A stretch of DNA of 64,000 nt. Source: Flavobacteria bacterium MS024-3C. Lineage in GTDB: Bacteria; Bacteroidota; Bacteroidia; Flavobacteriales; Flavobacteriaceae. Shown here in pieces: positions 1 through 64,000 of the stretch. The stretch covers positions 1-64,000 of the forward strand of contig ABVW01000006.1 of assembly GCA_000173115.1 (NCBI GenBank), given 5' to 3'. Each line of letters opens with the position of its first letter. Positions within the stretch are counted from its first letter, which is position 1. Made by a program: the position numbers and the translations under genes. Under the pieces are notes generated by a model. That model made no database searches and was not told where the DNA came from. It saw only the letters and a program-made list of their open reading frames with translations.

Positions 1-1493
1 TGAAAACTTAGTTACTGCATCTAATGTTGCTGCTGCTCCTATTACAACAAAAAGCAAGAAAAGAATTTTGTACGCGGAATCTGCTGTTTTTCCCCTTCCA
101 AATAAATACTTCCAAGACTGAAGTCCGTAGTAAGACCAAGAAATCATAGTTGAAAAGCAAAAAGAATAATTGCTAAAGTCAATACATATCTAAATCCTGG
201 AATAACGGAATCATAGGCCATTGAAGTAAGGTCTACCCCGCCTATATAGGCACCGGTATCATTTAACATTACGGTACTTCCAACAGCATTTCCATATTCA
301 AAGGCCCCAGTATCCATATTAAAGAAAATAATCACCAAGGCAGTCATTGTACAAATGACTACGGTATCTATAAACGGCTCTAATAGAGCTACTACGCCTT
401 CACTGGCTGGATACTTAGTCTTTACAGCAGAGTGCGCTATGGCTGCTGATCCAGCTCCAGCTTCGTTAGAAAAAGCCGCACGTTGGAATCCTACAATAAT
501 CACACCAACTACGCCTCCAATTCCAGCTGCAGGAGTAAAAGCACCCTCGAATATCATACTGAAGGCAGCACCTACATACTGAATATTAGAAAAGATAATT
601 ACCAATGAGGCCAAAACATAAGTTCCTGCCATAAAAGGAACAATTTTCTCCGTTACACTAGCAATTTTTTTAATTCCTCCAATAATCACTATACCGACTA
701 AAATAGCTAAAATAACACCGATAATAACCCCAGTTGCACCTCCTTGAAGGTCAAACATTGTGGTTAATTGTACCGCCGCCTGATTGGACTGAAAGGCATT
801 TCCACCACCAAAAGAAGCCCCCACACATAGAATAGCAAATACGACCCCTAAAATTTTTCCGAGCACTTTAAAGCCCATTTGATCTAAACCCTTTGACAAA
901 TAATACATAGGCCCTCCGTATACGGTACCGTTTTCATCTACATCTCTATATTTCACTCCTAGGGTACATTCTACAAATTTTGTAGACATTCCAATGAGTC
1001 CACAAACAATCATCCAAAAAGTTGCTCCTGGCCCCCCGAGTGCAATAGCTACAGCTACACCAGCAATATTTCCTAAGCCTACTGTTCCAGAAACAGCCGT
1101 TGCAAGGGCCTGAAAATGGGTTACCTCTCCTTCTTTGCTCTCATCTTTTATGGTACCTGGTAAATCTCCATCTGCCACATTTAGGGCTGTTTTTTCTACT
1201 CCGTGGTGGTCCAATTCGTCATATTTACCCCTAACCGTATTAATGGCTAATGGAAACTGGCTTATACTTGGAAATTTGAAATAAATAGTAAAAAAAGTAG
1301 CCCCACAAATAAGTAATATTAAAACGATTGGAATATTATAGGCTCCTACTGGAACAGAAGTAAGGACAAAGCCTTCCCACCAACTGGCAAATGGCATAAA
1401 AGCATCGTTCACTTTTTCATCCAATCCTTTTTCTTGCGCTAGGGCAACAAAAGGAAATAAAAAGCTTGCCAAAAAGGTCAATTTAGTCTTCAT
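1..1493 (-). pseudogene. Na+/alanine (glycine) symporter, AGCS family; frameshifted, continues past the left window edge
   Basis: Membrane symporter that takes up alanine or glycine with Na+. A signal-like N-terminus is followed by hydrophobic segments; the family signature GTVGLGNIAGVA lies at about residues 136-147 and FSNEAGAGSA at about 341-350. The reading frame starting at 1493 stops at 144-146 after 449 residues. Shifting frame in the A run at 153-156 (T run on the coding strand) restores the expected AGCS continuation (FSTMISWSYYG, then YLFGRGKTADSAYK), which stays open to base 1. One missing base in a homopolymer explains this, so it is either a sequencing error or a recently broken gene. 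The family assignment is secure; whether the gene works is not. Confidence 0.85.
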
Positions 1494-1582
1494 AATGTAG
1501 GAGTGGTTTATTTAATTTAACGTTAAGATTAGCAATATCCTAAAAAAAAATGGCCTAATCAAATAAAGAAGTAGGAAAGCAG

Positions 1583-2587
1583 CTACTGAGTACACATTTT
1601 ATTCAATTGTTCAATTTGCTCTGGCCTTCCCAACACAATGAGTTTTCCCTCGGAGGAAAGAATCAGATCTGCATCTGGATTAATAATATAGTCTCCCTCT
1701 GGGGTAATATAACCAATGATGGTACAGCCTGTTTTTCGCCTTAAGTCTAAATCTCTGAGAGAGTTTAAGGCTGCAGATCCTGCAAAACGTTCAATGGCAA
1801 CCTCTTCCAAGTTGGTGTTCTTTTTACCATCTGTTGAAAGTTTATCCATAAAGGTAATGAGATCAGGAATCACTACTAGAGAAGCCATATGGTCCCCACC
1901 AATCCTATCTGGCATAATTACTTTATTGGCACCTGCCAAAGACAATTTCTTTTCTGAACCAATTTCAGAGGCCCTGGAAATAATAAATAAGTTTTTATTG
2001 AGCTGTCTTGCAGAAAGCACTACAAACAAATTGGCTGCGTCGTTGGGAAGCGTACATATAAGGTACTGTGCCTTGTGAATTCCTGCAGCTTCGAGCACCT
2101 CATCTTCATTCGCGTCTCCTTTAATGAACAGGACCTCATCTTCATATTTTGCAATCACCTCAGGATCATTTTCAATGACTATAAAAGGTTTGTTGTAGGC
2201 CTTTAGCCTGGCCACTGCTTGGGCACCATTTCTCCCATAACCACAAACAATAACATGCTTATTCATACGTTCTAATTTATTTTTAACTTTCTTCTTCTTT
2301 AAAATTTCCAATGAATTCCTACCTAATATATACTCTGTAACTACGGACAAGGCAAAAGCAAAAATAAAAACGCTTGAGATAATTAAAAAAATGGTAAAAA
2401 CCTTCGAGGCATCGTCCAGAGGACTCACCTCAGAAAAACCTACCGTGGTCATGGTAATTACGGTCATATATACGGCGTCTACCCAAGAGTAGTCTGAGAG
2501 TGTTCTAAATCCTAGTACCCCAACCAAACTCACTAGAAGCACTAATGATAAGGCTATATAAATTTTAGATCTGAATAACTTTAACAT
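1583..2587 (-). CDS. Potassium channel with TrkA-N (RCK) domain
   Basis: Inner-membrane K+ channel subunit with a cytosolic nucleotide-binding regulatory domain. A first membrane helix (about residues 8-26) is followed by a pore loop with the filter-like TMTTVGF at 45-51, a second helix (about 62-88), then a Rossmann TrkA-N domain with GYGRNG at 116-121 and a TrkA-C-like end. The filter has TVGF rather than TVGYG, a common variant among bacterial channels. It starts 7 bases after the PspC-like gene ends and is probably co-transcribed with it and the rhodanese gene. The ion selectivity is inferred from the family. Confidence 0.88.
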   Translation of the reverse strand: MLKLFRSKIYIALSLVLLVSLVGVLGFRTLSDYSWVDAVYMTVITMTTVGFSEVSPLDDASKVFTIFLIISSVFIFAFALSVVTEYILGRNSLEILKKKKVKNKLERMNKHVIVCGYGRNGAQAVARLKAYNKPFIVIENDPEVIAKYEDEVLFIKGDANEDEVLEAAGIHKAQYLICTLPNDAANLFVVLSARQLNKNLFIISRASEIGSEKKLSLAGANKVIMPDRIGGDHMASLVVIPDLITFMDKLSTDGKKNTNLEEVAIERFAGSAALNSLRDLDLRRKTGCTIIGYITPEGDYIINPDADLILSSEGKLIVLGRPEQIEQLNKMCTQ

Positions 2588-2593
2588 CTGGTA

Positions 2594-2815
2594 TTATAAA
2601 TCAAAAACAGAATTTCTTTTGGCAAAAAGCAAATCTTTTATTCGGATCCAAAAGGCCATAAATAAGTACAGTGCAAAGCCAAAACCCAATGTCACAAAAG
2701 CGAGGTAGATAAATGAGGTTCTCACCACTCGGGCGCGTATTCCCATTCGTTCTGCAATTCGCTCACAAACAGTGAAGCCATGGCGTTGGAAAAAATACAA
2801 TAGTTTATAAAGCAT
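2594..2815 (-). CDS. PspC-like small membrane protein (73 aa)
   Basis: Short protein with the PspC layout: an N-terminal stretch (FFQRHGFTVCERIAERMGI) followed by one long hydrophobic helix (about residues 30-60) and a basic end. Full PspC proteins act in envelope stress; this stand-alone domain has no established role. I chose the ATG at 2815, which sits inside the last codons of the rhodanese gene (11-base overlap), because the longer frame would add residues unlike the family. The overlap suggests translational coupling to the rhodanese gene. Confidence 0.7.
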   Translation of the reverse strand: MLYKLLYFFQRHGFTVCERIAERMGIRARVVRTSFIYLAFVTLGFGFALYLFMAFWIRIKDLLFAKRNSVFDL

Positions 2816-3119
2816 CGGTGTCGCCTGTCCATTCCATGAAACCACCCACTAAATTATGGGCTGTTTCAAAACCAACACTCTGCATAATAGCACATGCTTG
2901 ACCGCTTCTATTTCCAGACCTACAGTACACAAAATAGTTTTTTGACTTATCTAATTTTTCCAAGCCGTCCAGAAAACCCTGACCCATGAAAATATCTAAA
3001 TGAATGGCTCCAGGTATCACTCCCTCTGAAACCTCATCCAATGTTCTTACGTCTAATACAACACTTTGCGTGTCTTCTTTTAACTGAGAAGCCCAAGCTT
3101 CTTGTGATAAATCTGCCAT
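2805..3119 (-). CDS. Rhodanese-like domain protein
   Basis: Single-domain rhodanese of 104 residues, presumably cytosolic and carrying sulfur as a persulfide. The active-site loop CRSGNRS starts at Cys66, and the LDVRT motif near residue 22 and the HLDI segment near 40 are typical. No signal peptide is visible. It is first in a minus-strand run with the PspC-like protein and the K+ channel, and it diverges from the marR-like gene. The sulfur acceptor is unknown. Confidence 0.85.
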   Translation of the reverse strand: MADLSQEAWASQLKEDTQSVVLDVRTLDEVSEGVIPGAIHLDIFMGQGFLDGLEKLDKSKNYFVYCRSGNRSGQACAIMQSVGFETAHNLVGGFMEWTGDTDAL

Positions 3120-3254
3120 TTTTTAAATAATTTATTCCCTCAAAAATAAGGGTTTGATTCGGGAGAAAAAACTATTTCAAATAGGAAGTCGCAAAATAAT
3201 TCACTCGGGAATTAAAAATAGCCCCTATTGTCTTACTTATTTAAAAATTATTTA

Positions 3255-3262
3255 TAAATTTG
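3255..3262 (+). promoter_or_regulatory. Bacteroidota -7 box (TAAATTTG) for marR-yceI
   Basis: TAAATTTG matches the TAnnTTTG -7 element and lies 23 bases before the MarR start codon. No clear -33 TTG is seen at 19-21 bases upstream. Confidence 0.5.
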
Positions 3263-3271
3263 TATATACAA
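3260..3271. promoter_or_regulatory. Candidate MarR operator (12-bp palindrome)
   Basis: TTGTATATACAA is a perfect 12-base palindrome that overlaps the last three bases of the -7 box and lies just upstream of a MarR-type gene. MarR proteins usually bind short palindromes in their own promoters, so autoregulation is a reasonable inference. It is untested. Confidence 0.4.
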
Positions 3272-3284
3272 TAATTGTGAATAC

Positions 3285-3731
3285 ATGAATGTAGAAGCGC
3301 ATATTAAAACAGAGAAACCTATTCCTTTAAAAAGTAGGACAATCATCCATTTGTCTCTAGTTCAAAATAAAATTAACGAAAGTATTCATGCCGCATTAAA
3401 ACCTTTTGATATTTCCCTACAGCAATTTAATGTATTGAGAATCCTAAGAGGTCAGAAGGGGGCTCCTGCCAACCTGAATACCATCAATGAGAGAATGGTT
3501 ACTAAGATGAGTAATACCACCAGATTGGTAGACAAACTCATTATAAAAGACTTTGTGGCACGACAAATCTGTGAAAAAAACAGAAGAAAAGTAGAGATCT
3601 TTATCACTGAAAAAGGATTGGTGGCACTGGCTGAAATAGACAGTATTATGAGCCAAACAGAGCAGCTTATTCTAGAAGGCTTTAAAGAAAGTGAACTCGT
3701 GCAACTCAACGAATTATTAAATAAACTATAA
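3285..3731 (+). CDS. MarR family winged-helix transcriptional regulator
   Basis: Cytosolic DNA-binding dimer of 148 residues. The N-terminal helix (about 20-45) is followed by the winged helix (about 45-110) containing the recognition region around MVTKMSNTTRLVDKLIIKDF. It is 26 bases upstream of the yceI-like gene on the same strand, and this pairing suggests it controls yceI and itself. A palindrome overlaps its promoter. The ligand or signal is not evident. Confidence 0.85.
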   Translation: MNVEAHIKTEKPIPLKSRTIIHLSLVQNKINESIHAALKPFDISLQQFNVLRILRGQKGAPANLNTINERMVTKMSNTTRLVDKLIIKDFVARQICEKNRRKVEIFITEKGLVALAEIDSIMSQTEQLILEGFKESELVQLNELLNKL

Positions 3732-3757
3732 ATATTAACCCTTACAATTTACACACT

Positions 3758-4369
3758 ATGAAAAAACTCTTTATTACCCTTACCGCAGCTTTATTAGCTA
3801 CTACAAACACTTTTGCAACTCCTTTAGAATCCTCAAAGAAAGCTACTGAAAAAACAACGACTGTTGTTGAAAAGAAAGTGGTTAATACTGAAGCGAGTAA
3901 TATTACTTGGAAAGCCTACAAAGTAACTGGATCACACGAAGGAACCATCAACCTGGCCTCTGGAAACTTGGACTTTGACGGCACAACACTTACTGGTGGT
4001 GCATTTGTGGTAGACATGACTACTATTAACACCACTGACTTAGAAGGGGAGTACAAACAAAAATTAGACGGCCATTTGCATTCAGAAGATTTCTTTGGAA
4101 CTGCTACACATAAAACAGCTTCTTTAGAAATCACTTCAGTAACTGCTTCAGGTAAAAACGCTTATTCAGCTACTGGTAATTTAACCATCAAGAACATTAC
4201 TAAAGAGGTTAACTTCACCCTGTCTGTTTATGGAAGTAAAGCCACGGCTAGCCTAAAAGTAGACCGCTCACAATTTGACATTCGTTACGGCTCAGGATCT
4301 TTCTTTGACAACTTGGGAGACAAAACAATCTATGACGAGTTTGATTTAGTAGTAGACTTACAATTCTAA
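3758..4369 (+). CDS. YceI family periplasmic protein
   Basis: Secreted lipocalin-like beta-barrel protein of 203 residues with a clear signal peptide (about residues 1-20, ending TFA). The rest follows the YceI pattern: ITWKAYKVTGSHEGTI near 50, then HLHSEDFF near 105-112, and the C-terminal FDNLGDKTIYDEF. The family binds isoprenoid-type lipids, but the physiological ligand is not known here. It is downstream of marR in the same unit and followed by a strong terminator at 4412-4448. Confidence 0.88.
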   Translation: MKKLFITLTAALLATTNTFATPLESSKKATEKTTTVVEKKVVNTEASNITWKAYKVTGSHEGTINLASGNLDFDGTTLTGGAFVVDMTTINTTDLEGEYKQKLDGHLHSEDFFGTATHKTASLEITSVTASGKNAYSATGNLTIKNITKEVNFTLSVYGSKATASLKVDRSQFDIRYGSGSFFDNLGDKTIYDEFDLVVDLQF

Positions 4370-4411
4370 TATCTCTTTAGGATTAAAACAAATCAGGCTA
4401 TGGAATTGTTT

Positions 4412-4448
4412 AAAATCACAAAGCCATTAAAGGCTTTGTGATTTTTTT
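4412..4448 (+). terminator. Rho-independent terminator after yceI
   Basis: A 14-base arm at 4412-4425 (AAAATCACAAAGCC) pairs with 4432-4445 around a six-base loop, and a T run follows. It isolates the marR-yceI unit from the trp leader. Confidence 0.85.
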
Positions 4449-4480
4449 AATCCAAAGCTTTTTTATTCCAAGAGGTTTAT

Positions 4481-4488
4481 TATATTTG
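4481..4488 (+). promoter_or_regulatory. trp operon -7 box (TATATTTG)
   Basis: TATATTTG is an exact TAnnTTTG match. Its last base is four bases before the leader peptide ATG (4493), so transcription should start at or very near that ATG. No convincing -33 TTG is seen. Confidence 0.6.
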
Positions 4489-4492
4489 AACT

Positions 4493-4549
4493 ATGAATTT
4501 GAATAATACACAAAATTGGTGGTGGAATAACTTACAACAAACGCTGTGA
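4493..4549 (+). CDS. trpL: trp operon leader peptide with three consecutive Trp codons
   Basis: An 18-codon frame encodes MNLNNTQNWWWNNLQQTL, with TGG TGG TGG at 4517-4525 and a TGA stop at 4547-4549. A terminator hairpin and then trpE follow. Slow translation at the Trp codons would leave 4544-4556 free to form an antiterminator; translation to the stop would cover it. Both the Trp-codon content and the position directly before trpEGDCFBA support a regulatory leader rather than a chance frame. The start may be leaderless, given the -7 box four bases upstream. Confidence 0.85.
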   Translation: MNLNNTQNWWWNNLQQTL

Positions 4550-4592
4550 GCTAAGCACTACTTTGAACTATATTAAAGGCTTGTCTTCACAG
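4544..4592 (+). promoter_or_regulatory. trp antiterminator pairing (4544-4556 with 4579-4592)
   Basis: CUGUGAG (4544-4550) pairs with UUCACAG (4586-4592), and UAAGC (4552-4556) pairs with GCUUG (4579-4583), leaving only a small internal loop. The pairing uses the 5' arm and loop of the terminator, so the two structures exclude each other. It contains the leader stop codon. Pairing was worked out by eye, without energies. Confidence 0.7.
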
Positions 4593-4606
4593 ACAAGCCT
4601 TTTTAT
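4575..4606 (+). terminator. trp attenuator terminator
   Basis: AAAGGCTTGTCT (4575-4586) and AGACAAGCCTTT (4591-4602) form a perfect 12-bp stem with the loop TCAC, followed by a T-rich stretch. It lies between the leader peptide and trpE, about 70 bases before the trpE start. Confidence 0.88.
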
Positions 4607-4675
4607 TTTAATACAAATTGATTGGAAATTTCTCCAGAGAAATAGTCAATTAGGAAAGATAGAAATACCCTTATT

Positions 4676-6076
4676 ATGAGCTACGCTTTAAACACCCATT
4701 ACAAAAAAATTCTAGCAGACACCATTACCCCTGTGAGTGTATATTTAAAAATTCGGGACCGTTACCCTGGGAGTCTTTTGTTAGAAAGCAGTGATTATCA
4801 CGCCAATGACAATAGTTTTTCTTACATCTGTTTTAATCCTATTGCTCATATAGAGGTGAAAGACCAGCAAATAAAGAAGGCATATCCTGACGGGAGTAAT
4901 ACCATTACTCCCATCACTAAAGAGACCAATATACCAGAGGTCATCACTGCTTTTTCAAAAGAATTCACTAGCGAAAAACAAGATTTTAAGTTCATTACAC
5001 AAGGACTGTTTGGTTTTATGACCTATGACGCGGTTCAATACTATGAGGACATAAAAATTTCTAAAAAAGAGGGGGGGCAGGATCTTCCAGAATTGTACTA
5101 TGCAGTGTATCAGAATGTCATAGCTATTAATCACTTTAACAATGAAGCTTATATTTTTGCCCATTGCTACAACCAGCCCAATAATGTAGCAGCCATAGAA
5201 CAGCTGATCGCTGTTAAAAACTTTGCTACCTATCCTTTTAAAATAGAAGGAGAACCAAGTATTAATATTAAAGATGAAGATTATAAAGCATTGGTAGAGA
5301 CTGCCAAGAAGCATTGCCAAAGGGGCGATGTCTTCCAATTGGTACTCTCTAGGAGGTTTACCCAAAAATTTAGTGGAGACGAATTTAATGTTTACAGGGC
5401 CTTAAGAGCGGTGAATCCGTCCCCTTACCTGTTTTACTTTGATTATGGTAATTACAAGATTTTTGGAAGTTCTCCTGAAGCGCAATTGGTGGTAAAAGAC
5501 CAAAAAGCTGAAATTCATCCTATTGCAGGTACGTTTAAAAGGACTGGAAATGATGAACAAGATGCTGTTTTGGCAAAAGAACTCACAGAAGACCACAAAG
5601 AAAATGCTGAACATGTTATGTTAGTGGACCTGGCCAGAAATGACCTCAGCAGACATGGAAAAATGGTTACAGTAGAAAACTATCGTGAGGTCCAGTTTTT
5701 TTCTCATGTCATTCATTTGGTGTCCAAAGTGACAGGTATTAAAAAAGCAGACACGCCTACCATGAATATTGTGGCCGACACTTTTCCGGCCGGAACCCTC
5801 AGCGGGGCACCCAAACACAAAGCCATGGAGTTAATTGAAAAATATGAACCCACACCAAGGGGGTATTACGGAGGAGCCATTGGTTTCATGGATTTTGAAG
5901 GCAATTTTAACCATGCAATCATGATTAGGACCTTTTTAAGCAAAGACCATCAATTGCAATATCAGGCTGGTGCTGGGATTGTTGCTGCATCTGACCCTGA
6001 ATCCGAATTACAAGAAACCTACAATAAATTAGGCGCCCTCACCAAAGCTTTGTCTTTGGCAGAGGACATTTACTAA
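4676..6076 (+). CDS. trpE: Anthranilate synthase component I
   Basis: Catalyses chorismate plus ammonia (from TrpG) to anthranilate, the first committed step to tryptophan. The 466 residues contain an N-terminal domain with LLESS at about 35-39, the motif tied to tryptophan feedback in this family, and a C-terminal chorismate-binding domain (about 200-460) with IAGTFKRTG and DTFPAGTLSGAPK. It is the first structural gene of trpEGDCFBA and is separated from the leader by the attenuator. A 60-base gap separates it from trpG. Length and motifs are normal. Confidence 0.96.
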   Translation: MSYALNTHYKKILADTITPVSVYLKIRDRYPGSLLLESSDYHANDNSFSYICFNPIAHIEVKDQQIKKAYPDGSNTITPITKETNIPEVITAFSKEFTSEKQDFKFITQGLFGFMTYDAVQYYEDIKISKKEGGQDLPELYYAVYQNVIAINHFNNEAYIFAHCYNQPNNVAAIEQLIAVKNFATYPFKIEGEPSINIKDEDYKALVETAKKHCQRGDVFQLVLSRRFTQKFSGDEFNVYRALRAVNPSPYLFYFDYGNYKIFGSSPEAQLVVKDQKAEIHPIAGTFKRTGNDEQDAVLAKELTEDHKENAEHVMLVDLARNDLSRHGKMVTVENYREVQFFSHVIHLVSKVTGIKKADTPTMNIVADTFPAGTLSGAPKHKAMELIEKYEPTPRGYYGGAIGFMDFEGNFNHAIMIRTFLSKDHQLQYQAGAGIVAASDPESELQETYNKLGALTKALSLAEDIY

Positions 6077-6136
6077 AAGTTGATTCAAGCGTTGACTAAA
6101 AAAAATACTGGATTTTAAAGTCCTGAAAAAAGACAA

Positions 6137-6736
6137 ATGACAGACATATTACTCATAGACAATTACGACTCTTTTACCTACAACCTAGTGCATTATCTGG
6201 AAGAATTAGGCGCTCAGGTCACTGTTCGTAGAAACAACAAAATAAGCTTGGAAGAAGTAGCTGCTTTTTCTCATATTGTATTGTCCCCAGGGCCAGGTAT
6301 TCCTGATGAAGCAGGACTACTGAAAGAGATTATAGCCGCCTATGCGCCGACCAAAAAAATATTGGGGGTATGTCTTGGACAACAAGCCATTGCAGAAGTG
6401 TTTGGAGGTAGTTTAGAAAATTTATCTGAGGTGTATCACGGCATAGCCACTCCTATTCAAATCACGGATCCCCAAGCTACATTGTTTAAGGACTTACCTA
6501 CTGAGGTGGTTGTGGGTAGGTACCATTCCTGGGTAGTGTCTAAAAACCTTCCAGAGGTTTTAAAAGTAACCGCCATAGACAGTGAGGGTCAGATTATGGC
6601 CTTTGAACACAAAAGCTATTCCGTTCATGCAGTACAGTTTCATCCTGAATCCATATTGACCCCTAGTGGAAAAAAAATGTTAGCGAACTGGCTTGGGGTT
6701 TCATGGGAATTTAAGCCAGAAGAAAAAATGTACTAG
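6137..6736 (+). CDS. trpG: Anthranilate synthase component II (glutamine amidotransferase)
   Basis: Supplies ammonia from glutamine to TrpE. Class I amidotransferase of 199 residues with nucleophile Cys79 in GVCLGQQ and the His-Glu pair in QFHPES near 170. Only the trp pathway genes flank it, although in many bacteria the same subunit also serves p-aminobenzoate synthesis, which cannot be excluded. It ends 36 bases before trpD. Confidence 0.95.
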   Translation: MTDILLIDNYDSFTYNLVHYLEELGAQVTVRRNNKISLEEVAAFSHIVLSPGPGIPDEAGLLKEIIAAYAPTKKILGVCLGQQAIAEVFGGSLENLSEVYHGIATPIQITDPQATLFKDLPTEVVVGRYHSWVVSKNLPEVLKVTAIDSEGQIMAFEHKSYSVHAVQFHPESILTPSGKKMLANWLGVSWEFKPEEKMY

Positions 6737-6772
6737 TCGCTAAACCAGCTAAAAGCTATTAAAAAATTGAAA

Positions 6773-7759
6773 ATGAAAAACATACTCAACCGACTCATCC
6801 AGCACGAAGTGCTTAGCAGACAAGAATCCAAAGATATTCTTGTAGGCATAGCAAATAAGGCCTACAATGAGTCTGAAATTGCTTCTTTTCTAACTGTATA
6901 CATGATGCGGAGCATACAACTAGAAGAACTAGAGGGTTTTAGAGACGCTCTTTTAGAATTGTGCCTGGCAGTAGATCTCTCCGCTTATGAGCCTATAGAT
7001 TTATGTGGTACAGGAGGAGACGGAAAAGATACTTTTAACATCTCTACACTAGCCTCTTTTGTAACGGCAGCCAATGGTGTTAAAGTCACCAAACACGGAA
7101 ATTACGGGGTATCTTCTTCTTGTGGGAGTAGCAATGTCATGGAAGCATTGGGCATTAAGTTCACCAATGACAAAGATTATTTAGAAAAGGCCCTTGACCA
7201 GGTTGGCATCTGTGTATTACACGCACCTTTATTCCATCCTGCTATGAAACAAGTAGCCCCTATCAGAAAAGCCCTGGGGGTAAAAACATTCTTTAATATG
7301 TTGGGACCCATGGTTAATCCAGCGTTTCCCACCCATCAGATGGTTGGGGTGTTTAATTTGGAGTTGGCTAGAATTTACGGATACCTATACCAGAAAACCG
7401 ATAAAAATTACAGTATTGTTCATGCCCTAGATGGCTATGATGAAGTGTCTCTTACCGGGGCAACAAAAATCATTACTAGAGAAAACGAAATGGTCTTAGA
7501 CCCTTCTAGTTTTGGCGTAAACACCCTGCAGGCACATGAAATTGCTGGAGGAGAGTCGGTGCCGTCTGCCGCAGCTATATTTGTAGATATTCTTAGCGGA
7601 AAAGGTACTGACGCTCAAAACAATGTTGTTTGTGCCAATGCAGCAGTGGCCATAAATACGGTTAAAAACAAGGGTATTCTTACGGCTTTTGAACAGGCTA
7701 AAGAAACCTTATTATCTGGCGCAGCACTCAAAAAATTACAGCAATTACAAGCTTTATAA
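6773..7759 (+). CDS. trpD: Anthranilate phosphoribosyltransferase
   Basis: Transfers phosphoribosyl from PRPP to anthranilate. The 328-residue protein has the family's GTGGDGKDTFNIST loop near residue 80 and KHGNYGVSS(S)CGS near 110. I use the ATG at 6773 rather than the in-frame TTG at 6767. The stop directly abuts the ATG of trpC, pointing to coupled translation. Confidence 0.95.
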   Translation: MKNILNRLIQHEVLSRQESKDILVGIANKAYNESEIASFLTVYMMRSIQLEELEGFRDALLELCLAVDLSAYEPIDLCGTGGDGKDTFNISTLASFVTAANGVKVTKHGNYGVSSSCGSSNVMEALGIKFTNDKDYLEKALDQVGICVLHAPLFHPAMKQVAPIRKALGVKTFFNMLGPMVNPAFPTHQMVGVFNLELARIYGYLYQKTDKNYSIVHALDGYDEVSLTGATKIITRENEMVLDPSSFGVNTLQAHEIAGGESVPSAAAIFVDILSGKGTDAQNNVVCANAAVAINTVKNKGILTAFEQAKETLLSGAALKKLQQLQAL

Positions 7760-8545
7760 ATGAATATTCTAGACAAAATAATAGCAGATAAAAAAATAGA
7801 AGTAGCCCTTAAAAAAGGATTAATCTCTAGTGCCGTCCTAATGCAAAGTCCCTTATTTGAGCGTCCAACAAATTCTATGGCAACTAAGATAAGACAAAGT
7901 GCGAGTGGTATAATAGCGGAGCACAAAAGACGGTCTCCTTCCAAAGACGTCATAAACAATAGTCTTAAAGTACCTTTAGTGGTGGAAGGCTACGAAAAAG
8001 CAGGTGTTTGCGGTATTTCAGTGCTCACAGACGGTCCTTATTTTGGAGGTGCCCTTGAAGATCTCTTGCTCGCAAGAGCGTCTGTAGATACACCCCTTTT
8101 GAGAAAGGAATTTATAGTAGATCCTTACCAAATTATAGAAGCTAAGGCCCATGGGGCCGATACCATTTTACTTATAGCAGCAGTACTGACTAGAGCAGAA
8201 ATTCATTCTCTTTCTACCCTGGCCCAATCTCTTGGTATGGAAGTGCTTTTAGAAGTTCATGACCTAGAGGAACTAGAAAAATCAATTATGCCCTCCTTAA
8301 ATATGATTGGCGTGAACAATAGAAACCTAAAAACATTTGAAGTAAATCTAAAAACTTCTATGGAGTTGTCTTCAAGAATACCAGATGATTTTGTGAAGGT
8401 TTCTGAGAGTGGCATTAGTAATGTAAGTGCGGTTAAAGAATTAAAAAACTATGGATATCAGGGGTTTTTAGTGGGTGAAAATTTCATGAAAACCAATGAT
8501 CCTGGTACTGCTGCACTTGAATTTATTAAACAAATAGAAGGATAA
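7760..8545 (+). CDS. trpC: Indole-3-glycerol phosphate synthase
   Basis: Converts carboxyphenylaminodeoxyribulose phosphate to indole-3-glycerol phosphate on a TIM barrel of 261 residues. Family motifs include the IIAEHKRRSPSK segment (about 52-63), LLRKEFIVDPYQI near 115 and IGVNNRNLKTFEVN near 190, then VSESGI near 215. It begins immediately after trpD and ends one base before trpF. Here TrpC and TrpF are separate proteins, unlike the fused enterobacterial form. Confidence 0.95.
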   Translation: MNILDKIIADKKIEVALKKGLISSAVLMQSPLFERPTNSMATKIRQSASGIIAEHKRRSPSKDVINNSLKVPLVVEGYEKAGVCGISVLTDGPYFGGALEDLLLARASVDTPLLRKEFIVDPYQIIEAKAHGADTILLIAAVLTRAEIHSLSTLAQSLGMEVLLEVHDLEELEKSIMPSLNMIGVNNRNLKTFEVNLKTSMELSSRIPDDFVKVSESGISNVSAVKELKNYGYQGFLVGENFMKTNDPGTAALEFIKQIEG

Positions 8546-8546
8546 T

Positions 8547-9260
8547 ATGGGCGCTTCTAACCTACATACTCCCTTTAGTACCCCTGCATTAAAAGTCTGT
8601 GGCATGAGGGACCCTGAGAATATTAGGGCAGTGGCAGCAATAAAGCCAAATTATATGGGCTTTATTTTTTGGGAACCCTCGAAACGGTTTATTCAAAACC
8701 CCATTCCAGAAATAGATCCTAATGTTCAGAAGATAGGCGTATTTGTAAAGGCAACACCTAATTTTATCCTAAAAACCATCCAGGAAAATGATTTACAGGG
8801 CGTTCAATTGCATGGAGGAGAAACTACCCAGGATTGCAAAGTGCTGAGGGACGCTTTGGATAAAGAAGTAGGTCTTAGCAAGCCTTCCTTGGTGATTATA
8901 AAAGCTTTTTCAGTAGCAGATCAATTTGACTTTTCAAGTCTTGCTGCTTACGAGGCCTATTGCGACTACTTCCTTTTTGACACTAAGGGGAAACTCCCTG
9001 GAGGCAATGGCTATACCTTTTCATGGAAATTATTAAGCGCATATCCAAGCAATACCCCTTATTTCTTAAGCGGTGGTATTGGCCTAAGACAAACAGATGC
9101 TTTGGCTGAATTTTTAGAAAGTGACGCCGCTAAAATGTGTGCTGTTATAGATGTAAATAGTACTTTTGAAGAAGAAGACTATACCAAAAATTATAAAGAC
9201 CTAGAATTATTCAATACCGCTTTAAAAAAAAGATTTCTACCCCTGAAAAATACCCTATGA
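8547..9260 (+). CDS. trpF: Phosphoribosylanthranilate isomerase
   Basis: Amadori isomerase on a TIM barrel. The catalytic Cys is in [12 protein letters not shown] near residue 18 and the catalytic Asp in [11 protein letters not shown] near 145; GVQLHGGE lies near 90. At 237 residues it is somewhat longer than the usual ~210, with an N-terminal lead of about 14 residues that might not be translated. Its end overlaps the trpB ATG by four bases (ATGA), typical of coupling. Confidence 0.93.
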
Positions 9261-10444
9261 AAAAAACACACCACGTAGATGAAAATGGATATTACGGCTC
9301 TTTTGGAGGGGCTTATATTCCTGAAATGCTATTTCCAAATACAGAAGAACTCAGGACCCAATATTTAGATATTATGGGCTCTGAAAGTTTTAAAAAAGAA
9401 TTTGACTATCTCCTTAGAGATTATGTAGGAAGGCCTACCCCACTTTATTTTGCGGAAAGACTCTCTGCACTGTACAACACTAAGATCTATCTTAAAAGAG
9501 AAGACTTATGCCATACTGGAGCGCACAAGGTTAACAATACCATTGGCCAAATCCTGATGGCTAAAAGACTGGGTAAAACAAGAATTATTGCAGAGACCGG
9601 AGCAGGACAACACGGTGTAGCTACTGCTACAGTCTGTGCGTTAATGGGCATGGAATGTATTGTTTATATGGGTGCTGTAGATATTAAAAGACAGGCCCCA
9701 AATGTGGCTAGAATGAAGATGCTAGGTGCTACAGTTAGGGCGGCTGAATCTGGAAGTAAAACCCTTAAAGACGCAACCAACGAAGCCATTAGGGATTGGA
9801 TTAACAACCCTGTGAACACCCATTATATTATTGGTTCTGTAGTAGGTCCTCATCCTTATCCTGATATGGTGGCTCGCTTTCAATCTGTGATCTCTAAGGA
9901 AATTAAAAGCCAATTATTAGAAAAAGAGGGTCGTGAAAATCCAGACCATGTAGTTGCATGTGTGGGTGGAGGAAGTAATGCCGCTGGAGCTTACTACCAT
10001 TTTTTAGATACCCCTGAAGTAAATATTATTGCGGTAGAAGCCGCTGGAAAAGGAATTCATACCGGAGAAAGTGCTGCTACCTCTGCACTGGGAAAAGAAG
10101 GCATTATTCACGGAAGTAAAACCCTACTCATGCAAACCCAAGACGGACAAATTACCGAGCCTTACTCTATATCTGCGGGCTTAGATTATCCAGGAGTAGG
10201 TCCAATGCATGCCCATTTATTTGAATCTAAAAGAGCGGAGTTTATTTCAGTAACAGATCAAGATGCCATGGCTGCAGGATTACTGGTATCTAAAATGGAG
10301 GGGATTATACCTGCTATTGAAACTTCTCACGCCTTTGCCATTTTTGAAAACAGGCCTTTTGGTAAAGAAGAAGTGGTAGTAGTTAACTTATCTGGCCGAG
10401 GAGACAAAGACTTAAATACCTACATAGATTATTTTAAATTATAA
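9257..10444 (+). CDS. trpB: Tryptophan synthase beta chain
   Basis: PLP enzyme that joins indole and serine to make tryptophan. The 395 residues contain the PLP lysine K91 in [10 protein letters not shown], the GAGQHG loop near 116, and the phosphate-binding GGGSNAAG near 237. All catalytic elements are present. It overlaps trpF and is 9 bases upstream of trpA, its partner in the alpha2beta2 complex. Confidence 0.97.
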
Positions 10445-10453
10445 ATAAGCAAC

Positions 10454-11242
10454 ATGTCACAAGCTACGCTCGTACCCAATAGAATTAATACCCGAATGGC
10501 AGACCCCAAAAAAGTGCTGTCCATATACTTTACCGCAGGCTACCCCGAAAAAGAAGACACTACCAAAGTATTACAGCAACTGCAAGACAGTGGGGTAGAT
10601 TTAGTAGAAATAGGACTTCCTTTTAGTGATCCTTTAGCAGACGGTCCAACCATTCAAGATAGCTCCACAACAGCACTAAAAAATGGAATGAGCACCCAAT
10701 TACTTTTTGACCAATTAAAAGACATTCGAAAAAGCATTCACATTCCCTTAATTGTCATGGGCTATTTTAACCCCATGCTACAATACGGCGTAGATGCTTT
10801 TTTAAAAGAGTGTGCCCAGATAGGAATAGATGGGATTATCATGCCAGACCTACCACTAGCAGAGTATAAGCAGCACTACGCCGCTATGTATGAAAAATAC
10901 GGGATTAAAAACATCTTTTTAATCACCCCTCAAACCTCAGATGCCCGAATTAGAGAAATAGACAAGGCTTCTGATAGTTTCATATATCTGGTAAGCACAG
11001 CCTCTGTAACAGGCAGCAAAAGTGGTTTTGGCCCGGAACAAGAAGCTTATTTTGAAAGAATTGCGAATATGAAGCTCAAAAACCCTTTGGTGGTTGGATT
11101 TGGAATACATGATGCACACACCTTTACTCAAGCTACAAAACACACTTCAGGAGCCATTATTGGATCTGCTTTTATTAAGACCATCACAGAAAAAGGGCTT
11201 GCAGGAATAGCCCCGTTCATACAAAGTCTGCGTCCAGAATAG
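10454..11242 (+). CDS. trpA: Tryptophan synthase alpha chain
   Basis: Splits indole-3-glycerol phosphate to indole, which is channelled to TrpB. TIM barrel of 262 residues with catalytic Glu52 (LVEIGLPFSDP) and Asp63 (LADGPTIQ), equivalent to E49 and D60 of the enterobacterial enzyme. It is the last gene of the operon. I see no strong terminator directly after it. Confidence 0.96.
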   Translation: MSQATLVPNRINTRMADPKKVLSIYFTAGYPEKEDTTKVLQQLQDSGVDLVEIGLPFSDPLADGPTIQDSSTTALKNGMSTQLLFDQLKDIRKSIHIPLIVMGYFNPMLQYGVDAFLKECAQIGIDGIIMPDLPLAEYKQHYAAMYEKYGIKNIFLITPQTSDARIREIDKASDSFIYLVSTASVTGSKSGFGPEQEAYFERIANMKLKNPLVVGFGIHDAHTFTQATKHTSGAIIGSAFIKTITEKGLAGIAPFIQSLRPE

Positions 11243-11327
11243 CTTAGATTCAAAAAACGGTAGCTTATTTATCACATCGCTTCTCTTATGTTCGAATATA
11301 AATTTTGAGGGCTCAAAACCAAACCAA

Positions 11328-11567
11328 ATGAATTATTTTAAAAATTTTCTAATCAAAAACTTGGGCCTTATTGCCCTATTGAGCGTCACCCTCGGGCTAG
11401 CCCCTTTTAATCCAGAACCTCACATTTGGGGCAAAATAAAGTGGATTCAAGGCGGCGCCAAAGGCATGCAACTCATTGATTGGTGGGATACTTTTTTTCA
11501 TGGTGCCCCCTTTATCTTATTAACACTTGCACTTATCTTTAAAGGGCTATCTTTAGGTAAGAAATAA
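11328..11567 (+). CDS. Small membrane protein, unknown function (79 aa)
   Basis: Two predicted membrane helices (about residues 8-26 and 55-72) flank a short hydrophilic loop with WGKIKWIQGGAKGMQLIDWWDTFFHGAP. I recall similar short proteins in Flavobacteriaceae, sometimes labelled RND transporter, but at this length it cannot be a transporter. It lies 85 bases after trpA and 19 bases before the M20 peptidase gene, so it may be read with either. Function is unknown. Confidence 0.65.
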   Translation: MNYFKNFLIKNLGLIALLSVTLGLAPFNPEPHIWGKIKWIQGGAKGMQLIDWWDTFFHGAPFILLTLALIFKGLSLGKK

Positions 11568-11586
11568 CTATAAAAACACCTGCTAT

Positions 11587-13083
11587 ATGAAAAACCTCAG
11601 CCATTTTCTTTTATTGTTTTTTACCTCCGCGGCTATTGCCCAGACACCCGCTGAAATTAAGGGTCAGGTGAGACATTCCATAGATGAACTTAGGGATTTT
11701 GTAGCCATTCCCAATGACGCAAATATGCCTGCAGATATTAACCGAAACATCACTTGGCTCACAGAAAAATTTAGCGACAGAGGCTTCAATACAGCAGTAC
11801 TTCCCACAGATGGTTTACCCCTCTTCTTTGCTGCCCTTCCAATGGATCCTGCTAAAAAGACTTTGCTGTTTTATATGCATTTAGACGGCCAACCGGTGGC
11901 TCCAGAATTATGGGATCAGGAAAATCCTTATGAGGTGGTGCTTAAAAAGCCAGTAGGTGACCAGTGGGAAACCACTCCTTTTGAGGAATTAAATGAAGAT
12001 ATTCCAATGGATTGGAGGCTTTATGGTAGGTCTACTTCTGACGACAAGGGACCTATTGTGATGCTGTTAAATAGCTTAGACCTATTGAAAAAGAATAAGG
12101 TGGTTTTACCTTTCAATATTAAGGTGGTCTTAGACGGAGAAGAAGAAAAGAGCAGCAAGCCACTCGCTAAAGCAGTAAATACTTATAAAGACTTATTGGA
12201 AGCGGACTATCTGATCATTAATGATGGTCCTGTTCACGCCTCTGGACAGCCTACTATTGTGTATGGATGTAGGGGGATTACTACCTTGAGGGTGTCTACC
12301 TACGGTCCCATAAAACCACAACACTCTGGTCACTATGGTAATTATGCGCCAAACCCTGCTTTTGAAATGGCCCACCTCCTGTCCAGTTTAAAATCTCCCG
12401 ATGGAAAGGCATTGGTAACGGGATATTATGACGGTATTACACTGAGCGAATCCGATAGGGCTGTTTTGAAAGCAGTGCCCGACTCAGCAGAATACCTGAA
12501 AGAATTATTGGGGATTCACCAGCCAGATGCGGTGGGAGAATTTTATCAGCATGCGCTACAGTTTCCTTCCCTGAATGTGAGGGGAATGTCCAGTGGCTGG
12601 GTGGGAGACCAAGCCAGAACGATTGTACCTGACAAAGCTACTGTTGAGATTGATTTAAGATTGGTGCCTGAAACCAAAGGAGAACACTTACAAAATTTAG
12701 TAGAAGCACACTTAAAAAAACAAGGCTACACTATTTTTAGTGAGGAGCCTTCAAAAGCAAATAGAATGGCCTATCCCAAAGTGATACGACTCGAAAAGGG
12801 ATCTGTAACGCCTGCATTTAGAACAGATTTGAGCCTGCCTTTTGGAGGGCATTTAAAATCTTTATTGGAAAATAATTTCAATACTGAGGTGGTGCAGATT
12901 AGAACTATGGGAGGTACTGTACCTATTGCTCCCTTTGTAAATGCCTTAAAAATTCCTGCCTATATTTTACCCATGGTAAACCCGGACAACAACCAACACA
13001 GTCCAAATGAAAACTTGAAGATTGGTCAGATTGAGTACGGAATAAAAACCTTTTACAGCTTATTGAACAGTCCTTTTGAATAG
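11587..13083 (+). CDS. M20 family metallopeptidase, exported
   Basis: Zinc exopeptidase, probably a dipeptidase or aminoacylase of the M20/M25/M40 group. A signal peptide (about residues 1-19, ending AIAQ) implies export to the periplasm. Metal-site motifs are MHLDGQP near 97, GRSTSDDKGP near 151 and DGEEEKSS near 182, with the dimerisation domain in the middle and a final histidine in NNQHSPNE near 476. At 498 residues the length is usual. The substrate cannot be read from sequence. Confidence 0.88.
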   Translation: MKNLSHFLLLFFTSAAIAQTPAEIKGQVRHSIDELRDFVAIPNDANMPADINRNITWLTEKFSDRGFNTAVLPTDGLPLFFAALPMDPAKKTLLFYMHLDGQPVAPELWDQENPYEVVLKKPVGDQWETTPFEELNEDIPMDWRLYGRSTSDDKGPIVMLLNSLDLLKKNKVVLPFNIKVVLDGEEEKSSKPLAKAVNTYKDLLEADYLIINDGPVHASGQPTIVYGCRGITTLRVSTYGPIKPQHSGHYGNYAPNPAFEMAHLLSSLKSPDGKALVTGYYDGITLSESDRAVLKAVPDSAEYLKELLGIHQPDAVGEFYQHALQFPSLNVRGMSSGWVGDQARTIVPDKATVEIDLRLVPETKGEHLQNLVEAHLKKQGYTIFSEEPSKANRMAYPKVIRLEKGSVTPAFRTDLSLPFGGHLKSLLENNFNTEVVQIRTMGGTVPIAPFVNALKIPAYILPMVNPDNNQHSPNENLKIGQIEYGIKTFYSLLNSPFE

Positions 13084-13185
13084 GCATTGAACACCATAAA
13101 AATCTGATGCTAGGTATTTAACCGTCTTTATAAACAAGGATTGCCTTATCTAAAATATGTTGAAGTGGAAATGTCTTGAAACAGC

Positions 13186-13947
13186 CTATCTCACAAAAAC
13201 AGGTGTCATTGGATCTTTTGTTTCATCTGGACTATAGGCATAGCCCTCTAAATTGAATCCTAGAATTCCTTCTAAGTCTTGAATGTTGTTTTGAATGGCA
13301 TAACGTACCATGAGCCCCCTAGCTTTCTTAGCATAAAAGCTAATGATTTTTAGTTTGTCGTTTTTCCAGTCTTTAAACACTGGAGACATCACTTGCATAT
13401 TAAGTTCTTTTGAATTGAGCGCAGAAAAATATTCATTACTGGCTAAGTTTACTAAAATTTCTGAGGCCTCCATTTGCTCATTTAAATGCGCAGTTAGGGT
13501 GTTCTTCCAAAAACCATACAGGCTGTTATGAGTCCCAATGGCTAAGGAAGTACCCATTTCTAATCGGTAGGCTTGAATGAGGTCTAAAGGCTTTAATATA
13601 CCATATAAACCAGAGAGAATATGCAATTGGTTTTGCAAGGCATTTACCTCTTTTTGGTTCATTGAAAAAACATCTATGCCCTGATATACGTCTCCACTAA
13701 AAGTATAAATAGCAGGTCTGGCATTGGCTGGGGTAAATGGCAGTGAAAAATCCTGATTCCGTTGCCAGTTTAACTGAGACAACTTATCAGAAATATGCAT
13801 TAGCGCTCCAAGATCTGATGGCTTTTTTTTGGCCAATGTAGTGTTAATGGTCTTAGATTGATCTAGAAATACGGGCTCACTATATTGGGTTGTAGGGAGT
13901 GCTGTTTCAAAGTCTAAAGATTTGGCAGGGGATATAATAAATTTCAT
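13186..13947 (-). CDS. yaaA: Peroxide stress protein YaaA
   Basis: Cytosolic protein of 253 residues (DUF328 family) that limits intracellular iron and oxidative DNA damage during peroxide stress in E. coli. The opening MKFIISPAKSLDF, the GDVYQG and SGLYGILKPLDLIQAYRLEMG segments in the middle and FYAKKARGLMVRY near the end are diagnostic. It is convergent with the M20 peptidase gene and appears monocistronic. Confidence 0.93.
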   Translation of the reverse strand: MKFIISPAKSLDFETALPTTQYSEPVFLDQSKTINTTLAKKKPSDLGALMHISDKLSQLNWQRNQDFSLPFTPANARPAIYTFSGDVYQGIDVFSMNQKEVNALQNQLHILSGLYGILKPLDLIQAYRLEMGTSLAIGTHNSLYGFWKNTLTAHLNEQMEASEILVNLASNEYFSALNSKELNMQVMSPVFKDWKNDKLKIISFYAKKARGLMVRYAIQNNIQDLEGILGFNLEGYAYSPDETKDPMTPVFVR

Positions 13948-14012
13948 AGCAAATGAATTTTAGCATAAAAATACACGTTTTTAGGGATTTTTAAAACTCC
14001 TTTAAAAATAGC

Positions 14013-15152
14013 CTACTCTTGTTGGTGTTGCGCATAGGCGCGCCACTTTTCAATACACAATACCATATCTTCTGGAATAGGGGTATTAAAACGCATGAGC
14101 TCGCCAGAGCTCGGATGCACAAAACCAAGGGTTTTGGCATGCAAGGCTTGCCTTGGCAACGCCTTAAATGCGTTGTCTACAAATTGCTTGTACTTAGTAA
14201 ATGTTGTGCCTTTTAAAATTTTCTCTCCGCCGTATCGTTCGTCATTGAACAAAGTATGTCCAATATGTTTCATATGCGCTCTAATCTGGTGGGTTCTTCC
14301 TGTCTCTAATACACAAGAAACCAGGGTTACATAGCCCAATCTTTCCATGACTTTATAATGAGTTACCGCTTCCTTTCCTTGATCTCCATCTGGAAAAACA
14401 GCCATTTGTAACCTATTCTTTGGATGCCTCCCTATGTGGCCTCTTACTGTCCCCTGCTCCTCTTCTACATTGCCCCACACAATGGCTACATACTCACGCT
14501 CAGAAGTTTTGTCAAAAAACTGTTTGGCCAAATGAGTCATGGCTTTAGCGGTCTTTGCCACCACCAATAAACCAGAAGTGTCTTTGTCTATTCTATGCAC
14601 AAGTCCAGGTCTTTCATCTGCATTTAAAGGAAGGTCTTTGACATGAAACAATAGGGCATTAATCAATGTTCCTGAATAATTCCCATGACCTGGATGTACC
14701 ACCATACCCGGTGGCTTATTGACCACCATGAGGTCTGAGTCTTCATATACTACGTCTAAAGGAATGTCTTCTGGCGTGAGAAGAAACTCATAGGGAGGGT
14801 GAGTGAACATCACCTTAATTTGGTCTCCCGCCTTTACCTTATAATTTTGCTTTACAACTAAATCATTGACCCAAATATGACCCTCTTTTGCTGCTTGTTG
14901 GATTTTATTTCTCGTAGCATTCTCAATGAAATTCATGAGGTATTTATCTATTCTAAGCGGTTCCTGTCCTTTTGATGCAATAAAACTAAAATGCTCAAAA
15001 AGGCCTTCAGACTCCTGATCTTCAAGCTCTAGATCTTGAGATTCTTGTGCCCCTAAAGAAGAATCTTTTATTAAAGCACCAGGCCCTAGTTGAAGGTCCT
15101 GATGGGATTTATTTAAAGAATCTAAAGGAGAACTTGAATCTGTTTGGGACAT
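14013..15152 (-). CDS. RluD-type 23S rRNA/tRNA pseudouridine synthase
   Basis: Modifies uridines in structured RNA. An S4 RNA-binding domain (about residues 70-130) precedes the synthase domain with the catalytic Asp in HRIDKDTSGLL near 190 and GRTHQIRAH near 290. The first ~55 residues are polar and low-complexity and lie outside the known domains. RluD is the closest family, but the exact target sites are not predictable. The upstream neighbour on the same strand is the PASTA protein gene, about 100 bases away. Confidence 0.9.
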   Translation of the reverse strand: MSQTDSSSPLDSLNKSHQDLQLGPGALIKDSSLGAQESQDLELEDQESEGLFEHFSFIASKGQEPLRIDKYLMNFIENATRNKIQQAAKEGHIWVNDLVVKQNYKVKAGDQIKVMFTHPPYEFLLTPEDIPLDVVYEDSDLMVVNKPPGMVVHPGHGNYSGTLINALLFHVKDLPLNADERPGLVHRIDKDTSGLLVVAKTAKAMTHLAKQFFDKTSEREYVAIVWGNVEEEQGTVRGHIGRHPKNRLQMAVFPDGDQGKEAVTHYKVMERLGYVTLVSCVLETGRTHQIRAHMKHIGHTLFNDERYGGEKILKGTTFTKYKQFVDNAFKALPRQALHAKTLGFVHPSSGELMRFNTPIPEDMVLCIEKWRAYAQHQQE

Positions 15153-15251
15153 TGTTGGTGGTTTAAAAAAGTGTAGGGATAAAAAATTAGAAACAATTTC
15201 TAATTTGGAGACAGTATATATTTTGGATTGACCTGGTTTAAATTACGGATG

Positions 15252-15854
15252 TCATTTTTTATTCTGTAGCAGCTGATTTAAATTAGGTGTCTCATTTTCG
15301 GGCCTGTTTCCATTGCCACAAATGAGTTCTATTCCTGACATTTTTGGCAATTTAAAACCGGGGTTGATGAGCTTATTATTGTACTTAATCCCATAGACCA
15401 TATTCTTGCCTAAGGCATCTATATAAGTAACTTTTTCTACTATTAAACCAACTGCTTGTAATTTAGAAGTCGCGTTTCTTTTTGTTACTTGGACCAATTC
15501 AGGCAAACTTATATTGGCATATCCAGATGGATTTAGCTGCAAATAAATTTTCTTATTAACTTTTACTTCACTACCTGCCAATGGTTTTTGACTAATGACA
15601 GCATTTTTTGGAAAATCACTTCTAAAATTAGCAGAATCTATCACTTGAAACCTCAATGATTGGGCGGCTAAAATATTGGCCACCTCATTAATGTCCTTTT
15701 TGCTCAAATCTGGTACTACAATATAATTACCGTGTTCCGTAGTCCAAGCCAACATTTGCATACTAATGACCACAAGAAGGAATAATACCAAGAGGGCTCC
15801 TAAGATTTGTTTTAAAAAAAACCGGCTTTTTAAAAAAAGTATACTATTTTTCAT
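15252..15854 (-). CDS. PASTA domain membrane protein
   Basis: One membrane helix (about residues 14-36) anchors an extracytoplasmic region of PASTA repeats, seen as VPDLSKKDINEVANIL, then AVISQKPLAGSEVKVNKKIYL, and a later repeat with LPELVQVTKRNATSKL. PASTA modules bind peptidoglycan fragments in kinases and PBPs; no kinase or transpeptidase domain is present here. I chose the ATG at 15854, ten codons inside the longest frame, because a TAnnTTTG box lies 18 bases upstream. It diverges from ddl, which fits a cell-wall context. Confidence 0.85.
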   Translation of the reverse strand: MKNSILFLKSRFFLKQILGALLVLFLLVVISMQMLAWTTEHGNYIVVPDLSKKDINEVANILAAQSLRFQVIDSANFRSDFPKNAVISQKPLAGSEVKVNKKIYLQLNPSGYANISLPELVQVTKRNATSKLQAVGLIVEKVTYIDALGKNMVYGIKYNNKLINPGFKLPKMSGIELICGNGNRPENETPNLNQLLQNKK

Positions 15855-15872
15855 TGCGCTTAGCGATTGGCA

Positions 15873-15880
15873 CAAAGATA
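15873..15880 (-). promoter_or_regulatory. -7 box (TATCTTTG) for the PASTA protein gene
   Basis: On the minus strand TATCTTTG matches TAnnTTTG, 18 bases upstream of the chosen ATG at 15854. Confidence 0.5.
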
Positions 15881-15937
15881 GCAAAACCTTTGTGTTAGTA
15901 ATTCCCAGTGCTCAATAAATTATAAAAGTGCTTTCCA

Positions 15938-16909
15938 ATGAAAAAAACCATTGCAGTAATTATGGGCGGTTATACCAGTGAATTTGAAATTTCACTAAAA
16001 AGTGGTGCTGTCGTTGCGGCGCACTTAGACCCTGATAAATATGAAGTATACCCAATTGTGATCACAAAAAATAGGTGGACCTACACCACTGATCATGGTG
16101 CGGTCTATGCCATTCAAAAGGAAAATTTTAGCCTTGAACTTCCCCACAAAAAAGTCCTATTTGATGGAGTTTTTAATGCCATTCACGGAAGCCCTGGAGA
16201 AGATGGTAAAATTCAAGCTTATCTTGAACTTCTGGGGATTCCCCAAACTGCCTGCGATTTTTATCAAGCAGCGCTTACCTATAATAAAAGAGATTTATTG
16301 AGTGTGCTAAAGCCCTATGGAATTGCCATGGCTAAATCTTATTATCTGAACTTTGGTGACCCCATAAATAAGGAGGCTATTATTAAAAAAGTAGGCTTGC
16401 CGTGTTTTGTAAAAGCCAATAGGTCAGGAAGCAGTTATGGAATTAGTAAGGTGTATACTTCAGATCAGATAGAGGCTGCGCTTGAAATTGCATTTAAGGA
16501 GGACAAGGAGGTGATTATTGAATCGGCTTTAGTGGGAAGAGAAGTCTCTGTTGGAGTCATTCAATACCAGGGAAAAACCAAAGTATTGCCCATCACTGAA
16601 ATTCTCAGTGAAAACGACTTCTTCGATTATCAGGCAAAATACGAGGGGAAATCTACAGAAATTACCCCTGCTGACCTTGAACCGGAACTAGAAGATAAAA
16701 TTATAGCTGTTGCAACATTTATTTACAACACTTTAAATCTAAAAGGTTTTACCAGGTCCGAATTTATTTTAGTCAATAATGTTCCTCACTTATTAGAAGT
16801 AAATACAACACCTGGAATGACGCAGCACAGTATACTGCCGCAACAAGCAAAGGAGGCTGGAATATCACTTCCTGAATTATTTGAAAGTGCTCTTTTGGCC
16901 ATACTGTAA
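15938..16909 (+). CDS. ddl: D-alanine--D-alanine ligase
   Basis: ATP-grasp enzyme making the D-Ala-D-Ala dipeptide for peptidoglycan. The 323 residues contain the N-terminal GGYTSEFEISLKSG, IHGSPGEDGKIQ near 87, KANRSGSSYGISK near 165 and the metal-binding end LLEVNTTPGMTQHS near 290. Length and motifs are normal. It diverges from the PASTA protein gene and precedes coaD. Confidence 0.95.
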   Translation: MKKTIAVIMGGYTSEFEISLKSGAVVAAHLDPDKYEVYPIVITKNRWTYTTDHGAVYAIQKENFSLELPHKKVLFDGVFNAIHGSPGEDGKIQAYLELLGIPQTACDFYQAALTYNKRDLLSVLKPYGIAMAKSYYLNFGDPINKEAIIKKVGLPCFVKANRSGSSYGISKVYTSDQIEAALEIAFKEDKEVIIESALVGREVSVGVIQYQGKTKVLPITEILSENDFFDYQAKYEGKSTEITPADLEPELEDKIIAVATFIYNTLNLKGFTRSEFILVNNVPHLLEVNTTPGMTQHSILPQQAKEAGISLPELFESALLAIL

Positions 16910-17002
16910 TTCTTTAATATTTTACACTTGTAAAGGGAGCTACATAATCACTTTAAATTTACTTACATTTAAGGGTAAAACTAAATTGCTTAATTTTAAC
17001 GC

Positions 17003-17473
17003 ATGGATAAAAAAATAGCTGTTTTTCCAGGATCCTTTGATCCACTCACTCTTGGGCATTTAGACGTCATTCAAAGGGGCATTACCCTTTTTGACACGCT
17101 TATTATTGCTGTTGGTGTTAATACGGAGAAAAAGTATATGTTTTCTTTAGAGCAACGTGTAGAAATACTTCGTAAAACATTTAAAGATGAACCTAAAATT
17201 AGCGTACAAACCTACAGCGGCCTAACAGTAGATTTCTGTAGGGAAATCAATGCCAATTTTATTCTTAGAGGGCTAAGAAACCCTGCTGATTTTGAATTTG
17301 AGAAGGCCATTGCCCACACCAACAGAAAACTCTCTGAAATTGAAACAGTATTTTTATTGACTTCTTCAGGCAAATCATATATTAGTTCCTCTATTGTGAG
17401 AGATGTTATTAGACATGGAGGGGATTATTCTGGTCTAGTGCCCAATGCCGTTTTAGGTATTTCAACACTGTGA
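17003..17473 (+). CDS. coaD: Phosphopantetheine adenylyltransferase
   Basis: Penultimate step of coenzyme A synthesis, transferring AMP to 4'-phosphopantetheine. The nucleotidyltransferase fold of 156 residues shows PGSFDPLTLGHLD (residues about 9-21), ILRGLRNPADFEFE near 90 and SGKSYISSS near 124. All hallmarks are present. It lies 93 bases downstream of ddl and is convergent with the NUDIX gene. Confidence 0.95.
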   Translation: MDKKIAVFPGSFDPLTLGHLDVIQRGITLFDTLIIAVGVNTEKKYMFSLEQRVEILRKTFKDEPKISVQTYSGLTVDFCREINANFILRGLRNPADFEFEKAIAHTNRKLSEIETVFLLTSSGKSYISSSIVRDVIRHGGDYSGLVPNAVLGISTL

Positions 17474-17515
17474 TTTGAAAAATTAGTTTTAAGCAAAAAA
17501 GTTTTGGTTGTGAAA

Positions 17516-18100
17516 TTATTCAAACAACACCTTAATATTGGTATATGAATTTAGAAGGGCCTTTTTAATTTTATCTGGTCCCTTCCACTTCACTTTAACA
17601 ATACCCTCTTCTAGTTGTCCCAATAAAGGGCCTTTATAAGATGTTTTCATAGCAAACCAGTGCACTTCTTTGAGCTTATAATGCCCGTTTCGTTTGAATA
17701 TATGATAGGTAGTTCTCAAGAAGTTTTCAATCTCCAAACCTTTTACACCGGTTTCTTCTTCCACCTCTCTTATGGCAGCAGCTTCTATTGTTTCTCCCTT
17801 GTCTATTTTACCCTTGGGTAAATCCCATTTATCATTTCTAAATATAAAAAGAACCTTCCCCTGAGGGTTGGTCACTACACCACCTGCCGCAACTACCCTT
17901 GGTATGGTCTTAGAAAATTTGTTCAATATTTCTTCGTGATTGGGGTGGTATATGTAAGCTTTGTCCAGCTTCTTTTTAGAAAGTGCTGAAATGGCCTTTT
18001 GAATCGCTTCCTCATTTAAAGGAAAATAAGTGCTTTCTTCAGATTCAGCCAGTTTATTTGTCAGAATCATAGGAGATTCATTCACAAAAACTTTATACAT
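17516..18100 (-). CDS. NUDIX hydrolase
   Basis: Hydrolyses a nucleoside diphosphate-linked compound, with the identity unresolved. The Nudix box is intact as GKIDKGETIEAAAIREVEEETGV near residue 100, preceded by an N-terminal extension of ~60 residues of unknown role. I start at the ATG at 18100, which leaves only seven bases to the oppositely oriented pyrE ATG; longer frames would run into pyrE. The gene is convergent with coaD. Confidence 0.87.
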   Translation of the reverse strand: MYKVFVNESPMILTNKLAESEESTYFPLNEEAIQKAISALSKKKLDKAYIYHPNHEEILNKFSKTIPRVVAAGGVVTNPQGKVLFIFRNDKWDLPKGKIDKGETIEAAAIREVEEETGVKGLEIENFLRTTYHIFKRNGHYKLKEVHWFAMKTSYKGPLLGQLEEGIVKVKWKGPDKIKKALLNSYTNIKVLFE

Positions 18101-18103
18101 TTG
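18096..18103 (+). promoter_or_regulatory. -7 box (TACATTTG) of pyrE
   Basis: TACATTTG matches TAnnTTTG and ends four bases before the pyrE ATG at 18108, the same spacing as at the trp leader. This implies a leaderless or nearly leaderless pyrE transcript. It also overlaps the NUDIX start codon. Confidence 0.5.
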
Positions 18104-18107
18104 TGTC

Positions 18108-18749
18108 ATGATTTTAGATAGCGAAACCGCAAAACAAACAGCTGCACTATTATTACAAATTAATGCAATTAAGTTGAGACCAGAAAATCCTTTTTCTTGG
18201 GCCTCAGGATGGAAGTCTCCCATCTATTGTGACAACAGGATAGTGCTCTCATTTCCAGAAGCAAGAAAGTTTGTAGCCTCAAAAATGGCTGATCAAATAA
18301 AAACACTTTATCCCAATCCAGATGCTATTGCAGGGGTTGCTACAGGCGCAATTGGTATGGGACTTTTGGTTGCTGAAATATTATCGCTCCCTTTTGTCTA
18401 TATTAGACCTGAAGCAAAATCCCACGGAAGGCAAAATAAAATTGAAGGGCATTTACAAGAAAATGCTAAAGTAGTGGTCATTGAAGACCTCATTTCAACA
18501 GGTAAAAGCAGCCTCAAAGCTGTTGAAGCACTTGAAGAGGTAGGTGCAGAAGTCATGGGAATGTTAGCCATTTTTACCTATGGATTTGAAACAGCTGAAG
18601 AAAATTTCAAAAAACAAAATACCACCCTGCATACCCTGAGCGACTACAGTCACTTAATTACTCAAGCATCTAACGAGGGTACTGTAAGCATTGACCATCT
18701 AGACACTTTGAAAGAATGGAGAAAAAACCCATCTCACTGGAACCAATAA
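18108..18749 (+). CDS. pyrE: Orotate phosphoribosyltransferase
   Basis: Makes OMP from orotate and PRPP in pyrimidine synthesis. The 213 residues contain FSWASGWKSPIYCDNR near 30, GVATGAIGMG near 82, YIRPEAKSHGRQNKIEG near 100 and the PRPP loop VVIEDLISTGKSS near 123. The ATG at 18108 gives the family-standard N-terminus. It is divergently arranged with NUDIX, with seven bases between start codons. The SRPBCC gene follows after 84 bases. Confidence 0.95.
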   Translation: MILDSETAKQTAALLLQINAIKLRPENPFSWASGWKSPIYCDNRIVLSFPEARKFVASKMADQIKTLYPNPDAIAGVATGAIGMGLLVAEILSLPFVYIRPEAKSHGRQNKIEGHLQENAKVVVIEDLISTGKSSLKAVEALEEVGAEVMGMLAIFTYGFETAEENFKKQNTTLHTLSDYSHLITQASNEGTVSIDHLDTLKEWRKNPSHWNQ

Positions 18750-18833
18750 TAATCCCAAAAGATAGTTTATCCGAGTAGTACATGCTTATGGGGACATTCT
18801 TTGCTTCCATAAAACAAAAAAGATATTTACAAT

Positions 18834-19232
18834 ATGTTAATAGAAACAAACCCAGTCCTTTTAAACACCTCAGATACATTGGTATTTAATTTTTTAAATG
18901 AAATTAAAAATTTCGAACACCTCATGCCAGAGAACACTAGTAAATTTGAAGTACTCAGTGAAGATCGTTTTCTTTTCGCTTTAAAAGGAATGCCTGAAAT
19001 TGTCTTACAAAAAAATGAATCTGAGGCCAACTCCTATGTATTGTTAGGTGCTGCAAGTGATAAATTACCTTTTACACTCAAAGGAAATATTGTAAATAAA
19101 GGAGAAGACAGCACTGAAGTACAATTGGTTTTTGAGGGCACTTTCAATGCCATGATGGAAATGATGATTAAAACCCCCATCACCAATTTTGTAAATGCGT
19201 TGTCTGAAAACTTAACTAAGGTTGCCTTTTAA
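18834..19232 (+). CDS. SRPBCC (START-like) domain protein, unknown function
   Basis: Cytosolic protein of 132 residues with a START/polyketide-cyclase-like pattern: an N-terminal strand, a helix around FLNEIKNFEHLMP, long beta strands, and a C-terminal helix (MMEMMIKTPITNFVNALSENL). Such folds bind hydrophobic ligands. It lies just downstream of pyrE, possibly in one transcript. No specific function can be assigned. Confidence 0.7.
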   Translation: MLIETNPVLLNTSDTLVFNFLNEIKNFEHLMPENTSKFEVLSEDRFLFALKGMPEIVLQKNESEANSYVLLGAASDKLPFTLKGNIVNKGEDSTEVQLVFEGTFNAMMEMMIKTPITNFVNALSENLTKVAF

Positions 19233-19329
19233 GCTTTGTAAACAAAAAAACAGTAAAGTTTTTGCAACTGCTTCAATTTCAATAAAAAAGGCTGTAATAA
19301 AATAGCTGTAATTGAAGCTATAGGTCCTT

Positions 19330-20058
19330 TTAAAGTATCATTTTAACCTCTTTAAACTGAAAAAACTCTTTCAAACCTGCTTGGTCTTCAATCACTAGTG
19401 CTCCGTTAGATGTAATGCCTCTAATGGTCCCTTGGAAGCTGTTTTTATTAGGTCGTTGAAAAGTTTTTAGCAAGCCATAGCCAAACAATTTGTTTTCATA
19501 CCTGAATTTTAAAGAAAGGTAAGGCAAGTGGTCTATTTCTGAAAGTGATTTATCTAATTGAATGACTAAGATTTCAATTAAATGACCCAATTTTATAGAC
19601 ACTTTGGAATGCTCACTCAATGCAGTAGCCTGAGTTAATTCAGGCATAGGAAATTTAAGTATATTTAACCCTATTCCAATAACACTAGAGGTCACTAAAT
19701 TTCCTTGAATCTTATTCTCAATGAGAATACCACCTACTTTTTTTCCCTTAATTAAAATATCATTGGGCCATTTCACACTTAGCTCTTCTGAAAAAAGAGC
19801 GAGCACCTGACGCACCGCTAAAGAAACTGACATGGCTATTTTAAATTGATCTTCTAAAGATAAATTCAGGTGTTTTTTATAAACACTTAAGCTAATACTA
19901 CTCCCTTTATGGGCAAGCCAATTATTCCCCATTTGTCCCCTGCCTTCAGTTTGGTCTGCAGCCACAACAAAAGTATTATCTTGTAACAATCCTTTACTTA
20001 AAAGGTCTTTTAGGTAATCATTGGTAGAAGATATTTTATCTAAAAAAATAAGGGGCAT
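19330..20058 (-). CDS. birA: Biotin--[acetyl-CoA-carboxylase] ligase
   Basis: Attaches biotin to acetyl-CoA carboxylase BCCP through biotinyl-AMP. The catalytic domain is seen as SSTNDYL near 10, EGRGQMGNNW near 38 and the KWPNDILIKGKKVGGILIE block near 94. At 242 residues it has no N-terminal helix-turn-helix, so it is the monofunctional ligase and not a biotin repressor. It diverges from rsfS. Confidence 0.93.
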   Translation of the reverse strand: MPLIFLDKISSTNDYLKDLLSKGLLQDNTFVVAADQTEGRGQMGNNWLAHKGSSISLSVYKKHLNLSLEDQFKIAMSVSLAVRQVLALFSEELSVKWPNDILIKGKKVGGILIENKIQGNLVTSSVIGIGLNILKFPMPELTQATALSEHSKVSIKLGHLIEILVIQLDKSLSEIDHLPYLSLKFRYENKLFGYGLLKTFQRPNKNSFQGTIRGITSNGALVIEDQAGLKEFFQFKEVKMIL

Positions 20059-20143
20059 AAATAAAGATTTAATCTTTTAAAACTAGGCTAAAAGGCTGTT
20101 TAATCTTATGTTAAAAACAATAGCTAAGAACGTAAAAATATAA

Positions 20144-20151
20144 TAACTTTG
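20144..20151 (+). promoter_or_regulatory. -7 box (TAACTTTG) for rsfS-ftsH operon
   Basis: TAACTTTG matches TAnnTTTG, 20 bases upstream of the rsfS ATG. It is likely the start of the rsfS-ftsH-LUD-cdsA-psd-ACBP unit. Confidence 0.5.
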
Positions 20152-20171
20152 TAAAAAATTAAATTTTTTAA

Positions 20172-20546
20172 ATGTTAGATAAAAAAGGAGACGTAGATAA
20201 TCTTATCTCATTAATTCTCAATGGAATAGAAGAAGTAAAAGGTTTAGATATTCAATTATTAGATCTTAGAGAAATAGAAAATACTGCCTGTGATTATTTC
20301 ATTATTTGCAATGGTACTTCAAATACACATGTAAATGCTGTGGTTGGATCTGTCCAAAAAATAGTCAGTAAGACCATTCAAGACAAACCTTGGCATGTAG
20401 AAGGATCGGAAAATGGAGAGTGGGTTTTACTCGATTATGTGAATGTAGTCGTTCACGTTTTTCAAAAACATATCAGAGAATATTACGACATAGAAAGCCT
20501 TTGGGGAGACGCAAAAGTAACTGCAATAACGAGTCCATCAAACTAA
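20172..20546 (+). CDS. rsfS: Ribosome silencing factor RsfS
   Basis: Binds ribosomal protein uL14 and blocks subunit joining when translation must be reduced. The 124 residues show the RsfS pattern: LDLREIENTACDYFIICNGTSNTHV near 30-55, then PWHVEG and a WVLLDYVNVVVHVF run near 90 ending REYYDIESLWGDA. It is first in a tight operon, six bases before ftsH. Confidence 0.93.
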   Translation: MLDKKGDVDNLISLILNGIEEVKGLDIQLLDLREIENTACDYFIICNGTSNTHVNAVVGSVQKIVSKTIQDKPWHVEGSENGEWVLLDYVNVVVHVFQKHIREYYDIESLWGDAKVTAITSPSN

Positions 20547-20552
20547 AATATA

Positions 20553-22628
20553 ATGGCAAAAGAAACCAAAACAAGTCCTAAAAAACCAAAGTTCAATGCT
20601 TGGTGGGTATATGCCACAGTAATAGCATTATTAATAGGTTTTCAATTTATGAGTAGTGGTCTTTCGAATACCAGAAAGACAACGACTTCTGAACTTCAAT
20701 CTTATTTGAAGAATGGAGATATTAATAAAATCATCATTATTAGCAACACCAGACAAGCTAAAGTATTTTTAACTAAGGAAGCGCTAAGCAAAGAAGTTCA
20801 CAAAGATGTTGCTGAAAAATCTTTCAATTTAAGCGGCCTAAGCCCAGAGTATTTATTAGACTTTGGGGACCTTCAAAATTTTGAAAACGACATTAAGACC
20901 ATTAAGGCAGAATTCCAATTAGAAACATCAGTAGACTACGAGACAGAGTCTAACGTATTTGGAGATTTACTATTGTCACTCCTACCCTTTGTACTTATTA
21001 TTGGTATTTGGATCTATGTGATGAAAAGAATGTCTGGTGGTGCAGGCGGCGGAGGCGGTGGCCAAATTTTCAATATTGGAAAGTCCAAAGCCAAACTATT
21101 TGATGAAAAAACAGATACCAGAACTTCGTTTAAAGATGTGGCTGGTTTAGAGGGTGCTAAAGAAGAAATAGAAGAAATAGTCTCTTTTTTAAAACAGCCT
21201 GAAAAATACACCTCACTTGGAGGTAAAATTCCAAAAGGAGCTTTATTGGTAGGACCTCCTGGAACAGGAAAAACTTTATTGGCAAAGGCAGTAGCCGGAG
21301 AAGCTAAGGTGCCTTTCTTCTCGCTCTCTGGATCTGATTTTGTAGAGATGTTTGTGGGGGTAGGTGCTTCAAGAGTAAGGGATTTATTCAAACAAGCAAA
21401 AGAAAAGTCCCCTGCCATAATTTTTATTGATGAAATAGACGCCATTGGGCGCGCTAGAGGTAAAAATAATATGACAGGATCAAATGACGAAAGAGAAAAC
21501 ACCCTCAACCAATTACTGACAGAAATGGATGGTTTTGGCACCAATACAAATGTCATTGTCTTGGCAGCTACAAACAGGGCAGACGTATTGGACAAAGCAT
21601 TGATGAGGGCGGGTCGTTTTGACAGACAAATCTATGTAGACTTACCAGATATTAGAGAACGTAAAGAAATATTTGAGGTTCATTTAAAGCCTATAAAGAC
21701 CTCTGAAAAACTAGATATAGATTTCTTAGCCAAACAAACCCCTGGATTTTCTGGAGCAGATATAGCAAACGTTTGTAATGAAGCCGCACTAATTGCAGCA
21801 AGAAAAGACAAGAAAGCGGTTAGCAAACAAGACTTTTTAGACGCTGTAGACAGAATTGTTGGCGGTTTAGAAAAGAAAAACAAAATCGTTACCCAGTCTG
21901 AAAAGGAAACGATTGCCTATCATGAGGCAGGACACGCTACAGTGAGTTGGATGTTAGAACATGCAGCTCCTCTTGTAAAGGTAACCATTGTTCCTAGGGG
22001 ACAATCTCTTGGTGCTGCATGGTACTTGCCAGAAGAAAGACTGATTGTTAGGACAGAGCAGATGCTTGACGAGATGTGTGCCACCTTAGGGGGACGCGCT
22101 GCTGAGAAAGTGATTTTCAATAAAATATCTACTGGTGCCTTAAGTGATTTAGAAAAAGTAACTAAGCAAGCAAGGGCTATGGTCACTGTTTACGGTTTAA
22201 ATGAGTCACTAGGTAATATTACTTACTACGATTCTTCTGGTCAGTCCGAATACGGCTTTACCAAACCTTACAGCGAGGAGACCGCTCAAAAAATTGACAA
22301 AGAGATTTCTATCTTAATTGAAGCGCAGTACCAGAGAGCTATTGAACTTTTAGAGGTAAACAAGGAAAAACTCACTACATTAGCAAAAAGGTTGTTAGAA
22401 AAAGAAGTGATTTTTAAGGACGATTTAGAAAAAATCTTTGGTGAAAGACCCTTTAGTCCAGCACCAAAAGCCCTTCAAAAAGAAGCTACTCCCAATCCAG
22501 ATGACGAGGCAGATGCAGGTCTTTCTACCAGTCTAGAAAATAATGAAGAAAACACCTCTTCTAGCGTTACAGAAAGTACCCTAGAAGATGCGAGTGACTC
22601 AACTACAACAAAAGAAGGTAAAGCGTAA
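20553..22628 (+). CDS. ftsH: ATP-dependent zinc metalloprotease FtsH
   Basis: Membrane-anchored AAA+ protease that degrades misfolded membrane and short-lived proteins. Two membrane helices (about residues 17-33 and 128-155) are followed by a Gly-rich linker, Walker A GPPGTGKT at 234-241, [12 protein letters not shown] near 290, the SRH region, and the zinc site HEAGH at 457-461. The last ~45 residues are an acidic, Ser/Thr-rich tail. Length (691) is normal for the phylum. It lies between rsfS and the LUD gene. Confidence 0.97.
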
Positions 22629-22630
22629 TA

Positions 22631-23239
22631 TTGAATTTTTTTAGCAAAATATTTGGATCTCCTAAAAACAACCCAGCTTCAAGCCAGGTTGAAAGGTCCA
22701 AGTATATGCCAGAAGAAAAAACACCAGTAGACGAACTATTCACCATTAACTTTAAAAAAAATGGTGGTAAGTTCTTGTACTGCGAAGACAAAGATGAAGC
22801 GCTTGAGCTCTTAAGTAGCATATTGGATGAAAACCATTGGAAAGACAAACCCCTACTTACTTTAGACAAAAACATGGCCTTATTCTGTGCCAATGCAGGA
22901 TATGAAACCACCCATAAAACACAAGGGTCTGGAGTGTTTTTCACCTCCTGTGAACACCTTATTGCGCTAAATGGTTCTATTTTAGTGAGTGACAGTCAGT
23001 TTGGCGAAAACAAATTGCCTGACCTTCCGGAACTTATCATAGTATTCGCCAAAACCAGCCAAATGTTAGAGACCATCCAAGATGGGCTAAAACAAATTAA
23101 AAAAAACTATCCCAAGCAGATACCAGGTAATATAACCGCCATAAAGAACTTCAAAAAAGAAAACGAAGGTCAGAAAGATTTTCTCACTTATGGAAGTTGC
23201 AATAAAGATGTGTATCTGATTCTTTTAGAAGACCTTTAA
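22631..23239 (+). CDS. LUD domain (LutC/YkgG-like) protein
   Basis: Protein of 202 residues with the LUD fold found in LutC, a partner of lactate oxidation; here there is no lutA or lutB nearby, so that role is not supported. The start is a TTG at 22631, two bases after ftsH stops; it gives MNFFSKIFG, a hydrophobic start that makes a plausible N-terminus, and no ATG occurs before codon 26. The stop abuts the cdsA ATG. Function unknown. Confidence 0.8.
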   Translation: MNFFSKIFGSPKNNPASSQVERSKYMPEEKTPVDELFTINFKKNGGKFLYCEDKDEALELLSSILDENHWKDKPLLTLDKNMALFCANAGYETTHKTQGSGVFFTSCEHLIALNGSILVSDSQFGENKLPDLPELIIVFAKTSQMLETIQDGLKQIKKNYPKQIPGNITAIKNFKKENEGQKDFLTYGSCNKDVYLILLEDL

Positions 23240-24034
23240 ATGAGAGAATTAATAAGAAGACTCCTCACTGGGGGGGTCTATGTATTTATATTACTAGCAG
23301 CTGTATTTTTAAACTCAGATGCCTTTGACTTCTTATTTATGGCTTTCGGACTGGCCTGTATTTATGAATACAAAAGAATCACCAAATTGCGCGGCTATTA
23401 CTTATTTATGGCCTATTTGGCCCTATGGTGGTTGTTCATTTATCTCATACAAAACAAGTTTACTATTGCCCTATTACTCGGTGCTACTATAGGGATTAAT
23501 ATATTTTTATTAACTTATCTATTAAGTAAAAAGAAACAAAAGCTTCCAAAAAGCATGACCTTTATTTCAGGGGTTTTTTACATAGGTGGTGGATGCATTT
23601 TTCTTACCCTTATTCCCTACACTACACCTGAATTCGCCAAAATGCTCATTACAGGTATTTTTCTAATCATTTGGATGAATGACTCCTTTGCGTATTTGAT
23701 AGGCAAACAGTTTGGAAAAAATAAGTTATACCCATCTGTATCTCCAAAAAAGACTGTTGAGGGCGCCATTGGCGGACTCGTATTTGGACTTTTAGCCGCT
23801 GTATTAATAGCTCAAATAGACCCACTGCTGTCTTTATATCAGTGGCTACTTCTTGCCACGGTCGTTGTGATCACAGGAAATCTAGGTGACCTTCTTGAAT
23901 CTAAATTCAAACGTGTTGCTGGCGTAAAAGACAGCGGCGCTATATTACCTGGCCATGGTGGTATGCTAGATAGACTAGATAGTCTTATATTTGCCGCACC
24001 ATTTGCATATTTGCTCATCATTATCTTTAATTAG
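23240..24034 (+). CDS. cdsA: Phosphatidate cytidylyltransferase (CDP-diglyceride synthase)
   Basis: Integral membrane enzyme making CDP-diacylglycerol, the precursor of phosphatidylserine and other phospholipids. About seven or eight membrane helices across 264 residues. The family signature is seen as SPKKTVEGAIGG near 172 and the C-terminal GDLLESKFKRVAGVKDSG and LPGHGGMLDRLDS near 214-250. It starts directly after the LUD stop and is two bases before psd. Confidence 0.95.
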   Translation: MRELIRRLLTGGVYVFILLAAVFLNSDAFDFLFMAFGLACIYEYKRITKLRGYYLFMAYLALWWLFIYLIQNKFTIALLLGATIGINIFLLTYLLSKKKQKLPKSMTFISGVFYIGGGCIFLTLIPYTTPEFAKMLITGIFLIIWMNDSFAYLIGKQFGKNKLYPSVSPKKTVEGAIGGLVFGLLAAVLIAQIDPLLSLYQWLLLATVVVITGNLGDLLESKFKRVAGVKDSGAILPGHGGMLDRLDSLIFAAPFAYLLIIIFN

Positions 24035-24036
24035 TT

Positions 24037-24702
24037 ATGTTTCACAGAGAAGGTTTTAAAATTATTGCGATCACTTTTATCATTGTTGGAGTCATTGCCC
24101 TTACGGCCGATACCTATATTACTCAAGACCTCATTAAATACGGAGTACAAGGCGTTGCTTTAGCCGTATTGGTCTTAATTTTACAATTTTTCAGAAACCC
24201 AAAAAGGGCCGTACAATTTAATCTCAATGAAATTATTGCCCCAGTAGACGGTAAAGTTGTTGTTATAGAGGAAGTAGAAGAAAAAGAATATTTTCAGGGG
24301 AAAAGAAAGCAAGTTTCTATCTTTATGTCTCCCCTTAATGTTCACGTGACTAGGTACCCAGTAAGTGGTGTAATACAATACTCAAAATACCACCCTGGAA
24401 AATATTTAGTCGCATGGCATCCTAAAGCTAGTGAAGAAAACGAAAGAACTACCATCGTAATAAAAACACCTAAATTTGGAGATATTCTATACAGACAAAT
24501 TGCAGGTGCTCTAGCCAGAAGAATTGTTAATTATGCCAAAAAAGGAGACAAAGCCATACAAGGAGCAGACGCAGGTTTTATAAAATTTGGCTCAAGAGTA
24601 GACCTATTCTTACCCCTAGATTGTATTGTCACTGTAGGGCTCAATCAAAAAGTAGTGGGGGCAAAAACAGTCATAGCTACACTAAGCGATGGGGATGAGT
24701 AA
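24037..24702 (+). CDS. psd: Phosphatidylserine decarboxylase proenzyme (short type)
   Basis: Makes phosphatidylethanolamine. The 221-residue PSD-A type has two N-terminal membrane helices, the IFMSPLNVHVTRYP block near 91-104, and the autocleavage site in KFGSRVDLF near 187-195, where the Ser becomes the pyruvoyl cofactor. It is placed directly after cdsA, which supplies the upstream intermediate. The last 14 bases overlap the ACBP gene. Confidence 0.94.
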   Translation: MFHREGFKIIAITFIIVGVIALTADTYITQDLIKYGVQGVALAVLVLILQFFRNPKRAVQFNLNEIIAPVDGKVVVIEEVEEKEYFQGKRKQVSIFMSPLNVHVTRYPVSGVIQYSKYHPGKYLVAWHPKASEENERTTIVIKTPKFGDILYRQIAGALARRIVNYAKKGDKAIQGADAGFIKFGSRVDLFLPLDCIVTVGLNQKVVGAKTVIATLSDGDE

Positions 24703-24949
24703 TCCAACAGAATCGGATTTCAACAAAGCGGTTATAAAGGTAAATAGCAGCAATAAGCCGCTACCACCTGACACCATGCTCAAATTATATGCACTCTATA
24801 AAATAGCCACTAAAAATCAAGAAAACCCTAGTGGAGACAAGCCTTTGATCAGTGCATTTAAAGCCAATGCATTGTTTCAAGCAAAACACATAAACATAGA
24901 GACAGCTATGTTAGAATATATAGCTATCGTGGAGAAAGAGGTCTCCTAA
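24689..24949 (+). CDS. Acyl-CoA-binding protein
   Basis: Four-helix ACBP domain of 86 residues. The conserved LKLYALYKIAT segment near 31-41, followed by a basic and hydrophobic helix, marks the acyl-CoA site. Such proteins buffer acyl-CoA in the cytosol. It overlaps psd and closes an operon of lipid genes, consistent with fatty-acyl trafficking. A second in-frame ATG lies two codons later (24695). Confidence 0.85.
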   Translation: MGMSNPTESDFNKAVIKVNSSNKPLPPDTMLKLYALYKIATKNQENPSGDKPLISAFKANALFQAKHINIETAMLEYIAIVEKEVS

Positions 24950-24985
24950 CAGAACCAATAGATCTCATGACAAAAGCTTTGAAAA

Positions 24986-26257
24986 CTAACGCGAAATTTC
25001 TTTTGTTATGTGGGCTAATTTCGGCTGAAAAAAGCCATGGGCAAGTCCCATTAAGCTCAGTATAAAGTAACAGTACAATACTGTTCTCCAACTATAAAAG
25101 TGAGCAGGGGCGTCTCCAGCATTTAAAAATATAACACTGGCTATAAGTCCCACAATTATTCTAACTGCCTCAGTAAAGTAGGCACCACTCCAACGGTCCA
25201 TAAACATAGAATAGCTAAATACGCTCAGCGCAATATACAAAGCCAAAAGAATAAATTCAAATACTTCTATCCGGCCTACTTCTGAAAGACCTAGGAGAAG
25301 GATCATAGAAACACCGAGCAATTGAAAAACGGCATAGGCCTTAAATATGTTACTACCAGACTCTGGGTACCGCTTAAAATTAAACACGTCTTCTATAATT
25401 TCTACAGGGTAATTTTCTGCGACATCGGCGGGACGCCAACCAGTGGGCATAAACCAAATTCGCAGTTTATCTACCCAGGATTTTGTACGCCAGGCATCTT
25501 TTGTTATTTGCCAAAAATGCATAAAATTAATGGTAAATGGATTCCATGTGTTCACCTGTTTTAACACACCATATTGTGGAGGATCACTGGCTAACTCTTC
25601 TTGAAAAGTCCCAAACATACGATCCCAAATACTAAAAACTTGGCCTAAATTTTTATCTATATAGCGTTCATTTATGGCATGGTGTACCCTGTGTTGGGAG
25701 GGCGTAACAATAATATATTCTAAAAATCCCAATTTTCCTATATGCTGGGTATGGTACCAAAATTGGGCAAATAATTGTACCGGCGCCAATATAGCAATCA
25801 CTTTATAAGGCACCCCTAACAAAGCTGCTGGAAGCAGCAAAAGGGGGAAATAGGCAAAAAGATTAGATATGGATTGCCTTAAAGCACAAGCTAAATTAAA
25901 AGACTCACTGCTGTGGTGAATCATGTGTTGGTTCCAAAAAATATTGATTTTGTGACTCAACCTATGGTTCCAGTAACCCCCAAAATCTATACAGATAAAA
26001 CCTATGACCCAAACCCACCAATGCACCTCCAAAGGAGCTACTTTAAAAAAAGACAATATAGTTGGATAAGACACTAATACAATACCCAAACCAAGGGTAT
26101 CCTTTAAAATATTTGTGATACCAGAACTGATGCTAGATACGGTGTCCAATACACCATAGGTGGTTTTTTTTCGCCAATACCCATACCCAATTTCAATTAA
26201 AATGAGCAGTAAAAATAAAGGTATAGCAATTAATAAAGCGTTCGCATAAGCTTCCAT
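24986..26257 (-). CDS. Sterol desaturase/fatty acid hydroxylase family protein
   Basis: Membrane di-iron oxygenase of 423 residues. The three His clusters of the family are HRLSH at 98-102, HMIHH at 111-115 and HRVHH near 189, placed among several membrane helices. The C-terminal ~140 residues add further helices. The substrate is not predictable; bacterial relatives hydroxylate fatty acids, carotenoids or hopanoids. It begins 30 bases after valS ends and may be read from the valS promoter. Confidence 0.87.
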   Translation of the reverse strand: MEAYANALLIAIPLFLLLILIEIGYGYWRKKTTYGVLDTVSSISSGITNILKDTLGLGIVLVSYPTILSFFKVAPLEVHWWVWVIGFICIDFGGYWNHRLSHKINIFWNQHMIHHSSESFNLACALRQSISNLFAYFPLLLLPAALLGVPYKVIAILAPVQLFAQFWYHTQHIGKLGFLEYIIVTPSQHRVHHAINERYIDKNLGQVFSIWDRMFGTFQEELASDPPQYGVLKQVNTWNPFTINFMHFWQITKDAWRTKSWVDKLRIWFMPTGWRPADVAENYPVEIIEDVFNFKRYPESGSNIFKAYAVFQLLGVSMILLLGLSEVGRIEVFEFILLALYIALSVFSYSMFMDRWSGAYFTEAVRIIVGLIASVIFLNAGDAPAHFYSWRTVLYCYFILSLMGLAHGFFQPKLAHITKEISR

Positions 26258-26287
26258 AACTCAATAAGGCTTGTGCTTTAAAATTCA

Positions 26288-28924
26288 CTAGCCTTTCAAA
26301 TATAATAAACTTTGCGCTAATGTTTCTATTTTAGCCATGGCGTCTGACTGCTTTTTCTTTTCTAAAGCCAAAACAGTTTCTGGCGCATTTGAAACAAATC
26401 GTTCATTCGAAAGTTTCTTTTCTACAGCGCTTAAAAATCCTTTGGTGTAATTTAACTCTTCTGTCACTTTAGCTATTTCTGCGTCCACATCAATGGCCCC
26501 AGTAATAGGGATAAAGTATTCATAAGCGTCTACCCTAAAACTAAGCGCGCCTTCAATGGGTGCGTCTGAAAGTTGAACTGGTGTTAAATTGGCTAATTTT
26601 TCAATTCCAGCAGTCCAGTAAGACAATGGATTAGAGGAATGCATTACAAACATGTCTAAAACTTCTTTTTGGGCAATCTGCTTTTCTTTCCTTACCGTTC
26701 TCACCTCAGATATCACTTGCTTGGCCCATTCAAAACCAGCTAATAAATCTGCTTGATCTAAGGGACTTACCTTTGGCCAATGATTCACTATAAGGGCTTC
26801 TTCTGGTGATCTTTCTGAAATTTGCTGCCAAATATCTTCTGATAAAAACGGCATGAAGGGATGCAAAATCCTTAAATTATTCTCCATTAAAGCAATTACC
26901 TGAGCTTTTGTCGTACGGTCTACAGGCTGCTGATAATGCGGTTTAATTAACTCTAAAAGCCATGAACTGTAATGCTCCCACAACAACTTATAAGTGGCCA
27001 TGAGCGCATCTGAAATTCTGTACTTGCTGAAGTCATCTTCTATTTCTAACACTGTTTTGTTAAACAGTGCTGTATACCACTCAATGGCTTTTTTTGCGGC
27101 TTCTGGCTGTGGAATATCTGCTACTTCCCACGATTGAATGAGTCTAAAACCGTTCCAAATTTTATTGGCAAAATTCTTTCCTTGCTGGCACAATGCCTCG
27201 TCAAACATGAGGTCGTTTCCAGCAGCAGAACTCAATAAGAGACCTACCCTAACACCATCTGCACCATAGTCTTCTATAAGTTTTAGGGCGTCTGGTGAAT
27301 TCCCTAAAGATTTAGACATTTTCCTACGTTGCGCATCTCTAACCAAGCCGGTGAAATATACATTAGAAAAAGGTTTTTCTCCCCTAAATTCATATCCCGC
27401 AACAACCATTCTCGCCACCCAGAAAAATAAAATATCTGGACCGGTCACCAAATCATTGGTAGGGTAGTAATAATTGATCTCCTCATTATCTGGCTCGAGT
27501 ATGCCATTAAACACACTCATAGGCCACAACCAGGAAGAAAACCAAGTGTCTAAAGCGTCTTCATCTTGTCTTAAATCTTGGGAAGTTAGGCTTGAATTAC
27601 CAGACTTCTCCTTGGCGAGTATTAATGCAGTGTCAATATTTTCAGCAACGACAAAGTCTTCTCTTCCATCTCCAAAATAAAAGGCAGGTATTTGCTGTCC
27701 CCACCACAATTGTCTAGAAATATTCCAATCACGAATATTTTCCATCCAATGTCTGTAAGTATTTTCAAACTTTTTGGGAAATAACTTCACCTCTTTGTCC
27801 TCCAATACCGCCTTTAAAGCAGGCTGGGCTAAAGTCTCCATTTTTAGAAACCATTGGTCGGACAATCTAGGCTCTATTACGGCTTTTGTTCTCTCAGAAG
27901 TGCCTACTTTATTAAGGTGTTGCTCTGTTTTTACTAAAAAATTTAGGGCTTCTAAATCTTTCGAAACCTTTTTTCTAGCGTCAAACCGGTCCATTCCCTC
28001 GTAGCCCATACCAAAAGAATTTAAAGTAGCATTGGGGTTGAAAATATCGATGCTCTCTAAGTGGTGTTTTTCACCCAGTGCTTTGTCATTTAGATCATGC
28101 GCCGGGGTCACTTTTAAACAGCCTGTTCCAAATTCCATATCTACATAAGGATCTGCAATAATTGGAATCTCTCTCCCACAAAGGGGTACAATGGCTTTCT
28201 TAGCATGAAGGTGCATAAAACGCTCATCTTCAGGATGAACACAAATAGCCGTATCTCCAAATATAGTCTCAGGTCTCGTAGTAGCAATGGTGAGCTTCTG
28301 ATCACTTCCAGCTACCTGATATGAAATGTAGTACAATAAACCCTGTTTCTCCTCGTAAATAACCTCTTCATCTGATAGTGTGGTGAGTGCCTCAGGATCC
28401 CAATTTACCATTCTATTGCCCCTGTAAATGAGGCCTTTATTAAACAAGTCTACAAAAACTTTGATCACTGAATCTGATAAAGTAGGATCCATAGTAAAAG
28501 CGGTCCTATCCCAATCACAAGAACAGCCTAATTTTTTGAGTTGCTCCAAAATAACGCCTCCATACTCGTTTTTCCATTCCCAGGCATGGGCTAAAAATTC
28601 TTCCCTGCTCAGGTCTGATTTAGAAATACCTTGCTCTTTAAGTTTTGCTACAACTTTGGCCTCTGTTGCAATTGAAGCGTGATCCGTTCCAGGTACCCAG
28701 CATGCATTAAAACCTTGCAATCTTGCTTTTCTGATCAGTACATCTTGAATGGTATTGTTTAGCATATGCCCCATATGTAAAACTCCAGTGACGTTTGGTG
28801 GAGGAATGACTATGGTATATGGCGTTCTCTCATCTGGCTTAGAAGCAAAAAAATTGTGCTTCATCCAATAGTCATACCATTGGTTTTCAATTTGTCGGGG
28901 GGAATATTTGGAAGCAGTCTCCAT
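26288..28924 (-). CDS. valS: Valyl-tRNA synthetase
   Basis: Charges tRNA-Val. Class I synthetase of 878 residues with the HIGH equivalent HMGHM near 50, an editing domain (about 190-330), the KMSKS loop seen as RKMSKSLGNS near 533, an anticodon-binding domain, and the C-terminal coiled coil typical of ValS. All expected parts are present. It is divergent from the DUF1573 gene. Confidence 0.97.
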   Translation of the reverse strand: METASKYSPRQIENQWYDYWMKHNFFASKPDERTPYTIVIPPPNVTGVLHMGHMLNNTIQDVLIRKARLQGFNACWVPGTDHASIATEAKVVAKLKEQGISKSDLSREEFLAHAWEWKNEYGGVILEQLKKLGCSCDWDRTAFTMDPTLSDSVIKVFVDLFNKGLIYRGNRMVNWDPEALTTLSDEEVIYEEKQGLLYYISYQVAGSDQKLTIATTRPETIFGDTAICVHPEDERFMHLHAKKAIVPLCGREIPIIADPYVDMEFGTGCLKVTPAHDLNDKALGEKHHLESIDIFNPNATLNSFGMGYEGMDRFDARKKVSKDLEALNFLVKTEQHLNKVGTSERTKAVIEPRLSDQWFLKMETLAQPALKAVLEDKEVKLFPKKFENTYRHWMENIRDWNISRQLWWGQQIPAFYFGDGREDFVVAENIDTALILAKEKSGNSSLTSQDLRQDEDALDTWFSSWLWPMSVFNGILEPDNEEINYYYPTNDLVTGPDILFFWVARMVVAGYEFRGEKPFSNVYFTGLVRDAQRRKMSKSLGNSPDALKLIEDYGADGVRVGLLLSSAAGNDLMFDEALCQQGKNFANKIWNGFRLIQSWEVADIPQPEAAKKAIEWYTALFNKTVLEIEDDFSKYRISDALMATYKLLWEHYSSWLLELIKPHYQQPVDRTTKAQVIALMENNLRILHPFMPFLSEDIWQQISERSPEEALIVNHWPKVSPLDQADLLAGFEWAKQVISEVRTVRKEKQIAQKEVLDMFVMHSSNPLSYWTAGIEKLANLTPVQLSDAPIEGALSFRVDAYEYFIPITGAIDVDAEIAKVTEELNYTKGFLSAVEKKLSNERFVSNAPETVLALEKKKQSDAMAKIETLAQSLLYLKG

Positions 28925-29001
28925 ACAATATAGTAGTTAGGCTTGTTATTAGGAAATAATAAGATACAAAAATAAGGATACTCTGCCTCTCTTGAAAGAA
29001 T

Positions 29002-29033
29002 TTTGTCCCTTGTTATGAAAAGAATTATATTTG
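29002..29033 (+). promoter_or_regulatory. Complete Bacteroidota promoter for the DUF1573 gene
   Basis: TTTG (29002-29005) and TATATTTG (29026-29033) are separated by 20 bases, matching the -33/-7 consensus with ideal spacing. The DUF1573 ATG follows 24 bases later. This is the best promoter in the window. Confidence 0.75.
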
Positions 29034-29057
29034 ATATAGTTCTAAACTAAAGAAAAA

Positions 29058-29438
29058 ATGAAAAATTTACTTTTCTTACTTGCGGTAATCTTCATGCAAA
29101 ACACTGTTTTAGCTCAAGAAAAAACGGCAAAAATAAGCTTCAAATTTGAAACCATCGACTATGGAACAATAGCGGTAAATAGCGACGGAATTAGGGTGTT
29201 TGAATTCACCAACACCGGAGACGCTCCACTGATAATAACCGAAGTAAGCTCCAGCTGTGGTTGCACTATTCCCAAAAAACCAGAGGCGCCTATTTTACCG
29301 GGAAAAACAGGAGAAATTCAGGTAAAATACAACACAGCTTTAGTAGGCCCTATCAGAAAGGCCGTTACGGTTAAATCTAATGCAGAGACACCTACTAAAA
29401 TATTGACAATCAAGGGAATGGTTAAAAAAGAAGAATAA
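29058..29438 (+). CDS. DUF1573 domain secreted protein
   Basis: Exported protein of 126 residues with a signal peptide (about 1-19, ending VLAQ) and one Ig-like DUF1573 domain, recognised by IDYGTIAVNSDGIRVFEFTNTGDAPL and SSSCGCTIPKKP. The Cys-x-Cys of SCGCT is a conserved feature. Molecular function is not established. It has its own promoter and terminator, so it is probably expressed alone. Confidence 0.85.
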   Translation: MKNLLFLLAVIFMQNTVLAQEKTAKISFKFETIDYGTIAVNSDGIRVFEFTNTGDAPLIITEVSSSCGCTIPKKPEAPILPGKTGEIQVKYNTALVGPIRKAVTVKSNAETPTKILTIKGMVKKEE

Positions 29439-29445
29439 TTTTTAA

Positions 29446-29468
29446 AAAAACAAGCTGGGCTTGTTTTT
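29446..29468 (+). terminator. Terminator after the DUF1573 gene
   Basis: AAAAACAAGC (29446-29455) pairs with GCTTGTTTTT (29459-29468) around the loop TGG, with T residues in the 3' arm. Confidence 0.75.
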
Positions 29469-29495
29469 GATTCCTAATTTCGCAAAAAAAAATCC

Positions 29496-30686
29496 ATGCC
29501 AGTATTGTCTAAAAAAGGGCTTTCTATGCCCGAATCCCCTATTAGAAAACTTGTCCCCTTTGCAGAAAATGCCAAAGCGAAGGGTATTGAAGTAATTCAT
29601 TTGAATATTGGTCAACCAGATATTAAAACACCTCAAATAGCGCTAGATGCCGTATCTAATGCTAAAATTGAAGTCTTGGCTTATAGTAGAACGGAAGGGT
29701 CTGACACCTATAGAGATAAATTAGCGCAGTATTACAAACTACACCATGTAAATATCACTAAAGAAGATATTATTGTAACCACTGGGGGATCCGAAGCCTT
29801 GTCATTCGCTATGGGCAGTGTGGCAGATCCAGGAGATGAGATCATTATTCCAGAACCCTTTTACGCCAACTACAATGGGTTTGCAGCTGCCAACGATATT
29901 AGAGTAGTACCTGTTGTTTCTAGCCTATCCGAAAATTTTGCCCTACCCCCCATAGCTGATTTTGAAAAATTAATTGGGTCAAAAACAAAGGCTATTGTCA
30001 TTTGCAATCCTGGAAACCCAACTGGCTATCTCTATACAATAGAAGAGCTAGAAGCCTTGTCTGCCTTGGTTAAAAAGTACAATATTTTTCTAATTGCAGA
30101 TGAAGTGTATAGGGAATTCACTTACGAAGGGGCTGTACACCACTCTATTTTAACATTAGAAGGAATAGCAGACTACGCTATAGTCATAGATTCTGTATCT
30201 AAGAGATACAGTATGTGTGGTGCTCGTATAGGTTGTTTGGTATCAAAAAATAAAGCATTTATTGATACGGCCATGAAGTTTGCGCAAGCGAGACTTTCCC
30301 CTCCCACCTATGCTCAAATTGCTGCAGAGGCCGCTTTAGATACCCCTACGTCCTATTTTAAAACAGTAAACACAGAATACCAAAAAAGAAGGGATGTGTT
30401 AATCTCTGGTCTAAAAAAAATTCCAGGGGTAGCTGTTGCTAATCCAAGAGGGGCTTTTTACTGTGTAGTAGCTTTGCCTGTTGCAGATGCAGATAATTTT
30501 GCCAAGTGGCTACTCGATTCTTTTTCTGTAGGTGGCAAAACAATCATGGTTGCCCCTGCAGCTGGTTTTTATGCGACTCCTGGCTTAGGTAAAAATGAAA
30601 TTAGAATTGCCTATGTGTTAGAAGAACAGCAATTAATTACCGCCATAGAAATTCTAAAAAAAGCTTTGGAGGTTTATCCAAATTAA
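29496..30686 (+). CDS. PLP-dependent class I/II aminotransferase
   Basis: Fold-type I aminotransferase of 396 residues, aspartate-aminotransferase-like. NPGNPTGY near 168 and the PLP lysine in DSVSKRYSMCGARIG near 235 identify the family, and the C-terminal GKNEIRIAYV provides the carboxylate Arg. The amino-acid substrate is not certain. It overlaps murB by one base (TAATG). Confidence 0.9.
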   Translation: MPVLSKKGLSMPESPIRKLVPFAENAKAKGIEVIHLNIGQPDIKTPQIALDAVSNAKIEVLAYSRTEGSDTYRDKLAQYYKLHHVNITKEDIIVTTGGSEALSFAMGSVADPGDEIIIPEPFYANYNGFAAANDIRVVPVVSSLSENFALPPIADFEKLIGSKTKAIVICNPGNPTGYLYTIEELEALSALVKKYNIFLIADEVYREFTYEGAVHHSILTLEGIADYAIVIDSVSKRYSMCGARIGCLVSKNKAFIDTAMKFAQARLSPPTYAQIAAEAALDTPTSYFKTVNTEYQKRRDVLISGLKKIPGVAVANPRGAFYCVVALPVADADNFAKWLLDSFSVGGKTIMVAPAAGFYATPGLGKNEIRIAYVLEEQQLITAIEILKKALEVYPN

Positions 30687-31702
30687 TGAATATTTCTAAG
30701 AACATATCCATTAAATCACACAACAGTTTTGGTATAGATGTTTCAGCAGCTTACTTTTCAGAGAGCCACCATTTAGAAGATTTAAAACACCTTTTATTGA
30801 ATCGCTGTCATCCTGATATTTTTATTCTAAGTGGAGGGAGCAACCTCCTACTGACTAAAGACTTAAACGCCCATGTTATAAAAATATGTCATAAGGGAAT
30901 TCATTTGGTTTCTGAAACTGAAAATGAGGTTGTTTTAGACGTCGCTGCAGGAGAAAATTGGCATGATTTAGTACTTTGGTGTTTGGAACATGATTACGGT
31001 GGGCTTGAAAACTTATCACTAATTCCAGGTTGTGTGGGTAGTGCACCAATTCAAAATATTGGCGCTTATGGGGTAGAGTTAAAAGATGTTTTTGTGTCCT
31101 GTGAGGTACTGGAAATAAAAACACTTAAAACACAAACGCTCCTTGCAGAAGCATGTGAGTTTGACTACAGGTCATCTGTTTTCAAAACAAGGGCCAAAGG
31201 AAAGTATATTATCTACAATGTTAGGGTTTGCCTTTCAAAACAACCCCATGTACTACACACCCAATACGGTGATATTCAAAGGGTCTTAAAAGAAAATAAT
31301 ACAGATAAAAATCCAACCATAAAGGATGTCTCGGATGCTGTTATCAGTATTAGAAAATCAAAACTACCCGATCCAAAAATATTGGGAAATAGTGGTAGTT
31401 TTTTTAAAAACCCAACGGTTGGAAAGGATATTTTTAATGCATTTCATTCTAAATGGCCAGAAGCACCATTTTATAAGATTACTGAAAATCAATACAAGAT
31501 CCCTGCTGGCTGGCTCATAGAGCAATCTGGATTAAAGGGATACAGAGAAAATGACGCTGGAATTCACGAAAAACAAGCTTTGGTCATTGTAAACTACGGA
31601 AATGCTAGTGGAAAACAGCTATTAGCTATGGCTCAAAAAGTCATTCAAACAGTCAAAGAAAAATTCGCCATACACTTAGAACCTGAAGTAAATATCATTT
31701 AG
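30686..31702 (+). CDS. murB: UDP-N-acetylenolpyruvoylglucosamine reductase
   Basis: FAD enzyme making UDP-MurNAc for peptidoglycan. Substrate and flavin motifs include SGGSNLLLTKD near 49, GSAPIQNIGAYGVE near 112, the catalytic-Ser region NSGSFFKNP near 235, and the terminal LEPEVNII with the catalytic Glu. At 338 residues it fits the E. coli (type I) form. Its start overlaps the aminotransferase stop. Confidence 0.95.
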   Translation: MNISKNISIKSHNSFGIDVSAAYFSESHHLEDLKHLLLNRCHPDIFILSGGSNLLLTKDLNAHVIKICHKGIHLVSETENEVVLDVAAGENWHDLVLWCLEHDYGGLENLSLIPGCVGSAPIQNIGAYGVELKDVFVSCEVLEIKTLKTQTLLAEACEFDYRSSVFKTRAKGKYIIYNVRVCLSKQPHVLHTQYGDIQRVLKENNTDKNPTIKDVSDAVISIRKSKLPDPKILGNSGSFFKNPTVGKDIFNAFHSKWPEAPFYKITENQYKIPAGWLIEQSGLKGYRENDAGIHEKQALVIVNYGNASGKQLLAMAQKVIQTVKEKFAIHLEPEVNII

Positions 31703-31711
31703 CCAACATTG

Positions 31712-32239
31712 ATGGGTATAGACACGAGAATTGTTGGACTCTTAAAAGCTAAGGATGAAAAAGCCCTTAGCTTACTCTATGACAATTACTCAGAGGTGCT
31801 TTATGGGGTTTGTTTTCAAATATTAAAAGACAGCTCAGCTGCAGAAGACGCCCTACAGGAGAGTTTTATAAAAATTTGGAAAAATAGCCATACTTACGAT
31901 CAAAAAAAAGCGAAATTATTTACCTGGATTTTAAGGATTACACGCAACACTGCTATTGATTTATATCGGAAAACAAACAAAACAAAACCCTTAGAAGTCC
32001 AAATAGGGATTAATACCGTAAATATTAGGGACCAAGGATTTGACAGTGACCACCTTGATGTTCAGAATCATATGGACCAATTGGCCCTTAAAAACAAAGC
32101 GGTACTAGAAGCTATTTTCTTCTTTGGCATGACGCAAAGAGAAGTGGCTGAGTTTTTAAACATTCCTTTGGGAACAGTTAAATCTAGGCTTAGAATTGGA
32201 TTAAAAGAACTGGGCACTATTTATCAGTTTAAGCAATAA
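31712..32239 (+). CDS. ECF RNA polymerase sigma factor
   Basis: Sigma-70 family factor of 175 residues. Region 2 is seen as LYDNYSEVLYGVCFQIL and AEDALQESFIKIWKN (about 20-65), region 4 as FFGMTQREVAEFLNIPLGTVKSRLRIGLKEL (about 135-168). I chose the ATG at 31712 over the TTG one codon upstream. The anti-sigma gene follows four bases later, so this is a sigma/anti-sigma pair. The stress signal is unknown. Confidence 0.92.
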   Translation: MGIDTRIVGLLKAKDEKALSLLYDNYSEVLYGVCFQILKDSSAAEDALQESFIKIWKNSHTYDQKKAKLFTWILRITRNTAIDLYRKTNKTKPLEVQIGINTVNIRDQGFDSDHLDVQNHMDQLALKNKAVLEAIFFFGMTQREVAEFLNIPLGTVKSRLRIGLKELGTIYQFKQ

Positions 32240-32242
32240 AAA

Positions 32243-32992
32243 ATGGAAGAAAATACAGCAGCTATAATCGCATCTGGTGATCTTGAATTATATGTATCCG
32301 GAAGTCTTGATCCTCAAGAGGCCCTTCGCATTGAAAGTCTCATTGAAAATAATCCTGATTTAAAAGCACACCTAGACCTATTAGAAAACAATCTTTTAGA
32401 ATTTAGTAGTCAATACAAAAAAGCACCTGTAAAATCTTTAAAAGCCAATATAGAACGACAGGTAAAAAGAATTGAACGATTGGCTAAATTTTCATGGGTT
32501 TCTATTGTGTTAGCAATTGTGGTTTTTTTAATGACTGCGCTTTATGTACTTCAAGAAACGAAAAGAATGAGAACCCAGCAGTCTGTGGTCAATGATCAAA
32601 TTAAAGAACTCACTACAAATTTTGACCAAAAGTTAGAAGACTTAAGGAATCAGTTTATAGTTCTTCAAAGCCCTCAAACTGAGAAAAAAGAGCATGAGTC
32701 TAAATACAATCAAGTTTCCTTTAATTTTTCTTCTTATCTAAATAAAGAGAAAAGATTGGGGTTCCTGCAATTCGACAATTTACCCAATCTACCAGATAAC
32801 AAGTGTTTCCAAATATGGGTAAGTCGCAATGGAATAATTGAGAATATTGGGGTGCTTTCAAAAATTGACAAACAACAATTAATTCAAATACCCTTTAAAG
32901 AAAAAGGAATCATATATATCACCATTGAAGAAAAACCTGGTAATCCAAACCCAAATCCAAAAGAATCCATAGCCAATATTCCCATTGGATAA
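32243..32992 (+). CDS. RskA-type transmembrane anti-sigma factor
   Basis: The cytosolic N-terminal part (1-80) should bind the sigma factor encoded just upstream. One membrane helix (about 84-104), a coiled coil (about 110-140), and a C-terminal RskA domain (FLQFDNLPNLPDNKCFQIWVS and the following strands) outside the membrane complete the 249 residues. No zinc-binding HxxxCxxC is visible in the N-terminus, so it is not a ZAS-type anti-sigma. Confidence 0.87.
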   Translation: MEENTAAIIASGDLELYVSGSLDPQEALRIESLIENNPDLKAHLDLLENNLLEFSSQYKKAPVKSLKANIERQVKRIERLAKFSWVSIVLAIVVFLMTALYVLQETKRMRTQQSVVNDQIKELTTNFDQKLEDLRNQFIVLQSPQTEKKEHESKYNQVSFNFSSYLNKEKRLGFLQFDNLPNLPDNKCFQIWVSRNGIIENIGVLSKIDKQQLIQIPFKEKGIIYITIEEKPGNPNPNPKESIANIPIG

Positions 32993-33015
32993 GTGTGTCA
33001 CAAAGGCATATTTTG

Positions 33016-33023
33016 TACCTTTG
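33016..33023 (+). promoter_or_regulatory. -7 box (TACCTTTG) for the 66-aa protein gene
   Basis: TACCTTTG matches TAnnTTTG, 15 bases upstream of the ATG at 33039. It suggests this small gene and the sigma factor after it are transcribed separately from the upstream sigma/anti-sigma pair. Confidence 0.45.
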
Positions 33024-33038
33024 TAAAAAATATAATAT

Positions 33039-33239
33039 ATGAAGTTAGTTTTCATTACAATTGCACTTTTAGGATTAGGTTTTGCTGGTATTGCCATAAA
33101 AATTTGGGCCAAAAAGGATGGTGTATTCTCAGGAACATGTGCCAGTCAAAGCCCTTTTTTAAATAAAGAAGGGGAGGCATGTGGGATGTGTGGAAAGCTT
33201 CCTACTGAACAGGATTGTAAAAATGAAATAACCCAATAA
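33039..33239 (+). CDS. Small membrane or secreted Cys-containing protein (66 aa)
   Basis: An N-terminal hydrophobic helix (about 3-22) leads to a short tail with four cysteines: C34, C48, C51 and C60 (CGMC forms a CxxC). The Cys pattern suggests a metal site or disulfide on the outer face of the inner membrane. It lies between an anti-sigma and a second sigma factor gene, seven bases ahead of the latter. I do not recognise a characterised family. Confidence 0.6.
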   Translation: MKLVFITIALLGLGFAGIAIKIWAKKDGVFSGTCASQSPFLNKEGEACGMCGKLPTEQDCKNEITQ

Positions 33240-33246
33240 AGATTCG

Positions 33247-33822
33247 TTGATTTTAGCTCCCGAAAACATATCAAAGACCATACAAAACGCCAAATCTGGT
33301 CAACAACTCGCATTTAGTAATCTCTTGGATACCTTTTGGAATGATGTGTATAGTTTTCAACTGCTTAGAACAAAAAATGAATTAGAGGCAGAGGACATTA
33401 CTATTGAAACATTTTCTAAAGCTTTTGACAAAATCAATAGCTATAAAGAAGAGTTTGTGTTTAAAACCTGGCTTATTACCATTTCAAAAAACCTACACAT
33501 AGATCTTTTGAGAAAACAAAAAAGAAGCCTAGAAAACAATACTTTTTCTTACCAAAACAGCGCAGGAGAATCAGAGGTTTTAGACAGTACTCCCACTGCT
33601 GAAGATCAATTGATTCAGCAACAAAATTTAGCAGATTTACTCACAGAAATAAAAAAACTAAAGCCTGCTTATCAAAAAGTTATAAACCTGAGGTATTTTA
33701 ATGAAATGAGTTATGCTGAAATGGCATTAGTACTAGAAGAACCCGTAAATAACATTAAAGTTAAGGCCCTTAGAGCAAGAAAATTATTGTCCGAATTGAT
33801 TAGGAACAAGCCCTCGATTTAA
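33247..33822 (+). CDS. Sigma-70 family (ECF-like) RNA polymerase sigma factor
   Basis: 191 residues with region 2 ([19 protein letters not shown], then [13 protein letters not shown]) and region 4 ([44 protein letters not shown]). No ATG precedes the region 2 match: the frame has a stop at 33229-33231 and the first plausible start is the TTG at 33247. No anti-sigma gene adjoins it; the 66-aa membrane protein is directly upstream. Target genes are unknown. Confidence 0.85.
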
Positions 33823-33844
33823 GGCTTTTATCCCCATTGTTTAT

Positions 33845-33852
33845 TATATTTG
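33845..33852 (+). promoter_or_regulatory. -7 box (TATATTTG) for lipA
   Basis: TATATTTG, an exact TAnnTTTG, lies 11 bases before the lipA ATG at 33864. Confidence 0.5.
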
Positions 33853-33863
33853 TTAAAAAAAAG

Positions 33864-34745
33864 ATGGCTACCGATACAATCACTACCACCAAAGACAAAC
33901 CTAAGGCTGGAAAACCAAAATGGTTGAGGGTTAAACTTCCCACAGGCCAAAAATACACCCAACTTAGAAGTTTGGTAGATAAGTATGATTTACATACCAT
34001 TTGTACTTCTGGAAGTTGTCCAAATATGGGTGAATGTTGGGGTGAGGGTACGGCAACATTTATGATTTTAGGAAATATTTGCACCAGATCTTGTGGCTTT
34101 TGCGGTGTTAAAACAGGAAGACCTGAAACAGTAGACTGGGAAGAACCTGAGAAAGTGGCACGCTCTATTCAAATAATGGGTATAAAACACGCTGTAATTA
34201 CCTCAGTAGACAGAGACGACCTTCAGGACATGGGATCTATTATTTGGGAAGAAACAGTGGGTGCCATTCGTAGATTAAATCCTAATACTACCTTGGAAAC
34301 ACTCATTCCTGATTTTCAAGGAATCACAAGACACTTAGACAGAATTATAAGGGCAAATCCTGAAGTAGTTTCTCACAATATGGAGACCGTCAAAAGACTT
34401 ACAAGAGCCGTAAGGATTCAAGCCAAATATGAGAAAAGTCTGGAAGTCTTAGCCTACCTTAAAAAATCTGGGATAAACAGAACAAAGTCTGGTATTATGT
34501 TAGGACTTGGTGAAAGAGAAGAAGAGGTCATTGAGACCCTTAGGGATTTAAGAAATGCCCAAGTAGACGTAGTGACTATTGGCCAGTACTTACAACCTTC
34601 AAAAAATCACTTACCAGTAACAGAATTCATCACTCCTGAACAGTTTAAGAAATACGAAACAATTGGTTTAGAAATGGGCTTTAGGCATGTAGAAAGTGGT
34701 GCATTAGTGCGGTCTTCTTACAAGGCACACAAACACATGCTCTAA
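33864..34745 (+). CDS. lipA: Lipoyl synthase
   Basis: Radical SAM enzyme that inserts two sulfurs into protein-bound octanoyl to make lipoyl groups. The auxiliary cluster is given by [13 protein letters not shown] and the radical SAM cluster by [10 protein letters not shown] (CxxxCxxC), both in the first 90 residues. The C-terminal RSSYKAHK is the RSSY motif that ligates the auxiliary cluster. I chose the ATG at 33864, nine codons inside the longest frame, since it follows a -7 box. Length is 293 residues. Confidence 0.96.
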
Positions 34746-34760
34746 CAGCACAAACTTTAG

Positions 34761-35777
34761 ATGAAAAAAATTAAAATAGGTATTAATGGCTTTGGCCGAA
34801 TTGGCCGAACACTCTTTCGCCTTTTAATTAACCATCCCTCCATTGAGGTAGTAGCCATTAACGATCTTGCCCCGGCAAAAACCCTTGCCCATCTTTTAAA
34901 ATACGATTCCATACACGGAGTCTTAGACACAGATGTAATTGGCTTGGATCACGCCATAATGATTGCTAAAAAAACAGTCCCTGTGTTTAATGAAGCTGCC
35001 ATTGAGTCAATTTCATGGCAGGATACTGGAGCAGAAATAATTATAGAAGCCACCGGTAAATTCAAGCGTAAAAGCATGCTATCCCTTCATCTAAAAGGCC
35101 AAGTAAAAAGAGTCATTTTAGCAGCACCTCCTGAAGAAGACAATATCCCTATGATTATTATGGGTATTAATGAACACACCTTAAAAAATAGTGATCAAAT
35201 TATCTCTAATGCTTCTTGCACCACAAATAATGCGGCGCCAATGATTGCAATAATCAAAGATTTATGTGGCATCCGAGAGGCTTATATCACTACGATTCAT
35301 TCGTATACCTCGGACCAAAGTTTGCACGACCAGCCCCATAGAGACCTCAGAAGAGCCAGAGCTGCTGGGCAATCAATAGTACCGACCACTACAGGTGCTG
35401 CAAAAGCACTCACAAGGGTGTTTCCTGATCTGGCTGAAGTGATGGGCGGTTGTGGCATTAGGGTTCCAGTAGCCAATGGTTCTTTGACCGACATTACATT
35501 TAATGTGATAAAACCTACTAGTATTACTGAAATAAATACTAAATTTAAGGAGGCGGCAGCTGGAAAATTTAAACATATTTTAGCTTACACCGAAGATCCT
35601 ATTGTGTCTGTAGACATAAATAACAGTCCTTTTTCCTGCACATTTGACGCCCAAATGACCTCTGTCATTGGTAATATGGTTAAAATCATAGGATGGTACG
35701 ACAATGAAACAGGTTACAGTAATAGGCTGGTAGACTTAATTTTACACACAAGAAAAATAGCAAGCCCATCAATATGA
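34761..35777 (+). CDS. gap: Type I glyceraldehyde-3-phosphate dehydrogenase
   Basis: Oxidative phosphorylation of G3P in glycolysis, or the reverse. The Rossmann motif GINGFGRIGR (7-16), Asp35 that favours NAD, and the catalytic Cys153 in SNASCTTNNA are visible in 338 residues. It ends with ATGA overlapping the start of a hybrid histidine kinase, an unusual partner. Many flavobacteria have a second GAPDH elsewhere, so whether this is the glycolytic one is unclear. Confidence 0.93.
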   Translation: MKKIKIGINGFGRIGRTLFRLLINHPSIEVVAINDLAPAKTLAHLLKYDSIHGVLDTDVIGLDHAIMIAKKTVPVFNEAAIESISWQDTGAEIIIEATGKFKRKSMLSLHLKGQVKRVILAAPPEEDNIPMIIMGINEHTLKNSDQIISNASCTTNNAAPMIAIIKDLCGIREAYITTIHSYTSDQSLHDQPHRDLRRARAAGQSIVPTTTGAAKALTRVFPDLAEVMGGCGIRVPVANGSLTDITFNVIKPTSITEINTKFKEAAAGKFKHILAYTEDPIVSVDINNSPFSCTFDAQMTSVIGNMVKIIGWYDNETGYSNRLVDLILHTRKIASPSI

Positions 35778-37018
35778 TCCTTTCCGCTAACATCTCAATT
35801 ACACCTTTTCTGTTGTCGTTGATATTTGGTGTTTTTGGAATTTTATGTATTGTTATTGTTTGCCTACTTGTCATAAATAAAAAGGAAAAGCACCATAACG
35901 CCCTCAAAACAAATGAGATCTTGGCTTACAACACCCACTTAAGTCATGAGCTAAGAACCCCTTTACATGCCGTAACTGTCATATCTAAAAGCTTGTTAGA
36001 AAACGCACCAAAAGCTTCGCAAATAGAAGACCTTCAAATACTGGAAAGGGCCTCAAATTATTTGGTTAAATTAATTAACGATTCCCTTTTATTGAAGAAA
36101 GTTGATGCAAAAAAATTAGGTCAGCATCAGGAATCTTTTGAATTAGACAGCTTGGTTTACCTTGTGTCAAAAACTGTCAAAAAACAATTAACAACCAAGG
36201 GTACTGAAATAGCAATAAATATTGATCCCAAAATACCCAACCACCTCAATGGAGATCCCGTAAAACTTACCCAGCTACTGATCAATTTACTCAATAATGC
36301 CGTAAAATTTGGAGAAAAAAAACCAGTATTACTAAAACTGGAAGGCCGGAAAATAACGAATAAAAGTTGTGAAATTAGCTTTAAAGTATTGGACCAAGGA
36401 AAGGGAATTCTCAAAGAGGATCAAAGGGAAATCCTCAAACACTTTCACCAATTAGAATCAAAAAACAAATCTTTTGGAAGTGGACTAGGATTGCCCATTG
36501 TCGTGGCACTTTTAAAAACATTAAACAGCCAATTAATCATAAAGAGTCAGATAAACAAAGGGAGTGAATTCAGTTTTTCTCTTGGTTTTAAGGTAAATTC
36601 AGCGGCTGTAAAGCTCCCTCAAAAAATCAATACCGCTCTAATTGAAAATCTATCTGTCTTAGTGGTAGACGACAATCTGATCAACCAAATGCTCACCATA
36701 AAAACATTAGAAAAAATTGGTATTAAAGCAATGCCTTGCCACTCCGGATCTGAAGCCGTTCAATGGGTTGCTTCTAAAAGTTTTGACCTTATTCTCATGG
36801 ATCTATACATGCCTGTAATGACAGGCCAAGAAGCTACTAAAGAAATCAGAAAAACAAATACCTCCATTCCAATAGTAGCACTAACTGCATTAGAAAAAGA
36901 CAATCATTGGAAAGAATTGGCCCAAATAGGTTTTTCTGCCATGCTTCATAAACCCTATGAAGAAGATGAACTATACCAGGTTATTTTATTGACTCAGACC
37001 TCAGGTAAAGCTTTGTAA
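35774..37018 (+). CDS. Hybrid sensor histidine kinase/response regulator without a sensor domain
   Basis: A single membrane helix (about 12-34) with almost no periplasmic loop, then HisKA with phospho-acceptor His58 (LSHELRTPLHAV), HATPase_c with LLNNAVKFGE and GSGLGLPIV, then a C-terminal receiver with the phospho-acceptor Asp343 (LMDLYMPVMTG). No extracytoplasmic or PAS domain is present, so the input is probably from the membrane or a partner. It overlaps gap by four bases and its 3' end overlaps lpxK by 25 bases on the other strand. Confidence 0.9.
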   Translation: MILSANISITPFLLSLIFGVFGILCIVIVCLLVINKKEKHHNALKTNEILAYNTHLSHELRTPLHAVTVISKSLLENAPKASQIEDLQILERASNYLVKLINDSLLLKKVDAKKLGQHQESFELDSLVYLVSKTVKKQLTTKGTEIAINIDPKIPNHLNGDPVKLTQLLINLLNNAVKFGEKKPVLLKLEGRKITNKSCEISFKVLDQGKGILKEDQREILKHFHQLESKNKSFGSGLGLPIVVALLKTLNSQLIIKSQINKGSEFSFSLGFKVNSAAVKLPQKINTALIENLSVLVVDDNLINQMLTIKTLEKIGIKAMPCHSGSEAVQWVASKSFDLILMDLYMPVMTGQEATKEIRKTNTSIPIVALTALEKDNHWKELAQIGFSAMLHKPYEEDELYQVILLTQTSGKAL

Positions 37019-38046
37019 AAAGCCTGTTTGTCCCTTTCACTGAAATCATGAGAAACAGGGAGGTAAAACAATTGGGGTATTTCATCACTTAACTTTACAA
37101 AATCCTTGTGGGTGCAAATAATACGATTGTATTGTTTCAATAAATTAATTTCACTTGGCGTAAAAAAATGGTGGTCTGCATATTTGAGGTGCTTCACTAC
37201 TGCCCCTATTGAAGTTAGAAAAACGACCAAAGGTTCTGGGTTAGCAATTGCAGTAACCAATACAATTTTCTCTCCCTTTAAAGTATCTAACGAAATATGC
37301 TCCTTGAGTCCTACTAAAGTGCTGGCATATTTCAAATGACTGAAAAACACTGGTTGGTTTGGTCTGAGATTTAGCCTAGAAACAAAAGATTCATTTTTAT
37401 TCTTATCTAGAGGATCAGGAGACTTAGTAACCACGACAACTTCTGCCTTTTTCACCCTTAATTGGTGGTCTCTCAAAGTACCAGCTGGCAAATAAAAATC
37501 TTTAAAAAAAGGCTTGCTATAGGTGGTGAGTAAAATATTAAACTGCGCTTTAATGGCCCTGTGCTGAAAAGCGTCATCTAAGAGTACTAAATCAGGTGGA
37601 GATTGACTCCCTGATTGATTAGGCCCTAACGAAATCTTTTTTTCTGCAACTACATGGAAATGACTCGCTTCTAAATAAGCCATTGCTCTTACTCTTGAAG
37701 CACATACAACCATCCTAATCTGGGGGAATGTTCTATAGATTTGAAAAGGTTCGTCGCCAATTTGACTGGCAGTTGACTCAAAATTAGCTTCAATTAAACC
37801 ATGGGTCTTTCTTCCATATCCCCTACTCACTACAACAATATGCAAACCCTTGCTCAAATAGTATTCTATTAGTAAAGCAATCATCGGTGTTTTTCCGGTA
37901 CCGCCGAGACTGAGGTTTCCCACACAAATAGTAGGGGTCTTGAAAACAACACTCTTAATTAACCCTAGGTCATAAAAAAGATGTCTGATTCTCAACCCCC
38001 ATGCATAGAGGAGTGATAAAGGCCATAAAAGCAATCTGATCTTCAT
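36994..38046 (-). CDS. lpxK: Tetraacyldisaccharide 4'-kinase
   Basis: Phosphorylates the 4' position of the lipid A precursor at the inner membrane. The 350 residues have an N-terminal membrane anchor, the P-loop GNLSLGGTGKTPM near 43-55, VVSRGYGRKT near 75, and the LDDAFQHR block near 156. It is convergent with the hybrid kinase gene (25-base overlap) and divergent from nif3. Its presence confirms a lipid A-bearing Gram-negative. Confidence 0.94.
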   Translation of the reverse strand: MKIRLLLWPLSLLYAWGLRIRHLFYDLGLIKSVVFKTPTICVGNLSLGGTGKTPMIALLIEYYLSKGLHIVVVSRGYGRKTHGLIEANFESTASQIGDEPFQIYRTFPQIRMVVCASRVRAMAYLEASHFHVVAEKKISLGPNQSGSQSPPDLVLLDDAFQHRAIKAQFNILLTTYSKPFFKDFYLPAGTLRDHQLRVKKAEVVVVTKSPDPLDKNKNESFVSRLNLRPNQPVFFSHLKYASTLVGLKEHISLDTLKGEKIVLVTAIANPEPLVVFLTSIGAVVKHLKYADHHFFTPSEINLLKQYNRIICTHKDFVKLSDEIPQLFYLPVSHDFSERDKQAFYKALPEV

Positions 38047-38066
38047 AGGAACGAAATTATAATAAT

Positions 38067-38074
38067 TATATTTG
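38067..38074 (+). promoter_or_regulatory. -7 box (TATATTTG) for nif3
   Basis: Exact TAnnTTTG, 22 bases upstream of the nif3-like ATG and between the divergent lpxK and nif3 genes. Confidence 0.5.
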
Positions 38075-38096
38075 TCAAGAACACAATTTTACAATT

Positions 38097-38897
38097 ATGA
38101 CCGTAAAAGATATTACCAATATATTGGAAGACTTAGCACCATTAAGTTGGGCTGAAGAATTTGACAATGTAGGATTATTAGTGGGAGATGCACAAACAAA
38201 GGTATCTGGAATATTAGTAAGTTTAGACACTTTGGAAAATGTAGTAGAGGAAGCAATCCTAAAAAATGCCAATATGATTGTAAGCTTTCATCCAATCATT
38301 TTTAGAGGACTCAAGCAACTGACCCCGTCCGATTATGTATCTAGGGTTGTCTTAAAATGTATTCAACACGGTATATCCATTTATAGTATGCACACCGCTT
38401 TAGACAATGCTTCACTAGGTGTAAATTATGAAATTGCAGAACGCCTTGGCCTGCAAAAAGTTGAAGTACTTATCAATAACCCAAGTATAAAACCACAAGA
38501 CCCAGCCGGGAAATTAGGAATGGGAAGGGTTGGATTACTCCCCGAAGCAATGGAGGAAAAGGACTTCCTAAAACACTTGAAAGCTGTTTTTGGTACGCCT
38601 TGCATAAAACATTCCCAATTACATGGAAAAAAAATAAAAAAAGTAGCTGTGTTGGGTGGTAGTGGGGCTTTCGCTATTGACAACGCAAAAGACTGTAAAG
38701 CAGATGTTTACATCACTTCAGATTTAAAATACCACGACTTTTTTAAAGCAGAAGATACTATTCTACTAGCAGATATTGGGCACTACGAAAGTGAGCAGTT
38801 TACAAAAAATCTTTTAGTGGGCTATCTTACGAAAAAAATTCCTAATTTTGCAATCTCTTTATCGGAGAGTAACACCAATCCCATCAAGTATTATTAA
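38097..38897 (+). CDS. Nif3-like dinuclear metal-center protein (GTP cyclohydrolase I type 2 homolog)
   Basis: Cytosolic hexameric metal-binding protein of unresolved activity. Metal-site motifs are SFHPIIFRG near 63, HTALDNA near 100, and DIGHYESEQF near 224. At 266 residues it lacks the inserted ~100-residue domain that many Bacteroidota and Firmicutes Nif3 proteins carry, so it resembles the compact E. coli YbgI form. It lies two bases before the coiled-coil partner gene, the standard pairing. Confidence 0.88.
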   Translation: MTVKDITNILEDLAPLSWAEEFDNVGLLVGDAQTKVSGILVSLDTLENVVEEAILKNANMIVSFHPIIFRGLKQLTPSDYVSRVVLKCIQHGISIYSMHTALDNASLGVNYEIAERLGLQKVEVLINNPSIKPQDPAGKLGMGRVGLLPEAMEEKDFLKHLKAVFGTPCIKHSQLHGKKIKKVAVLGGSGAFAIDNAKDCKADVYITSDLKYHDFFKAEDTILLADIGHYESEQFTKNLLVGYLTKKIPNFAISLSESNTNPIKYY

Positions 38898-38899
38898 TT

Positions 38900-39679
38900 A
38901 TGGCAACAAAGAAAGAGGTAACAGTAGAAGATAAGCTTAGGGCTTTATACGACCTTCAATTGATAGATTCAAGGGTAGACGAAATTAGAAATGTAAGGGG
39001 AGAACTTCCGTTAGAAGTAGAAGACCTTGAAGATGAAGTTTCTGGATTAAATACCAGAATGGAAAAACTTAAATCTGACTTAGAAACCATCAATGTAGAA
39101 ATAGCTGCAAAGAAAAATCTAATTGAGGATGCTAAGTCTGCCATAAAAAAATACGCAGAACAACAGAAAAACGTAAGAAACTCTAGAGAGTTTAATGCAC
39201 TCTCCAAAGAAGTAGAGTTTCAAGAACTTGAAATTGAATTGGCTGAGAAAAACATTCGTGAATTTAAAGCACAAATGGAACAAAAAAAGGCAGTTGTTGA
39301 AGACTCTAAAGAACGTTTAGAAGCTAGAGAAACACACCTTAAGCACAAAAAAGAAGAACTAAACGATATTCTTGCTGAAACAGAAAAAGAAGAAGCAGCG
39401 CTTCTTAAAAAATCTGCAGAGTACGAAACCCAAATTGAAGAAAGGTTAATCAATGCATACAAGCGCATAAGGACCAATGTAAAAAATGGTTTAGCCGTTG
39501 TAGCTATTGAGCGAGGTGCCTCTGGAGGCTCATTCTTCACCATCCCACCACAGGTCCAAGTAGAGATTGCTTCTAGAAAGAAAATCATTACAGACGAACA
39601 CTCTGGTAGAATATTAGTAGATCATACACTTGCTGAAGAACAGCAAGAAAAAATGCAAAAACTATTTGCAAGTTTGTAA
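38900..39679 (+). CDS. Coiled-coil protein with degenerate C-terminal zinc ribbon (DUF164/zf-RING_7 type)
   Basis: Long helical coiled coil (about 5-190), then a small domain that in homologs is a C4 zinc ribbon. Here the four positions with the right spacing are S208, S211, D232 and S235, and the whole protein contains no Cys, so it cannot bind zinc in the usual way. The flanking FTIPPQVQVEI and HSGRILVD keep the fold recognisable. It is coupled to nif3 and followed by a terminator. The role is unknown. Confidence 0.88.
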   Translation: MATKKEVTVEDKLRALYDLQLIDSRVDEIRNVRGELPLEVEDLEDEVSGLNTRMEKLKSDLETINVEIAAKKNLIEDAKSAIKKYAEQQKNVRNSREFNALSKEVEFQELEIELAEKNIREFKAQMEQKKAVVEDSKERLEARETHLKHKKEELNDILAETEKEEAALLKKSAEYETQIEERLINAYKRIRTNVKNGLAVVAIERGASGGSFFTIPPQVQVEIASRKKIITDEHSGRILVDHTLAEEQQEKMQKLFASL

Positions 39680-39706
39680 TTGCAGTATTTGAATAACTCC
39701 AATATT

Positions 39707-39735
39707 AAAATCTCCATTTATGGAGATTTTTTTTT
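39707..39735 (+). terminator. Terminator after the zinc-ribbon-like gene
   Basis: AAAATCTCCA (39707-39716) pairs with TGGAGATTTT (39721-39730) around TTTA, followed by more T residues. It separates the nif3 unit from the photorepair cluster. Confidence 0.85.
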
Positions 39736-39804
39736 GCCCCTGTTTAAAAAAGAGTATTTATATCAATAGAAAAAAAAATCACTGTTTATGGCCATATGCT
39801 TTCT

Positions 39805-39812
39805 TATATTTG
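39805..39812 (+). promoter_or_regulatory. -7 box (TATATTTG) of the photorepair cluster
   Basis: Exact TAnnTTTG, 20 bases before the GTG start of the flavin reductase. It follows the terminator directly, so this is the likely promoter for flavin reductase, DUF2256 and the photolyases. Confidence 0.55.
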
Positions 39813-39832
39813 TTTAAAAAAAAATAAGAAAC

Positions 39833-40465
39833 GTGAAACAATTTAAAGCGTCAGACTTAGAGGAACTTCCATCTAGATATAGGGCAAACCTCATTAACAG
39901 TTGCACTGGATATAAATCATTAAATCTAATAGGCACGCAAGACAGTGATGGAAATAAAAACTTGGCGGTTTTTAACTCTATCATTCACCTTGGCAGCAGC
40001 CCAGCGCTGATAGGTTTTACATTCAGACCACTCACTGTTCAAAGAGACACCTATAAAAACATTCAAGAAACAGGGGTGTTTACAGTAAACCATGTTCAAG
40101 AGGGCTTTGTAGGCAAAGCCCACCAAACCGCTGCAAAATACCCCACCAATACTTCTGAATTTGAAGCAGTAGGATTAGAAGCTGAGTACCTTGAAGGTAC
40201 TCTGGCACCCTTTGTTAAGAAGAGTACTATTAGATACAGCTGTACTTATGTGAATGAATATCCCATTATTGAAAATGGGTGCATTATGGTTATTGGAGCC
40301 ATAAATGCGCTTTATTTGGATGAGGCATTTATAGCTCCTGATGGCTGGATCGATTTAGCAAAAGCCAATAGCATAGCAGGAATTGGAATTGACGGATATG
40401 TTAAAGGAGTTGCACCCATTAGATACGAATACGCCAAACCAGAAACAAAACCACAAAAAAAATAA
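39833..40465 (+). CDS. Flavin reductase family protein
   Basis: FMN-binding split-barrel protein of 210 residues (flavoredoxin/DIM6-NTAB type). [24 protein letters not shown] near 43-66 and the [13 protein letters not shown] segment near 82-94 fit the family. The start is a GTG at 39833. Its stop is one base from the DUF2256 ATG, tying it to the photolyases. A role in supplying reduced flavin is possible but inferred only from position. Confidence 0.87.
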
Positions 40466-40466
40466 G

Positions 40467-40610
40467 ATGCATAAAAAGACCTTACTTCCTTCTAAAGTTT
40501 GCACAGTGTGTCAGAGGCCATTTAATTGGAGAAAGAAATGGGAAAAAAACTGGGATGAAGTGCGTTACTGCTCTGAAAAATGCAAAAGAAATAAAAAACA
40601 AAGTGTATGA
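40467..40610 (+). CDS. DUF2256 small zinc-finger-like protein (47 aa)
   Basis: Basic 47-residue protein with four Cys arranged C12-x2-C15 and C35-x3-C39, separated by a Trp-rich linker ([14 protein letters not shown]). This matches DUF2256, a family often seen next to photolyase or cryptochrome genes. I use the ATG at 40467; a longer frame would begin within the flavin reductase gene. It overlaps Cry-DASH by four bases (ATGA). Function is not established; nucleic-acid or protein binding is plausible from its charge. Confidence 0.82.
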
Positions 40611-41890
40611 AATCTATTGTATGGTTTACAAACAACCTAAGGGTTGCTGACAACCCTTTACTCACAGCTGCCTGTAAAAACAATGCAAATGAAGTTGTGG
40701 GCGTTTATTGTTTAAATCCGGAGAAATTAGATGGAGATTTTCCTAAAATAGGTCCATTCAGGGCCAAGTTCAATGTAGAATCATTGTTGGATTTAAAGCG
40801 AAGTCTGGAAGAGTTAAATATTCCATTTGCTATTCTTATAGGGGATCCAACCAAGCGATTGCCCGAATATATTAATGAAAATAATATTGGCACACTATAC
40901 TTTCAAAAAGTATGGCACGAGGAAGAGGTTTTAATAAACAAAGAGATAGAAGCTAAGATTTCACCAAATATTCAGTTGGTCAGTCTTTACGATCAATTTC
41001 TATTGGGACCAGAGATAATCCCTTTTGAATTATACAAACTTCCTAAAGTATTTACGCCGTTTAGAAAAAAAGTAGAAGCGACTTTAGAAGTACCTGCGCC
41101 ATTAGAAGTTCCAGCCAAGCAAACAAATACCTCAAACACGCCCTTGTTTTATTCCGACGCTCTTTGGGCATCTATTTCAAAAGAATTACTTTCTATAAAA
41201 ATAGATTCAAGATCTGCATTTCCATTCAAAGGTGGGGAAAAGGCGGCACAAGAAAGAATAGACCATTACTTTTTTAGCACGGATCATGTAGCCCAATACA
41301 AAGAGACTCGTAATGGATTAATTGGATTAGACTACAGCACTAAATTATCTGCTTGGCTTGCCAATGGTTGTATATCTGCAAGAACTATATACTACCAACT
41401 CAAAGCATATGAAAAAACAGTAAAAGCAAACGAAAGTACTTATTGGGTACTCTTTGAACTTCTGTGGAGGGAATTTTTTAAATATGTAGGGCTAAAACAT
41501 AAAAATGACCTCTTCAAGAGTGGTGGAATTAACCATAAATCTTTTGCGCAAGGAAATGATCCTAAAGTGTATAATGATTGGATAAGTGGCACCACTCATA
41601 GTCCATTTATCAATGCCAACATGAAGGAATTGTCTCAAACTGGATGGATGAGCAATAGGGGCAGACAAAATGTGGCCAGCTATTGGTCAAAGACATTGGA
41701 TCAGGACTGGAGAATAGGAGCCACCTACTTTGAAAGTCAATTGATAGACTACGATGTAGACAGTAATTGGGCCAATTGGATGTATACTAGTGGAGTAGGA
41801 AATGATCCAAGGGATCGGATTTTTAATCCCGAAAGACAAGCAGATATGTACGACCCTCAAAAGGCATTCCAAAAGCTTTGGAATAATTAA
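40607..41890 (+). CDS. DASH family cryptochrome/photolyase
   Basis: FAD-containing photolyase relative. The N-terminal antenna-type Rossmann domain ([14 protein letters not shown] at 5-18) leads to the FAD domain with [14 protein letters not shown] near 283, [18 protein letters not shown] near 350 and [25 protein letters not shown] near 365-390. The pattern is DASH rather than class I. DASH enzymes repair pyrimidine dimers in single-stranded DNA or act as light sensors. Coupled to DUF2256; 48 bases upstream of the FeS photolyase. Confidence 0.92.
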
Positions 41891-41938
41891 CGCTAAAAAA
41901 AGTAAGCCAATTCTACCATTCAAATAAAGGCCAGAGAT

Positions 41939-43483
41939 ATGTCAGATACAAAAAAACTTAGATTCATTTTAGGGGATCAGCTCAACTTATCGCACAGTTG
42001 GTATAAAGAAGTAAATAATCAGGTGCTATATCTCATGGTGGAAATGAGACAAGAGACGGATTATGTGACCCATCACATTCAAAAAATAGTAGGATTTTTT
42101 GCGGCTATGCGGGAATTTGCATCGGCCGTTAAGGCCAAAGGCCACCAGATCATATATATAAATATTGACCAAGCTGAAGCCAAAGAGGATTTAGAAAAAT
42201 TAATCCATGCCCATATTAAAAGCCATGAGATTGGTTTATTTGAATACCAAGAACCCGATGAGTATAGGCTAGATTTACAATTTCAATCCATTTGTAACGC
42301 TTTAGATATTCCTACTAAATCATATTCAACAGAACATTTCTACACAGACAGAAAGCGTTTAAAAGACTTTTTTGAGGGAAAGAAACAGCTAATCATGGAG
42401 CCTTTTTACAGGCAAATGAGAAAAGAGCATCAGATTTTAATGACGCCTGAAGGACCGCTTGGAGGGAAATGGAATTACGACCAAGAGAATAGAAAAAAAT
42501 GGAAGGGACAAATTCCTGTGCCCACTGGTTTTCCAGTCTCAAATAACCTCTTAGAAATATATGAAAGTATTCAATCGCAATCCATCCAGACCATTGGCTC
42601 CATAGATGCTAGTCAATTTAATTGGCCCATAAACAAAAATCAAGCACAACAAATACTAGATTATTTTTGCGAGAACCTCCTTCCCTATTTTGGCGATTTT
42701 CAAGACGCTATGCACACCCAAGAAAAATTTCTTTTTCATTCTAGACTGTCTTTTGCTTTAAACTCAAAAATCATCAGTCCAAAAGAGGTGGTGGATCAGG
42801 TATTAAAGACTTATTACGGGCAAAAAGAAGATAAAATAAGCTTAAATCAGGTAGAGGGTTTTGTGAGACAGATTTTGGGATGGAGAGAATATATGAGAGG
42901 GATTTACTGGAGAGAAATGCCTGGTTATGCAAAAAAGAATGCCCTGGATAACCATGGAAAGCTTCCTGATTTTTACTGGACAGCAGAAACCAAAATGAAT
43001 TGTATGCACCAGTCTATTAAGCAAAGCCTTGAGCATAGTTACGCCCACCACATCCAACGGCTCATGGTTACTGGAAACTACGCTTTACTCACACAAACCC
43101 ATCCCGATGAGGTAGATAAATGGTATCTAGGCATTTACATAGACGCCATTGAGTGGGTAGAAATGCCTAATACAAGGGGGATGAGTCAGTTTGCAGATGG
43201 TGGCTTATTGGCCACAAAACCCTATGTAAGTAGCGGGAATTACATCCAAAAAATGGGCAATTATTGTGAGAGCTGCCAGTACAATCACAAAGAAAAAATA
43301 GGGAAAGATGCCTGTCCTTTTAATTCTTTATACTGGAACTTCTTAGATGAAAAGAAGGCTTATTTTGAGAAAAATAATCGGATGGCTATGATGCTCTCCC
43401 TTTTGAAAAAAATGAACCCAAATGACCTTAAGGAGCTAAAAAAAAGGGCTTCCCATATAATAGAAAACCCTTCGGAATATTAA
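41939..43483 (+). CDS. Iron-sulfur bacterial (6-4)-type cryptochrome/photolyase (FeS-BCP)
   Basis: 514-residue member of the bacterial [4Fe-4S] photolyase group, of which Agrobacterium PhrB repairs (6-4) photoproducts. Four candidate cluster Cys are C355, C443, C446 and C459; their spacing equals that of the PhrB ligands (350, 438, 441, 454). The opening FILGDQLNLSHSWY, the mid-region GGKWNYDQENRKKW, and WREYMRGIYW support the family. Downstream end bears short repeats. Repair specificity is inferred from the family. Confidence 0.93.
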   Translation: MSDTKKLRFILGDQLNLSHSWYKEVNNQVLYLMVEMRQETDYVTHHIQKIVGFFAAMREFASAVKAKGHQIIYINIDQAEAKEDLEKLIHAHIKSHEIGLFEYQEPDEYRLDLQFQSICNALDIPTKSYSTEHFYTDRKRLKDFFEGKKQLIMEPFYRQMRKEHQILMTPEGPLGGKWNYDQENRKKWKGQIPVPTGFPVSNNLLEIYESIQSQSIQTIGSIDASQFNWPINKNQAQQILDYFCENLLPYFGDFQDAMHTQEKFLFHSRLSFALNSKIISPKEVVDQVLKTYYGQKEDKISLNQVEGFVRQILGWREYMRGIYWREMPGYAKKNALDNHGKLPDFYWTAETKMNCMHQSIKQSLEHSYAHHIQRLMVTGNYALLTQTHPDEVDKWYLGIYIDAIEWVEMPNTRGMSQFADGGLLATKPYVSSGNYIQKMGNYCESCQYNHKEKIGKDACPFNSLYWNFLDEKKAYFEKNNRMAMMLSLLKKMNPNDLKELKKRASHIIENPSEY

Positions 43484-43517
43484 AAACCCTTCAGAATAAT
43501 AAAACCCTTCAGAGAAT
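43464..43517. repeat. Three imperfect copies of an ~18-bp unit
   Basis: Units starting at 43464, 43482 and 43501 share the core AACCCTTC(A/G)GA plus an AT-rich end. The first encodes the last residues of the FeS photolyase and its stop; the other two are noncoding. Too few and too short for an array of known type. Confidence 0.5.
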
Positions 43518-43529
43518 GGGTGAGGTAAA

Positions 43530-44075
43530 TTACAACATGGCATCTACAATACCGTAGGCCAAACTCTCTTCTGCATTCATCCAGTAGTCACGGTCAAAAT
43601 CTTTCATGACCTTGTCTACTTTCTGACCACAGTTGTCTGCTAAAATTTGAGCACTCAACTCCCTTGTTTTTATTATTTCTCTGGCTTGAATCTCTATATT
43701 TGAAGCTTGTCCTCTAGCACCGCCACTTGGCTGGTGAATCATGACTTGTGCATGAGGCTGCATGAATCGCCTTCCTTTGGCGCCCGCAGACAATAAAATG
43801 GAACCCATAGAAGCAGCCAAACCACTACATACTGTAGATACAGGGCTTTTTAAAGATTTAATAGTGTCGTATATCGCAAAACCAGAGGTCACATAACCAC
43901 CTGGACTATTAATCACCAATTGTATTTCATTGTTGTTTTGCAAGTCCAAATACAACAACCTGTCTATGACGTGTTTCGCAGAGGCGTCGTCTACTTGTCC
44001 CCACAAAAATACTTTGCGTTCTTCTAAAAACTTTTCTTCAATTAGTTCTTGTACTTTTCCTTTCTTGGCACTCAT
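43530..44075 (-). CDS. ClpP family serine protease (second, stand-alone type)
   Basis: 181-residue ClpP with catalytic Ser89 (GLAASMGS), His114 (VMIHQPSGG) and probable Asp163. It lacks a neighbouring clpX or tig gene, and the short N-terminus differs from the standard ClpP, so it is likely the second ClpP paralog of flavobacteria. Whether it makes homo- or mixed rings is unknown. It is convergent with the FeS photolyase gene. Confidence 0.9.
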   Translation of the reverse strand: MSAKKGKVQELIEEKFLEERKVFLWGQVDDASAKHVIDRLLYLDLQNNNEIQLVINSPGGYVTSGFAIYDTIKSLKSPVSTVCSGLAASMGSILLSAGAKGRRFMQPHAQVMIHQPSGGARGQASNIEIQAREIIKTRELSAQILADNCGQKVDKVMKDFDRDYWMNAEESLAYGIVDAML

Positions 44076-44156
44076 AACTCGTATTTATATTCTTCAAAAT
44101 TACATAATTTAAGGATAATGTCCTCTCAAATAAAAGCCTTATTTAATTAATTGACC

Positions 44157-45314
44157 TTAGCTTCTAACCGTATTTTTCTTTCTGAGAAAATAGGTCAATA
44201 TAAGAACGAGTAGCACACTGATAAACAAACCTAAAAAGCCCACTGATAAACCGAAATTTTCAGACACGACACCTAAAACCACTGGGGTTAATAAAAAACC
44301 TGAATACCCAAATCCAGCGACTACAGACATGGCTTTAGTAGGGTCTATTGTATTTGATTGGCCAGCTATTCTAAATACTTCTGGAATGACTACTGAGAAA
44401 CCTAAGCCATTTAAGGCAAATCCGATCAGTGCTAGATAAGTGTTTCCGCTGAGAACTAAACAATAACCTATTCCAGCTACTAAAGCCCCAAAAGCAATAA
44501 TTTGAATACTACCAAAGCGTTTGCTCCACTGGTCTCCAAAAAAACGGGCTATGGTCATACATAAGGAAAAGAGAAAGAAGCCACCTCCTACTAAATACTC
44601 CGGCGCTAAGGCTACTTCCTGAAGGTATAAAGCACTCCAGTCTACAATAGCTCCCTCAGATCCCATCACTATAAAAGAAATCCCTCCTAGGAGTATAAAT
44701 GGTTTTATATGTCTTAGAGATACTGCAGATTTTGGTACTACTGCTGCCTTTATTGATTGGTAGGCAGGATAGAAATACAGGTTCACTAAAATCACTACAA
44801 CCAACACAAAAAACATATGTATTACTGGATTATTTAGCCAAGCAATGCCAAAACTGCCCAAACCTGCAAGGACACCTCCCAAGCTAAAAAAACCGTGGGT
44901 AGCAGTCATGACGCTTTCTCCGTCTTCCTTTTCTATCTGAGCCACTAATGCATTCATAGCAATGTCTGTGAAACCTTGGGCTGCACCCAGTAAAAACAAA
45001 GCGATAATCAGTTGTGGATAAGAAGGCGCTAAAAAAGGAAATAAAGCGGTGCTTACGATGCATAAAACACCCAATCCTGTACTCTTTCCAACCCCAAAGT
45101 ATCGTATCAAACGAGACGCAAAGGGCAAAACAGAAAAAGTTCCTAAAGCCAAACAAAAAATTGCCAAGCCCAAGGCAGATTTATCTATATCCAACTGGGT
45201 TTTTACGGTGGGTATATAGATGGCCCATGTGCCAAATACAAAATTCAAACTGGCAAAAACTAGGGCGGGACCCAAGTAACGTTTACTTGAAAGAAGGCGT
45301 TTTAAACTATTCAT
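44157..45314 (-). CDS. MFS transporter
   Basis: Major facilitator of 385 residues with about 12 membrane helices, ending in a basic tail (RKKNTVRS). No substrate motif is recognisable. The gene begins 11 bases after kynureninase ends on the same strand, so both are probably one transcript, and the transporter may move a tryptophan-derived metabolite. That link is inference. Confidence 0.85.
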   Translation of the reverse strand: MNSLKRLLSSKRYLGPALVFASLNFVFGTWAIYIPTVKTQLDIDKSALGLAIFCLALGTFSVLPFASRLIRYFGVGKSTGLGVLCIVSTALFPFLAPSYPQLIIALFLLGAAQGFTDIAMNALVAQIEKEDGESVMTATHGFFSLGGVLAGLGSFGIAWLNNPVIHMFFVLVVVILVNLYFYPAYQSIKAAVVPKSAVSLRHIKPFILLGGISFIVMGSEGAIVDWSALYLQEVALAPEYLVGGGFFLFSLCMTIARFFGDQWSKRFGSIQIIAFGALVAGIGYCLVLSGNTYLALIGFALNGLGFSVVIPEVFRIAGQSNTIDPTKAMSVVAGFGYSGFLLTPVVLGVVSENFGLSVGFLGLFISVLLVLILTYFLRKKNTVRS

Positions 45315-45325
45315 TACAAGCGCTC

Positions 45326-46603
45326 TTATGCCAAAATAGCTTTACTAATTCCTTCTTTTAATCGCTCTCCTAAAGTATAAATGTCTTTAAAGCTATTGTA
45401 CAGCGGTACTGGCGCAAATCGCATGACATTGGGCTCTCGCCAATCCGTGACCACCCCTTGAGACATTAAATAGTCAAAAATAGCCCTTCCGTGTTCGTGA
45501 AAATACACGGAAAGTTGTGACCCCCTGTATTCAGGAGTCAAAATTAAAATATCAAACGGTGCCGTAGCGGCTACAGATTCAATAACAAAGGACATATAAC
45601 TTACTAAGCGGGACTGCTTTGACCACAAATCTTCTTGAGGCACTGTTTTAAAAATATCTAATGAAGCTAAAAAAGGGGCCATAGCTAAAATAGCTGCATT
45701 ACTCACTTGCCACGCGTCTGCATTGTCCATGGGCGTAAAATTAGGCTCCATTTTAAAGCGAAGCCCTTTCTCTGTTCCCCACCAACCTTCAAATCTAGGA
45801 AAGTCAGTTCTGTTTAGATACTGCTCATTGATGTAAATAGCGGCCGCATTTCCAGGCCCTGAATTCAAATATTTATAACTACACCAGCTGGCAAAATCTA
45901 CGCCCCAATCGTGAAGTTGTAAGGGGACATTACCCACTGCATGGGCCAAATCCCATCCTACAAATGCACCCTTCTCTTTTGCCTTTGCTGTGATACTTTT
46001 CATTGGAAAAACCTGCCCATTGTAATAATTAACCCCACCCATGAGCACCAAAGCCAATGAATCTCCATGAAGGGCTATTGCCTCTAGCAAATCTTCTTCT
46101 CTCCAAGCATTTTCTCCCGGACGCTTCTTTACCGTAACTATAGCAGTATCTGGGTCATAGCCATGAAACTTTACTTGGCTTTGAAGCATATATTGGTCTG
46201 AAGGAAAAGCCTTTTCCTCACACAATATCTTAAAACGCTTTGGACTAGGTCTATAAAAGGACACCATTAAGAAATGAAGATTTACCGTTAAAGTATTCAT
46301 CACTGAAACCTCAGGTGTTTTGGCACCTACCAATGATGCTAGCGGAGCCGCTAATTTCTCATGGTATTCCCACCAAGGTTCCTTAGAATAAAAATGTCCT
46401 TCTACCGCCATAGTCTCCCAATCTTTCATAACCCTTTCAACATAAGCACGGGCAGACTTGGGTTGTAAACCTAGGGAATTACCAGTAAAGTAGGCTACCT
46501 CAGCCCCATTTTGTATTGGTATATGAAACAAATCCCTGTAAGATTTAAGCGGATCTGAAGCGTCTAATTCTAAGGCAAAATCCAATTGATTTGAAAAATT
46601 CAT
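45326..46603 (-). CDS. kynU: Kynureninase
   Basis: PLP enzyme that cleaves kynurenine or 3-hydroxykynurenine to anthranilate or 3-hydroxyanthranilate plus alanine. The 425 residues show FTGNSLGLQPKSA near 39, the aspartate motif GWDLAHAVGN near 215, and the PLP lysine in WCSYKYLNSGPG near 238. No other kynurenine-pathway gene (kynA, kynB) lies in this window. It is divergent from the O-methyltransferase. Confidence 0.95.
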   Translation of the reverse strand: MNFSNQLDFALELDASDPLKSYRDLFHIPIQNGAEVAYFTGNSLGLQPKSARAYVERVMKDWETMAVEGHFYSKEPWWEYHEKLAAPLASLVGAKTPEVSVMNTLTVNLHFLMVSFYRPSPKRFKILCEEKAFPSDQYMLQSQVKFHGYDPDTAIVTVKKRPGENAWREEDLLEAIALHGDSLALVLMGGVNYYNGQVFPMKSITAKAKEKGAFVGWDLAHAVGNVPLQLHDWGVDFASWCSYKYLNSGPGNAAAIYINEQYLNRTDFPRFEGWWGTEKGLRFKMEPNFTPMDNADAWQVSNAAILAMAPFLASLDIFKTVPQEDLWSKQSRLVSYMSFVIESVAATAPFDILILTPEYRGSQLSVYFHEHGRAIFDYLMSQGVVTDWREPNVMRFAPVPLYNSFKDIYTLGERLKEGISKAILA

Positions 46604-46678
46604 AGCAAAATAATTAAAGACCTAAAATACAATTAATAGAGACAATAAAAAGGAATTAGTCTCGCTTCTAAAAAGGTG

Positions 46679-46686
46679 TATTTTTG
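46679..46686 (+). promoter_or_regulatory. -7 box (TATTTTTG) for the O-methyltransferase gene
   Basis: Matches TAnnTTTG, 23 bases before the ATG at 46710, in the intergenic region divergent from kynU. Confidence 0.4.
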
Positions 46687-46709
46687 TAAAAACTTTGTAA
46701 AAATAGTTC

Positions 46710-47351
46710 ATGCACTTTTTATCAGACACTTTAGAGCAATATATTGAGCAGCATTCAGATGCAGAACCTACATTATTGCAAGCGCTCAGCAGAGAAACCC
46801 ATCTTAAAATCATTCAACCTAGAATGATCACAGGACACTTTCAAGGGAGGTTTTTAAGCCTTTTATCTAAAATACTGGCACCAAAAAAAATACTTGAAAT
46901 TGGCACCTATACGGGCTATTCTGCACTATGTTTGGCAGAGGGACTGTCTAAAGACGGTACCCTTCATACCATTGAAGTGAATCCAGAATTAGCTGCGATC
47001 CAAAAAAAGTATTTTGACAAGAGCAATTATACCACTCAAATCAAGACCTATATTGGGGACGCATTAGATATTATTCCTACACTAGAAGGTCCTTTTGACT
47101 TGGTCTTTATAGATGCAGAAAAAAAACAATACGACGCTTATTTTGAGGCAGTAATCAAAAAGTCTAAACCAGGTACGGTTATTCTTTCTGACAATGTGCT
47201 TTGGACCGGTAAAGTAGTGGAACCTTTGAATCCTAAAGACAAGACTACCCAAGTACTTCTGGACTACAATAAAAAACTAGCAGAAGACCCTCGTGTTCAA
47301 ACCTCTTTACTACCCATAAGAGACGGACTTACGATGAGTAGGGTCATTTAA
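46710..47351 (+). CDS. O-methyltransferase (catechol O-methyltransferase-like)
   Basis: Class I SAM-dependent methyltransferase of 213 residues. SAM motif I is ILEIGTYTGYSALCLAEGL near 66-84; the metal-site DLVFIDAEKKQYDAYFE near 129 and ILSDNVLWTGKVV near 155 place it in the cation-dependent O-methyltransferase family. The acceptor is unknown. It is convergent with PAP2 (8-base overlap). Confidence 0.9.
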   Translation: MHFLSDTLEQYIEQHSDAEPTLLQALSRETHLKIIQPRMITGHFQGRFLSLLSKILAPKKILEIGTYTGYSALCLAEGLSKDGTLHTIEVNPELAAIQKKYFDKSNYTTQIKTYIGDALDIIPTLEGPFDLVFIDAEKKQYDAYFEAVIKKSKPGTVILSDNVLWTGKVVEPLNPKDKTTQVLLDYNKKLAEDPRVQTSLLPIRDGLTMSRVI

Positions 47352-47913
47352 AGGGATTAAAAAAAGACTTTTTGGATATCATTTGCCAGCTGTAAAACAA
47401 ATAAGCAAAACCACTGCCAATCAATGCCCCTGCAATGCTATCTAATGGATAATGTACACCAATGTAAATTCTACTATAGCTATACAACAATGCCCAAATA
47501 TAAAACACATACACCCATGGCTTAGTTTTTCTCAGTAACAGGCAAAGAAAGGCAACTATTGCAAATGAGCTCGCCGCATGCCCAGAGAAAAAACTGTAAC
47601 CGCTAATAGGTTTAAGTGCCCTAATATCATATGCCATATCTAATAACTGATGGGGCCTTGGCCTTGCTACAGTGTATTTTACGAAAAATCCCACTAAAGC
47701 GACCGTTAAAATCATTAGAAAAGCGGTCCAAATAGTGTTGTAAAATCTATTTCTTTCCAGTGAAATAAAAGCCAACCAGATAAAATAAATAAAAAGTGGA
47801 ATCCAAAGGCTACTTAAAGTAATGGTAAGAAAAAAAGCATCCCATGAAGTATTACCAGCGCTGTTGAGAAATACAAACAGATCACGGTCCCAATCTATGA
47901 GCTGCTGGTACAT
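47344..47913 (-). CDS. PAP2 family phosphatase
   Basis: Integral membrane phosphatase of 189 residues with about five helices. The three PAP2 signatures are KYTVARPRPHQ near 77, SGYSFFSGHAAS near 105, and SRIYIGVHYPLDSIAGALIG near 148. Likely substrates are lipid phosphates such as undecaprenyl pyrophosphate or phosphatidate. It abuts the tatA-like gene. Confidence 0.92.
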   Translation of the reverse strand: MYQQLIDWDRDLFVFLNSAGNTSWDAFFLTITLSSLWIPLFIYFIWLAFISLERNRFYNTIWTAFLMILTVALVGFFVKYTVARPRPHQLLDMAYDIRALKPISGYSFFSGHAASSFAIVAFLCLLLRKTKPWVYVFYIWALLYSYSRIYIGVHYPLDSIAGALIGSGFAYLFYSWQMISKKSFFNPFK

Positions 47914-48195
47914 TTAGTTTCTCTTTATGCTACCGGTCACGTCACTCACCTGCTCTTTGACTTTGTCAATCTCTTGCTTAATGTCTTTAGCAAAACTTGT
48001 ATCTATACCCTGTTTGTCTGCAGTCTTATAGATTTCCTGTTTAATGTCTTCCGTAGCGTCTTTGAGTTGACGCATACCTTTACCAAGGCCTCTGGCTATT
48101 TCTGGTATTTTATCTGCACCAAAAACCATGACCACAATAAACATGATGAAAAAGATTTCACCACCACTAATGAATAGAAAATACAACGCATTCAT
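47914..48195 (-). CDS. tatA: Twin-arginine translocase subunit TatA/TatE
   Basis: Pore-forming Tat subunit: short N-terminal membrane helix (about residues 3-22), the hinge FGADKIPEIARGLGKGMRQLKD, then an amphipathic helix and charged tail, 93 residues in all. I start at 48195, since the longer frame adds 17 non-family residues. No tatC is next to it. The stop is directly followed by the PAP2 ATG. Confidence 0.9.
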   Translation of the reverse strand: MNALYFLFISGGEIFFIMFIVVMVFGADKIPEIARGLGKGMRQLKDATEDIKQEIYKTADKQGIDTSFAKDIKQEIDKVKEQVSDVTGSIKRN

Positions 48196-48230
48196 AAGAC
48201 AAATATAAGGAGAAGTTTGAAAGCGAAATA

Positions 48231-48260
48231 AAAAAAGCCCCACCAAATTGGTGGGGCTTT
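48231..48260 (-). terminator. Terminator after the M1 peptidase gene
   Basis: Perfect 13-base arms (48234-48246 and 48248-48260; core AAAGCCCCACCAA), followed on the minus strand by a T run. It lies between the M1 peptidase stop and the tatA start, so tatA needs its own promoter. Confidence 0.88.
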
Positions 48261-48296
48261 AAAATTTATACCCAGAGGGATTTTAATTTCATGTAA

Positions 48297-50606
48297 TTAG
48301 TCTTTTATTCCCGCCTTAAAAGTGTCAAACTCAGAACGAGCTTCTGCTTTAGGCCATGAATTGTTTGAAGTATCTATATCTGCAGTTTCTGCTTTTGGAT
48401 CTACAACAATACCTACAATTTCTTTTTCTGTAGAAAGCACTGTTTTTACTTCTGCGTCACTTTTTCTCCAGATTTCTGCAGGATAAGTGACTGATTTTGT
48501 GGTCCCGTCTGCATAAGTATATTCTACAATAAGAGGCATTGGAATACCACCTGGCTTGTTAAAAGTAACCTCATAGAAATACTTAGGTTCTTTTACTGCC
48601 GCTCTTTCACTCTCTGTCATATTATCCATCATGAAAGCATTAAGTGTTTGAGAAGACTCAGAGGGCTTCTTTCCTTTTAACTCAGGATTGTAGTCTTCAC
48701 TGTCTTCAGCTGCCAAATAAACCAATGGAGGTAAATCTGCCTCTGTAATATTTCTAGCAGCCATATACTCTTTCATTTGTTTGGTTGGCTCATTGCTTAC
48801 ATAATATTTCTTCACCCCTTTTACACCTATATCTACAAAATCTGTGGTGTAAAACCATCCCCTCCAAAAATAATCTAAATCTACTGCAGAAGCATCTTCC
48901 ATAGTTCTAAAGAAATCTTCAGGAGTGGGGTGTTTAAACTTCCATCTATTGGCATATGTTTTAAAAGCATGGTCAAATAATTCCCTACCCATTACCGTCT
49001 CTCTCAGAATATTCAATGCTGTGGCTGGTTTCCCGTAAGCATTTGGACCTAACTGGTATACATTTTCTGGATTAGACATAATAGGTGCAATAAAACTTTG
49101 GTCACCCGCCATATAAGGAACAATTTTAGCTGGAGCACCTCTTCTAGAAGGATATGCTTCTAAAGGAGCGATCGCCTCTGGAAATGCCTCTCCAAATTCT
49201 TGTTCTGCCATGTATTGCATAAAAGTATCTAAACCTTCATCCATCCATCCCCACTGACGCTCATCTGAATTTACAATCATAGGAAAGAAGTTGTGACCAA
49301 CCTCATGAATAATTACAGAAATCATCCCGTATTTAACACCGTCTGAGTAGGTACCGTCTTCATTTGGTCTTCCGTAATTCCAGCATATCATAGGATATTC
49401 CATCCCTTGGTTTTTAGCGTGAACAGAAATTGCCTTTGGATAAGGGTAATCAAAAGTATGAGAAGAATAAGATTTTAAAGTAAGTGCTACTGCTTTTGTA
49501 GAGAATTCCTCCCAAAGTGGGTTTCCTTCTTTTGGGTACATAGAAACAGCCATAACGTCTCTATTTCCTAATTTAACGGCTTGCATATCCCAGATAAATT
49601 TTCTAGAAGTAGCAAAACCAAAATCTCTCACATTCTCTGCTTTGAGCTTCCATGTCTTTGTTTTGTCAGAGAATCCTTTTTCAGCAGCCTCAGCTTCTTC
49701 TTGCGTAACAATTACAACAGGGGTGTCATAAGATTTTTTAGCCTGGTTGTATCGCTTAATCATTTCCTTAGAGAATACTTCTTTCATGTTTTGAAGCTCA
49801 CCTGTGCCGTCTAATATATGGTCTGCAGGTACGGTAATACTTACTTCGTAGTCTCCAAAAGGAAGTGCAAACTCTCCACTTCCCCAAAACTGGTGGTTTT
49901 GCCACCCTTCTACGTCGCTGTAAACAGCCATTCTTGGAAAGAATTGAGCAATTACATAAGCCCTATTGCCGTCTTTAGGAAAATACTCATAACCAGAACG
50001 TGCTCTGTCTGTAGTGTGGTCTGGAATATTATACCACCATTTAATAGAGAAAGATACCTGAGAATTGGCCGCCAATGGTGTTGGCAAATCTACACGCATC
50101 ATGGTTTGGTTAACGGTATATGACAATGGTCTTCCATTGGCATCTTTCACAAATTCAATATTAAAACCTCCGTCAAAAGATTCTTTCATATAAGAAGATA
50201 CAAAAGAAGATGTAGGTGCCGCTAAAGGAACCCCACCGCCATCTCTAAGAGCAGACTTGGTGTCTTTAGTCCTAACGTTTTGATCCAATTGTACCCATAA
50301 AAATTCCAATACATCTGGAGAGTTATTGGTGTAAGTGATGGTCTCTTCTCCATAGATTTTTGCATTCTTGTCATCTAAGGTAATGTCCATTTTATAATCC
50401 GCTTGTTGCTGATAATAATTAGGACCAGGTGCACCTGAAGCAGACCTATAAGAATTTGGTGTAGCAAACTCTTGGTAGAGTTGTCTAAATTTACTCTGAT
50501 TGGTGTGTCCGCCTTCTTTTGTTACTTCTGCCTCTTGTGCTTGTGCAAAAGCCACTGCAGCAAATAACATTAAAAAAGAAGTAAACACATAAGTGATTTT
50601 TTTCAT
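48297..50606 (-). CDS. M1 family metallopeptidase (gluzincin)
   Basis: Exported zinc aminopeptidase-like protein of 769 residues with a signal peptide (about 1-22). The catalytic centre is HEVGH at 434-438 with the third ligand Glu457 (HExxH-x18-E). An N-terminal beta domain (about 70-280) precedes the catalytic part. The exact exopeptidase motif differs from the classic GAMEN (GMEYPM here). Followed by a terminator. Confidence 0.92.
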   Translation of the reverse strand: MKKITYVFTSFLMLFAAVAFAQAQEAEVTKEGGHTNQSKFRQLYQEFATPNSYRSASGAPGPNYYQQQADYKMDITLDDKNAKIYGEETITYTNNSPDVLEFLWVQLDQNVRTKDTKSALRDGGGVPLAAPTSSFVSSYMKESFDGGFNIEFVKDANGRPLSYTVNQTMMRVDLPTPLAANSQVSFSIKWWYNIPDHTTDRARSGYEYFPKDGNRAYVIAQFFPRMAVYSDVEGWQNHQFWGSGEFALPFGDYEVSITVPADHILDGTGELQNMKEVFSKEMIKRYNQAKKSYDTPVVIVTQEEAEAAEKGFSDKTKTWKLKAENVRDFGFATSRKFIWDMQAVKLGNRDVMAVSMYPKEGNPLWEEFSTKAVALTLKSYSSHTFDYPYPKAISVHAKNQGMEYPMICWNYGRPNEDGTYSDGVKYGMISVIIHEVGHNFFPMIVNSDERQWGWMDEGLDTFMQYMAEQEFGEAFPEAIAPLEAYPSRRGAPAKIVPYMAGDQSFIAPIMSNPENVYQLGPNAYGKPATALNILRETVMGRELFDHAFKTYANRWKFKHPTPEDFFRTMEDASAVDLDYFWRGWFYTTDFVDIGVKGVKKYYVSNEPTKQMKEYMAARNITEADLPPLVYLAAEDSEDYNPELKGKKPSESSQTLNAFMMDNMTESERAAVKEPKYFYEVTFNKPGGIPMPLIVEYTYADGTTKSVTYPAEIWRKSDAEVKTVLSTEKEIVGIVVDPKAETADIDTSNNSWPKAEARSEFDTFKAGIKD

Positions 50607-50681
50607 GAGGTGTATTTGTTAGTTTATGGTTTTAATTTTAGTGAGTTCAAATTACGGAATTTAATTTTATTAGCTATTTAT

Positions 50682-51200
50682 TTAATCTAATTTTAGTAGT
50701 CCCGAAGCTTTGTCTTTCATGAGTAAAAAACTCTTTTTTTGGCCTTTTATCTTGAGGTGAACTACATTTTGTTGGTCGTCAAATAAATCTGTCAATAGGG
50801 CATTGTACACCTCTAATTCTTGAGTATCAGTGAAATAAACACCCTTAGCCTCCAAAAAGAAAACCACCATATCTGTATCTCTTTTTTGACCTAAAATCTG
50901 ATATTCTAAAGCTTCACCATTAATTTTTAGTTGAAATTTTTTTTGAAAATATTCCTCTATGTATTTCATCGCCATTGGGTGCTGATCCTTTGTTTCAAAA
51001 TGAGATACAATACCATAGCGCTTTGACAATAAATTATTTAGGTCATCTATAAAAATACGAGAGGTCATTTGCAAGCTGTGCTCTTTTTCGCTGTAGTTCA
51101 CCTGAGTGACACTCAAATAAAATTTATGAAAATCCGACCAAGAAACCAGGCATAAAAAAAAACACCCTACGGCTATAAATCTAAAATATCTTGATCTCAT
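50682..51200 (-). CDS. DUF6702 family protein
   Basis: 172 residues with an N-terminal hydrophobic segment (about 8-22), then HKFYLSVTQVNYSEKEHSLQMTSRIFIDDL and later beta-rich sequence, as in the DUF6702 family of Bacteroidota. Probably exported. It shares strand with the M1 peptidase and CarboxypepD_reg genes, a layout I associate with flavobacterial envelope clusters. No function is known. Confidence 0.78.
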   Translation of the reverse strand: MRSRYFRFIAVGCFFLCLVSWSDFHKFYLSVTQVNYSEKEHSLQMTSRIFIDDLNNLLSKRYGIVSHFETKDQHPMAMKYIEEYFQKKFQLKINGEALEYQILGQKRDTDMVVFFLEAKGVYFTDTQELEVYNALLTDLFDDQQNVVHLKIKGQKKSFLLMKDKASGLLKLD

Positions 51201-51255
51201 TTATACTTTTTTACATCAATTAAACCACACGAATTTACATGGAAACAGTTGTATT

Positions 51256-52086
51256 TCAATCTACCAACACCCCTTTATTATTTAAAATATAGGACTCACT
51301 TTTTTCTTTTAAAAAATCCCAGATAAGCAACAAGTTATTGGATTTGGCCAGTGGCAAAAATTGTTCATCTATTTCACAGAAATAGAAAAAATCTGAAAGC
51401 TTTTCTTCCCTTATTCCCAACCTGTTAATATATAAGCTATCTGGAAAAAAAGTTCGCATTTGCTCTGAGAGTATATAGCGTTTGTCTCTGGCCACACGCT
51501 TTTTAAGCATCTTGGTACGGCCGGTAATTTCATTGATAATGGGATTAAATGGCAAAGAAAATAACATCCCTATATTAAACTTAGGCATAGCAGCCTCTCT
51601 CAGTAGTCGCTCACTTTGCATGAGGGGTTTTACATTTGCATTTGGCAATCCTAATGTACTTGCAGTCACTACCTTTTGCACCCCCAAAGAATTGGCGTCC
51701 CTAGATAAATCTCCACTTAAATTATAGGGCATAAGTACCACTCCCTGAAGTTCCGTTATTTTTTCTTCTAAAGGAATATATACCAACTGCTGTTCCAAAT
51801 GATCTTTGGTGACCACAAAAATCTTTTTTTCAAAAGACACTCCAGAAAGTAATAGGCTGTCTTGAGCTAATGCCCTTATTTCAAAAAACCCTTCTTCATC
51901 CGTAATGGTCGCATAACCTCTTGTGGTATTTTGAATAGAAATCCCGCCAATATCTTCTGCTGTAGAGACCACCCTAGCCTTAAAATTATCAGGGTAGAAA
52001 AAAGATTGCGCATGTGCAGAGTTTGCACAAATCAAAAGACCTACAAAACAAAAAAAACGCGAATATGTTGTCTTTAATAATTCCAC
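51256..52086 (-). CDS. CarboxypepD_reg-like domain secreted protein
   Basis: 276 residues with a signal peptide (about 1-26, ending AHA), then a carboxypeptidase regulatory-like beta-sandwich (about 30-120; GGISIQNTTRGYATITDEEGFFEI), and a C-terminal helical part with no known domain. No TonB-receptor barrel follows. Similar in plan to the next gene (52144-52890), so probably a duplicated pair. Confidence 0.82.
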   Translation of the reverse strand: MELLKTTYSRFFCFVGLLICANSAHAQSFFYPDNFKARVVSTAEDIGGISIQNTTRGYATITDEEGFFEIRALAQDSLLLSGVSFEKKIFVVTKDHLEQQLVYIPLEEKITELQGVVLMPYNLSGDLSRDANSLGVQKVVTASTLGLPNANVKPLMQSERLLREAAMPKFNIGMLFSLPFNPIINEITGRTKMLKKRVARDKRYILSEQMRTFFPDSLYINRLGIREEKLSDFFYFCEIDEQFLPLAKSNNLLLIWDFLKEKSESYILNNKGVLVD

Positions 52087-52143
52087 AAATAATTCTCTAT
52101 GCGAGCATTTTAAAATTTCAAAAACTACTCTAATGCATGTAAT

Positions 52144-52890
52144 CTATTCCTCAATGCTTTTAATAAAATCCCTGCTCTGATTCACTAAAAAATCAATCAA
52201 TTGAAACTCATTGTTTTTCTTAAGTAAATTCTTAGGGCTAACCTTGCTGTCTAAATAGTAAAGGAACGGTTCAATTTGTGCTGGAGACAACTGTAGGTCC
52301 TCAGTAAAAAAACGTTCTTCATAGATTAGTCTAAGCGCTTCGGACATTTTTAATACAGGCACAGCAGTAGGATTATTGCCATCCTTAGGTTGAAATAACA
52401 ATTTAAAAATATTGACAAAATTTAAACCGTTTTGCATGCCTTGCACTGTTCCTGCTTCCGCAATATTATCCACTTCTGTACTGCGGTCTATTTCATAATC
52501 ATAGCCTTTAAACTTCTCACTCTTTAGGGCCAAAAATTTCTCGGTATTCTCTGGGCCAACCACTACCTCATCCAAAGCAGTTACTTTCTCCTCAACAGCA
52601 ACTACCAAACGCCTGTTTTCCAAAATTTCAGCTGTGATCAATACCGCAGTGATTTTATAATTAACCGCAGTAAAAACCAATTCGTCTCCTACAGCGACTT
52701 CAATTTCAAAAGAGCCGTCCTCATTGGTAATGGTCGCTAAACCAGCGGTGGTATTTAGTACGTTTTCATTGACTACATTACTCCCTCTATACATTACCTT
52801 ACCTTTGAGCGGCACCCTATTTTGAGACCAAAGGCCCCATGAAATAAAAAGGAAAAAACATAAAAATAAATAAGCCTTTTTTAGTATCAT
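52144..52890 (-). CDS. CarboxypepD_reg-like domain secreted protein, paralog
   Basis: 248 residues, same plan as the downstream gene: signal peptide (about 1-22), beta-sandwich (GLATITNEDGSFEIEVAVGDEL near 49-70), then a helical C-terminus with FLALKSEKFKGYDYEID. It lies 57 bases upstream of its paralog. Function unknown; a role in the outer membrane or periplasm is inferred from the domain. Confidence 0.82.
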   Translation of the reverse strand: MILKKAYLFLCFFLFISWGLWSQNRVPLKGKVMYRGSNVVNENVLNTTAGLATITNEDGSFEIEVAVGDELVFTAVNYKITAVLITAEILENRRLVVAVEEKVTALDEVVVGPENTEKFLALKSEKFKGYDYEIDRSTEVDNIAEAGTVQGMQNGLNFVNIFKLLFQPKDGNNPTAVPVLKMSEALRLIYEERFFTEDLQLSPAQIEPFLYYLDSKVSPKNLLKKNNEFQLIDFLVNQSRDFIKSIEE

Positions 52891-53015
52891 AAATCAAAAT
52901 ATTTCATGTCACAGACATGGGTTAATACCTACCACCCTATAAAGAAAACCTATCTTAGTTAGAAATAAAAAAATAGGAAGGCCAAACTTTTGTTAATTTG
53001 TAAAAAATAATATTC

Positions 53016-53723
53016 GTGAAACACCTTATACTAGCCAGTACCAGCACACTACCCGATGAAAAATATTTGACTTATTTACTTCCAGAACTCAAAATATTTT
53101 TTAAAAATAAAAGCACCATCACTTTTATTCCCTATGCTAGACCCAATGGAATAAGTCACGACCATTACACCAGGCATGTGGCCCAAGCATTTTCCAAAAT
53201 AGGAAAAAAAGTTAAAGGGCTTCACGAATACAAAGACCCCATAGCGGGCATCTCAGAGGCAGAGGCTATATTCACAGGAGGAGGGAATACCTTTATATTG
53301 GTCAAAGCCTTATACGATCTAGACATTATAAAACCATTAAAAAATATCATTCAAAAAGGGGTTCCATATCTAGGCTGTAGCGCAGGAAGCAATATCATTG
53401 GACAAAGCATGCACACCACAAATGATATGCCAATAACTATGCCACAAGACTTTAAAACACTTGGTGTAATACCCTATAATATTAATGCCCATTACCTAGA
53501 TCCAATCCCTCATTTAAAACACAATGGAGAAAGCAGGGAAACCAGGATAAAAGAGTTCCACACCTATCATGACACAGACGTCATTGGACTTAGAGAAGGG
53601 AGCTATTTAGAGGTAATTGGTGCTGATATTTTTCTAAAAGGCCCCCATTCTGCCCGGTTATTTCAAAAAAATCAAGAGGCCAAAGAGGTCTCACAAATAG
53701 ATGGAAAAGCAAAGGACTTATAA
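53016..53723 (+). CDS. pepE: Dipeptidase E (S51 family peptidase)
   Basis: Cytosolic serine peptidase cleaving Asp-X dipeptides. The nucleophile motif is GCSAGSNIIGQ near 119, with FTGGGNTF near 86 and the C-terminal GLREGSYLEV near 194. The 235-residue length is standard. The start is a GTG at 53016, preceded by an imperfect TAnnTTTG-like box at 52993-53000. Confidence 0.93.
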   Translation: MKHLILASTSTLPDEKYLTYLLPELKIFFKNKSTITFIPYARPNGISHDHYTRHVAQAFSKIGKKVKGLHEYKDPIAGISEAEAIFTGGGNTFILVKALYDLDIIKPLKNIIQKGVPYLGCSAGSNIIGQSMHTTNDMPITMPQDFKTLGVIPYNINAHYLDPIPHLKHNGESRETRIKEFHTYHDTDVIGLREGSYLEVIGADIFLKGPHSARLFQKNQEAKEVSQIDGKAKDL

Positions 53724-53822
53724 AACACCTTTAAAACACTTGAACACCCATTAAAGTCTTTTTATAGAGTGTGCATAAAAAACCACTGTTTTAATCAAAA
53801 AATAGTCTTTTTTGGACTTTAA

Positions 53823-53847
53823 AAGATAAAAAGATACACTTTATCTT
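53823..53847 (+). other. Inverted repeat between pepE and the HxH protein gene
   Basis: AAGATAAA (53823-53830) and TTTATCTT (53840-53847) form perfect 8-base arms around a 9-base loop, followed by TATTTTC. It could be a weak terminator of pepE or an operator. AT-rich arms make both readings uncertain. Confidence 0.35.
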
Positions 53848-53898
53848 ATTTTCTATCGCTACTAAACAATGGGTTGTACCTTATTGGAAAGCGACAAA

Positions 53899-55188
53899 AT
53901 GAAGTCTTTATTTCTTTTAAGTTTAACGCTGCTATATTCCTGCATTTCTTTAGCACAGGTAAAAATAGGGGGAGATCCAAAAATAATTCACCCCCACTCT
54001 CTTTTGGAATTAAAAAGCAATACAAAAGCCTTGGTCTTAACAGTAGTTACGGACCTTGAAATGCAGGCCATCACACCCCTTAATGGCGCCTTAGTATTCA
54101 ATATAGACCAAGGTTGTGTGTTTTTTTACCACCAAAGGTGGATGCCCCTATGCGAGTTCACCCCTCCAACAACACCTACTCCAGCAAGATTCCAAAATAT
54201 TTCGAAAAACAATTTTTTATTTACAAGCAGCAGTAGAGAACAGACCCTTCTTGAGGTACCCTCAATAAATCACGGGCACGAAAATACTCTGACAGATGTA
54301 ATCAGTCATACCCATGAGACTGAAAACTATGCATTATACAATCACAGTCATGCAACCCAAAACTTCGCGTTAAACACTCATACCCATGACTTTCCACTGA
54401 CAACAACTGCATCTCATACCCATGATTATTCGAATTTTGCCTCGATAGATCACTCACACAACCTATCCAATACAACTGACACAACAAATCCATACCAAGG
54501 ACTAAACCCATTAGATAGCCTTCAATTAAACCAATTCAGACAGGGAATTAAGGGAAGTCTTTGGCATACTGAAAGCAATGGTCTAGTCGGGGAAATAAAA
54601 AACAAGAGCCTGAGCGAATTGGCCGTGTTTTGGGACCAAGACAAACAAAGATTAGGTATTGGCACTATAAACCCCACGAACAAATTACATGTTGCAGGAG
54701 AAATTAGAAGCCAGGGATTCTCTAATTCAAACGGAAGTCAGAACGAGCCCAGTTATAGTTTTAAATCAGATACCAATACAGGTATATTCAGGGCAGCAGC
54801 AGATCAGTTGGCCTTTAGTACTAAAGGACAAGAACAGATGAGGCTCACCAAAGAAGGTCATTTGGCGATTGGAATATCTGCAACAAACTCCTTTTTAGAG
54901 GTCAATGGTGCACTTTCATTAAAAATCACCCAAAGCCATACACAAACCACCACCTTAAATGAAAACTACCATACCGTCATTTTGTATGAGGAAGTACAAA
55001 CCATTGTTCTTCCAATAGCCTCAGAGAATAAAGGCAGGGTGTATTGTTTAAAAAATTTGAGCGGTCATGAAGTCAAAACAAACTTCCCATTTATAGGACT
55101 GAGCTACAGCGCTATTGCTGAAGATGTTTTTCCTCTAGGGGTTACTTGGATTCAAAGCGACGGAGAACACTGGCAACAAATCAGGTAA
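53899..55188 (+). CDS. Secreted tail-fibre-like protein with a periodic HxH array
   Basis: 429 residues with a signal peptide (about 1-19, ending LAQ). Residues 125-187 contain six HxH motifs at H125, H137, H149, H161, H173 and H185, exactly every 12 residues, resembling the metal-coordinating HxH repeats of trimeric phage tail fibres. Further on, GIGTINPTNKLHVAGEI near 254 and later repeats resemble tail-fibre modules. No phage genes adjoin it. I chose the ATG at 53899 for its signal peptide. Likely a trimeric surface fibre; function unknown. Confidence 0.78.
   Translation: MKSLFLLSLTLLYSCISLAQVKIGGDPKIIHPHSLLELKSNTKALVLTVVTDLEMQAITPLNGALVFNIDQGCVFFYHQRWMPLCEFTPPTTPTPARFQNISKNNFLFTSSSREQTLLEVPSINHGHENTLTDVISHTHETENYALYNHSHATQNFALNTHTHDFPLTTTASHTHDYSNFASIDHSHNLSNTTDTTNPYQGLNPLDSLQLNQFRQGIKGSLWHTESNGLVGEIKNKSLSELAVFWDQDKQRLGIGTINPTNKLHVAGEIRSQGFSNSNGSQNEPSYSFKSDTNTGIFRAAADQLAFSTKGQEQMRLTKEGHLAIGISATNSFLEVNGALSLKITQSHTQTTTLNENYHTVILYEEVQTIVLPIASENKGRVYCLKNLSGHEVKTNFPFIGLSYSAIAEDVFPLGVTWIQSDGEHWQQIR
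54271..54483 (+). repeat. 36-bp coding repeats (six copies) specifying HxH motifs
   Basis: Six divergent 36-base units; each starts with a His-x-His triplet of codons. Coding periodicity is exact at 36 bases, with much variation in between. It lies within the tail-fibre-like gene. Confidence 0.75.
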
Positions 55189-55275
55189 GTTATAAACTAA
55201 GTATCTAAAGCTACATTACTGAAAATCATTCAACAAACAGTGTATTTCAGAAAATTATACCCTAAACACTCTAAA

Positions 55276-56478
55276 ATGCCCTTTAAGAAATACATTTCAA
55301 AACCGACAATACTCCTTGTGGTTGGTGGTTTTTTTAGCGGCCAATTTTTAAGATCCCAAGAGGTGACTGTATTTCACGAATCCGTCAGTATTGGTTCCCT
55401 GAACCCCTTTGTGCTATTTGGCAGTAGGCTAATCATTAAAAAATATCCTAATGATATTCATAGCATTCACTTTTCAGGACTTAAAAAACAAACCCTTGAA
55501 TTAGTGCACGCTCAAAACATTGAAAACCTTTTCATACACAGGTCCAAAGGGATAGAGATCATTGGTGTGTTACGTCTCTCCAATACTTTAATACTGAACG
55601 GGCCTATAATAGTAAACGAACAAAGAGAGGGTCTTATTGAATTTGGAATAGACGCACTAATACAAAACAACCTACCCCCTTATTTAATTCAAGGCTGGGT
55701 TGGAATCACAGAGAAACATGAATTTATTTTTCCTATTGGATCAGATAAAAAATTTATGCCAATAGGGGTAAATAGCACTGGTTCAATTAAAAAAAATACA
55801 ACTGGCCTAAGCCTTCAAATAAAAACAACAGTTGGGCAAGCAAACCAAAAATTTGGGAATACTTACAGTACTCAAAACTACCTTTCTAGGGCTGGAATTT
55901 CTGAAATGGATACCAATCACTACTGGGAAGTTCAATCCGAAGCTGCCCAATACATTCAGATTGAATGGCCCAGTGCACAAGCATTTTATACTGACCTAAA
56001 CGTACAACACAAAGGAATAGCAGCCTGGAACAAAAGCACCCAAAACTGGCAGATACTCCCCCTAGAAATTAAAACTAGGGCAACTTCAATTGACACAGAA
56101 ACTGCCATAGGTACTTCATTCCAGTCTCGCTTAAAAACACTTCCTTTTAAAGTGAGTGATTTCTCTAAATGGGTACTATGTGATTGCCGTGTAAAAGATC
56201 CCGAATACAAAGCGCTAGGCAATTTTCTCCTCACCTTAAATGAAGACCAAATAAACAACTCAATCAATCTATCCCAATACCCAAGAAGTAGACTGGTTAA
56301 TTTTCAGTTGTATGACCGCTATGGTGTAATGCTATTTAAATTAAAATCAATGGATCCAAAATCATTGAAAGATCGTATTAAAAACAACACATCCTATACG
56401 GGCACTTATTTTTATATAGTACATTTAAAGGCACCTAAACAAATAGAACAGGGCTATATATATTTGATTAAAAAGTAA
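55276..56478 (+). CDS. Secreted protein with a possible type IX (type B-like) C-terminal domain
   Basis: 400 residues with a signal peptide (about 4-27). The body is beta-rich without a recognised domain. The last ~65 residues contain VNFQLYDRYGVMLFKL and GTYFYIVHLK ending in GYIYLIKK, resembling the gliding-motility-associated type B CTD that routes proteins through T9SS; the usual TPNGDGxND lead is missing, so this is tentative. The start at 55276 is preferred over a GTG at 55240. It follows the HxH protein gene by 87 bases. Confidence 0.65.
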   Translation: MPFKKYISKPTILLVVGGFFSGQFLRSQEVTVFHESVSIGSLNPFVLFGSRLIIKKYPNDIHSIHFSGLKKQTLELVHAQNIENLFIHRSKGIEIIGVLRLSNTLILNGPIIVNEQREGLIEFGIDALIQNNLPPYLIQGWVGITEKHEFIFPIGSDKKFMPIGVNSTGSIKKNTTGLSLQIKTTVGQANQKFGNTYSTQNYLSRAGISEMDTNHYWEVQSEAAQYIQIEWPSAQAFYTDLNVQHKGIAAWNKSTQNWQILPLEIKTRATSIDTETAIGTSFQSRLKTLPFKVSDFSKWVLCDCRVKDPEYKALGNFLLTLNEDQINNSINLSQYPRSRLVNFQLYDRYGVMLFKLKSMDPKSLKDRIKNNTSYTGTYFYIVHLKAPKQIEQGYIYLIKK

Positions 56479-56479
56479 G

Positions 56480-56971
56480 ATGAAATTAGAAATTAAGATC
56501 ATAAATGCCGCGCAAACCTTTCCGGTAAGGCATCCAGAACTCAGAGAAGGAAAACCTGTTGAAAGTTGTTCATTTGAGGGAGATCTCCTTGAAAATACCC
56601 TTCATATAGGGGCATACTTAGGTTTAGAATTGGTTGGAGTGGCTAGTTTCATGAAGCAAGCCGGCTATTTCCCCTCTGAAAAAAATCCTTTATTGGTACA
56701 GCACGAAAATAGCGCCCCAAAACAACTTTATGAAATGCAACTCAGGGGTATGGCTGTTTTAAAAGCCCATCATAAAAAAGGAATTGGTGCTGCTATACTG
56801 CGTTTTGGAGAACGAAAAATAAATGAAAGGGGTCTCAGCGGTATATGGATGAATGCAAGAATAAAAGCAGTGGGTTTTTATGAAAAATTAGGCTATTGCA
56901 TTCACGGAAATGAATTTGAGATTCAAGGGGTGGGTGCACATTTTAAAATGAGAAAAAAAATTGACAAATAG
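56480..56971 (+). CDS. GNAT family N-acetyltransferase
   Basis: 163 residues with an acetyl-CoA site seen as MAVLKAHHKKGIGAAILRFGE near 92-112 and a C-terminal GFYEKLGYCIHG. The acceptor is unknown. It begins one base after the upstream secreted protein ends, but the function is unrelated, so this may reflect mere compactness. Confidence 0.87.
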   Translation: MKLEIKIINAAQTFPVRHPELREGKPVESCSFEGDLLENTLHIGAYLGLELVGVASFMKQAGYFPSEKNPLLVQHENSAPKQLYEMQLRGMAVLKAHHKKGIGAAILRFGERKINERGLSGIWMNARIKAVGFYEKLGYCIHGNEFEIQGVGAHFKMRKKIDK

Positions 56972-57022
56972 GCTGCCCTATTGTCTATTAGTGGTTAATT
57001 TTACACTTTAAACAAAAAATAG

Positions 57023-58534
57023 ATGAATAAAAAGACACTTTTAATGATCCTAGATGGTTGGGGAAAATCTCCAGACCCTAGTATCTCAGCAATAGACCAA
57101 GCTAAAACCCCCTATATAGACCAATTGTACAAAGACTATCCAAATGCAAACCTGAGAACAGATGGAATGCATGTAGGATTACCTGAAGGTCAAATGGGAA
57201 ATTCAGAGGTTGGACACATGAACTTGGGTGCTGGAAGAATTGTCTATCAGGATTTGGCTAAGATTAACTTGGCTATTAAAGAAAATACCCTCAAGGATCA
57301 AAAAGCAATCAAAGAGGCCTTTGCTTTTGCTATAGAAAACAACAAGCCTATTCATTTTGTTGGATTGCTATCCGATGGAGGGGTACACAGTCACAGCAGT
57401 CACTTAAGAGGACTTATTTTAGCAGCTAAAGAAGCAGGAGTTCAGGAAAGTTATGTACATGCCTTTACAGATGGTAGGGATGTAGATCCAAAAAGTGGTC
57501 GCGCTTACACTGAAGCACTCCTTCAATTTTGCAAGGAAACCCCTACCCAGTTAGCAACATTGATAGGAAGGTATTACGCCATGGACAGAGACAATAGGTG
57601 GGAACGTGTTAAAAAAGCATATGACCTTCTCGTTCACAGAAACGGTAGCCTTACTAAAGACCCAATTGCAGCAATTGAGGCCAGTTACGCCTCAGCGGTT
57701 ACAGATGAATTCCTTGCGCCAATCATCAATGAAAATGCAGGGCCCAACAGCGCCATAAAAGAAGGCGATGTTGTCTTGTTTTTTAATTTCAGAACAGATA
57801 GAGGAAGGGAGTTAACCCAGGCTTTAAACCAGCAAGACTTTCATGAGCAAAACATGAATGCATTAGATTTATACTACGTTACCATGACCAATTATGACGC
57901 TTCTTTTAAAGGAGTCCATGTTATTTTTGACAAAGATAATATTGAAGAAACCTTGGGTGAAGTAGTGGCTAAGGCAGATAAAAAACAAATTAGAATTGCA
58001 GAGACAGAAAAATACCCTCATGTCACCTTCTTTTTTAACGGTGGTAGAGAAACTCCTTTTAAAGGAGAAACAAGGCTATTGTGCCCTTCTCCTAAAGTGG
58101 CCACTTACGACTTACAACCAGAGATGAGTGCCTATGATATTAGAGATGCCATTGTTCCTGAATTAGAAAAGGCAAGTGCAGATTTTATTTGTTTGAATTT
58201 TGCCAATCCAGATATGGTTGGGCACACTGGAGATATGCAAGCGGCTATTAAAGCCTGTGAGGTTGTAGACAGCTGTGCACAAACTGTGATTGAAGCAGCC
58301 AAAAAACAAAACTATTCTGTACTGGTCATTGCAGACCACGGAAATTGTGATACCATGAGAAATCCGGATGGCTCGCCAAATACGGCTCACACGACCAATC
58401 CGGTACCATTCATATTGGTAGACAAAGACATTAAAAAAGTATCTAATGGTGTTTTAGGAGACATTGCACCCACCATATTGGCTTTAATGGGTATTCCAAA
58501 ACCGGCTGTCATGACGGGGAAAAGTCTTATATAA
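57023..58534 (+). CDS. gpmI: 2,3-bisphosphoglycerate-independent phosphoglycerate mutase
   Basis: Interconverts 3- and 2-phosphoglycerate using two Mn2+. The alkaline-phosphatase-like fold of 503 residues has MILDGWG near 8, the phospho-Ser61 in GNSEVGHMNLGAGR, FTDGRDVDPKSG near 150 and the C-terminal ADHGNCD near 438 and NTAHTTNPVP near 453. Complete. It is 21 bases upstream of map. Confidence 0.96.
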   Translation: MNKKTLLMILDGWGKSPDPSISAIDQAKTPYIDQLYKDYPNANLRTDGMHVGLPEGQMGNSEVGHMNLGAGRIVYQDLAKINLAIKENTLKDQKAIKEAFAFAIENNKPIHFVGLLSDGGVHSHSSHLRGLILAAKEAGVQESYVHAFTDGRDVDPKSGRAYTEALLQFCKETPTQLATLIGRYYAMDRDNRWERVKKAYDLLVHRNGSLTKDPIAAIEASYASAVTDEFLAPIINENAGPNSAIKEGDVVLFFNFRTDRGRELTQALNQQDFHEQNMNALDLYYVTMTNYDASFKGVHVIFDKDNIEETLGEVVAKADKKQIRIAETEKYPHVTFFFNGGRETPFKGETRLLCPSPKVATYDLQPEMSAYDIRDAIVPELEKASADFICLNFANPDMVGHTGDMQAAIKACEVVDSCAQTVIEAAKKQNYSVLVIADHGNCDTMRNPDGSPNTAHTTNPVPFILVDKDIKKVSNGVLGDIAPTILALMGIPKPAVMTGKSLI

Positions 58535-58555
58535 CTTTAGCATAAAACAGTAAGA

Positions 58556-59374
58556 ATGATCAAGATAAAAACGGCAGCCGAGATTGAACTCATGAGAGAA
58601 AGTGCCCTCATTGTTTCAAAAACATTGGGTATGTTAGCTAAAGAGGTCAAACCAGGAGTAAGCACTTTGACCTTAGACGCTTTGGCAGAATCCTTCATCA
58701 GAGACCATGGCGCTGTTCCAGGTTTTCTGGGATTGTACGACTTTCCAAACACGCTTTGCATGAGCCCAAATGCACAAGTAGTTCACGGTATTCCAAATAA
58801 CAAACCCTTAGAAGAAGGAGATATTATCTCCATAGACTGTGGCGCTTTAAAAAATGGCTTTTACGGAGACCACGCCTATACTTTTGAGGTGGGCAGTGTT
58901 GCCCCAGAGGTAAAAAAACTATTAGACATTACCAAAGCCTCCTTATACAAAGGAATTGAAGCATTTAAAGCGGGGAACCGCGTTGGAGATGTTGGTTTTG
59001 CCATACAAGAATTTACAGAGAAACACGGCTACGGTGTGGTCCGTGAATTGGTAGGACACGGCCTTGGCACAAGCATGCACGAAGATCCAGAAATGCCTAA
59101 TTATGGCAGAAGGGGCAGGGGGAAAAAATTCATAGAAGGCATGGTAGTCGCTATTGAACCTATGACCAATATGGGTACCCATAGAATTAACCAGCTCAAA
59201 GATGGTTGGACCATCTTAACGGCAGACGGAAAGCCTTCTGCTCATTTTGAGCACAATGTAGCCCTTGTGAACGGAAAACCTGAGTTACTCTCTACCTTTG
59301 ACTATGTCTATGAGGCATTGGGTATTACATCTGACGAAGAAGCACCTTTTAGAGCGGCTAAAAGGAGCCGCTAA
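58556..59374 (+). CDS. map: Type I methionyl aminopeptidase
   Basis: Removes N-terminal Met from nascent proteins. 272 residues with the metal ligands visible in SIDCGALKNGFYGDHAYTF near 96, GHGLGTSMHEDP near 170, AIEPMTN near 199, and HFEHNVAL near 230, plus VVHGIPN near 76. A basic tail (RAAKRSR) ends the protein. Typically essential and constitutive. Confidence 0.96.
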   Translation: MIKIKTAAEIELMRESALIVSKTLGMLAKEVKPGVSTLTLDALAESFIRDHGAVPGFLGLYDFPNTLCMSPNAQVVHGIPNNKPLEEGDIISIDCGALKNGFYGDHAYTFEVGSVAPEVKKLLDITKASLYKGIEAFKAGNRVGDVGFAIQEFTEKHGYGVVRELVGHGLGTSMHEDPEMPNYGRRGRGKKFIEGMVVAIEPMTNMGTHRINQLKDGWTILTADGKPSAHFEHNVALVNGKPELLSTFDYVYEALGITSDEEAPFRAAKRSR

Positions 59375-59512
59375 TAGGAGCTGATAAATAATCCATTTAA
59401 AAAAACCAAACCGATCAAATTTGCATAGATTATTGTAAAGGCCACACTCAAAGGAGAAAGCTAGAATTAATTCAAAAAACTTTGATAAAAATAAGCTTAA
59501 TAAAGTACTAAG

Positions 59513-60289
59513 ATGAATGGCACCTTTTTCACATGGATTCTCAATAAATTTCCAAGGCCCTTTTTAATTAAAGCCAGCTATTGGGCTAGGCCATTTTTGG
59601 CCTTTTATTTGAGTGGAAAAAAAATGACTGATCCTATAGATGGGAAGTCTTACAAGCGTTTTCTACCCTATGGCTATGGCATTTCAAGGCCCGGAGTTTT
59701 AGCCCCAGGGACTTTGTCCCTGGAAAGACACAGGTTACTGTGGCTCTTTTTAAAAGCAGAAACCAATTTATTCACCATTGCCCAGTCCGTTTTACATATG
59801 GCACCGGAGCAGGCGTTTTTTAAGCGTTTTAAAAAGCTAAAACACCTCAAATACACTACTGCAGACCTCTACTCTCCCCTTGCTATGGTGAAAGCAGATA
59901 TCTGTAATTTACCTTTTAAAGATGGGGAATTTAGTGTGGTGCTGTGTAACCATGTTTTAGAACATATAGAAGACCACCAAAAAGCCATTTCAGAACTTTA
60001 TAGGGTTATGAAGCCAGGGGGTTGGGGCATTTTTCAAGTTCCACAGGAACTCCATAGAGAAACGACTTTTGAAGACAATAGCATTAAAGACCCCAATGAA
60101 AGGGCAGCAATCTTTGGTCAATATGACCATGTAAGGGTGTACGGAAAAGATTATGGAAATTTTTTAACTGCAGCAGGATTTGAATTTGAGGCCATAGACT
60201 ACACCAAGGTGTTGGGCCCAGAAAAAGTAGCCCAATACGGACTGGCCGCAGGAGAGCTTATTCCGCTTGTTCGTAAACCGATAGTTTAA
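59513..60289 (+). CDS. Class I SAM-dependent methyltransferase
   Basis: 258 residues with the methyltransferase_11 pattern: VLHMAPEQAF near 86, DICNLPFKDGEFSVVLCNHVLEHIED near 126-151, and VMKPGGWGIFQVP near 163. The usual glycine-rich motif I is replaced by LHMAPE, seen in several flavobacterial relatives. The substrate is unknown. The 3' end overlaps apbE by 32 bases on the opposite strand. Confidence 0.85.
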   Translation: MNGTFFTWILNKFPRPFLIKASYWARPFLAFYLSGKKMTDPIDGKSYKRFLPYGYGISRPGVLAPGTLSLERHRLLWLFLKAETNLFTIAQSVLHMAPEQAFFKRFKKLKHLKYTTADLYSPLAMVKADICNLPFKDGEFSVVLCNHVLEHIEDHQKAISELYRVMKPGGWGIFQVPQELHRETTFEDNSIKDPNERAAIFGQYDHVRVYGKDYGNFLTAAGFEFEAIDYTKVLGPEKVAQYGLAAGELIPLVRKPIV

Positions 60290-61277
60290 ATCCTTCACTC
60301 ATATACTGATCGAGGGCTCCGTCTGCATTTACATAAACCAAATAAACCTCAATTTCTTCAAGGGTGGCCGCAACTGCTATGGCCTTTTCATAACCCATGG
60401 CCATAAAAGCTGTGGCATAACCATCTGCCAAAGCACAAGTAGGAGCCAATACACTCGCAGCAAGCGTAGTGCTGTTCTCAGAATAGCCTGTAAGTGGGTT
60501 AATGGTATGGACAAATTTTTCACCCGTTTCCGGATCTACCCTAAATTTTCTATAATTGCCAGAAGAGGCCAGCGCCCTATCTTTTAATTGTACTTTAACT
60601 ATTGGATTGTTTCGGTCTTCATTTTTAGGGTGGTCTATACCTACAAGCCACTGCTTTTCAGAAATGGTATTGCGCCCTTTGGCCACCAATTCTCCGCCCA
60701 ATTCAATGAGGTAATCAGCGACACCCAAACGATCTAAAACAAGGGCAATTCTATCTAAGGTATAGCCTTTAGCAATGGCATTAAAATCAAAGTATATGGC
60801 CGGATCGTTTTTCTCGATTTTACCAGAAGGCAACAGGGAAACTTTAGAAAATCCTACATAAGCCATAAGACTGTCTACACGATCGGAAGTCATTTCCAAA
60901 GCCTTCTCTGGGCCAAAACCCCAAGCGTTCACCAACGAACCAACAGTAGGGTCAAAATACCCTCCACTAGCCTTGTAAACCAACCCAGAGAGCTCAAACA
61001 CTTCTCTAAACATAGGCTCAACTATAACAGCTGAATCTCCCCTATTAATTCTAGAAATATCAGAATCCGGCCAGTAGGTAGACATGGACTGGTTCACCAC
61101 TTGCAAAAGAGAGTCCATAGCCGCTCTAGTGAGTAAGGGTGTTTTACTAATATAACTTATACCGTAAGTAGTCCCTAAGGCGCCTCCCTGCAATATTTGT
61201 TTTTCAGGAGTCTTTGGACCGCTATTACAAGCTATAAACAATAAAAACATTCCTAATAATACAACACTATTTTTCAT
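60258..61277 (-). CDS. apbE: FAD:protein FMN transferase (ApbE), lipoprotein
   Basis: Transfers FMN from FAD onto Thr of NqrB and NqrC and related proteins. The N-terminus is a lipoprotein signal with lipobox LFIAC (Cys17). Family motifs: DFNAIAKGYTLDRI near 173, ELGGELVAKG near 197, HTINPLTGYSE near 249 and DGYATAFMAMG near 273. It lies downstream of nqr genes with the 122-aa gene between, supporting a role in maturation of this Na+-NQR. Start overlaps the 122-aa gene by 11 bases. Confidence 0.94.
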   Translation of the reverse strand: MKNSVVLLGMFLLFIACNSGPKTPEKQILQGGALGTTYGISYISKTPLLTRAAMDSLLQVVNQSMSTYWPDSDISRINRGDSAVIVEPMFREVFELSGLVYKASGGYFDPTVGSLVNAWGFGPEKALEMTSDRVDSLMAYVGFSKVSLLPSGKIEKNDPAIYFDFNAIAKGYTLDRIALVLDRLGVADYLIELGGELVAKGRNTISEKQWLVGIDHPKNEDRNNPIVKVQLKDRALASSGNYRKFRVDPETGEKFVHTINPLTGYSENSTTLAASVLAPTCALADGYATAFMAMGYEKAIAVAATLEEIEVYLVYVNADGALDQYMSEGFKLSVYEQAE

Positions 61278-61635
61278 CAGATACTGGAATTAGGCCCACA
61301 TAGGTTACCGTATAGGGGGCGTTTAAATACAAAGGTAAGCTAGGGTCTTCAATATTGTGTAAACCCACGCCTGCATAATAGGTATGGGCTTCAAATTTAT
61401 CTGCGTGGGCTTTCATTTTAGCAGCAGTCTCAGCATCCATTTCATGGGGATTGTCTGGATATACTACCGCACGGACCAAAATAAAGTGAAGCACTTTGTC
61501 TTTAAGACACACGAACTGAGGGTGTTTTTTAAGCTGGCTGTTTACTGCCATAAACTCATAACCGGATTCTTCAAGAGACTTACCCACGATGTTCATGGCT
61601 AAGTTGTGTAATTCTTGTGGGCTTAAGGGCGTCAT
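61267..61635 (-). CDS. Conserved protein of unknown function between nqrF and apbE (122 aa)
   Basis: Soluble protein of 122 residues without signal peptide or membrane helix. It contains no Fe-S or FAD motif, so labels such as NqrF that I recall seeing for homologs are unjustified. It overlaps apbE by 11 bases, indicating coupled translation, while a strong terminator separates it from nqrF. A link to Nqr maturation is possible from position only. Confidence 0.75.
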   Translation of the reverse strand: MTPLSPQELHNLAMNIVGKSLEESGYEFMAVNSQLKKHPQFVCLKDKVLHFILVRAVVYPDNPHEMDAETAAKMKAHADKFEAHTYYAGVGLHNIEDPSLPLYLNAPYTVTYVGLIPVSDEK

Positions 61636-61652
61636 AGATTAGTGTTAAGGGT

Positions 61653-61683
61653 AAAAAAAAAGCCGATACGAGTATCGGCTTTT
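61653..61683 (-). terminator. Terminator after nqrF
   Basis: AAAAGCCGATAC (61658-61669) and GTATCGGCTTTT (61672-61683) are perfect 12-base arms; on the minus strand a T run follows. It closes the nqr unit before the 122-aa gene and apbE. Confidence 0.85.
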
Positions 61684-61693
61684 ATAAAAAGGT

Positions 61694-63001
61694 TTAACCT
61701 CCAAAATCATCAAAGCGAATATGCTCGTCTGGAATTCCGTAGTCTTCACCCATCTTTTGAACCGCTTGGTTCATGAGTGGTGGGCCACAGAAATACAATT
61801 CAATATCTTCAGGAGATTCGTGATTACTCAAATACTGGTCAATCACACAATTGTGGATGAATCCAACAAATCCGTCTCCATCTGCATCTATATCTCCTTT
61901 TACTTTCCAATTGTCTTCCTCCATGGGCTCCGAAAGCGCCATATAAAAATTGAAATTTGGAAATTCCGCTTCTAATTTTTTAAAGTGATCAATATAGAAT
62001 AATTCTCTTTTAGAACGACCTCCATACCAGTAAGTCACCTTTCTATTGGTCTTTAATGTTTTGAATAAGTGGTATAAATGCGAACGCATAGGAGCCATTC
62101 CTGCTCCACCACCTACATAAAGCATTTCAGAATCTGATTCATTGATAAAGAATTCACCGTAAGGTCCAGAAATCACCACGTCGTCTCCTGGTTTTAAACC
62201 AAAAATATAAGAAGAGGCTACTCCTGGATTAACATCCATCCATCCGTTTTTAGCCCTGTCCCATGGTGGAGTAGCAATACGAACATTCAACATAATTTCT
62301 CTACCTTCTGCTGGGAATGAAGCCATTGAATAGGCTCTTTCCACTAACTCTGGATTTTTCATTACTAGTGGCCATAAGTTAAACTTATCCCACTCCGCTT
62401 GGAATTTATCTGGAGTCTCGTGCTCCTCAGGGTGTGCAGTAATGTCTATGTCTGCATATTTTACCTCACAGGCAGGAATTTCTATTTGAATATACCCACC
62501 AGCCTTGTAATTCATGTCTTCTGGAATCTCTACCACAAATTCTTTAATAAAAGAAGCCACATTGTAGTTTCTAACTACTTTTCCTGGCCATTTTTTAATA
62601 CCAAAAACTTCTTCTGGGATGGTTATATCCATGTCTTGCTTCACCTTCACTTGGCAAGCCAAACGAGCTCCAGCTGTCAATTCTCTTTTAGAGAAATGAG
62701 GGGTCTCGGTAGGTAGGGCTTCTCCCCCTCCAGAATTCACATGACACTCGCACTGAATACAAGTACCTCCACCTCCACAGGCAGAAGGCAAGAATACTTT
62801 TTGATTTCCTAGAGTAGACAATAAGGTGCCTCCAGAGGCCACTTCAATTTTCTTTTCTCCATTAATGGTGATCGTTACAGGACCAGATGGTGATAATTTT
62901 TCTTTGGTAAACAATAAAACACTGACCAAAAGTAATAAGAGTACTAAAAAAGCAACAACAGTAATGCTAATGGTTCCTATGGTAGTGGTAGCTAAAATCA
63001 T
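61694..63001 (-). CDS. nqrF: Na+-translocating NADH:quinone reductase subunit F
   Basis: NADH-oxidising subunit of the Na+ pump. A membrane helix (about 5-32) is followed by a [2Fe-2S] domain with Cys75, Cys81, Cys84 and Cys116, the same spacing as the Vibrio ligands, then an FAD/NAD reductase domain (RAYSMAS near 227, YVGGGAGMAPMRSH near 296, YFCGPPLM near 405). 435 residues. It follows nqrE by two bases and ends before a terminator. Confidence 0.97.
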   Translation of the reverse strand: MILATTTIGTISITVVAFLVLLLLLVSVLLFTKEKLSPSGPVTITINGEKKIEVASGGTLLSTLGNQKVFLPSACGGGGTCIQCECHVNSGGGEALPTETPHFSKRELTAGARLACQVKVKQDMDITIPEEVFGIKKWPGKVVRNYNVASFIKEFVVEIPEDMNYKAGGYIQIEIPACEVKYADIDITAHPEEHETPDKFQAEWDKFNLWPLVMKNPELVERAYSMASFPAEGREIMLNVRIATPPWDRAKNGWMDVNPGVASSYIFGLKPGDDVVISGPYGEFFINESDSEMLYVGGGAGMAPMRSHLYHLFKTLKTNRKVTYWYGGRSKRELFYIDHFKKLEAEFPNFNFYMALSEPMEEDNWKVKGDIDADGDGFVGFIHNCVIDQYLSNHESPEDIELYFCGPPLMNQAVQKMGEDYGIPDEHIRFDDFGG

Positions 63002-63003
63002 AC

Positions 63004-63780
63004 TTATTCGTTTATTAGGTTATTAGTAGCAGGCGTTTCTTCCTGAACTGTTCCGTTTTCTTTTTGGGTAAGGTCTTGCTGAGTGGCATCTGCCGTAAGG
63101 CCAGACACTTCTTGAGTAGGCGCTACAGCAACCACTTCTTCTTGTGGTGCAGCTTCATCTCCTCCTGTCAACATTCCTCCAAAACTCATAAAACCAATGG
63201 CCATAAGACCCGTGATAATAAAAGTAATTCCAAGACCTCTAAGTGGAGCAGGTACGTTTGAATACCTGATTTTCTCTCTAATGGCAGCAATGGCTAAGAT
63301 GGCTAAAAACCAACCAATACCAGAAGACAAACCGTAGTTAAAGGCCAATCCTAGGGTTTGAATGTCTCTAGATTGCATGAATAAGGATCCTCCAAGAATG
63401 GCACAATTTACCGCAATTAGAGGTAAGAAAATTCCCAAGGAATTGTACAGAGAAGGGCTGAATTTCTCTACTACTATTTCCACCAACTGTACCATAGTAG
63501 CTATGGTTGCGATGAATAATATAAAAGATAAAAAGCTCAAATTATAATCTGCGTATTCAGGGCCCAACCAGGCCAAAGCACCGTCTCTTAAAAGATACTG
63601 ATCCAATAGCCAGTTCAGAGGAACGGTTACGGCCAATACAAATATTACGGCTGCGCCAAGTCCTACTGCTGTAGTTACTTTTTTGGAAACCGCTAGGTAA
63701 GAACACATCCCTAGGAATGTAGCAAATACCATATTGTCAATAAAGATGGACTTAAAAAATAATTCTATGTGTTCTAACAT
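63004..63780 (-). CDS. nqrE: Na+-translocating NADH:quinone reductase subunit E, with extended tail
   Basis: Membrane subunit that with NqrD forms a buried 2Fe site near the Na+ path. Six membrane helices across the first ~206 residues, with FATFLGMCSYLAVS near 19 and AVNCAILGG near 123 holding the conserved Cys. An additional ~52-residue acidic, Pro/Thr-rich tail (207-258) is absent from the ~198-residue Vibrio protein. It lies 19 bases after nqrD and two bases before nqrF. Confidence 0.95.
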   Translation of the reverse strand: MLEHIELFFKSIFIDNMVFATFLGMCSYLAVSKKVTTAVGLGAAVIFVLAVTVPLNWLLDQYLLRDGALAWLGPEYADYNLSFLSFILFIATIATMVQLVEIVVEKFSPSLYNSLGIFLPLIAVNCAILGGSLFMQSRDIQTLGLAFNYGLSSGIGWFLAILAIAAIREKIRYSNVPAPLRGLGITFIITGLMAIGFMSFGGMLTGGDEAAPQEEVVAVAPTQEVSGLTADATQQDLTQKENGTVQEETPATNNLINE

Positions 63781-63799
63781 GATCTAGTCTGTATAATTG

Positions 63800-64000
63800 T
63801 TAGTTTTCTTCGATTAATGCAGGGTTTCTTGAACGTTGTACCCAAATAATAATTCCTACAACGATTAGGGCCATTGGAGACAACAACATAAAACCGTTGT
63901 TCTCGTAACCAAATGCGTACAATCCTGTTTTTTCAATAGGATCTCCCAATACTTTTATGCCCAATAGTGTTCCTGAGCCCAATAGTTCTCTGAAGAAGCC
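63800..64000 (-). CDS. nqrD: Na+-translocating NADH:quinone reductase subunit D (C-terminal part)
   Basis: Partial; the frame stays open to the right window edge, and its 5' part is outside. The visible 66 residues include GFFRELLGSGTLLG, a landmark of NqrD, then the last helix (SPMALIVVGIIIWVQ) and a short cytosolic end. It is adjacent to nqrE in the canonical order. Confidence 0.93.
   Translation of the reverse strand, partial: GFFRELLGSGTLLGIKVLGDPIEKTGLYAFGYENNGFMLLSPMALIVVGIIIWVQRSRNPALIEEN

Follow-up and report, generated by a model that had tools for sequence, protein, structure and literature searches.

Is the tryptophan operon of this flavobacterium preceded by a ribosome-mediated attenuator, is such an element already known, and where would its leader RNA begin? 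We addressed these questions in the window, a stretch of 64,000 nucleotides on contig ABVW01000006.1 of Flavobacteria bacterium MS024-3C, whose source genome is an incomplete assembly (1.5 Mb, 21 contigs, 64% complete). On the plus strand, a leader ORF is followed by a hairpin with a T-rich tail, then by trpE and then by the other trp ORFs (Table 1), which we take to be trpG, trpD, trpC, trpF, trpB and trpA. Two features expected of an attenuator were found here: a short leader ORF in which Trp codons stand in tandem, and an intrinsic terminator ahead of the first gene. The 18-residue leader with three consecutive Trp codons is present just where a sequence-only reading of this DNA had placed it; its stop codon is TGA (4547-4549). 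A scan of the window for other run-type leader peptides with a hairpin behind them returned only two weak 7-bp matches besides the trp leader, which we took as chance. We are confident that the trp operon is preceded by a transcription attenuator of the ribosome-mediated type, a divergent relative of the Rfam family RF01692.

Table 1. Positions and basis of the leader, RNA and operon features in the window.
Feature	Position	Strand	Basis
Predicted Bacteroidota-type sigma-A promoter, −7 box TATATTTG at 4481-4488	4458..4488	+	sequence, relatives' consensus
Predicted transcription start, A of leader AUG (leaderless mRNA)	4493	+	box position
Leader peptide ORF trpL, MNLNNTQNWWWNNLQQTL, 18 aa	4493..4549	+	sequence; conserved in family
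Three tandem Trp codons (codons 9-11), TGG x3	4517..4525	+	sequence
Segment 1 outer arm, within the Trp codons; partner strand 4556-4562	4518..4524	+	folding
Segment 1 inner arm, CUUACA; partner strand 4545-4550	4531..4536	+	folding
Segment 2, antiterminator 5′ strand CUGUGAGCUAAGC, overlaps stop codon	4544..4556	+	folding, duplex energy, pairing counts
Intrinsic terminator: stem of 12 bp (4575-4586:4591-4602), loop of 4 bases, T-rich tail behind it	4575..4602	+	folding, terminator scan
Segment 3, antiterminator 3′ strand	4579..4592	+	folding, pairing counts
trpE (anthranilate synthase component I), operon gene 1	4676..6076	+	ORF, PF04715 match
Remaining trp operon ORFs	6137..11242	+	ORF list; putative gene names

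We folded 4493-4610, as the sequence-only reading had proposed, and observed an energy of −30.1 kcal/mol that none of 200 shuffles matched (z −4.8). The most stable whole-RNA fold contained a 1:2 stem in which the two outer arms enclose the inner helix. By eye, that inner helix reads CUUACG:CGUGAG in many relatives and CUUACA:UGUGAG in the clade of the window. The antiterminator (2:3) pairs 4544-4549 with 4587-4592 (6 bp), 4550 with 4585, and 4552-4556 with 4579-4583 (5 bp). Its duplex energy was −14.7 against a shuffle mean of −8.7, and 2 of 100 shuffles were as good. The terminator was the sole terminator-like site listed in 4300-4750, where shuffles gave 0.2. Free folding agreed with the terminator scan on that hairpin and with the duplex energies on the antiterminator, both of which had been claimed from the letters. 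Segment 3 had been described as the 5′ arm and loop of the terminator; the loop is included whole, but the 5′ arm enters only in part, together with the two bases that open the 3′ arm. The earlier count of only two competing stems was wrong because a 1:2 protector stem exists, which makes three. With the stem count corrected, the reading as a classical ribosome-mediated attenuator is supported.

Just 5′ of the trp promoter, at 4413-4448, we saw by eye an inverted repeat (AAATCACAAAGCC/GGCTTTGTGATTT; 4413-4444) followed by T's. Its second half, GCTTTGTGATTTTTTT, occupies the same place in the five other loci of the window's clade. The strong terminator that had been reported there, of a putative yceI gene, is visible by eye as this repeat and its T's, but it was absent from the output of the terminator scan of 4300-4750.

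Conditional folds were computed on the RNA left free by a ribosome, at seven nascent lengths, with the 3′ edge of the ribosome assumed to lie 12 bases beyond the start of the A-site codon. When the ribosome sat on W10 or W11, the best fold contained part of the antiterminator from nascent end 4590 and all of it at nascent ends 4593-4596 (−14.2 kcal/mol). With a ribosome on W9, the inner 1:2 helix was possible up to nascent end 4590 and the antiterminator won at 4593. With a ribosome at the stop codon the antiterminator never formed, and the terminator followed. The RNA without a ribosome formed the 1:2 stem and then the terminator. At nascent ends 4593-4596 of this ribosome-free RNA the antiterminator was briefly best (−17.6, versus −13.6 for the 1:2 fold at 4590), so control without translation may be leaky. 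The folds make antiterminator and terminator mutually exclusive and dependent on the ribosome, and they reproduce the earlier logic in which a stalled ribosome frees segment 2 and a ribosome at the stop masks it.

We applied the same procedure to E. coli trpL, which switched alike: the antiterminator (−15.6 versus −14.2 in the window) and then the terminator, from three mutually exclusive stems. The window differs from E. coli trpL in having three Trp codons rather than two, and in an antiterminator that takes the terminator loop besides the 5′ arm. Its 1:2 stem also holds more weakly without a ribosome, whereas that of E. coli held at every length tested. In each state tested, for the window and for E. 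coli alike, no fold surpassed the finished terminator. This result, obtained from equilibrium folds, implies that the switch must be kinetic, with its outcome set by the order of folding. RF00513 Trp_leader, which we take to be the Rfam family of the E. coli trpL attenuator, matched the window only at chance level (16.8 bits, E 0.5; cut-off 41).

We assessed conservation upstream of trpE in the Flavobacteriaceae. A search at E 1e-80 located TrpE in 136 of the family's 149 genomes, and 133 of these gave usable upstream regions (30 obtained as loci, the window's own included, and 103 fetched separately; partial TrpE matches G066, G079 and G147 were left out). An ATG-started ORF with tandem TGG codons lay at most 700 bases upstream of trpE in 128/133 regions. 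The reverse-strand control gave 2/133, and mononucleotide-shuffled sets averaged 0.95 each. A few of these 128 leaders, such as that of L259, are atypical and may be chance. Among the other five regions, one is truncated where its contig stops but still shows the Trp run, three have a leader that by eye starts with GTG or TTG, and L257 is the sole region of the 133 in which no leader was found upstream of trpE. A first set of family and named-relative loci carried the leader in 109/110, the exception being L091 with a TTG start. Its named relatives were the best 80 of 562 and hence near ones, with Maribacter, Allomuricauda, Aquimarina and Flavobacterium among them.

The first Trp was codon 9 in 108 of the 128 family leaders, and the run comprised three Trp codons in 113 and two in 15. 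Where several in-frame ATGs were available, the start eight codons before the Trp run was preferred for this count; taking the nearest ATG instead still placed it eight codons before the run in 94/97 loci. The residues ahead of the run differed among relatives. Judged from sequence comparison, this conservation places the attenuator far beyond chance.

In eight loci of the Allomuricauda/Flagellimonas type (L049, L052, L056, L060, L061, L068, L070 and L073) the leader lies ~490-505 bases 5′ of trpE, and a further short Trp-bearing ORF (MPAIRREKQLKKWNRSWK... or similar) stands between the two. Two contigs of Allomuricauda taeanensis JCM 17757 (L065 and L069) have identical leaders and identical TrpE, which reflects either a duplicated locus or a mixed assembly.

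We also examined the antiterminator pairing across relatives. Because the MAFFT alignment displaces the terminator loop of the window's clade by one base relative to the others, pairings were counted by script from anchors and not from alignment columns. All 103 distinct leaders had the segment-2 GUGA at a nearly constant offset from the start of the Trp run (29 bases in 88, 30 in 15), and two had a second GUGA further on. At an offset of 30 the UGA of this motif falls outside the reading frame, and the leader uses a stop at another place; in some leaders, such as L092, L101 and L107, the stop precedes the motif. This spacing, fixed whether or not the UGA is the stop, shows that segment 2 is kept as RNA and not as a stop codon.

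At least six contiguous antiterminator pairs to the terminator were present in 166/196 distinct family leaders, and in 10/13 leaders of another order. The remaining 30 family leaders had fewer than six contiguous pairs or no clear anchor or terminator (10 of the latter, scored as misses). They include L035 from the window's own clade, which has only five antiterminator pairs and was scored elsewhere. All six members of the window's clade carried a compensatory double change, from UCGUGA:UCACGA to CUGUGA:UCACAG (UC:GA to CU:AG), and other two-sided changes occurred in L132 (UU:AA) and L133 (CC:GG). A search for such changes had been suggested from the letters as a check, and loss of the Trp codons or of the alternative pairing in relatives had been named as what would count against the reading. 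Both are kept 5′ of trpE, so the reading stands.

Duplex energies agreed with these counts in the family (mean −15.0 versus −9.6 for dinucleotide shuffles; n = 108, with three leaders lacking a recognised terminator left out) and outside it (−18.4 versus −12.4, n = 13; −12.5 versus −9.5, n = 22). Per locus, however, the duplex beat 95% of shuffles in only 70/108 family leaders and in 9/13 and 7/22 of the outside groups. L135, which has no trp leader at its central TGGTGG, was removed from the group of 22 before these counts. Many of those 22 leaders read GGCAA after the stop region, a match by eye to UUGCC of the terminator 5′ arm; they follow the same logic with different wiring.

We searched Rfam for known relatives of the element. 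No family matched anywhere in the window at gathering cut-offs, and the novelty suggested by this empty result was overturned by a lower threshold (E up to 1), at which RF01692 Bacteroid-trp was the best match (44.1 bits, E 1.6e-4 to 3.9e-4). This score is below the RF01692 cut-off of 49 bits, so the window holds a divergent relative and not a formal Rfam hit. The alignment is full length (model 1-131 on 4476-4585) and includes the Trp run, the 1:2 hairpin and the start of the terminator. The element also lies where RF01692 members do, directly 5′ of trpE in Bacteroidota. Other features shared with the model are a Trp-run leader, Trp codons in the 5′ arm of the 1:2 hairpin and the terminator arm GGCUUGUC. 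The structure of the model is the 1:2 hairpin only, and the model ends at GGCUUGUC, without the terminator 3′ arm or an antiterminator; the antiterminator with its two-sided changes is supplied here. The window's clade differs further from RF01692 in its changed antiterminator core (CUGUGA:UCACAG) and, by predicted promoter position, would have no 5′ UTR.

Among relatives' loci, 15/20 passed the RF01692 cut-off. The five that failed (L009, L027, L032, L033 and L077) have the leader nonetheless, as does the window, and true members of RF01692 therefore exist below the cut-off of its model. Of three other loci tested from the window's clade, L032 and L033 were under the cut-off and L035 passed (52.3). 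In a phylum-wide sample, 42/395 genomes matched at E 0.001, 37 of them over the cut-off. The family rows of that sample matched in 35/41 (32 over the cut-off), which indicates that the model works well there, though not for every member. Two samples from other orders gave 12/149 (8 over the cut-off) and 23/151 (4 over the cut-off); a further other-order search returned largely the same genomes as the 149-genome sample, and both count as one.

The published literature, cited throughout from excerpts of the papers, also describes elements of this kind. The Bacteroid-trp motif comes from Weinberg et al. 2010, Table 1 (PMC2864571). In F. psychrophilum, "strong clues" of leader-peptide attenuation have been reported before amino-acid operons (PMC9723704), and a Bacteroid-Trp RNA has been named 5′ of the trp operon and compared to E. 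coli (PMC6414381). In their excerpts, these two F. psychrophilum accounts give no trp stem anatomy, covariation or leaderless start. The novelty that the sequence-only reading had implied for an attenuator in a flavobacterium thus fell away, since RF01692 and these papers make the kind known; the window contributes a new divergent member.

We next considered where the leader RNA would begin. The 45 bases upstream of the window leader contain a single TAnnTTTG, whose first base stands 12 before the A of the AUG. At the −33 position, beginning near 4458, the window has CTTTTTT; this degenerate form of TTTG is a weak point of the predicted promoter. Among 102 distinct 45-base upstream stretches of relatives, TAnnTTTG was present in 100, compared to 3.7% of mononucleotide shuffles. 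The box stood at −12/−13 in 51/102, compared to 0.2% of these shuffles, and TTG/TTTG lay 23 bases before the start of the box in 81/102. In F. psychrophilum the TAnnTTTG box lies at −12 to −5 (PMC9723704), and probable promoters of F. johnsoniae have 4 or 5 nt from box to start site (PMC6847099). The position of the window's box and the published spacing (4 nt) together place the predicted start on 4493, and the window member is probably leaderless.

Every one of the six loci in this clade, that of the window (L002, L032-L035 and L044), had the box at precisely −12. Its first base was at −12/−13 in 32 of the 128 family loci, at −14 to −19 in 28, at −20 to −31 in 61 and further than −31 in 1, and the box was absent in 6. 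The implied 5′ UTR is 0-1 nt in 32/128 loci and 8-19 nt in 61/128; the Maribacter loci L036-L041, with the box at −15, would have about 3 nt. Leaders outside the family (n = 35) had a recognised box in 13, all at −25 or further, and none by pattern in 22. The 0-1 nt class makes up 54 of the 109 rows of a trpE tree and needed 8 changes there, compared to a shuffled mean of 35.8. This is a quick tree with many weak branches, and the class of L107 and L023 is ambiguous because of an additional candidate ATG or box. Four of the 8 changes are forced by starred branches, and the six loci of the window's clade form a single starred group.

On balance, and with moderate confidence, we favor a trp attenuator that is leaderless, starting on the AUG or one base before it, in the window's clade, Allomuricauda and several other Flavobacteriaceae. 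Other lineages would have a 5′ UTR of 9-28 nt, and there would have been more than one move between leadered and leaderless forms while the Trp run stayed at codon 9. One attenuator would then occur in the family with a naturally graded 5′ UTR, from 0 to about 19 nt long. Leaderless trp leaders have been published for Sinorhizobium meliloti (PMC7298713) and for Streptomyces lividans trpL1, which also has WWW (PMC8079986). Those leaders resemble the window's in an AUG at the RNA 5′ end, but they come from other phyla and have other sequences, and the window's start is a predicted one. Within excerpts of open-licence full texts, we found no leaderless trp leader in Bacteroidota.

From these elements we infer a course of events that comprises the start site, stalling, the order of folding, read-through and the response to Trp. 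RNA polymerase would start at the A of the leader AUG, and a ribosome would load on this 5′-terminal AUG. Shine-Dalgarno sequences are not recognised by the ribosomes of Bacteroidota (PMC9976891), yet attenuation requires early loading of a ribosome on the leader, and a 5′-terminal AUG would offer one direct route to it. When charged tRNA-Trp is scarce, the ribosome would stall on codons 9-11 and cover the 5′ arms of the 1:2 stem. Segment 2, left free, would capture segment 3 as it emerges, the terminator would be blocked and the trp genes would be transcribed. When Trp is plentiful, the ribosome would reach the stop and cover segment 2, and the terminator would form. If no ribosome has loaded, the 1:2 stem would keep segment 2 and the terminator would likewise form.

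The same attenuator could instead have its leader translated from an ordinary short 5′ UTR, with the true start upstream of 4493 at another promoter or from read-through. We consider this less likely, though it is the most serious of the alternatives. It would account for the degenerate −33 position of the window, but not readily for a box at exactly −12 throughout the clade. The general picture in related species favors an upstream start: only 5.5% of F. psychrophilum mRNAs are leaderless (PMC9723704), and of the transcripts predicted in F. johnsoniae, 87% carry leaders >10 nt (PMC6847099). Within the family, the box lies at −14 to −31 in 89/128 loci, for an implied 5′ UTR of about 2-19 nt, yet the excess of −12/−13 boxes over shuffles argues for a leaderless class, and the 45 bases upstream of the window leader contain no second TAnnTTTG.

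Two other readings concern the function of the element. A constitutive premature terminator with a decorative ORF would let a fixed fraction of transcripts read through, with no sensing of Trp. The stability of the finished terminator in every state tested is what this reading predicts, but it leaves unexplained the Trp runs at a near-fixed codon (128/133 loci), their fixed spacing to the pairing segment and the compensatory changes, and we regard it as the least probable of all. The leader RNA or peptide might also act in trans, like Sinorhizobium rnTrpL/peTrpL, and so add to the conservation. Such action has a precedent with a leaderless trpL in Sinorhizobium (PMC7298713), and a short terminated RNA is expected here as well; the variation among relatives in the residues before the Trp run speaks against it, and we hold it to be improbable. 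The ribosome-mediated attenuator remains our preferred reading on both counts.

A related element may precede hisG. HisG had no match in the incomplete assembly of the source organism. Among the family hisG loci (L260-L289), 27/30 have a leader of the type MKNRNTHHHFYTGSQAR, with HHH or a longer His run, ~280-340 bases 5′ of the HisG domain (e.g. L274, L278 and L280). Ten hisG loci gave no Rfam match at cut-off, and L274 scored 31.8 bits against RF00514 His_leader (cut-off 49). In several his leaders we saw by eye that a segment, CUCAGGCGAG, can pair with CGUUUGAG of the terminator behind it. These sequence features suggest that the element upstream of hisG is likely a histidine attenuator.
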